From a virus, in IMG/VR virus record IMGVR_UViG_3300031857_000874, positions 1 through 31,466 of that record: DNA of 31,466 nucleotides. One strand, given 5' to 3'. Positions 1 to 31,466 of this stretch are shown here, piece by piece. The notes beneath the pieces were generated by a model, which saw only the letters and a list, made by a program, of their open reading frames with translations, was not told where the DNA came from and searched no databases. A program made the position numbers and the translations under genes. Each line of letters begins with the position of its first letter. The stretch's first letter is position 1.

Positions 1-240
1 TCTCATTTCCCATGCATAGATTGTGCCAGAGGAATCGTTAATTCTGGTATAATAAGAGTAATCGTAAGCAATAAAAATCTAGATGCGTTTTCGCATAAAG
101 ATTCTATGTATTACGAACACAAAAACAGAACTATCGAGATGTTCAGACAAACAAAAGTAACTCTTAAAATCTTTGGTGAAGAAGATAATTCTGGAGATTT
201 TTTAGATAATGAAGACTTGACTAAGTTGTGGGGTGTGTGA
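1..240 (+). CDS. cd: Deoxycytidylate (dCMP) deaminase, C-terminal part (5' end outside window)
   Basis: The reading frame is open from base 1 to the TGA at 238-240 and gives 79 residues. It starts within the zinc-site motif HFPCIDCARGIVNSGI, whose PC-x2-C pair supplies two of the zinc-binding cysteines in the cytidine/dCMP deaminase family. The upstream HAE motif lies outside the window. The tail, with a tyrosine- and histidine-rich stretch and then a final beta-strand, fits the end of phage dCMP deaminases. In T4-like phages the enzyme converts dCMP to dUMP for thymidylate synthesis in the cytoplasm. A related family such as ComEB would look similar over this short stretch. The gene ends 12 bases before the next ATG, and its last codons contain the -35 box of a promoter for the downstream genes. 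Confidence 0.83.
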   Translation, partial: SHFPCIDCARGIVNSGIIRVIVSNKNLDAFSHKDSMYYEHKNRTIEMFRQTKVTLKIFGEEDNSGDFLDNEDLTKLWGV

Positions 241-246
241 TATAAT
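217..246 (+). promoter_or_regulatory. Sigma70-like promoter (TTGACT - 18 nt - TATAAT)
   Basis: TTGACT at 217-222 and a perfect TATAAT at 241-246 are separated by 18 nt, close to the ideal host sigma70 layout. The -35 box lies in the last codons of the dCMP deaminase gene. The expected transcription start, 6-7 nt after the -10 box, falls on or next to the ATG at 253. It probably drives the small-gene cluster that follows as an early or middle unit. Confidence 0.6.
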
Positions 247-252
247 AGTTAT

Positions 253-525
253 ATGATTAAAAAATCAATCTACAGAAGAAACAAAAGAAATATTAGGTCC
301 AGGTCTGGGTTTTATTCTTGGTCTGGGTCTTGGTCTTATTCTGGATCTGGGTCTGGGTATTGGTCTTATTCTGGATCTGGGTCTGGGTTTTATTCTTGGT
401 CTGGGTCTTGGTCTGGGTCTTATTCTGGCTCTTATTCTGGCTCTTATTCTGGGTCTTGCTCTTGGTCTAGGTCTGGGTCTAGGTCTGGATCTTGGTCATC
501 TACCCTATTGACGACGAATAATTAG
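253..525 (+). CDS. Low-complexity Ser-X dipeptide-repeat protein (90 aa)
   Basis: I recognise no family. The protein has a basic head (about residues 1-18, rich in Lys and Arg). About 65 residues follow in which every second residue is serine, alternating with Gly, Trp, Tyr, Arg, Cys or Phe, and a short tail ends the protein (STLLTTNN). The repeat uses almost only TCT for serine, so the DNA itself is a degenerate hexamer repeat. No Shine-Dalgarno sequence precedes the ATG; a TATAAT box ends 6 nt upstream, so the message may be leaderless. The composition resembles low-complexity aromatic/Ser/Gly/Arg sequences that self-associate or bind nucleic acid, but that is only an analogy. The uninterrupted frame over a repeat that would tolerate frameshifts argues for translation. 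It could instead be an unexpressed repeat. Confidence 0.5.
   Translation: MIKKSIYRRNKRNIRSRSGFYSWSGSWSYSGSGSGYWSYSGSGSGFYSWSGSWSGSYSGSYSGSYSGSCSWSRSGSRSGSWSSTLLTTNN
302..494 (+). repeat. Degenerate GT-rich hexanucleotide repeat (TCTGGN-like) with nested direct repeats
   Basis: The + strand is almost free of A and C here and is built of 6-nt units such as TCTGGG, TCTTGG, TCTGGA and TCTTAT. A 35-nt block at 302-336 recurs identically at 380-414. Two 30-nt units at 331-360 and 361-390 are in direct tandem with one difference. Three copies of a 12-nt unit (TCTTATTCTGGC and variants) lie at about 417-452. All units are multiples of three and stay in frame with the surrounding CDS. Confidence 0.85.
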
Positions 526-542
526 AGAAAGGAAAAAGTGAA

Positions 543-1052
543 ATGAAATATAAAGAAAAAGAGATTTTAGATAATGTGCTAGAATATATTGTAACAACTT
601 ATTCGCAACATTATAATTCAAAAGATAATATTCAAGTGAACGATCTTATTATGGCTATAGGTCATGGAGAAGGTTCGTATGTTGCGAACGCTATTGAATA
701 TCTGGCTCGTTACGGTAAGAAAGACGGTAAGAATGTTAAGGATCTCTACAAAGCAATCCATAATATTATTTTCTTAATCTATCTAAATCACGAAAAAGAT
801 GAAGTAATTGATGATTCTGATAATCTAAAAGAAAGAATTGACAGTTCAATTCAAAATGTTAGATTAGTTAATACTGACAATTCAAAGTTTGGTTCCGATT
901 TTGGAACAAATTATCTCGGTACAGATGATTTTAATTTTATACAGATGGGTACACCTATTCTGGACTCACCTGACTTGCGTGGATTCACTAATAAATCTAA
1001 AAAATCTATAGATGATTACTGGCACGATAAAAAGAAAAAGAAAAAGGAATAA
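543..1052 (+). CDS. DUF3310-like phage protein (169 aa)
   Basis: Residues about 20-85 follow the layout of DUF3310 (SaV-like) phage proteins: an HY near the start, then a hydrophobic helix, then a stretch like ANAIEYLARYGKKDGKNVKD, then DLYKAIHNI and a hydrophobic helix. The family is widespread in phages and is often loosely annotated as a nucleotide kinase, but its function is unknown. The C-terminal half (about 90-169) is acidic and then ends in a lysine run; I see no known domain there. The start follows a purine-rich Shine-Dalgarno-like stretch (AGAAAGGAAAAAG) 4-15 nt upstream. The TAA overlaps the spacer to the next ATG by only 1 nt, which suggests translational coupling in a four-gene small-ORF cluster. 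Confidence 0.72.
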   Translation: MKYKEKEILDNVLEYIVTTYSQHYNSKDNIQVNDLIMAIGHGEGSYVANAIEYLARYGKKDGKNVKDLYKAIHNIIFLIYLNHEKDEVIDDSDNLKERIDSSIQNVRLVNTDNSKFGSDFGTNYLGTDDFNFIQMGTPILDSPDLRGFTNKSKKSIDDYWHDKKKKKKE

Positions 1053-1053
1053 T

Positions 1054-1365
1054 ATGACACAAGAAGAATTTATTGAATATCGTAATAAGTTAATCAAGAC
1101 TCTAAAAGAAAATATCTGTTTAATCTCGTTCACTAAGACAAACGGAGAAATTCGTGAAATGTTATGTACAAATAACTCTTCTTACACACCAAAGAAAGTT
1201 ATGCTTGAAGGGCAGGTTATTAAACCTCGTAAAGAAAACGAATCAGTAATTCCTACCTTCGACCTAAATAAAAAAGAATATAGAAGTTTCAAGATTCAGA
1301 ATCTTCTAGATATCAAAATTCTTTCTCAGAAGGAGTTTGAGAATTATGGGCAAGCTACTAATTAG
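1054..1365 (+). CDS. WYL_2/DUF2693-like SH3-barrel phage protein (103 aa)
   Basis: The N-terminal helix (about residues 1-20) is followed by LISFTKTNGEIREMLCT, a mid-loop, and a C-terminal block PTFDLNKKEYRSFKIQNLL. This matches the pattern of small phage proteins in the DUF2693/WYL_2 family, in which a beta-hairpin with TKxxGExRxM(x)CT is followed by VxDxxKxxWRSFRxD. Those proteins are predicted Sm/SH3-like barrels of unknown role. The ATG at 1054 lies two bases after the previous stop and has AAAAAGGA upstream, so I prefer it to the in-frame ATG at 1012 inside the preceding gene. The gene overlaps the next one by 20 nt. Confidence 0.7.
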   Translation: MTQEEFIEYRNKLIKTLKENICLISFTKTNGEIREMLCTNNSSYTPKKVMLEGQVIKPRKENESVIPTFDLNKKEYRSFKIQNLLDIKILSQKEFENYGQATN

Positions 1366-1705
1366 TTTTTTATTGATCTTCGCAACCGTAGAACCAATTT
1401 TCGCCAATCATTGGAGATGGCGTAATAGAAATAGATATAATACACACTACCATTATCCTACGAATGGATATTCAAGTAGAACATCAGGAACTGGTATTTC
1501 TCCAGGAGCAGCAACAGCAATAGGATTAGGTGTTGGTGTTTTAGGATTTGTCGTTGGTAGAGCTACTAAGAAAACAAATGAATCTTCTGACTCAAAGATT
1601 GAGTGTAAAGAATTTCCTATCTTAGTAACAATAGATGGAGAAGAAAAGAAAGCGAAAGTTACAAAATGTAAAACGCAAGATGGAAATTGGCAAATACCAG
1701 ATTAA
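1346..1705 (+). CDS. Small exported protein with signal peptide and Gly-rich membrane segment (119 aa)
   Basis: I recognise no family. Residues 1-21 form a good Sec signal peptide (MGK, then a hydrophobic core, ending in FA just before NHW). A Trp/Arg/Asn/Tyr-rich polar stretch follows at about 22-45. A glycine-rich hydrophobic segment (AIGLGVGVLGFVVG, about 57-72) is typical of glycine-zipper membrane helices. The C-terminal region is polar with two cysteines. The ATG at 1346 has AAGGAG just upstream; the in-frame TTG at 1337 overlaps that Shine-Dalgarno and is less likely. The protein is probably delivered to the host envelope, where it could act in superinfection exclusion or lysis timing, but this is guesswork from the topology. 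It is the last gene of the small cluster before a palindrome. Confidence 0.62.
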   Translation: MGKLLISFLLIFATVEPIFANHWRWRNRNRYNTHYHYPTNGYSSRTSGTGISPGAATAIGLGVGVLGFVVGRATKKTNESSDSKIECKEFPILVTIDGEEKKAKVTKCKTQDGNWQIPD

Positions 1706-1718
1706 CTTATCTAAATAC

Positions 1719-1750
1719 TTCTGTAGCAAGTTTTAAAACTTGCTACAGAA
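1719..1750. promoter_or_regulatory. 32-nt perfect palindrome (operator or RNA hairpin)
   Basis: Two 16-nt arms (TTCTGTAGCAAGTTTT and its exact reverse complement) meet without a spacer. As RNA it would form a stem of about 14 bp with a UUAA loop. There is no U-run after it, so it is a poor intrinsic terminator. The right arm contains the -35 hexamer of the promoter that faces the modification operon, so a dimeric repressor or activator site is plausible. Confidence 0.6.
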
Positions 1751-1768
1751 CACATTATAAGGTATAAT
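1740..1768 (+). promoter_or_regulatory. Sigma70-like promoter for the DNA-modification operon (TTGCTA - 17 nt - TATAAT)
   Basis: TTGCTA at 1740-1745 and a perfect TATAAT at 1763-1768 are spaced by exactly 17 nt. The predicted start is near 1775, followed by an AAGGA Shine-Dalgarno and the ATG at 1785. The -35 lies inside the right arm of the 32-nt palindrome, which would place expression of the oxygenase and glycosyltransferase genes under control of whatever binds there. Confidence 0.55.
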
Positions 1769-1784
1769 AAAGTATAAGGACTAT

Positions 1785-3068
1785 ATGAAAACAATTTATC
1801 TAAAAAATAGATTTGAAGTTGGTGAAAAATTATTAGGAACTTTTTTAGATGATTCTCACTATGATATTCTAATACAAGAAGATTGTGATGTGTACAAACC
1901 CATTCCTCCAACAGATAAGAATCCAAACTTAGAAGATTATCTTCTACTTAAATTTCGTAAGGGTGTATTCTCTCCTGAGATGCAAGTTACTGCTTATCAA
2001 AGTTTGCGAGAAGCTGCTGGTGAATCACAGAATCGTGGTATCGCTGCTGGTCCAAGAACTGAGAAGTCTACTGGTCGTGACTGGGTAACTCTTCTACAAG
2101 AAAAAGTTTTAGAGACTTTATCTGGTACAATGACAACAGTTACATCTGATAATCCGGTTGATGATATGTATGTGAAGTATAAGAATTCTACAGAAGTTGG
2201 ATCAAGAGGATCTGTTTGGTTAACACAGAAGAGACCAAAAGATTTCGACTTTGATGTTTGGGCTCATTCTGTAAAGAATCTATCTCCTAACGAAAGACTA
2301 GAAGAAGTCGAAAAGATTTATGATTGGATCTCAGATACTTCTTATGCCAATCCAGTAAATAGTGGTATTGCTGGATATTTTGATCGTTATCCTAGAATTC
2401 CTTATTGCCGCACCACTTCTTATTCAACAAATCATAATGATAAATTCAAAGCCTCTATTCCTTTTATTGAAAGAATTTCCGAGTTATTCAAGGAATTAAT
2501 TCCTGGTCGTTGGGAAGTTCAAAATAGAGAAGTACTAAAGTTAGATCCTTCATTCAGAATTGGAAACTCTGCATACACAACTATTACAGTTAATAAGACT
2601 TATAGAACAGCAGCGCATCGTGATGCTGGTGATCTAAAAGAAGGTTTTGGTAATTTATCTGTTGTTTCGAACGGTGTTCCTTATACTGGCGCTTATCTTG
2701 TATTTCCTGAGTTCAGAGCAGCTGTTGATGTTCAACCTGGTGATGTAATTATGATGGATGTTCATGAGATTCATGGTAATACTTCTATTGGTGGTGAAGG
2801 AGAAAGAATCTCAGTTGTTTGTTATATGCGTGAGAAAATGGCTGATTGTAAGAGTAAGGCTTATGAAGACACAAGATACAATTTCGTTGAGAATCGTCGA
2901 TTAAATAACAAGCATCCTTTGTGGCACGAAAGATGGAATGGTGTTTCAAAAGGAATGTGGGAAACAGAAGAGTGGTATAAGTATCTAGTGGATAATGGGT
3001 TACACGAATATGCTGCACAGATTGAAGATAATATTTATGGAAAGAAAGCTGGAGTGTTGGATATCTAA
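1785..3068 (+). CDS. TET/JBP-like 2-oxoglutarate/Fe(II) DNA oxygenase (427 aa)
   Basis: The C-terminal half carries a complete double-stranded beta-helix oxygenase signature. It has H278-R-D280 (in AAHRDAGD), a beta-stretch with GAYLVFPEFRAAVDVQPGD, a second metal ligand H330 in IHGNTS, and R341 in ERISVVCY as the likely 2-oxoglutarate clamp. Spacing and context match phage TET/JBP proteins, which hydroxylate 5-methylcytosine or thymine in DNA. The N-terminal 200 residues include a stretch with GTFLDDSHYDILIQED, but I see no separate domain. The two genes directly downstream look like TET-associated glycosyltransferases, which strongly supports a DNA-modifying role. Its stop shares a base with the next start (TAATG). 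Whether the substrate is 5mC, T or another base cannot be told here; no DNA methyltransferase is in the window. Confidence 0.78.
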   Translation: MKTIYLKNRFEVGEKLLGTFLDDSHYDILIQEDCDVYKPIPPTDKNPNLEDYLLLKFRKGVFSPEMQVTAYQSLREAAGESQNRGIAAGPRTEKSTGRDWVTLLQEKVLETLSGTMTTVTSDNPVDDMYVKYKNSTEVGSRGSVWLTQKRPKDFDFDVWAHSVKNLSPNERLEEVEKIYDWISDTSYANPVNSGIAGYFDRYPRIPYCRTTSYSTNHNDKFKASIPFIERISELFKELIPGRWEVQNREVLKLDPSFRIGNSAYTTITVNKTYRTAAHRDAGDLKEGFGNLSVVSNGVPYTGAYLVFPEFRAAVDVQPGDVIMMDVHEIHGNTSIGGEGERISVVCYMREKMADCKSKAYEDTRYNFVENRRLNNKHPLWHERWNGVSKGMWETEEWYKYLVDNGLHEYAAQIEDNIYGKKAGVLDI

Positions 3069-3844
3069 TGGGTATATTTTATACAATACAATCTGCAAAT
3101 AGAGAATTTTCAGTTCCTATTATGAATAATGTTCTTAAAGAAGTAGAACATTATTGGGTAATTCCGAGAAGTAACTACGAAGCATATTCAAAAGCAGGTG
3201 CAAAGAATATATTATTGGTTGATGGCGAATTACCAATGAAATCTAAGCAATTGAATATTTCTCTAGAATTTGCTTTTGATAGAAATCAATACTGCGTTAC
3301 TATGGATGATGATTATATTTCGTCGAATGTGTTAGATTTACAAAATAATAAAAAGAAATCTAAACATATTGAAATAATAAAAGTTGTCGATGAATTGCAT
3401 TCGACTTTAGAAAATTCTAATTATTATCTTGCTGGAGTTCCGTCAAATACAAATCCTTTTTATGCGAATAATTCAATATCTAAAAAAGGAATGATATCAG
3501 GACAGTTTATGGTTCATAAACCACAAGAAAAAGTGAGATTTGATGAATCTGTAGCTTTTTTGGAAGATTTTGATTATGTAATCAATCATCATATAACTTA
3601 TGGTGGTCTAGATAAACATAATAGATTTCTAATAAATTATCATATGATCAATAGAGGAAAATTTCTTAAAAATAATGGTGTTGGTGGATACGATCTAAAT
3701 CTAAGAAAAGAACAAAATTTATTATGTACCATTGATCATATTTCTAAGAAATGGAATAATCCGAATCTAATTATTGAATATAATGGATTTGGTAAGTCGC
3801 TACATAAAAAAGTTAAGTGGTCTAAATTAAAAAGTACAATTTAG
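3068..3844 (+). CDS. TAGT-like glycosyltransferase, first copy (258 aa)
   Basis: The layout is that of a GT-A-type glycosyltransferase. An N-terminal strand-helix region is followed by MDDDYIS with D80-D81-D82 as a DxD-like metal/nucleotide-sugar site. A stretch with LAGVPSNTNPFYANNSIS then GMISGQFMVH comes next, followed by VRFDESVAFLEDFDYV. These blocks line up with those of the next gene (CDDD, SNPYFMKDNIGKG, then GSCYG, then LEDKEDFERTL), so the two are distant paralogues. Family knowledge: TET-associated glycosyltransferases are predicted or shown to add sugars to hydroxylated bases in phage DNA. Start and upstream stop overlap in TAATG, so translation is coupled to the oxygenase. The assignment is less certain than for the second copy; it could be another GT-A enzyme acting on the same modified base. 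Confidence 0.62.
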   Translation: MGIFYTIQSANREFSVPIMNNVLKEVEHYWVIPRSNYEAYSKAGAKNILLVDGELPMKSKQLNISLEFAFDRNQYCVTMDDDYISSNVLDLQNNKKKSKHIEIIKVVDELHSTLENSNYYLAGVPSNTNPFYANNSISKKGMISGQFMVHKPQEKVRFDESVAFLEDFDYVINHHITYGGLDKHNRFLINYHMINRGKFLKNNGVGGYDLNLRKEQNLLCTIDHISKKWNNPNLIIEYNGFGKSLHKKVKWSKLKSTI

Positions 3845-3851
3845 GAGTTAT

Positions 3852-4643
3852 ATGTCTGATTTTATTTTTGTTGTTCCTTCTTATAAAAGAGCAAAAACTT
3901 TTGCAACTAAAACATTAAGTACATTGAATAGAAATGATGTAGATATTAATAATATCTATTGTTTCTTATCTGATGAGAATGAATTATCTGAATATAAAGA
4001 TGAATGTGAGAAAGTCGGACTAACGCCACATATTATTCCTTCTGTTAAAACACTAGCAGGTAATCGTAATTTTATTGTAAATTACTTTCCAGAAGGAACT
4101 AAGTTAGTTTGGTGCGACGACGATCTAGATAAGATTATGTTCCGAAAAGATGAAAAGACACTGGTCGAGTGTACAAATTTTAAAGAACATATTGTAACTG
4201 CGTTTAGAGCCTGCGAAAAAGAAGGATCATATATCTGGGGAATTTATGCAGCATCAAATCCTTACTTTATGAAAGATAATATCGGTAAAGGTTTGTATTA
4301 CATCATTGGTTCTTGCTATGGTACTATTAATCGACACTCTGATGTTGCTTATGTTGGATTAGAAGATAAAGAAGATTTCGAACGGACTCTTAAATATTAC
4401 TCTCAAGATGGTGTTGTTCTGAGAATTAATTATCTGACAGTTTCTTCCGCTTATTATAAAGAGCCTGGTGGTATGCAAGAAACAAGAACTGAACAGAGAA
4501 TTGACGAATCTGCAAAGTTCTTAGAATCTAAGTATCCAGATCTATGTACATATTATATTCGCAAAACCACCGGGCACGCCGAACTGAGATTAAGAGATAA
4601 GAGGCTAAAGGTTAGTTCTAATACTCTTGATGCTTTCTTTTAA
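3852..4643 (+). CDS. TET-associated glycosyltransferase (TAGT), second copy (263 aa)
   Basis: Several blocks are typical of TAGT proteins. VVPSYKRA near the N-terminus is followed by LAGNRNFIV, then WCDDDLD with D89-D90-D91 as the metal/nucleotide-sugar site. WGIYAASNPYFMKDN, IIGSCYGT and GLEDKEDFERTLKYYSQDG come next, followed by YYKEPGGMQ with an arginine-rich end. The enzyme would transfer a sugar onto the hydroxymethyl group made by the oxygenase two genes upstream. A clear AGGAG Shine-Dalgarno precedes the ATG, 7 nt after the previous stop. The stop codon overlaps the stop of the convergent tape-measure gene within TTAA. This is the last gene of the three-gene modification operon. Confidence 0.75.
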   Translation: MSDFIFVVPSYKRAKTFATKTLSTLNRNDVDINNIYCFLSDENELSEYKDECEKVGLTPHIIPSVKTLAGNRNFIVNYFPEGTKLVWCDDDLDKIMFRKDEKTLVECTNFKEHIVTAFRACEKEGSYIWGIYAASNPYFMKDNIGKGLYYIIGSCYGTINRHSDVAYVGLEDKEDFERTLKYYSQDGVVLRINYLTVSSAYYKEPGGMQETRTEQRIDESAKFLESKYPDLCTYYIRKTTGHAELRLRDKRLKVSSNTLDAFF

Positions 4644-7102
4644 GCGCCAGTTCTTGTATTAGAATGAAGTGTTCTATCTTGAGGATTGTAAGTTGGAGGA
4701 GGAGTTTCTCTTATCTTTCCTCCAGATTTTTGTTGATTTACAACGTTGGTATTGTTAACAGCGAAAACGTTGTTTCCTTGTGGTGGTTCTTTCAGGGCTT
4801 TGTTAGTTGTAGCTCTTTCTAACATCTGCAGACCACCTGTATTATATTCATTCGAGAGTGTATCAACTTTAGAGAGTAAACCTCCTAAATATGTTTTTTC
4901 TCCACGTTTTATTGTTGATCCTGCTACAGCAGATGTCACAATCTCATTCACTTTCGATTGATCGGATACAGTATTTAAATCTAATCCCATTTTTTTAGCT
5001 CTATTACGACTAGAATTCTCTAGATACCAAGCAGCTACTTTTGGACCTATTATAGGATCATTAACTAACTCAGGATTTGATACCAAATCCACACCCAATG
5101 CCTTACTCGCTGCTTCGTAATTACCACGTCCTGTTAATTGGACTAATCCTCTACCTTTGAATTTGACAGCATCTCCCCTTTCTTTATTACCTAATTGTTT
5201 GCGACCGAATTCTCCCCCATAAACTTGTTCAGTAAATGCATTAATATCACTTGTCATTGATTTGATTTTTGCCCTCTGTTCATCCGTTAAGAAGGAAAAT
5301 TGTTTCTGTTGTTCTGGTTTTAATTGTTTATATTCTTTAAATTTTTCCTGTTGTTCTTTAGTTAAACTATTTTTTCCAAGTATTCGACTTTCCCCAAAAA
5401 TCGTTAAGACTCTTTCGGCTTGGTCCTTACTATAATCCAAATTTTCAGGAACCATTCCGCCTGCACTTTCTTTAAATACATTAGCAATAGCCGCCGCTAT
5501 AAATTGTTTTGACAATCCTCTTTCTCTTAATGCTTGTTCTAGTGCTTGAGTAGGAGAAATTTTATTTGGTGATAATATAGGTGCAGCATTTCTTGGTAAT
5601 GTTATTGGCGAATAATAAGGTGTAGTTGCCGCCATTGCTGTTGGAGTTAAACTCCCAACTCCAGTTGGTAAGAAAGAACCAATCTCACCTAAAACCCTAT
5701 CTATGATAGAACTCTCAACTTGCGCAGTTGGTTTAGCACCAGCTTTTGGTATTCCAATACTTGGTACTGGCTTAGGTGTTTCAACCTTTTGTGGAGCTGC
5801 TTGTGTTGGTACTGGTTTAGGTGTTTCAACCTTTTGTACACTTGGACCCGACGGTATTGGTGTTGTGTTTCTACCAGAAAGAACAGATTCATTATATTTG
5901 ATTCTTTCTTCTAGTTTTTTTCTTATATCATAGTCTGTTTCAATAGATAATTTTTGTTTATCTGATTCTAACCATTGTTTTAATGTTTCGGTCGGTGTTT
6001 GTAGAGTAGTTCCAAATTTCTTCTTAGCTTCTTCATCATAAATTTTCATTAATTTTATCTTCGCAGCATATTCGTCCTGAACCTGTAATGTCAGATCACC
6101 AGCAGCTGCGTTTAATCTTTGAAGAGCTAGATTAGAACCTTCTGCATTAGTTTTTAATTGTTCTAAGGCTTTTGATTCGGTTATTCTACCTTCTATCAAT
6201 TTAGTAGATGTTTCTTGATCTTTAATTGCTTTTTTATTTTCTTCAGCAACATATTCATCTGTTTTAAATTTTGTACTTACTAAAGCTGCTATAGCTGTGA
6301 GTGTCGTCGCAATACCAGCTATTCCTGCAGTAGAAGATAAGAATGTTAGTAACCCTCGAGATGAAGAAAGAATATCTGATAATGTATTTGAATTTTCTTT
6401 TTCAGATACCGAAGATTTAAAAATCTTTTCTAATTTAGAAAGAGCTTCTGGTTCGATATCTAATAATTTTACACTAGCGAACTTAGATACTTCAGATGCA
6501 ACCTTTTCGGCGTCTCTCTGTTCATATTTTCTTTCTTCTTCGGATTCTATTATATTAGTATTAAGACCAATGATATTAGTTCTTAATCCTTTTAATGTAG
6601 AAGTTTGTTCTTTTAATGCCTTTGATCTATTTTGTAATTCTTCTATCTGTGCTTGTTTATCAGCCTTTCTTTCTACTTCAATTTGTTTCTTATCTTTCTC
6701 ATTTCTTCCCAAGAATTTAAAGATCATTCCACTAATGAATTGACCACCTTCGAAAGATTTCTTAGCTGAATCAGAATATTGCGTTTCTTTCTTACGCAAT
6801 TCTTCTTTTTCTTTTTGTGCTTCTGATTCTGCATCTGCTAATAATTTATCTAATTTATCTTGATTCTTTTTTCTTTCGCTTCTTAGATCGTCGATGTCTT
6901 CTTTAAGATTTCGTAAAGCAGTTTTCTTAGCCAGCAATTCACGTTCGCTTTTGATTTTAGATGCAGTCAAATTCTTTTCAGATATAATTGCATCTGTTAG
7001 ATTAGCTATTTGAGAAGAAAGTGATTCGATATCGCCTGAGAATTTTTCTACAGATCCTCTTACGCTACTTGCTACTTTTTGATTATTAGTTTTTCTTGGC
7101 AT
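4640..7102 (-). CDS. Probable tape-measure protein with C-terminal GH19-like lysozyme domain (820 aa)
   Basis: Residues 1-230 are charged and coiled-coil rich. A hydrophobic segment at about 250-276 looks like a transmembrane helix, with more helix at 285-405. A Pro-rich linker (about 410-460) contains two copies of KVETPKPVP. Residues about 515-755 form a GH19-like muramidase domain with NVFKESAGG (E545 likely catalytic) and FKGRGLVQLTGRGNY at 648-662, seen in many phage endolysins. Coiled coil, membrane helix and lytic domain, together with position downstream of tube and chaperone genes, fit a tape measure carrying its own cell-wall enzyme. About 820 residues would set a tail of roughly 120 nm by the usual 1.5 A per residue rule. 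T4 gp29 plays this part but is shorter and lacks the enzyme. A lysozyme-bearing baseplate hub protein is the alternative. The gene starts within the end of the gp51-like frame. Confidence 0.68.
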   Translation of the reverse strand: MPRKTNNQKVASSVRGSVEKFSGDIESLSSQIANLTDAIISEKNLTASKIKSERELLAKKTALRNLKEDIDDLRSERKKNQDKLDKLLADAESEAQKEKEELRKKETQYSDSAKKSFEGGQFISGMIFKFLGRNEKDKKQIEVERKADKQAQIEELQNRSKALKEQTSTLKGLRTNIIGLNTNIIESEEERKYEQRDAEKVASEVSKFASVKLLDIEPEALSKLEKIFKSSVSEKENSNTLSDILSSSRGLLTFLSSTAGIAGIATTLTAIAALVSTKFKTDEYVAEENKKAIKDQETSTKLIEGRITESKALEQLKTNAEGSNLALQRLNAAAGDLTLQVQDEYAAKIKLMKIYDEEAKKKFGTTLQTPTETLKQWLESDKQKLSIETDYDIRKKLEERIKYNESVLSGRNTTPIPSGPSVQKVETPKPVPTQAAPQKVETPKPVPSIGIPKAGAKPTAQVESSIIDRVLGEIGSFLPTGVGSLTPTAMAATTPYYSPITLPRNAAPILSPNKISPTQALEQALRERGLSKQFIAAAIANVFKESAGGMVPENLDYSKDQAERVLTIFGESRILGKNSLTKEQQEKFKEYKQLKPEQQKQFSFLTDEQRAKIKSMTSDINAFTEQVYGGEFGRKQLGNKERGDAVKFKGRGLVQLTGRGNYEAASKALGVDLVSNPELVNDPIIGPKVAAWYLENSSRNRAKKMGLDLNTVSDQSKVNEIVTSAVAGSTIKRGEKTYLGGLLSKVDTLSNEYNTGGLQMLERATTNKALKEPPQGNNVFAVNNTNVVNQQKSGGKIRETPPPTYNPQDRTLHSNTRTGA
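5761..5837 (-). repeat. In-frame 45-nt-period direct repeat in the tape-measure linker
   Basis: Two 32-nt copies (5761-5792 and 5806-5837) differ at a single base and encode the repeated KVETPKPVP linker segment of the 820-residue protein. The near identity suggests a recent duplication that lengthened the Pro-rich hinge before the lysozyme domain. Confidence 0.8.
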
Positions 7103-7247
7103 TTTTTATTCTTTCGTTTTCTTCCTCTATGTGTTTATTTAATAACGAAATATAAATTTCTCTCTCCCAAGGATACATTTCATCTAACTCAGTAAGCGAA
7201 TATTTGTAAAACTGCGCCATAGTAAAATTACTAATATAATAGTTCAT
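7086..7247 (-). CDS. gp51-like small tail/hub assembly protein, probably made by -1 frameshift from gp26
   Basis: The core of the frame is YSLTELDEMYPWEREIYISL followed by a charged helix. This is a short chaperone-like protein in the position of T4 gp51 or of the T part of a G/GT tail-assembly chaperone pair. An ATG at 7247 would give 53 residues and one at 7220 would give 44; neither has a Shine-Dalgarno sequence. The same frame is open upstream through the end of gp26, and a T TTT TTC slippery heptamer at 7280-7274 would switch ribosomes into it. That would give a gp26-gp51 fusion of about 300 residues (238 + 62). The frame ends by overlapping the start of the tape-measure gene by 17 nt. 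The gp51 name rests on position and a weak resemblance. Confidence 0.55.
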   Translation of the reverse strand: MNYYISNFTMAQFYKYSLTELDEMYPWEREIYISLLNKHIEEENERIKNAKKN

Positions 7248-7267
7248 CAAATTATCATTATTAATAG

Positions 7268-7987
7268 CTATTCGAAAAAATCTGAGATACCAGATAAAGT
7301 AACTTCTTCTTCGTATCCACAAGAACTACATTTAAAATTGATAACTTTCCTCAATTTCGGAACACTGAGATAGAATTCTAAGATAGATTTAAAACTCGTT
7401 AGATCTAGTCCTAATAGAAACTCTCTTAATTCATCTTGAGTATACTCATCATATACTTTATTTTCGTCGACAATTGTGTCTAAATCTTCAGATATAGCTG
7501 CAATTAACTTATCTATATTTCTTGTAATATTATATTCTTCTAGATACTTTGCAGATTTAATATTTGGATATCGCAAATTTATAACAAGATTATCTGATAT
7601 GTTTATTTCTTTCGATACAACCTTCGAAAAATCAACTTCAACATCTTCTAACGAAACTTCAATCTTATTAACATTACCACAAATATCTTCTCCGATAAGA
7701 TTATTGCATTTAAAAGATAGATTAGAAGTTTCACCAACAGATTTAGCTCTTATTTTAAGGAAGAGATACTCAATATCAAAGTATGCTAAATTTTTTGTCG
7801 AGAAGTTATTTGTTGAACAAGATTCTATGAGATCCGTTATCGTTTTTGATAATTCTTCAATTGAATTTGATTCTTGCATCATAAGAAGAATTTTTTGTTC
7901 TCTTACGGTGTAAGGTCTAAATGAATATATCTTTTCATTTGAAGGAATTGTCACTTCATAAGATGGGTGTTTCAATTTCGGTAGCAT
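7268..7987 (-). CDS. 26: gp26-like baseplate hub/tail assembly protein (T4_baseplate family, 239 aa)
   Basis: The N-terminus (LPKLKHPSYEVTIPSNEKIY then FRPYTVREQKIL) is characteristic of the T4_baseplate family that includes T4 gp26. Four cysteines, C94...C103 and C220-x2-C223, could form a zinc-ribbon-like site. The middle is acidic and helical. In T4, gp26 is needed with gp51, gp28 and gp29 for hub assembly; here its position between a tube-like protein and the tape measure suggests a tail-assembly chaperone role. AAGGAT lies about 10 nt upstream of the ATG, and the gene starts 12 nt after the gp54-like stop. The end of the gene holds a slippery heptamer leading into the gp51-like frame. 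Confidence 0.78.
   Translation of the reverse strand: MLPKLKHPSYEVTIPSNEKIYSFRPYTVREQKILLMMQESNSIEELSKTITDLIESCSTNNFSTKNLAYFDIEYLFLKIRAKSVGETSNLSFKCNNLIGEDICGNVNKIEVSLEDVEVDFSKVVSKEINISDNLVINLRYPNIKSAKYLEEYNITRNIDKLIAAISEDLDTIVDENKVYDEYTQDELREFLLGLDLTSFKSILEFYLSVPKLRKVINFKCSSCGYEEEVTLSGISDFFE
7274..7280 (-). other. Putative -1 programmed ribosomal frameshift site (T TTT TTC)
   Basis: On the minus strand the codons GAT TTT TTC GAA TAG end the gp26-like gene. T TTT TTC is a perfect X XXY YYZ heptamer in the zero frame, two codons before the stop. Slipping back one base reads CGA ATA GCT and stays open for 62 more codons to 7086. The location between tube-side chaperone and tape measure is where lambda G/GT and many other phages frameshift. 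I see only a weak palindrome (AATAGCTATT) just downstream as a possible stimulator. Confidence 0.65.
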
Positions 7988-7999
7988 ATTTTTCTATCC

Positions 8000-8674
8000 T
8001 TATTTTTGTAATTTATCAAGGTGTTTGTAATCTAATTTTGTTATATTCGATGATTTTAAGAATTGTAAAGTTTCGTATGAGAAACTTACCGTGTATTTGA
8101 ATAATTGATCAACATCTGCCCAAGAAACTTGAACAGCTTCGACTCTTGTTGGAATCGCTTTTATTAATTTGACTGAATAGATCTGAACTAATTCAGATCC
8201 AGATGGTCCTCTAAATGGTCTATTAGTTGGTCCTGTACCAGATAGGTCAACGAAAGTACCCGTCGATTCTGTTTGTTCTATACTAATTGTACGTTCGTTA
8301 AAAATATCGATAGTAATATCAGAAGCTACATCATTGTAGTATGATACTGTATTATTACTGAGATCAGTTATTTTATCTATCCATTCGTCGAACCAATATT
8401 TGTCTCGCATATCTCCGGCAGTTAAAAAAGTCATTTGAACTTCATCAACAGCTCTACCATTGGGTATTTTAACTATAGGTTGACCGCCATACAATTTAAA
8501 ATCAGTGGTTAAAACTTGTGAACCAGGTATGTTTAATGACTCACAACGAAAAGATAAATCTCTTGGTGACGTAGGCCAACTAATTGGACCGCCAACGAAG
8601 AATACTTCAAATCTATTAGATTTAACTGTTCCTAGTGAATTAATGTGCGCTTTGAATTGATTTAGAGATCTCAT
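8000..8674 (-). CDS. 54: gp19/gp54-family tail tube or tube-initiator protein (224 aa)
   Basis: The protein has the phage tail-tube fold signature. NRFEVFFVGG near residue 22 is followed by LSFRCESLNIPG and a two-sheet beta pattern, then YWFDEWIDKI, and finally KYTVSFSYETLQF near the C-terminus. T4 gp19 (tube), gp48 and gp54 (baseplate tube initiators) share this ancestry. I favour gp54 because gp48, gp53 and the hub genes are adjacent, while gp19 normally follows the sheath gene; tube protein itself cannot be excluded. It is the first gene of the leftward operon. TATAAATA lies 6 nt upstream of the ATG and there is no Shine-Dalgarno sequence, suggesting a leaderless late transcript. Confidence 0.68.
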   Translation of the reverse strand: MRSLNQFKAHINSLGTVKSNRFEVFFVGGPISWPTSPRDLSFRCESLNIPGSQVLTTDFKLYGGQPIVKIPNGRAVDEVQMTFLTAGDMRDKYWFDEWIDKITDLSNNTVSYYNDVASDITIDIFNERTISIEQTESTGTFVDLSGTGPTNRPFRGPSGSELVQIYSVKLIKAIPTRVEAVQVSWADVDQLFKYTVSFSYETLQFLKSSNITKLDYKHLDKLQK

Positions 8675-8680
8675 AATCTA

Positions 8681-8688
8681 TATTTATA
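8681..8688 (-). promoter_or_regulatory. T4-type late promoter box TATAAATA, leftward operon
   Basis: This is a perfect TATAAATA on the minus strand, 6 nt before the gp54-like ATG. With the usual spacing the transcript would start at or within a base or two of the ATG. It would drive the tube-gp26-gp51-tape-measure operon. Confidence 0.7.
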
Positions 8689-8695
8689 ATAAATA
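8688..8695 (+). promoter_or_regulatory. Late promoter box AATAAATA, rightward baseplate operon
   Basis: AATAAATA fits the relaxed NATAAATA late-promoter pattern of marine T4-like phages and lies 5 nt before the gp4 ATG. It shares base 8688 with the divergent box on the other strand. There is no Shine-Dalgarno sequence before gp4. Confidence 0.58.
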
Positions 8696-8700
8696 AGAAT

Positions 8701-9138
8701 ATGGCTTATTCCGGAAGATATAATTTAAAGAATAAGGGAAAATACAAAGGAGATCCGAATAACATAATTTGGAGATCTACTTGGGAACTTAAATTCCTAA
8801 AATACTTAGATAATCATCCAAATATTTTAGAATTTAGTTCTGAAGAACATGTTGTTCCTTATATTTCTCCATTAGATGGGAAGTATCACAGATACTTTGT
8901 TGATTTCTATCTTAAGGTTTTGACTAAAGAAAAAGAAATTAAAGAATATCTTGTTGAAATTAAACCATATGTGCAAACTTTAGAACCAAAAAGGCCAAAG
9001 AAGATAACTGAATCTTATGTGAATACTGTCAAAACTTATCTTATAAATTCTGCAAAATGGAATGCAGCAAAGAAATATGCTGAGAAACAAGGTATGTCTT
9101 TTATTGTAATTACAGAGAATCATTTATTCTTAAAATAA
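8701..9138 (+). CDS. 4: gp4 head-completion protein, TnsA/endonuclease-like fold (145 aa)
   Basis: The protein opens with MAYSGRYNLKNKGKYKGDP and WRSTWELKFLKYLD, the diagnostic start of T4 gp4 (head completion). The nuclease core is visible as WELK, then D68 in YFVDFYL and E86-x-K88 in LVEIKP, followed by YVNTVKTYL and AAKKYAEKQG. Length equals the T4 family (about 150 aa). In T4, gp4 works with gp2 and gp50/65 to finish DNA-filled heads so that tails can attach. The gene sits first in the rightward late operon, 26 bp from the divergent gp54-like gene. The ATG is preceded only by the AT-rich late box. Confidence 0.9.
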   Translation: MAYSGRYNLKNKGKYKGDPNNIIWRSTWELKFLKYLDNHPNILEFSSEEHVVPYISPLDGKYHRYFVDFYLKVLTKEKEIKEYLVEIKPYVQTLEPKRPKKITESYVNTVKTYLINSAKWNAAKKYAEKQGMSFIVITENHLFLK

Positions 9139-9141
9139 ATA
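9134..9141 (+). promoter_or_regulatory. Possible late promoter box AATAAATA before gp48
   Basis: AATAAATA overlaps the gp4 stop codon and is followed by AGATAATATG, nearly the same 18-nt context as the box before gp25 (AAATAAATAGAT then WATATG). The first ATG after it (9148) opens only an 8-codon mini-ORF; gp48 starts at 9164 with a weak GGA upstream. Confidence 0.45.
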
Positions 9142-9163
9142 GATAATATGGAAACAACAACAA

Positions 9164-10120
9164 ATGGCAAATAATAACATACCAGCAGCTAAAATGTACC
9201 CAGGAGATCTATTAGGATCTAAATATGGTAAAGTCTTTTGTTTAATAACTGTTCTTGATACATATGCAGCATCAGACACTGATGCTGTACAAACTATCAA
9301 AGATACAGCTGGTAATGCAGTTACAGCTATTGAAAGCGGGGACGTCACTCAAAAAGGATTGACAATCAGACAAAGTTTAAATAGTACAAGAAGAGTTAAA
9401 GAGAATATATTTCTACCTATGCCATTGTCGCTCAGCACAAATTATGGTGTTTCTTACGATGATTCTTTTTCTTACATAGAAGAGGGGAAACAAGCTATAT
9501 CTGGTGTTTTAGGTACAGTTGTTGCTGATTTGAGTAAAAGTCCGGGTGATGGGGCTCCATCAGCATTAGAAGTACTTCAAACAAAATTCCCGATAACATC
9601 TTCTTTAGGAAAATTACTAGGAAGTGTTACACCCTCCGCTTTAAAGATTGGCGGCGCTGCAGCTGGTTTAGCTTTAAATCCACATAAAGAATTGTTATTT
9701 AATGGCGTTAAGTTTAGAGAATTCAAGTTTAAATACAAATTAATAGCAAAATCTGAAAAAGAATCTGAAACGATTAATGAGATAATAAAAATATTTGAAA
9801 AGTATATGCATCCAACATTAGCTGCAGGATCTTTACTTTATAGATATCCTGCTGAATTTGAAATCAGATTCTTTACAAGTGATGGGAAACAGAATAAATT
9901 TATCTATAAGATTTACAGATCTGTACTACAAAATTACACCGTTTCGTACGGAGGAAATAATTTCGTTACATTTAAAAATAAAGATGGAATTACAAAAGGC
10001 GCACCAGTTGAGATTGAAATTGAATTGGATTTTAAAGAAACGAATCCGTTAACAAGAGATTTTATTGAAAAGATATTAAATGAAGAAAAAAATCTAGGTC
10101 AAGCGGTAACACCAGAATAA
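9164..10120 (+). CDS. 48: gp48 baseplate tail-tube junction protein (318 aa)
   Basis: The central block FNGVKFREFKFKYKL followed by AKSEKESETINEIIKIFEKY and MHP is the hallmark of T4 gp48, where FRxFxxxFxxxPRSEKE then IIxxFKYHMHP is conserved. The stretch around IFLPMPLSLSTNYGVSYDD (about residue 82) is also typical. gp48 caps the hub and nucleates the tail tube together with gp54. A Gly/Ala-rich segment (GGAAAGLALNP) at about residue 165 lies in the variable region. The protein ends 4 nt before gp53 and is probably translated from the same message. The ATG at 9164 has only a weak GGA about 11 nt upstream; no better start is visible. Confidence 0.82.
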   Translation: MANNNIPAAKMYPGDLLGSKYGKVFCLITVLDTYAASDTDAVQTIKDTAGNAVTAIESGDVTQKGLTIRQSLNSTRRVKENIFLPMPLSLSTNYGVSYDDSFSYIEEGKQAISGVLGTVVADLSKSPGDGAPSALEVLQTKFPITSSLGKLLGSVTPSALKIGGAAAGLALNPHKELLFNGVKFREFKFKYKLIAKSEKESETINEIIKIFEKYMHPTLAAGSLLYRYPAEFEIRFFTSDGKQNKFIYKIYRSVLQNYTVSYGGNNFVTFKNKDGITKGAPVEIEIELDFKETNPLTRDFIEKILNEEKNLGQAVTPE

Positions 10121-10124
10121 CAAC

Positions 10125-10802
10125 ATGTCATACTTTAAACAATTTCCTTATCTTCTTTATCCAAATTTTTCTGATAAAACAGGAAATACTTTTTCTCTAC
10201 TGAAGGATATCACAGTAAGAGTTATTAGAAAGATATCTCCAACTGATGATCAATCATTATATTACAAATACAATATCAAAGAAGGAGAAAATATTGAATC
10301 TATATCTAATGATGTTTACGATTCTCCTAATTTTTACTGGGTTATAATGATGATAAATGACAAATTTGATAGATTCTACGATTTTCCTTTAAATACAGAA
10401 GAGTTTCAGAATTATATTGTTGACACATATGGATCAGTTGCCGCAGCGCAAACAACTTACAAATATTATATTCGTGAAGCATACGAAAGATTCTCAACTA
10501 ATATTGGAAATACAGAAGAAACTCAAATAAATGGTGCGACAGGCATCTTATCAATCGATCCTGTAGGAAGTCAATACGAAGACAATACATTCTTCTTAGA
10601 AGTTCCTCAAATAGATTACGATTTTAGTAATCCAGATTCTCAAATTCCAAGACCATATACTCAAAATGGTCGAGTGATGAAAAAAGCTAAATCGATATAC
10701 GATTATGAATTTGAACTTAATGAATCTAAAAGAAATATTCTCTTATTGAATAAACAATATTTACAATCATTTGTAGATACTTTTAATTTTCTGGTTAAAT
10801 AA
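10125..10802 (+). CDS. 53: gp53 baseplate wedge protein (225 aa)
   Basis: The start MSYFKQFPYLLYPNFSDKT is typical of T4 gp53. It is followed by a LysM-like stretch (YNIKEGENIESISNDVY then SPNFYWVIMMINDKFD, about residues 48-85) that is the most conserved part of the family. The C-terminal helix KRNILLLNKQYLQSFVDTF is also shared. In T4, gp53 clamps neighbouring wedges around the hub. Length is close to that in T4 (196 aa). The stop and the next ATG are directly adjacent (TAA then ATG), giving tight coupling to the hub gene. Confidence 0.85.
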   Translation: MSYFKQFPYLLYPNFSDKTGNTFSLLKDITVRVIRKISPTDDQSLYYKYNIKEGENIESISNDVYDSPNFYWVIMMINDKFDRFYDFPLNTEEFQNYIVDTYGSVAAAQTTYKYYIREAYERFSTNIGNTEETQINGATGILSIDPVGSQYEDNTFFLEVPQIDYDFSNPDSQIPRPYTQNGRVMKKAKSIYDYEFELNESKRNILLLNKQYLQSFVDTFNFLVK

Positions 10803-12173
10803 ATGGGTAAATTACAAGCAGGAAATTATACTCTTAAAAATCTTATTATATTTTCTGAAAAAAACTTTCTGGATATATCTCCTATTTTCTCAGAAATCAA
10901 TATTTTCGAATCAATTTTCACAGCAACTATTAGTGGCTATATTGAAGTAATTGATGCGAATAACATCATAAGTGGTTTAAATTCTTTACCGATTTTAGGT
11001 AATGAAGGTATTCTTATTGAATTAGAAGTTCCTGTTCATCAATATATCGATCCGAATAAGAAGACAGATATTAAAAGTCTTACGGAAATTAAGAAGAATA
11101 AAATTAAATATTTCGGTAGAATTGTTGACGTAAGAAATAGAACTATGTTAAACGAACGTTCTCAAACTTACGAAATACATTTTATTTCAGAAGAATCTGT
11201 TCTTGATAGAAACATTAAAGTGTCGAAATCTTATAAAAATAAGACAATGAATTCAATTATCGAAAATATATATAAAGATTTTGGAACTACAGGAACTTAT
11301 GAATTTGAGAAAACACACGAAGCACCAAATGTTGTGATTCCAAATTGGAGTCCTCTTTATACAATTAATTGGTTGGCATCTAGATCTATTTCATATACTT
11401 ACAACACACCAGGATTCTTCTTTTTTCAAACATTATATAACGATGGGCCAACAGAAGGAGACCGAGCAAGATATACTTCAAGTAGATATAGCGAAGAAGT
11501 AACTTCAAAATTTTGGTTTCTATCAATAGATGATATGCTTGCGTATGATGCAAGAAAAACTATATTCTTTAGGCCAGGAAATTTACCAGATGGAGATGAT
11601 TTGCAAAATAATTCAGAGCACTCTAATGCGTTAAATTATGAAGTTGTAAATTCTTTCAATACCATCGAAAATAATACAACAGGATTATTCAATAACACAT
11701 TAATTACTCATGATATTACAAAAAAAGAATGGGAAAAAATACCATTTAATTATGATAAAGAATTTGAAAACTTCTATCATTTATCTGAGAATAAAATATA
11801 TTCTGGAGTTAAAAATATATCCGATAAGAGATTCGATGATCCTTCTTATAAAGAATCCAGGATTATGTTAACTTCTTTAGGAACAGCGGAAAATCCAAAT
11901 CGCTTACAAAATATATCTTCTTCTAAATTAAGTAGATTATCTTCTCTTAATTATTTTAGAATTAAGATAGTGGTAACCGGAGATGCTACATTAGAATCTG
12001 GAGATGTTATTAAATTCGATTTACCTTCACCCGAATCTAGTGGTGAGAACAAATTTGATAAATATTACAGAGGTAATTTTCTAATTACGGCAATACGACA
12101 TGTCATAAATAGATCTTCTTATAATATGACTTTAGAATGTTCTAAAGAATCTCTAGAGAGTGTAGTAGAATAA
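10803..12173 (+). CDS. 27: gp27-like baseplate central hub protein (456 aa)
   Basis: The start GKLQAGNYTLKNL and then SEINIFESIFTATISGYIEVIDA match the N-terminal barrel of gp27-like hub proteins of marine T4-like phages. A long middle domain contains SYKNKTMNSIIENIYKDFG then PNWSPLYTINWLASRSIS, the conserved block that folds the second barrel. The C-terminus (LESGDVIKFDLPSPES then DKYYRGNFLITAIRHVI) matches the gp27/phage-late-control-D fold. The hub trimer carries the gp5 spike and accepts the tube on its other side. The stop overlaps the gp5 start by one base. T4 gp27 is 391 aa, so this one is somewhat longer. Confidence 0.78.
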   Translation: MGKLQAGNYTLKNLIIFSEKNFLDISPIFSEINIFESIFTATISGYIEVIDANNIISGLNSLPILGNEGILIELEVPVHQYIDPNKKTDIKSLTEIKKNKIKYFGRIVDVRNRTMLNERSQTYEIHFISEESVLDRNIKVSKSYKNKTMNSIIENIYKDFGTTGTYEFEKTHEAPNVVIPNWSPLYTINWLASRSISYTYNTPGFFFFQTLYNDGPTEGDRARYTSSRYSEEVTSKFWFLSIDDMLAYDARKTIFFRPGNLPDGDDLQNNSEHSNALNYEVVNSFNTIENNTTGLFNNTLITHDITKKEWEKIPFNYDKEFENFYHLSENKIYSGVKNISDKRFDDPSYKESRIMLTSLGTAENPNRLQNISSSKLSRLSSLNYFRIKIVVTGDATLESGDVIKFDLPSPESSGENKFDKYYRGNFLITAIRHVINRSSYNMTLECSKESLESVVE

Positions 12174-13549
12174 TGCCAAGTACAAATACGTTTATAGGAT
12201 TCGATAATTTCGTCTGGTTCCAAGGCGTAGTAGAAGATCGTATGGATCCATTGAAGTTAGGAAGACTTCGTGTAAGAATTCTTGGAATCCATACAGAAGA
12301 TAAGAATAAAATTCCAACAGAAGATTTACCTTGGGCTTATCCAATCATGCCGATTACTTCTGCTTCTATGAATGGGATCGGAGAAGCACCAGTTGGACCA
12401 GTTGAAGGAACTTGGGTTGTTGGTTTCTTTAGAGATGGCGATAATTGTCAAGAACCTGTTGTGTTCGGAACAATTGGTGGTATTCCTCAAAAGAAAGGAA
12501 ATCCTCAAGTAGGATTTAATGATCCAACAAATAAGTATCCAGAATCTTCCTATCTGAAAGAATCAGATACAAATAGATTAGCAAGAAATGAAAAGATTTC
12601 AGAAACAATTATCCAACAAAGAAAAGATAAAGCTGTAAAAACTGTTCCTGTCGCCTTAGAAGGTGTATCTAATAACGGTGGTCCTAGAAAAGAAGGCGAT
12701 GATACTTCTTGGTCTGAACCTCTACCAATTTATGACGCAAAATATCCATTTAATCATGTGTTTCAAACAGAATCTGGACACATTAAAGAGTGGGACGATA
12801 CAAAAGATAAAACGAGAATCCATGAATATCATAGATTAGGAACTTTTTACGAAATCTATGAAGTAGAAGAAGATGGTGAAAAGAAAGCTAATAAATTAAC
12901 AAAAGTTAATGGAGATAATTATTCTATTATATTAGGTGATGATAGAATATATGTATCTGGTTCTGTAAACATAACAGTTGATGGAAGATGTAATGTTTAT
13001 TCTGCAAATGACATAAATGTTCAGGCTGGAGAGAAGATTACAATACAGGCTGTTGGTGAAACTTCTCTATATTGTCATGATAATGTTTCTGTTATTTCAG
13101 AAAAAGATATTAATATAGATGCTGGCGGAGACTTAAATATATCTGCTGAAAACATAAGAATGACAGCCAATACAAATTTCAATGTTAATACAACATTAGG
13201 ATCAATTGCAATGGCTTCAAAAACAACAATGGGACTGTCTTCTTTGTTGAATATGAATATATCATCTTTAACTTCTACTATTATTAATTCTACAGTTTCA
13301 ACTGAAATTGGGTCGGTTGGTTCAGTAACTCTTAATTCATCATTCACATCTGTAAATTCAACAATTAACACAAGCGTTGGTTCTTTGATTAGTACGAAAA
13401 TTGTTGCTGGAACTAATCTAGATTTAGAAGCAAAAGCAGGATTTTTAAATGCAAAATCTAATATGAGAATTAATTTAGAAGCACCAACGGTAACAAGAAA
13501 GTTTCCAAAGACGGCTCCGACAGGGCCACTAACATTTAATCCATTTTAA
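12173..13549 (+). CDS. 5: gp5-like baseplate spike, OB fold plus beta-helix, no lysozyme domain (458 aa)
   Basis: Residues 1-110 are the Gp5 OB fold (FVWFQGVVEDRMDPLKLGRL then VVGFFRDGDNCQEPVVFGT). A short linker leads to a region like FQTESGHIKEWDDT. After that comes a repetitive beta-helix of short strands rich in Asn, Ser and Thr (INVQAGEKITIQAVGETS, then DINIDAGGDLNISAENIRM) to the C-terminus. T4 gp5 has a lysozyme domain between OB fold and helix; here no such domain fits, and the wall-degrading activity appears to be in the 820-residue protein instead. The trimeric needle would puncture the outer membrane. There is one-base overlap with the hub gene. No separate PAAR tip gene is seen next to it. 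Confidence 0.85.
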   Translation: MPSTNTFIGFDNFVWFQGVVEDRMDPLKLGRLRVRILGIHTEDKNKIPTEDLPWAYPIMPITSASMNGIGEAPVGPVEGTWVVGFFRDGDNCQEPVVFGTIGGIPQKKGNPQVGFNDPTNKYPESSYLKESDTNRLARNEKISETIIQQRKDKAVKTVPVALEGVSNNGGPRKEGDDTSWSEPLPIYDAKYPFNHVFQTESGHIKEWDDTKDKTRIHEYHRLGTFYEIYEVEEDGEKKANKLTKVNGDNYSIILGDDRIYVSGSVNITVDGRCNVYSANDINVQAGEKITIQAVGETSLYCHDNVSVISEKDINIDAGGDLNISAENIRMTANTNFNVNTTLGSIAMASKTTMGLSSLLNMNISSLTSTIINSTVSTEIGSVGSVTLNSSFTSVNSTINTSVGSLISTKIVAGTNLDLEAKAGFLNAKSNMRINLEAPTVTRKFPKTAPTGPLTFNPF

Positions 13550-13553
13550 AGAA

Positions 13554-14462
13554 ATGATACCAAACGTACAAACAACAGCTACTATATTTGCTGGAATTTC
13601 TGCTAAAAAACCGAAAACAATTACAGCAAAAATACAAAGAGCAGCAACAATTGCAATGGAAGCAGCAGCTATTATCGCTCCATTTATAAATCGTGGTGTA
13701 TCTTGGAGAACAATAAACGAATCAGCGTTTAATTCTTTAGGAGTTCTTTCAGCTGAAGGAATTATTTCTGATGAACTTAATGCAGCTTTAAGTGATAGTG
13801 TTAATCAAATTAGTTCAGTAAATAACACAGTTAATTCCTTACAAAGAATTACGCAAAATATGTCTTTAGATAATATTCAAGAATCATTATCTAATATTGA
13901 TAACATAACAGCTGTATTAAGGAATCAATCATCATCACTTTCAAGGACAGTCGATTCTTATGCGAATTTGATCGATGATAACCAATCTCTTACAACTATT
14001 CAGAACTCATCATCAACTGTTCAACAATCGATAGATGACATTAATGAATATGTAAATAACGGATTATCTTCTATCTCAAATGATTTAACAAATATGTCAA
14101 CATTAACAACAAACATAAATGCATTAGGTTTCGGTGTTACTGGAAATATTCCGAATGTAAATGAAGCTCTTATTCAAATTAATAATGTTGCAAATACAGT
14201 TGCTAATGTTCAAAATATTGCAAATAATTTAATTGCTACAGCCCAAAATGTTAAGAATATCGCAAATAATGTAAAGAAGATCAATTCTTTCTTTAAGAAT
14301 AAGAGAAAGAGTAGAAAAACTTTACCAACATTACCAGCAGCAATTGATCCTAGAAATAATCAGTATGTTACTCTATATAATTCTTTAAACACAACAATAG
14401 ATTCTTTGAATACAACAATCACTACCTTATCTTCTATTCCAAAGATTCCGTTCTTTTCATAA
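13554..14462 (+). CDS. Unknown coiled-coil baseplate-region protein (302 aa)
   Basis: I recognise no family. The N-terminus (about residues 1-45) is basic and alanine-rich with a hydrophobic stretch (AMEAAAIIAPFI). Residues about 70-245 are a long run of Asn/Ser/Ile/Leu heptads without Pro, interrupted by a Gly-rich turn (ALGFGVTGNIPN), which suggests a rod-like trimeric or dimeric coil. A basic patch (KNKRKSRKTLP) follows, and a final TLYNSLNTTIDSLNTT heptad ends in IPFFS. It sits between the spike and gp25 in the late operon, 4 nt after gp5, so it is probably a spike or hub accessory part. ORFs in this slot differ between marine T4-like phages, so a lineage-specific role is likely. Cys is absent. 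Confidence 0.6.
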   Translation: MIPNVQTTATIFAGISAKKPKTITAKIQRAATIAMEAAAIIAPFINRGVSWRTINESAFNSLGVLSAEGIISDELNAALSDSVNQISSVNNTVNSLQRITQNMSLDNIQESLSNIDNITAVLRNQSSSLSRTVDSYANLIDDNQSLTTIQNSSSTVQQSIDDINEYVNNGLSSISNDLTNMSTLTTNINALGFGVTGNIPNVNEALIQINNVANTVANVQNIANNLIATAQNVKNIANNVKKINSFFKNKRKSRKTLPTLPAAIDPRNNQYVTLYNSLNTTIDSLNTTITTLSSIPKIPFFS

Positions 14463-14469
14463 ATAAATA
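14462..14469 (+). promoter_or_regulatory. Late promoter box AATAAATA before gp25
   Basis: AATAAATA (with an overlapping CATAAATA at 14458-14465) overlaps the preceding stop codon and ends 6 nt before the gp25 ATG. No Shine-Dalgarno sequence is present. The context repeats that of the box upstream of gp48. Confidence 0.5.
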
Positions 14470-14475
14470 GATTAT

Positions 14476-14871
14476 ATGCCAACCACTTTAACGAATAGAT
14501 ATAAAGATATAGATTTATCTTTTCAGAAAAATCCAAAAACAAAAGATATTTACACCTTAACTGATGTGGATGCAGTTAAGAGATCAGTTAAATTGTTGGT
14601 TATGACAAACTTTTCAGAAAGATTATTTCACCCAGAAATAGGTTCTGGTGTTTATGGATCTTTGTTTGAAAACATTACTCCTGAGACTGCTACTATTTTG
14701 CAGATCAATATAGAAAATTGTATAAATAATTTCGAACCGAGAGCAAGAGTAATTGATGTTATAGTAAAAGATTTTCCAGATCAAAATGGTATTGAAATAG
14801 AAATCTCATTTTATGTTGTTAATATTGAGCAACCAGTATCCGTAAGAGTACAGCTAGAGAGAATAAGATAA
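14476..14871 (+). CDS. 25: gp25 baseplate wedge protein (131 aa)
   Basis: This is a member of the GPW/gp25 family. YKDIDLSFQKNPKTKDIY leads into VKRSVKLLVMTNFSERLFHPE, then GSGVYGSLFENI. The conserved EPRA motif is at residue 87 (NFEPRARVIDV). gp25 joins the gp6-gp7 core and is thought to contact the sheath and start its contraction. Length is the same as T4 gp25 (132 aa). It begins 13 nt after the coiled-coil gene and ends one base before gp6, so gp25 and gp6 are coupled. Confidence 0.93.
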   Translation: MPTTLTNRYKDIDLSFQKNPKTKDIYTLTDVDAVKRSVKLLVMTNFSERLFHPEIGSGVYGSLFENITPETATILQINIENCINNFEPRARVIDVIVKDFPDQNGIEIEISFYVVNIEQPVSVRVQLERIR

Positions 14872-14872
14872 A

Positions 14873-16687
14873 ATGGCAGAAAGAATTTCCAAGTTAGTTT
14901 CAGATTTAGATTTCGAAACAATAAGAGCCAATATAGCTGCTTATATTGCTAACAACACCACATTCACAGATTATAATTTCGAAGGTTCTGGTTTAGCACT
15001 TATCCTAGATATACTTGCTTACAATACGCATTATAATGCGGTATATCTTAATATGGCTTTAAATGAAAATTTCATTGACACAGCCCAAACAAGATCATCG
15101 ATTGTTTCTATTGCTAAAAATTTAGGCTACACACCAAGATCAAGAAAATCTGCTATATCAAATATTTCCTTCAGAATACCAACAACGGATCCAGAAAACA
15201 CATCATTAACTCTCGATAAAACTACAAATTTTACTGGTGATATTGATGGAACAACTTATATTTTTCAACCAGTTGTTGCTTATACTTCTAGAGTATCTGG
15301 CGGATATTATACATTCACAGACGTCCGTTTAAGAGAAGGATCAAGATTCACGATAAGATATCCTATAACTGCAACTGCTGGAGAAAAATTCTTTATCAAT
15401 AATTTCAATATTGATACGGATTCGATTGAAGTGTATGTAAAAGAATTAGGTCAAACTGGAGATCTACAAACTTATAATCTTGTTTCTGATATTACTATTT
15501 TAGATTCAGAAGAACAAATTTTTTATTTGTTCGAATCTGTTGATAGAAATTACATTATTCAATTTGGCGATGGTGTTTTAGGTAAGAAGCCTGAGGCTGG
15601 CGACACAGTTCTTATTACATTCCAAACTTCTTCAGGCGAAGCGGCCAACGGTATTTCAAAATTTACTCTATCGACTACTATTGGAACAGGAAGAGATGTG
15701 GGTCTAGAAACTTTCGGATCTTCTGATATTGTGTATGATAATGTTGAGGTGTCACATTCTGGATCAGCTGAAGAAGGAATCGAATCAATAAGAACAAGTG
15801 CTCTTAACAATTTCTACACTCAAGGAAGAGCAGTTACTGCAGAAGATTATAAGTTTTTTTTAGAAAGAGATTATCCGCAAGCAGAATCTATTTCGGTTTG
15901 GGGTGGTCAAGATAATGTTCCGCCAATCTATGGGAAAGTTTTTATTTCTTTTAAACCGAAGAAAGGATTTAGAGTAACTAATTCCGTTAAACAAGAAATC
16001 TTAAATAATGTATTAGGAGATAAGAATATTATCTCAATTATTCCTGAAATTATAGATCCTGAATATACTTTTATTACTGTAAATTCTTCAGTTTTATTTG
16101 ATCCAAAAAGAACAATTTACACTTCTTCTGAATTATCTTCAATAGTAAGACAGACAATTAGCAATTTCAATGTCGAAAATTTGATTAAATTTGGTACAAG
16201 ATTTTCATATTCTAAATTCGTAAGCTCAATTGATAACGCAGATTCATCAATTATTTCAAATTATTCTTCTATTAAATTAAGAAAGAATATTGACATAATA
16301 TTAGATGTCACATCAACTTATACGATTAATTTCCAAAATAGATTAAGAGAAGGAACTTTCGCTAGCTTATCTTCGTTTAAAGCAGTTAACGATTCAACTC
16401 TTGGATTGTCTAATGAAGATTATTATCTTGAGGATGATTCTTCTGGATTATTAAGAATCTATAAGTTCTCGGCTGGTACAAAAGTAATAGTCAAAGCGAA
16501 TGCCGGTACGATAAATTATAACTCTGGTTTAGTTCAAATTACAAATTTTAAACCATCTTCAATACCTAATGAAGATAATACATTAGATTTAATTTCAGAA
16601 CCATTCGAGTATACAGTTACTTCATTTAGAAACAATATATTAACTATCGTAGATACTGACGTTTCAATAAATATGACAGTAGAGTAA
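14873..16687 (+). CDS. 6: gp6 baseplate wedge protein, J-like (604 aa)
   Basis: The N-terminus (LVSDLDFETIRANIAAYIAN then YNFEGSGLALILDILAYNTH then MALNENFIDTAQTRSSIVS) is the highly conserved start of T4 gp6. The middle has the J-like core: GSAEEGIESIRTSAL, then NFYTQGRAVTAEDYKFFLER then PQAESISVWGGQD. The C-terminal part holds YRNRLREG-type beta strands and ends with a small domain. gp6 dimers form the inner ring that links the six wedges. Length is close to T4 (660 aa). The start is 1 nt after gp25, and gp7 follows 2 nt after the stop. Confidence 0.92.
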   Translation: MAERISKLVSDLDFETIRANIAAYIANNTTFTDYNFEGSGLALILDILAYNTHYNAVYLNMALNENFIDTAQTRSSIVSIAKNLGYTPRSRKSAISNISFRIPTTDPENTSLTLDKTTNFTGDIDGTTYIFQPVVAYTSRVSGGYYTFTDVRLREGSRFTIRYPITATAGEKFFINNFNIDTDSIEVYVKELGQTGDLQTYNLVSDITILDSEEQIFYLFESVDRNYIIQFGDGVLGKKPEAGDTVLITFQTSSGEAANGISKFTLSTTIGTGRDVGLETFGSSDIVYDNVEVSHSGSAEEGIESIRTSALNNFYTQGRAVTAEDYKFFLERDYPQAESISVWGGQDNVPPIYGKVFISFKPKKGFRVTNSVKQEILNNVLGDKNIISIIPEIIDPEYTFITVNSSVLFDPKRTIYTSSELSSIVRQTISNFNVENLIKFGTRFSYSKFVSSIDNADSSIISNYSSIKLRKNIDIILDVTSTYTINFQNRLREGTFASLSSFKAVNDSTLGLSNEDYYLEDDSSGLLRIYKFSAGTKVIVKANAGTINYNSGLVQITNFKPSSIPNEDNTLDLISEPFEYTVTSFRNNILTIVDTDVSINMTVE

Positions 16688-16689
16688 AA

Positions 16690-19600
16690 ATGCACACTCC
16701 TCATAAAAAGAAAATATTCGTCAAATCTCAGATTCCACAATTTATTAGAGAAGAATATCCATTATTCTTAGAATTAATGGAACAATACTACGATTTTCTT
16801 GATGAAGAAACAGGAAAAATTGTAGCTGTAAAGGTTATCGAAGGTGGATCTGGTTATAATCCTATAGTTGCTTGGCAAGGAAATACCACATATGAAGGTG
16901 GTTCTAGATTTTCATTTAATAATAGAGTTTATCAAGTAATCGGTAAATCTACATCATCTTCGATTACAAAAACATTTAATATTAATACAGCTAATGCATC
17001 TTCGGAATATTTAAATGTAACTTCACATGGTTTATCTACAGGTGATGAAGTAATTTATTCTTTTAATGGTGCCACTGGACCAGCTGGTGCAACTGGTGTT
17101 ATAGGTTTAGTTGATAATAATACTTATTGGGTCCGACCAGTAAATTCAAATACATTACAGATATTCAATACAAGAGCTGGTGCTGTTTCTGGCGCAACAG
17201 GTGCATTAGTAAATCTATCTAATACTGGAATTTCTCAAACACACAAATTTACTGCAGGACCATATCATGGTGCTACCGGAACTACTAACGCACCAACTTC
17301 TTTTGCTGGTGTGACTACTAAATTTATTAGTACTGGAGGTATTAATCCTGTAATAGTATATTTCCAAACGAAAGATTCGAACGGAGTTTATATTAATGAC
17401 CCGAAAACTGGATCAGCAGCTGCTGCTTCTGGATATCCTGTTATAGAATCTGGTGTAGTAAAGAAGATTGTTGTAACTAATTCAGGATCAGATTACACAG
17501 AAGACGAAGCACCTATTGCAATTGTAACTGGTGGTGGTGGAAGTGGATGTGTTGCAGAAGCGGTTGCAACTCTTAAATTCGGAAATATTAATGCAGGAGT
17601 CGCTGCGGCCAAATCATCAAGAGATATCGATGAATCTATAGAATTATTCGTTGATTCGTTGAGAAAAGAATTTTCTCCTAAGATTCCTGAAAGGTTATAT
17701 ACTGAAGTAGATTCTTCTATATCTTCAAGAGAAGTAGATACTAAAAAATTTATTAAGTTTATAAAGCAATTTTATAACTCAAAGGGTGCAGAGAAATCAA
17801 TTAAATTTCTATTCAGAATTCTATTCGATTCCGATGTTGAGCTTTACTTTCCAAAAGTTGATATGCTTAGAGTATCTGATGGAAAATGGACGCAAGATTC
17901 TGTTATAAGAATCGCTCCTTTCGATACTTCTATTTCTGAAGAAGATTTTACTGATCTTTATCTGGGCGAGAAAATAATCGGTGTAACATCAGGAACAACT
18001 GCAGTAATACAATCAATCCATGATGTAGCAATTGCTGGAACAGGTACTGTTTTTGAGTTGAATTTAACAGATATTAATGGAACTTTTGATATTTCTGGTG
18101 AAGATATTAAGATCTATAATCTAGATAAGACGAAATCTGATGATCCTATTGGTGCAGTTAATCCTTGTATCGTTTCATTAGATATTGTAGATGGTGGAAT
18201 TAACTATTCATTCGGCGATCAAATTTTAGCAAATCCTTCTTTTATAGCTAGGGTGACGAATACCGATACTATAACTTCCGAACCTAGATATTTTGTTATC
18301 TCAGATATTGCTTCTCTATTATATAGATCTTTTAATATCGCATCGGATGTAAATGGTACATCTAAGACGATAACCTTTAGAAATAATCATAATTTCGCAA
18401 CTGGCGATAGCTTAACATATACATTTGGCCAAAGTGCCGATAATAAAACTACGATTGCGAATTTTAACATAAAAGATAATGTCGATTATGTGAATAATCG
18501 AATCATATTTAATGAAGATCATACTTATAATATCGGCGATAGAGTCATTTATTCATTTAATGGTGCAACTGGACCAGAAGGAGCAACAGGACCGATTGGT
18601 TTAATAGATGATGTATCTTATTATGTTGGTAAAAATATCTCCGATGATTCTGGAATTGTAGCTAAAGTAGATATTCCGCTTAATATAGGTAGTTTAACAA
18701 TTGGTGCTACTGGAATATCAAATTATATGTCACCAGGACTTTATGGTCTTATCTTTACTGGTGGTGGAGGATCAGGCGCAACAGGATTAGCAACTTTACA
18801 ATATGGTTCAACAGGTGTTAGTGTTTCTTCTATTTCTTTAATTCAAGCTGGAACTGGTTATACTTCTGCTCCAACAGTTACAATTGCTGGGGCATCAGGA
18901 TTCACGACAAATTATTCTATAATTGCTAATTATTCTGGCGGATCGAATTATACTGTCGCCCCAACATTAACATTTACAAACCCATACACCGGAGCAACAA
19001 CATTTAATAGTGGTGCTGCTAATATTGGATCTACAGGTTTTGTTCCTAAGACGCAAATTCAAGTAAATTTTGCTATCCCTGGTGCCACTGGTGTTTCTTC
19101 TAAATTCTATAGGGCAGCTAATTTTATTGCAGATAGTTCATCTGTTCCTACACATAATTTTGGTGTAACTAATAATTGGAGAGCAATTGGTAGAAATGCA
19201 TTAGGAACATGTACAATTTCTTCTGGTTCTGTTAATACTATTAAAGTCACTGATAGTGGTTTCGGATACAGTATTCCACCAATCGTTTCTTTCTCAGGCG
19301 AAGTTGGAGCAACGACTGCAGTTTCTAGAACAGCTTTAATGTATTCGGATATTCCGAATCAATATGTTAATCTATATTCTTCATATGATTTGGCAATAAA
19401 TGGTGGATCTACTGGAATTGTTCCTCTAGGTGCAACTGGGTTAAATCAAAATCATACATTATATCTTGCACCGATTGGATTAAAAGATAATACAACTTAC
19501 TATGCAAGAATTACTGGTGCAACTGGAGTTCAGTTATACAAGAATTATGCTGGCGCCATAGCAGGTTCTACTGGTTCTTTAGTTGCGATCGGTTCAACTG

Positions 19601-22600
19601 GAGTATCAGAATATCATTCTCTTTATGATCCTGAATTAATTGCGAATATTAATCCAACTTCTAAAACAATAACTTTCGTAAGTCCGCATAATTTTAAAAC
19701 TGGTAGAAAAATTATTTACTCTTTTAATGGCGCAACAGGGCCAGTTGGATCTTCTGGACCAATCGGTTTAACTGATGGCGAAACTTATTACGCAAGAATT
19801 ACTGGTTCAACAGGTTTTCAACTATTTACAAGTTATGCTGGTGCACTAGCAGGTTCTACTGGATCTCTTGTATCTCTTGGGTCAACTGGCTTATATCAGA
19901 TCCATAAATTTACACAAGTTTCTGATAATTCTATAACTGATTATAAGATTGAAAATTTCGGTTTTAATTTCCCTCAAGGCTTCACATCTTTTACTACAAA
20001 TGGTGGAACTGATGCTTCTTTTATTGGAAATGTTTCTTCTCTATTAACTTATGATGGTTCTTATATTGGAACAGATTCTCAACCATCTTCACAAAAGAAA
20101 ATTCAAGATTCTGAATATTACCAAGATTTCTCTTACGAAATTATCTCAGATCAATCTGCGAATATTTTTGGTAAGTTGATAGAACAAACAATTCACCCAG
20201 CTGGGTTAAGATATTTCTCTAAGATTCTTTCTGTTAAAGATGAATCTCTATACGAAGGAAGATATAATTATAATCCTTTCTATTATCAATACACTTATTT
20301 TGTTGAAGGATCGCCAGATAATTCTTTTGATATTACAGATTTATTAGATAATGGAACTGAATGGCAAGCTGGAGATAGTGTAAGCGTTGGAACTACAGAA
20401 AATCCAACTAAGATTTTCGTAAGAATTTCAGGTAACGATTATGTTTATATTGTATCAGAATCGGGCACGTTTGGCGCAACACCGCCAGCTGCTATTTCTG
20501 GCGAACAAACAAATGGAACTGCGAAACTTATATTCTCTGGTGTCGCTGAAAAATTATTATCTGTATATGTTAATGGTGAACTGAAAGAGTTTAATGTTGA
20601 CTACTTCATGGCCGATGCGAACACTGTTGAGTTTTATTCTCCTCTACCTGTAGGATCTATTGTAAGAATCTATAAGAGAGAAGAAACTCCATTCGATACA
20701 GACTACAATGAATATGCCAAGACTTACACAACAATAACGATCAGAAGAAATAATTATGTGAAAGATTCTATAAGAGCTTATAAGTGGTTCGCAGGTCTTC
20801 CTTCTACTCCAACAACTTGGAGTGGTGCCACTGGTGGACCATCTGCTGTTAATGATTTAATACAATGGTTGGATAATTATTATATCGTAACAACTGCAGG
20901 AACCACAGGAAAAAATCCACCAGTTCACGAAATCGGTTCAGCAACAAATGGAACTTGTATTCTAAAATATTTTAATCCATTCAAAGGTTATGTTGGTGAT
21001 ATATTATATCATAATACAAACTTCTATAAGATCACCGGAACAACTAATGCAAATATTTCTGGAATCTTTGGTCAAACTGCTCCAACACACACTTCTGGAA
21101 CAGCAACTAATGGTAAGGTTATTTTAGAATATTATGAACCAGGTTTTAGATTCTGGGTTGGTTCTACAGGTTATGAACCAAACGAAATAATTTATCACAA
21201 TAGCAATTGGTATAAAGTTATCAATTCAAGCACTGCAACAAGTGGTGTATCAGGGCCAGTTCATAATTTTGGAACACAGACTAATGGAACTTTAAATCTA
21301 CAACATCACACAATAGATCACGATTTTGTAACTACAATTCCTGTTGTATCGCAACTAGATCCTGGCAAAGCAATGCTTGGCCCGACAGTAAATGATATTG
21401 TAAGAAATGTAAATTCCGGAATTCCTGATTATTTCCAAGATTTTATTGGAACTATAACTTCTCCTGGAAATGGTGTTACAAGCACAATAGATGCTAGTGG
21501 TGGTGCAGCTAACGTAGGACTATCTTCTGAAGATGATGAATACACTAATTATTCAATGATTATCACAGTAAATGGTGGTACATTAGATAATACGAAATAT
21601 GTAAGAAGAATTACAAATTATAACGGTACTACAAAAGTATTCACATTATCTCATAATATTGATAAGGGAACAAGTCCAACATCGCTTTCTTATAGATTAA
21701 TACAAAATTATATTCTTTCTTCTGTCTCCGGCGCAACAGGTGGAACTGGAATATTTGGTTTATCTCCTTACGATCCAGCTTATGAACTTAATGCAATCGT
21801 CAAGAAAGAATTCTCATTCGATCCAACAAATCAGATCTCAAGTAACACGATTAGTCTTTTCTCTGGCGCAACAGGTTTAGGATATCCCGGTGCAACAGGA
21901 TATTATCATGGATTATCTACTGGTGATAAAGTTGTTTATTATAATAATGGGAATGCAGATGTTAGTGGATTGACTTCTGGAACAAAATATTGGGTAACTG
22001 TTACAAGTCCGACTTCAGTTAAATTAGCAACAAATTACGATAATTCTGGAGCTGGTGCAACTGGTGCATTAACACCAAGCAATATATCAATTACTGCTGG
22101 TAGCACAGGTATTCATAAATTATATCTTGAGAATAATTCTTATCCTTATTACAATATTATCATTACAAGTGGTGGTGGTGTAAACTCAGTTCTTAATATT
22201 CTTGAATATAATGAGATAGATAATACAATAAGTTGCGAGGGAAACCCAGGAACCATAATTGCAGACGGAGCAACTGGAGTTGCTAATGAATCTACATATT
22301 ACATATATCCTGATTTATATCGTATCCCAACTGGAGCAACTGGACCTAATGGTACAATCTATAACGATGATCATTTTTCTGGTTCTGTGGTTAGTATCGT
22401 TATCTCTTCAGGCGGTCAAGGATATCAAATCTCAGACACAATTTCAATCGTAGGTGGTTATGGTTCAGGAGCAGTCGCAAGTATTGGATCGGTTGATGGA
22501 AATGGAAAAATTACATCAATAAATGTAACATCTTCAGGTTCAGGATATATCTATGAACCAAGAGTTACTGTAAATTCTGCAACTGGAACTGGTGTATCTC

Positions 22601-23226
22601 TATATCCAATTATGAAAACTATTAATGGAGTTGGGGTTGGATTAAATTACAATTATTCTACTTACGGTCATTATGTGTTTGTGTTATCTGGAACAACAAA
22701 AACAACAACTGGTAGTGCTGTAGCTGGATCTGAATTTATAACAATAGATTCTGGTTTCGATACTTCAAATATTAGAACTGGTACGATTGTTTCTGGAACT
22801 GGAATCGCAACTGGAACTATTGTAACAGATATAGCAGTTGTGGATACAGGTTTAAGTATTACAAAGAAAATTAAATTAAGTCAATATACGACTGGTAGTG
22901 TCTCTGGTACTATAACTTTCACCAGTAAAAGACCTTATCCAGATTTTGAATATGGCGAAACAATTAATCAAGTTTCAATTATAAATCCATCAATTACTAA
23001 TAAATTAAGAGTAATTAAATGTGATTATATAAATAATGTATTATATGTGGAAAAAGATGAAGAATCTGATGAATTAAATTCAACAAATAATTTAACAAGA
23101 GTAAGAGATTCTTCTACTTTACAGATTACAGGTGCAACTGGAATATATGTTACAGGAGAAATGTATTCTGGTTGGAAATCGACGAATGTTCCTGTTGAAT
23201 CAATAATTAAAGTATATCCAATATAA
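16690..23226 (+). CDS. Giant gp7-position baseplate wedge/virion structural protein (2178 aa)
   Basis: The N-terminal 45 residues (FVKSQIPQFIREEYPLFLEL then MEQYYDFLDEE) and a core at about 310-400 (SRDIDESIELFVDSLRKEF then GAEKSIKFLFRILF then YFPKVDMLRVSDGKW) match the large structural protein found after gp6 in marine T4-like phages, in the place of T4 gp7 (1032 aa). Between and after these blocks lie many beta-rich modules: four or five copies of a TGD-x2-IYS-FNGATG domain, tNGt repeats at about 1240-1540, GSGY repeats, and one VSGTGI module near residues 2000-2080. About twenty GATG and ten GSTG tetrapeptides occur. It probably forms the wedge arm and a decorated outer baseplate surface. 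The gene starts two bases after gp6. The gp7 label is positional, so no symbol is given. Confidence 0.78.
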   Translation: MHTPHKKKIFVKSQIPQFIREEYPLFLELMEQYYDFLDEETGKIVAVKVIEGGSGYNPIVAWQGNTTYEGGSRFSFNNRVYQVIGKSTSSSITKTFNINTANASSEYLNVTSHGLSTGDEVIYSFNGATGPAGATGVIGLVDNNTYWVRPVNSNTLQIFNTRAGAVSGATGALVNLSNTGISQTHKFTAGPYHGATGTTNAPTSFAGVTTKFISTGGINPVIVYFQTKDSNGVYINDPKTGSAAAASGYPVIESGVVKKIVVTNSGSDYTEDEAPIAIVTGGGGSGCVAEAVATLKFGNINAGVAAAKSSRDIDESIELFVDSLRKEFSPKIPERLYTEVDSSISSREVDTKKFIKFIKQFYNSKGAEKSIKFLFRILFDSDVELYFPKVDMLRVSDGKWTQDSVIRIAPFDTSISEEDFTDLYLGEKIIGVTSGTTAVIQSIHDVAIAGTGTVFELNLTDINGTFDISGEDIKIYNLDKTKSDDPIGAVNPCIVSLDIVDGGINYSFGDQILANPSFIARVTNTDTITSEPRYFVISDIASLLYRSFNIASDVNGTSKTITFRNNHNFATGDSLTYTFGQSADNKTTIANFNIKDNVDYVNNRIIFNEDHTYNIGDRVIYSFNGATGPEGATGPIGLIDDVSYYVGKNISDDSGIVAKVDIPLNIGSLTIGATGISNYMSPGLYGLIFTGGGGSGATGLATLQYGSTGVSVSSISLIQAGTGYTSAPTVTIAGASGFTTNYSIIANYSGGSNYTVAPTLTFTNPYTGATTFNSGAANIGSTGFVPKTQIQVNFAIPGATGVSSKFYRAANFIADSSSVPTHNFGVTNNWRAIGRNALGTCTISSGSVNTIKVTDSGFGYSIPPIVSFSGEVGATTAVSRTALMYSDIPNQYVNLYSSYDLAINGGSTGIVPLGATGLNQNHTLYLAPIGLKDNTTYYARITGATGVQLYKNYAGAIAGSTGSLVAIGSTGVSEYHSLYDPELIANINPTSKTITFVSPHNFKTGRKIIYSFNGATGPVGSSGPIGLTDGETYYARITGSTGFQLFTSYAGALAGSTGSLVSLGSTGLYQIHKFTQVSDNSITDYKIENFGFNFPQGFTSFTTNGGTDASFIGNVSSLLTYDGSYIGTDSQPSSQKKIQDSEYYQDFSYEIISDQSANIFGKLIEQTIHPAGLRYFSKILSVKDESLYEGRYNYNPFYYQYTYFVEGSPDNSFDITDLLDNGTEWQAGDSVSVGTTENPTKIFVRISGNDYVYIVSESGTFGATPPAAISGEQTNGTAKLIFSGVAEKLLSVYVNGELKEFNVDYFMADANTVEFYSPLPVGSIVRIYKREETPFDTDYNEYAKTYTTITIRRNNYVKDSIRAYKWFAGLPSTPTTWSGATGGPSAVNDLIQWLDNYYIVTTAGTTGKNPPVHEIGSATNGTCILKYFNPFKGYVGDILYHNTNFYKITGTTNANISGIFGQTAPTHTSGTATNGKVILEYYEPGFRFWVGSTGYEPNEIIYHNSNWYKVINSSTATSGVSGPVHNFGTQTNGTLNLQHHTIDHDFVTTIPVVSQLDPGKAMLGPTVNDIVRNVNSGIPDYFQDFIGTITSPGNGVTSTIDASGGAANVGLSSEDDEYTNYSMIITVNGGTLDNTKYVRRITNYNGTTKVFTLSHNIDKGTSPTSLSYRLIQNYILSSVSGATGGTGIFGLSPYDPAYELNAIVKKEFSFDPTNQISSNTISLFSGATGLGYPGATGYYHGLSTGDKVVYYNNGNADVSGLTSGTKYWVTVTSPTSVKLATNYDNSGAGATGALTPSNISITAGSTGIHKLYLENNSYPYYNIIITSGGGVNSVLNILEYNEIDNTISCEGNPGTIIADGATGVANESTYYIYPDLYRIPTGATGPNGTIYNDDHFSGSVVSIVISSGGQGYQISDTISIVGGYGSGAVASIGSVDGNGKITSINVTSSGSGYIYEPRVTVNSATGTGVSLYPIMKTINGVGVGLNYNYSTYGHYVFVLSGTTKTTTGSAVAGSEFITIDSGFDTSNIRTGTIVSGTGIATGTIVTDIAVVDTGLSITKKIKLSQYTTGSVSGTITFTSKRPYPDFEYGETINQVSIINPSITNKLRVIKCDYINNVLYVEKDEESDELNSTNNLTRVRDSSTLQITGATGIYVTGEMYSGWKSTNVPVESIIKVYPI
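16960..22130 (+). repeat. Dispersed protein-level repeat of the 'TGD-IYSFNGATG ... GL-D-YYV ... AGS/ATG' module in the gp7-position gene
   Basis: Copies lie near 16960-17260, 18490-18670, 19380-19635, 19636-19920 and 21800-22130. Each has a strand pair with TGDxVIYS or similar, a Gly-Ala-Thr-Gly loop (for example NGATGPAGATGVIG), GLxDxxxYYA/V, a strand with QLF/KLA and an AGxxAGSTGSLV-like end. The two central copies are adjacent and most alike. Codons differ between copies, so the duplications are not recent. Confidence 0.7.
20390..21310 (+). repeat. Tandem 'PPVH-x-xG-xATNGT-x-x-L' beta repeats in the gp7-position gene
   Basis: At least four units recur: around SGEQTNGTAKLIF, HEIGSATNGTCILKYF, HTSGTATNGKVILEYY and HNFGTQTNGTLNLQHH. 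Each is preceded by a strand with (F/Y/W)Y(K/I)(I/V) and a Pro-His or Pro-Pro step. Unit length is about 50 residues. They look like a ladder of small beta domains, possibly receptor or surface facing. Confidence 0.65.
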
Positions 23227-23229
23227 ATA
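23222..23229 (+). promoter_or_regulatory. T4-type late promoter box TATAAATA before gp8
   Basis: A perfect TATAAATA overlaps the stop codon of the giant wedge gene and lies 18 nt before the gp8 ATG. It is followed by an AAGGAT Shine-Dalgarno, so here the message would have a short leader. Confidence 0.62.
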
Positions 23230-23247
23230 GAATTAAGGATAAGATAA

Positions 23248-25080
23248 ATGCCAACAGTTTTAAGTTCTTCTCTAAGACACAAAAATCTAAATAATTTCAA
23301 AAACACAGTCGAAGACGAATCAGTCTATTTCTTTGTGTCTAAACCTAGTGGTTGGACAAACGATTTGATTCCAGATTCTGTGTTCGACACGTTCACATTA
23401 GAATCTGATGCATTCGACGAAATGATATATCTTAAGAAATTATCGATTTCAAATTGTGTAAATGTAATTCGTTTGCATCGTTGGCAAGAAAATAGAAGAT
23501 ATCAAGAGTACGACAATCAATCAGACTTATCTGATTTGTTGACTAAGAGAACAATCTCAACGAATGAATATTATCCTTTTTACGTTATAACTGACACTTA
23601 TAAAGTGTATAAGTGTATTTCTAATGGCGGAAATGCTCTAAGCACAGTAGAACCAACAACAACGGCATTTACAGGTGGAGATTTATATCAACCTTTATCT
23701 GATGGATATATTTGGAAATATATGTACACCTTGAAGCCACTAGATGCTTCAGAATTCTTAACAACTGATTGGTTTCCAATTAGAACAATAGCAGAAGATG
23801 ATTCCACAGATAACTGGGATATTATTACTAATTCCGTTTCTGGTGGAGTTTATAATGTAAAAGTAACATCCTCAGGATCTGGCTATAATAGGTTATTGCC
23901 ATCGACAGGCGATACTACCGATGCACAAGATGGTGTGACATTTACAAAAACATCGAATACTCAAATTACAATAACAAGTGGTTCGCCAAGCGCAACGTCA
24001 AGTTTCTATAATGGTTCTTTCTTTTATACCAAAAATATTTCAGGTGTTATAACTGAAGTAGCAGAAATTACAGCTTACGATGGTGCTGGTGGTGTAACAC
24101 TTGCTTCTCCTGGTATAACAAATGCTGCCGCAGGATATGAAGGATATATTTCACCAAAAATAACTTTTTCTGGAGACGGAACAGGATTATCTGCAGTTTG
24201 TAGAGTTGTATCTAATGCAATTAATAAAATTCAAATTGTAAATCCAGGAAGCGGATATACTGAATGTACTGCAACTATTTCAGCACCAGCTGGTTCCGGT
24301 GCGACTGCTAGAGTAATTATTTCTCCTAATGGTGGACATGGATCAGATCCAGTTGTTGAATTGGGTGGGTTCAATCTTCTTTCTAAAGTTAAGTTTGAAG
24401 GAGACGAAGGTGGTGCAATAGTTTCATCGAATGAATACAGAAAGATAGGGATTATTGTTAATCCTCTAGTTCAAGGATCAATTAAACAAGCGCAAGCAAG
24501 ATCAGGAATGTCAACATCTCAGATTAAATTGAATACTGCAGATACATCATCAAATGTAACTGCAGGAAAAAAGATAATCATTTATTCTGGTAATGGTAAA
24601 GGTCAATTAAGAACAATAAGCACTTTTGATAATTCAACTAAAATAGCAACTGTTACTGAAGCATTTGATATTCTACCAGATGCTACTTCTTATTATGGTT
24701 TTTTGGCTACTGACAGCGTCATAAATCAATGTCTAGTTATTAGTTACAATACTATTGGTTCAACTATTACTCCAGACTCTGTTATATATGAAGGATCAGT
24801 TTCGGCCGAAACTGCCATTGGTAATGTTGTGCAACACGATACTGTTAATAAGAAAGTTTATGTGACTAATTTAGGTAAGACTACAGGGGCAGCAACATTC
24901 CCATATTTTACAGGATCTACTGGAGTACAAGTAACAGGTGGTCCATCTTTTACTCCAACAGGAGCTACTGGCCCATTAATTGCAAAAAATACAGGTTCTG
25001 TAATCTATATGGAAAATAGAACACCACTTTCAAGATATACTGAACAAATCGAAGATATTAGAGTAATTATCCAATTCTAA
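23248..25080 (+). CDS. 8: gp8-like baseplate wedge protein, enlarged (610 aa)
   Basis: The N-terminal half resembles T4 gp8: VYFFVSKPSGWTND, SNCVNVIRLHRWQENRRYQE, YPFYVITDTYKVYKCISNGG, TVEPT and SDGYIWKYMYTLKPLDASEF. In T4 this last block reads as YVWEYLFEIPPD. T4 gp8 has 334 residues; the extra length here lies at about residues 205-370 as GSGY/GSGA beta repeats (SSGSGYNRL, then NPGSGYTECT with GSGATARV), and near 560-580 a G-x-TG stretch like those in the gp7-position protein. The C-terminus returns to a conserved end (ENRTPLSRYTEQIEDIRVII). gp8 binds gp10 and gp7 in the wedge. A late promoter and AAGGA Shine-Dalgarno precede the ATG. Confidence 0.82.
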   Translation: MPTVLSSSLRHKNLNNFKNTVEDESVYFFVSKPSGWTNDLIPDSVFDTFTLESDAFDEMIYLKKLSISNCVNVIRLHRWQENRRYQEYDNQSDLSDLLTKRTISTNEYYPFYVITDTYKVYKCISNGGNALSTVEPTTTAFTGGDLYQPLSDGYIWKYMYTLKPLDASEFLTTDWFPIRTIAEDDSTDNWDIITNSVSGGVYNVKVTSSGSGYNRLLPSTGDTTDAQDGVTFTKTSNTQITITSGSPSATSSFYNGSFFYTKNISGVITEVAEITAYDGAGGVTLASPGITNAAAGYEGYISPKITFSGDGTGLSAVCRVVSNAINKIQIVNPGSGYTECTATISAPAGSGATARVIISPNGGHGSDPVVELGGFNLLSKVKFEGDEGGAIVSSNEYRKIGIIVNPLVQGSIKQAQARSGMSTSQIKLNTADTSSNVTAGKKIIIYSGNGKGQLRTISTFDNSTKIATVTEAFDILPDATSYYGFLATDSVINQCLVISYNTIGSTITPDSVIYEGSVSAETAIGNVVQHDTVNKKVYVTNLGKTTGAATFPYFTGSTGVQVTGGPSFTPTGATGPLIAKNTGSVIYMENRTPLSRYTEQIEDIRVIIQF

Positions 25081-25090
25081 AGAGGATTAA

Positions 25091-28000
25091 ATGCCAGCAA
25101 TTTCAGAATTAAATGCTTCTCCATACTGGGACGATTTTTCGCCAGAAACAAAAGATTATCTACGAATTCTTTTTCGCCCAGGATATGCTGTACAAGCAAG
25201 AGAATTAAATCAGTTACAATCTATCCTACAAACTCAAGTAGAAAGATTCGGGAATCATATTTTCAAAGAAGGATCGATTGTAGTTGGCGGTATGACGACG
25301 ATCAATGTGAAAACTAGAAAATATGTTAAAATACAAGATACATTTTCTTCTAACGAAGTTGACGTTGAATCTTTCTTGAATAAAGTGATAACTGGAGGAA
25401 CGAGTGGTGCGAAGGGTGTGGTTGTTGCGGTTGCTGAGCGTGAAGAATCAGATCCAAAGACACTTATAATCGAACCAATTGAAGGTACATTCAATGTAAA
25501 CGATGAAACAATTTCTGCAGCTGGCGGTGGAAATTGTAAATCTATTGCTTCAGGAACTATCACTGGACCATCTTCTACTGTTTCAATTTCTGATGGTATC
25601 TTCTATACAAAAGGATTCTTTGTAATTTGTAATGAACAAACAGCTTATTTAGAAAAATATTCAAATACACCAAATAAGAAAGCTGGTTTGCTATCAGAAA
25701 TAGCAATTATCGATGAAGGCGATGACACAACTTTATTAGATAATGCAACAGGTTCATATAACTACGCAGCACCTGGGGCGCACAGATTAAAAGTTAATCT
25801 AACTCTCGCATCAAAAGATTTAAATTTTACTACAGATGCAGACAAGTTTATTGAAATCTTGGAAGTTAGAGAAGGTGCTTTATATAAGCAAGTCACAAGA
25901 CCAATCTATTCTGAAATCGAAAAGACCTTGGCAAGAAGAACTTATGATGAATCAGGTGATTATACAGTTAAACCATTCTTGTTAGATGTTCAGAATCACC
26001 CAACAGATAATAATAAGTTGCGTGCTTATATTGAGTCTGGAAAGGGATATGTTAAAGGATATGAGTTCGAGACAATCGCAAGACAATATGTTGATCTAGA
26101 TAAACCAAGATCAATTTTTGATGACGAAACATACAATGGTTTTGATATTGGAATGAATTATGGTAATTATGTTAAAGTAACTGTCGACGAAGGGTATCCG
26201 GATATTTCTACATTAGAAACTCTTTATCTATATAATGCAGCTGGAAATCAAATTGGTACTTGTAGAGTATCATCGATTCAATATGATAGTGGTTCTGGTG
26301 CATCTGTACAATATAGATTCTATCTATTCGCAATCTTTTTGGGCGGGGGAGCAGGTTTTTCTGATGTTAGATCTTTAAGATCCTCAGATGGTACAACTAA
26401 GAAATTTGATTTAGTTGCTCCAACATCTGGATCAACTGGTGTTCTATATGGCACAGATTTATCAAGTTATATCTTTGAAACTGGCTTACAAAGTGTAAGA
26501 ACTTTTAGAACTGAAGATCCGTTAAGTCCTGGAACATTTATTGCTTTAACAGATACTGATTATCAATATAAAGCAGTAACCAGTGCAGCGTCTACTACAT
26601 CGTTTTCGTGGACTGTTGGAACTACTGAAACTTTACAATCAGGAACAGATACAGCAACTCTTGATACTCATTACTTAGTTGTTGATACTTTGAGCGGCGA
26701 GAGAATCCCTTCAAGTGGATATACATTAGGCATAACAAATGTTAATAGAACAGGAACTATTACATTAGGAGCAACAGGACCAACTAATATTTCGGTTATT
26801 TACACTGTAAATGCAAATACAACTGAACCTAGAATTAAAAATAAAATAACACCAAAGACTAATGCTGGTTATGCCGGATCGATAGGAAATTCTTCGACTA
26901 CAATTAAACTAGCTTCAACAGCAGATAATACAACAACAAATTACTACCAGAATGCTTTAATTAAGATTATTTCTGGTACTGGTGAAATGACTGGTGCTAC
27001 AGGATTTAGGATTTCATCATACGATTCTACAACACAAATAGCAACAATTGATGGAACTTTTTCAGCAATACCAGACGCATCATCTTATTACGAAATAGCT
27101 CCACCAACAACATCTTATACATATAATTCGTATTCAGAACTTGCTGTTGGTAGAGTATATTCTGCAACTAGCGTTGGGGCATCCGAAGTACCAATATCTT
27201 TGACAGTTCCAGATGGTATCAGAATACATAGAATTTTAAATTCAACGAGTCAAGCTGACTGGTTCGATCCAACAAAAGATGTTACGAGTAAATTCGGTTT
27301 TGATAATGGACAAAGAGATTTTACTTATGAATATGCGAATGTTGTTCTAAAATCTGGACAAGTTGTTACAGGTCCAATTGTTATCTTCTTTGAATATTTT
27401 ACGCATACAGGTTCTGGTTACTTTAACGTAGATTCTTATCCTTCATACGATCAAATTCCAGTCTTTTATTCCTCGACCGGAAAATTCTATGATCTAAAGA
27501 ATTGCGTTGATTTTAGACCAGTTAGACAACTGACAGGATCTGATCCCGGTTCTGGTCCATACGAAACAACAAAATTACCTATTTCTGGTACTAATATGAA
27601 CGCAGATATTACATATTGGAAACCAAGAATTGATAAGATCGTCGCAACTACAGAAAGAGAATTTAAAGTATTAAAGGGTAATGCTGATTTATCTCCAAAG
27701 GCTCCTGACGATTTAGATAATGGGATGACTCTATATACTATCTATTATAATCCATATACTTATAATAATAAAGATATTGTTCTAAATTATGTGGAAAATA
27801 AGAGATATACAATGAGAGATATCGGTAGAATTGAAAAGAGAATTGAAAATATCGAATATTATTCTCTTTTGAATATGCTTGAGAGAGAAACTGCAACTTT
27901 AGATGTAACTGATGCTAATGGTAACGATAGATATAAAAACGGATTTATCGTAGATACCTTTACAGGTCACGGTATCGGTGATGTTACAAGTTCAGATTAT

Positions 28001-30940
28001 CGTTGCGCTATAGACGAAAAGAATCAAGAAGCGAGACCAAGATTCTATACCAAAAATTACAACTTATTCTTAAAAACTACAGAATCTTCTGGATATGTTC
28101 AAAGAGGTCCACTTCTTTCCAGAACATTTACGCCAACGAATTATATAACTCAACCATTCGCTTCACAATCAGTGAATGTTAATCCTTACTCAGTATTCTC
28201 TTGGAGAGGAACAATGTCGATTGATCCTTCAATCGACTTTTGGAAAGATGAAAGATTCAGACCAGAAAATATAATCAACATTAACGGAAATAGAGATAAT
28301 ATTGCAATTGGTAATGATTTTAGTGGTTCGAGATGGAATAATTGGCAAGAAGAATTTAATGGTGCGCCTGAAGAAGATGAAGAAACCAGATTCTTAAGAA
28401 TGAATCCTGGGTTTGGTACTTCTTTATGGAATCCTAATGGTTTACCAGCAGCAACTGTTAATACTGATCCAAGAAATGCAATGTTTGATATCTCTGATTG
28501 GAGATATGAAGAAAACATTGTTAACGGTGTAAGAACTCCGCAATGGAGAAATTGGAGAACAGGTGCAGTTGCTGATGCACAAATTGGTCAAAGAACGAAT
28601 CCTCCTGTAGTTCCGCCCTCTCTAAGAGGAGATAATTCCGGTAGAAGAGTACAGAATCAACAACCAGTAAGAACCACAGTTAATACTGTCTCATTAGGAG
28701 AAAGAGTTGTAGATGTTACATCTACTCCTTGGATGAGACCACAAACAATTACTTTTGCAGCAAAGGGATTAAAACCCAATACTACTGTTTATCCTTTCTT
28801 TGATGATATCTTAATTTCTAGATATGTGAATTATGTCATAACTAAAACAGGTGCTGGAACATCAGGATCAAATACTATAACAGTAAATGATAATACAAAT
28901 GATGTAATTATCGTTGGTCAATCTGTATCTGGAGCAGGAATTGGAAGCAACGCAAAGGTTACTTCTGTTAATGGAAGAACAGTAACACTATCTGTCAATA
29001 ATTCTGGAACAGTAAACGGTACGATAACATTTACGGGTTCTAATGTTACTAATTCTGCTGGAAGTATTTCAGGAACATTTACAATTCCTCAAAATATGTT
29101 TTTAGTTGGCGATAGAATCTTAAGATTATCAGATAATGCAAATAATGATAAGGCTTTAGAAACAACTTTCGCACAAGCAAGATATACAGCAAATGGTATC
29201 CTAATACATAAACAAACTGAAACGATCAACATAAGAACACCTGAACCACAAGTTCCTGTTCCTCAGGATCCATTGGCTCAAACTTTCTTCGTTGACCCAA
29301 CTATTTTTCCTAATGGATTGTTTATTGATTCAGTAGATATCTTCTTCCAAACAAAAGATGCTTCTGTACCAGTTACAGTACAAATTAGACCAACTGTAAA
29401 TGGTTATCCATCTGCGACTGCAGTTATGCCTTTTGCTGAGAAAAGTTTACCGCCATCTTCGGTAAATGTATCTGCAAATGCTACAACTGCAACTAATTTC
29501 CAATTTCCGGCAATAGTTTATCTTGAACCTGGAGAATATTCTCTAGTAATTCTAGCTAATTCAACTGATTATAATGTGTGGATTGCAGAAATAGGTAAAA
29601 ATAAAATTGGAACTGATGTTAAAATTTCACAACAAGCATATGTTGGTTCTCTATTCAAGTCTCAAAATTCATCAACTTGGACAGCCGAACAAACTCAAGA
29701 TTTGATGTTTACGCTCAAGAGATGTTCTTTTGATGTTGGTACATATACTGCAGTTTTGAGCGATTATATTGTTGCAACCCCAACAACAAGAGTTAAAACC
29801 GCAACCGGAGTTAATGGTGGATTTACAATAACAGTAAATAATAGTGAAGATATTGCGATTGGACAATCTGTATCTGGAACAGGAATAGCTGCTGGTGCTG
29901 AAGTTACTCGAATTGATGGATTTATTATAACTCTTTCGGCGGCAAATTCTGCGACTGTAACTGGCAATATAACATTCACTGGTAAATCTGCTGGTGATGG
30001 ATTTTCTGATGTTATTTGGGTTGGATTATCTACAATGGAGTTTCCAACTGCAACAACATCAAGTTCATTCGTTTCTAAACCAAGCGGGTCGTCATTAGAA
30101 TCTTCTTATACGACTTTTCTCACTAATAAGAATTATAATTTCTCTGGTAGAAGAGAAATAATAGCTAACGCAGAATCCTTCAAACATAGAGTTATTGGAA
30201 CTGTAACTAATAATTCAGTTTCTCCGATAATTGATATGGAGAAGAATAATTATCTAGCAATTGAAAATGATATTAATAACTTATATGAAAGAACTACTAC
30301 TGTATCAGGAGCAACTGGTCATAATGCAACTATTATTAATCTAGCTTCTTCACAATATGCATTAAATGGAAATTACATTAAGATCGGTTCTGAGTATATC
30401 TTGGTTACTGCTGCAGGTGGTGTGACTGGTGCGACTGGTGTGACGGTTGTTAGAGGTCAATTAGGAACAGGTGCAACTTCAGTGTCAAATAATGCGACAG
30501 TTTATTCTAATTCAGAAACTTTCCCATCCGGAGGAGCTGCTGCTTCTAAGTATATTACAAGAAGAGTAACTCTACAGAATCCCGCAGATTATTTAAAGGT
30601 ATATTTGACTGCAGTTAAACAATCTGGAACCGATATTAAAGTGTATTATAAGGTGAAGGCTACAGAAGATTCTGATCTATTTTCAAATAGATCCTGGATT
30701 GAAATGCAAAAAGAATATCCTGGAGATAATTTAAATTCTACTAATATTAATGACTTCAAAGAATTTATTTTCAGACCAGATTCTACAACTAATCCACAAA
30801 CTATTTCTTATGTTCGTAATGGTGTTACATATTCATCGTTTGATGAATTTGCAATTAAGATAGTTTTCTTATCAACAGATCCAACAATTATTCCTAGAAT
30901 TGCCGATTTCAGAGCAATCGCTTTAGACACAGTTATCTAA
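25091..30940 (+). CDS. Giant DUF4815-type baseplate/tail structural protein (1949 aa)
   Basis: The N-terminus (YWDDFSPETKDYLRILFRPG then AVQARELNQLQSILQTQVER then FGNHIFKEGSIVVGG) is the signature of DUF4815 structural proteins of marine T4-like phages. Conserved blocks continue to about residue 1080 (FYDLKNCVDFRPVRQ, NMLERETATLDVTD, RGPLLSRTFTP, FSWRGTMSIDPSIDFW). A second domain near residue 1390 starts DPLAQTFFVDPTIFPNGLFI and contains TVQIRPTVNGYPS and YLEPGEYSLVILANS, a beta-sandwich seen in gp10-like proteins. Two copies of a VSGxGI module flank it (about 1249-1318 and 1566-1634). The gene sits where T4 has gp9/gp10/gp11, so an outer wedge or tail-pin role is likely, but I cannot equate it with one of them. 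AGAGGA precedes the ATG. Confidence 0.78.
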   Translation: MPAISELNASPYWDDFSPETKDYLRILFRPGYAVQARELNQLQSILQTQVERFGNHIFKEGSIVVGGMTTINVKTRKYVKIQDTFSSNEVDVESFLNKVITGGTSGAKGVVVAVAEREESDPKTLIIEPIEGTFNVNDETISAAGGGNCKSIASGTITGPSSTVSISDGIFYTKGFFVICNEQTAYLEKYSNTPNKKAGLLSEIAIIDEGDDTTLLDNATGSYNYAAPGAHRLKVNLTLASKDLNFTTDADKFIEILEVREGALYKQVTRPIYSEIEKTLARRTYDESGDYTVKPFLLDVQNHPTDNNKLRAYIESGKGYVKGYEFETIARQYVDLDKPRSIFDDETYNGFDIGMNYGNYVKVTVDEGYPDISTLETLYLYNAAGNQIGTCRVSSIQYDSGSGASVQYRFYLFAIFLGGGAGFSDVRSLRSSDGTTKKFDLVAPTSGSTGVLYGTDLSSYIFETGLQSVRTFRTEDPLSPGTFIALTDTDYQYKAVTSAASTTSFSWTVGTTETLQSGTDTATLDTHYLVVDTLSGERIPSSGYTLGITNVNRTGTITLGATGPTNISVIYTVNANTTEPRIKNKITPKTNAGYAGSIGNSSTTIKLASTADNTTTNYYQNALIKIISGTGEMTGATGFRISSYDSTTQIATIDGTFSAIPDASSYYEIAPPTTSYTYNSYSELAVGRVYSATSVGASEVPISLTVPDGIRIHRILNSTSQADWFDPTKDVTSKFGFDNGQRDFTYEYANVVLKSGQVVTGPIVIFFEYFTHTGSGYFNVDSYPSYDQIPVFYSSTGKFYDLKNCVDFRPVRQLTGSDPGSGPYETTKLPISGTNMNADITYWKPRIDKIVATTEREFKVLKGNADLSPKAPDDLDNGMTLYTIYYNPYTYNNKDIVLNYVENKRYTMRDIGRIEKRIENIEYYSLLNMLERETATLDVTDANGNDRYKNGFIVDTFTGHGIGDVTSSDYRCAIDEKNQEARPRFYTKNYNLFLKTTESSGYVQRGPLLSRTFTPTNYITQPFASQSVNVNPYSVFSWRGTMSIDPSIDFWKDERFRPENIININGNRDNIAIGNDFSGSRWNNWQEEFNGAPEEDEETRFLRMNPGFGTSLWNPNGLPAATVNTDPRNAMFDISDWRYEENIVNGVRTPQWRNWRTGAVADAQIGQRTNPPVVPPSLRGDNSGRRVQNQQPVRTTVNTVSLGERVVDVTSTPWMRPQTITFAAKGLKPNTTVYPFFDDILISRYVNYVITKTGAGTSGSNTITVNDNTNDVIIVGQSVSGAGIGSNAKVTSVNGRTVTLSVNNSGTVNGTITFTGSNVTNSAGSISGTFTIPQNMFLVGDRILRLSDNANNDKALETTFAQARYTANGILIHKQTETINIRTPEPQVPVPQDPLAQTFFVDPTIFPNGLFIDSVDIFFQTKDASVPVTVQIRPTVNGYPSATAVMPFAEKSLPPSSVNVSANATTATNFQFPAIVYLEPGEYSLVILANSTDYNVWIAEIGKNKIGTDVKISQQAYVGSLFKSQNSSTWTAEQTQDLMFTLKRCSFDVGTYTAVLSDYIVATPTTRVKTATGVNGGFTITVNNSEDIAIGQSVSGTGIAAGAEVTRIDGFIITLSAANSATVTGNITFTGKSAGDGFSDVIWVGLSTMEFPTATTSSSFVSKPSGSSLESSYTTFLTNKNYNFSGRREIIANAESFKHRVIGTVTNNSVSPIIDMEKNNYLAIENDINNLYERTTTVSGATGHNATIINLASSQYALNGNYIKIGSEYILVTAAGGVTGATGVTVVRGQLGTGATSVSNNATVYSNSETFPSGGAAASKYITRRVTLQNPADYLKVYLTAVKQSGTDIKVYYKVKATEDSDLFSNRSWIEMQKEYPGDNLNSTNINDFKEFIFRPDSTTNPQTISYVRNGVTYSSFDEFAIKIVFLSTDPTIIPRIADFRAIALDTVI
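28834..29990 (+). repeat. Two copies of a VSGxGI...TITFTG beta module inside the 1949-aa gene
   Basis: Copy 1 (about 28834-29043) and copy 2 (about 29785-29990) share the pattern KT-x-TG...TITVN...I-x-GQSVSG-x-GI...V-x-x-I/V-x-G...TLS-x-N-S-x-TV-x-G-x-ITFTG. The stretch encoding QSVSG(A/T)GI is almost identical at DNA level. A third, more divergent copy is at 22690-22930 in the gp7-position gene. Confidence 0.75.
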
Positions 30941-30941
30941 T

Positions 30942-31181
30942 ATGAAAATAATACCAACAGAAGTAAATAATCTAAATCGTGATCTCTCTTCTAAGGCTAT
31001 TTTAATTACAGATGAAATAGCCAGATTAGAGTTTAAGAAGAAACAACTAAAGAATAAAAAAGAATTAGAAGCGATATATTCTGAGATTGAATCTCTAAGG
31101 GAATCAATCGACGATATAAATACTATTAAAGAAGAGATAAATGAAATAAAGAGCATGTTAAAATCTTTTTGTTCAAAATAA
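30942..31181 (+). CDS. Small coiled-coil protein (79 aa)
   Basis: I recognise no family. After an N-terminal stretch (MKIIPTEVNNLNRDLSSK) the rest is one charged heptad-rich helix with Ile/Leu at a/d positions (ARLEFKKKQLKNKKELEAIY and on), no Pro or Gly, and a single Cys near the end (FCSK). The ATG follows the stop of the giant structural gene by one base (TAATATG), so it is translated by coupling. Late expression between two structural genes suggests an assembly helper or minor virion part that forms an oligomeric coil. Start and frame are clear; function is open. Confidence 0.62.
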   Translation: MKIIPTEVNNLNRDLSSKAILITDEIARLEFKKKQLKNKKELEAIYSEIESLRESIDDINTIKEEINEIKSMLKSFCSK

Positions 31182-31191
31182 GGGATAATAG

Positions 31192-31466
31192 ATGCCATCA
31201 TTACCAAGACTTAAGAATAGTGATAACTTTGCACAATGGGCAACAAAAATAAACGATGCATTTACACAATTCGAAAGTTTCACTTCAGTTGCATTAGATA
31301 CAACTGACCCACAATCAGCAGAATTTGCTATATATGATGCTTCGTTTAAAAATAAAGCATTAAGTACATATTATGTTACATCCCCAACAACAATTGGAGA
31401 ATTAACAATAGGTGCATCTGGTGTCTCTAATAATATGGCTCCTGGTGAATATGGTTTAATATTTAC
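31192..31466 (+). CDS. Start of a further virion structural protein (partial, first 91 codons)
   Basis: The ATG is preceded by AAGGGA and lies 10 nt after the previous stop; the frame runs off the window end. The opening MPSLPRLKNSDNFAQWATKI and NDAFTQFESF is helical. Near the end, ELTIGASGVSNNM followed by APGEYGLIF matches a block in the gp7-position protein (SLTIGATGISNYM then SPGLYGLIF at about 18690-18760), so the two proteins share a module. A tail-fibre or outer baseplate component is the likely role, but too little is visible to name it. Confidence 0.7.
   Translation, partial: MPSLPRLKNSDNFAQWATKINDAFTQFESFTSVALDTTDPQSAEFAIYDASFKNKALSTYYVTSPTTIGELTIGASGVSNNMAPGEYGLIF

Follow-up and report, generated by a model that had tools for sequence, protein, structure and literature searches.

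A conserved T TTT TTN heptamer points to −1 frameshifting between the gp26- and gp51-like frames of T4-like phages

Introduction

Is the gp51-like frame that overlaps the end of gp26 in T4-like phages a gene of its own, or do ribosomes reach it by slipping back one base on the gp26 message? We addressed this question in a viral sequence of 31,466 nucleotides (IMG/VR record IMGVR_UViG_3300031857_000874; the whole stretch is called the window below), for which a first-pass annotation had proposed a −1 programmed frameshift giving counterparts of the phage lambda tail chaperones gpG and gpGT. A 2022 article in Virology (566:9-15) by Vladimirov, Gautam and Davidson reportedly describes frameshifting conserved in several T4-like groups, with T4 using separate genes 26 and 51. 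The PRFect paper (PMC10885494) cites this work for T4-like phages in which the short chaperone gene stands apart from a second gene for the long, fused form, and PMC12846349 cites it for poly-T slippery sites in T4-like TAC-N genes. Frameshift-made tail chaperones of T4-like phages were already published in 2022, and the proposal made for the window is well supported and known.

Results

A slippery heptamer lies at the end of the gp26-like frame

The gp26-like gene, preceded by the Shine-Dalgarno-like sequence AAGGATAG, ends on the minus strand with ...GGT ATC TCA GAT TTT TTC GAA TAG (Table 1). The T TTT TTC reported at first pass is present in the gp26 frame, and a single sense codon, GAA, separates it from the stop. 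The −1 frame entered from the heptamer begins with CGA (7274-7272) ATA GCT and stays open for 62 codons up to TAA at 7088-7086; its product matches phrog_634 ('baseplate hub assembly catalyst') with an E-value of 2e-21, which bears out the gp51-like domain claimed for it. Recomputing the length of the predicted fusion gave the value of about 300 residues originally proposed (238 + 62 = 300).

Across the 20 main ORFs of the window, in-frame TTTTTTC occurs once in 9,925 codon positions, at this site, and generic X_XXY_YYZ matches number 60 in the 9,925 in-frame heptamer positions. The same ORFs contain 21 Phe-Phe pairs, and the T TTT TTC spelling is found only at 7274-7280. Conservation in relatives is a stronger test than this chance count.

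Table 1. Features of the putative chaperone locus in the window
Feature	Position	Strand	Basis
Slippery heptamer T TTT TTC	7274-7280	minus	gp26 frame, phase X_XXY_YYZ, canonical
Zero-frame stop TAG	7270-7268	minus	sequence
gp26-like gene, zero frame, putative short tail assembly chaperone (TAC-N), 239 aa	7987-7268	minus	PF12322, phrog_150
−1 frame after slip, gp51-like C-terminal domain (TAC-C of predicted fusion TAC-NC)	7274-7086	minus	phrog_634, phrog_150 C-terminus
Internal ATG in −1 frame (rival start)	7247-7245	minus	not conserved in relatives
Upstream gene, tail tube protein	8674-8000	minus	phrog_45 3.2e-29, PF23849 5e-6
Downstream gene, tape-measure-like, 820 aa	7102-4640	minus	layout and position

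The two frames match T4-like gp26 and gp51 families and sit among tail genes

The gp26-like protein matched PF12322 T4_baseplate (5.6e-50, 170.5 bits against a curated cut-off of 24.5) and phrog_150 (2.9e-53). The latter profile has 282 positions, is longer than gp26 and covers both the gp26 and the gp51-like domains; its C-terminal part (positions 230-280) was matched by the −1 frame product at 1.8e-6. An NCBIfam search gave nothing useful, and a nucleotide search of the phages collection with the window gave no match. The 31 kb record contains only one gp26-like match; as it is a fragment of a phage genome, a second copy may lie elsewhere.

The order tube, gp26, gp51-like frame, tape-measure-like gene stands as first described, with the tail tube gene identified by phrog_45 and the tape-measure-like gene by layout and position only. 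The ATG of the latter (7102-7100) sits within the last codons of the −1 frame. Its product has an N-terminus with many charged, helix-forming residues that is probably coiled, a hydrophobic segment at about residues 250-280, then a linker rich in Pro and, at the C-terminus, a lysozyme/GH19-like region. No tape-measure family match was found for this 820-aa protein; its layout and position would suit a tape measure that ends in a muralytic region.

Adjoining the tail genes, a plus-strand gene at 3852-4643 matches the TET-associated glycosyltransferase family (PF20691, 1.6e-12) and phrog_842 (beta-glucosyl-HMC-alpha-glucosyltransferase, 9e-17). This glycosyltransferase-like gene is a hint of possible modified DNA bases.

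The heptamer is in frame at all 202 loci with a profile-detected −1 gp51-like domain

Relatives were drawn from IMG/VR and GenBank phages, on all of which the gp26 and gp51-like profiles were run; they include cyanophages, a pelagiphage, Cronobacter S13, a Vibrio strabovirus and Stenotrophomonas Bhz51. This survey yielded 212 loci with a gp26 match, and gp26 identity among the surveyed relatives drops to below 30%. At 202 loci the gp51-like profile matched a frame other than that of gp26, and this frame was −1 in 202 of 202. Conservation of the heptamer in related phages had been set beforehand as a point on which the frameshift could fail; T TTT TTN was in frame within the gp26/−1 overlap at all 202 loci and all 144 distinct junctions, with zero exceptions among these canonical-type junctions, counts that are not independent events because the surveyed sequences are related. 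The last codon of the heptamer was TTC at 86, TTT at 44 and TTA at 14 of the 144 distinct junctions, and the gp26 stop followed the heptamer after 3 nt in 114 and after 0 nt in 22. The codon before the two Phe/Leu slip codons ended in T in all 161 distinct sequences used for this count (AGT, GAT, AAT, TCT, GCT, GGT, ACT); in the same genes GAT makes up 77% of Asp codons, AAT 70% of Asn codons, and TCT plus AGT 50% of Ser codons.

The remaining gp26 loci comprise one with the gp51-like domain in frame (L041) and nine without a gp51-like match beside gp26 (T4, L034, L091, L092, L123, L108, L212, L207 and L210). The sequences of L091, L092 and L123 stop shortly past the junction, yet a T TTT TTC/T site is present, and that of L108 stops short of the junction. 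L212 (Variovorax phage V45v66) has T TTT TTC, followed by a domain too diverged for the gp51-like profile. Gene 26 of T4 ends TTC TTT GAG TTA CTA TAA, without a slip site, and is followed by gene 25.

Atypical loci and a structural model

Four Ackermannviridae loci (L207, L217, L218, L219) and Vibrio phage D533 (L210) have a −1 gp51-like domain after gp26 without T TTT TTN. The slip region reads ATT TTC ATT TAA in each of the four Ackermannviridae loci and CTT TTC AAG TAA in D533. These sequences make a non-canonical slip on T TTC a candidate mechanism in these phages.

At L041:4001-4873, on the same contig as L221, a ninth T puts gp26 and the gp51-like domain in one frame. We rejected this locus as a natural direct fusion: its 16 relatives at 72-75% identity all carry eight T, so the ninth probably arose as an isolated mutation or as a homopolymer error in sequencing or assembly. 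The L041 fusion, a relative of the window's, gave an AlphaFold model with a pLDDT of 86, which matched predicted viral gp26-like proteins. In the alignment behind the model (A3), gp26 C-termini were poorly aligned against gp51-like columns, so residues of about 220-270 are of low confidence. A Foldseek search of the model against the PDB returned no significant solved structure, with HK97 gp13 (2ob9) amid the noise (E = 1.9, prob 0.20), and a PDB profile search with gp26 returned nothing significant.

Start signals for the gp51-like frame are sparse

The frame could instead be a separate gene, started at the internal ATG by translational coupling or by re-initiation after the gp26 stop. This ATG lies 20 nt past the gp26 stop, and GenBank records, including those of cyanophages, do annotate separate gp51 genes. 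We examined start signals at 133 non-redundant junctions, defined by more than 25% mutual difference in an ungapped fusion-protein comparison that overstates distances at indels. An ATG occurred within the first 15 codons of the −1 frame in 29 of the 133 and any start codon in 67. In the window no Shine-Dalgarno-like sequence precedes the internal ATG, in line with the original description, and a start codon with such a motif in the first 25 codons was found at one junction of the 133; the same motif rule detected a Shine-Dalgarno-like motif at the gp26 start in 111. An independent gp51 start had been named in advance as evidence that would count against frameshifting, and on sequence the search gave no refutation.

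The −1 frame is also conserved from its first codons, before any usable start: Leu at position 9 after the slip (97%), Asn at 11 (89%) and 16 (95%) and Phe at 17 (98%) are kept without a start codon. A separately initiated protein leaves this conservation unexplained, and it leaves the invariant heptamer unexplained as well. In T4, moreover, the domain occurs joined to a gp26-like one. We consider a separate gene very unlikely.

GenBank gives the gp51-like frame as a separate gene from an internal codon in L205, L206, L213, L214, L215 and L216; if frameshifting is true, these entries should become joined coding sequences with gp26. In the cyanophage, pelagiphage and vibriophage records that we examined, genes called 'gp51 / baseplate hub assembly catalyst' are probably not stand-alone and would be better annotated as joined with gp26.

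Signals around the slip and the remaining alternatives

A purine-rich Shine-Dalgarno-like motif of 4-6 bases was present within 16 nt upstream of the heptamer in 134 of the 161 distinct sequences, nearly always 7-11 nt away; a conserved Glu/Lys-Gly pair explains part of it. Neither the window nor its close relatives showed such a motif before the slip. Downstream RNA structure was rejected as a stimulator in the window, where no stable fold was predicted (z = +0.67). Over the whole set, uncorrected for relatedness, the 60 nt after the site gave −8.7 kcal/mol versus −6.9 kcal/mol for a gp26 interior control (p 0.0016), a slightly greater stability that is too weak to build on. Since the window lacks downstream structure and its clade lacks the upstream Shine-Dalgarno-like stimulator, the slip rate there may be low.

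Synonymous change in the window's clade was 0.42 in the body of gp26 but about 0.06-0.17 between about 6 codons before and about 10 codons after the slip. The stretch 7240-7300 (minus strand) of the window shows this low synonymous change without a structure or a Shine-Dalgarno-like motif accounting for the drop, and some local signal around the slip may remain in this clade. One tentative and rather doubtful model is that a Shine-Dalgarno-like element lying 7-11 nt before the heptamer stimulates slipping across T4-like phages (cf. E. coli dnaX), and that the window's clade has lost this element and uses another, unstructured signal marked by the low synonymous change.

The upstream elements also bear on transcriptional slippage, by which RNA polymerase would add or lose a base on the T run and so create the fusion. 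The genome is AT-rich, and a run of six T (seven to eight at sites that end in T) might in principle permit it. A T6 run is short for polymerase slippage, however, and at most sites six T are followed by C or A. The run is kept in the ribosomal phase X_XXY_YYZ at all junctions, and the Shine-Dalgarno-like elements and their spacing point to the ribosome, which makes polymerase slippage extremely unlikely.

The chance is close to nil that the heptamer is a by-product of the Phe-Phe pair that is invariant at the gp26 end, T4 gp26 without a slip included, and that the −1 overlap is coincidental: T4 spells the pair TTC TTT, most Phe-Phe pairs in the window start with TTC, the slip phages always have T before the pair and TTT as first Phe, and TTTTTTA (Phe-Leu) sites exist too, so that this account appears already contradicted by the heptamer survey and the preceding-codon counts.

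Discussion

We conclude that the locus very probably encodes both tail assembly chaperone forms through a −1 slip on T TTT TTC, with gp26 as TAC-N and a gp26-gp51 fusion as TAC-NC. The site, its phase and its conservation, the conserved −1 coding from the slip onward and the gene order are read from the sequence, and they strongly support the programmed frameshift and the G/GT-like role put forward in the first-pass annotation. From them we infer the slipping itself, its rate and the chaperone function. Most ribosomes would terminate at the gp26 stop and release TAC-N, and a minority would slip back one base and read the 62 further codons to give the 300-residue TAC-NC. By analogy with lambda gpG/gpGT, both forms would coat the tape-measure-like product of the next gene and hold it, and the C-terminal domain of the fusion would recruit tube subunits.

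The genes that follow the chaperone locus were compared in two phages of different tail length. Two genes of 1565 and 1456 aa lie there in S-CREM2 (L215, 3484-12555) and two of 933 and 722 aa in S-N03 (L216, 6428-11397), whose tails measure 418 nm and 138 nm, respectively (PMC10665884). Gene length thus rises with tail length in this pair, and both genes may act in setting it, because the first alone seems too short.

The T4 proteins help to place the two frames. Residues 1-201 of T4 gp51 (249 aa) match PF12322 (3.9e-52), and the gp51-like domain lies at the protein's C-terminal end; by these matches gp51 is a gp26 paralogue with a gp51-like C-terminal domain, in its own gene. Because gp51 carries both domains, T4 would hold TAC-N and TAC-NC as two genes, with no frameshift. 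The suggestion that gp26 and gp51 may be the counterpart of G/GT thus stands, on sequence grounds, as regards their role, and T4 gp51 is not equal to the short frame alone. A review of the T4 tail counts gp26 and gp51 among the hub assembly chaperones, with gp51 required for assembly and missing from the particle (PMC3004832), which suits a chaperone.

Compared with known systems, T4 gp26 and gp51 both match PF12322, as the window's gp26-like protein does, and the C-terminal domain of T4 gp51 corresponds to that of the window's −1 frame; the T4 genes differ in being separate and divergently transcribed, with TTC TTT and no slip in gene 26. In phage lambda, gpG and gpGT are made from a locus between the tail tube and tape measure genes with the slippery heptamer G GGA AAG. 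The window resembles lambda in having a short form and a predicted −1 fusion, in lying between a tube gene and a tape-measure-like gene and in a heptamer close to where the short frame ends; its T TTT TTC differs, and the protein sequences appear unrelated. The chaperone locus of Vandenendeviridae and Andersonviridae likewise has a conserved −1 poly-T slip near the TAC-N end and a −1 frame open up to the tape measure gene, but it uses a GTTTTT motif in other phage families (PMC12846349). From the T4-like tail assembly chaperones of Vladimirov, Gautam and Davidson (2022) the window differs in nothing essential, its phage being uncultivated, and it agrees with the groups that frameshift. The window would add an uncultivated T4-like lineage to the phages in which a frameshift yields the two tail chaperones.
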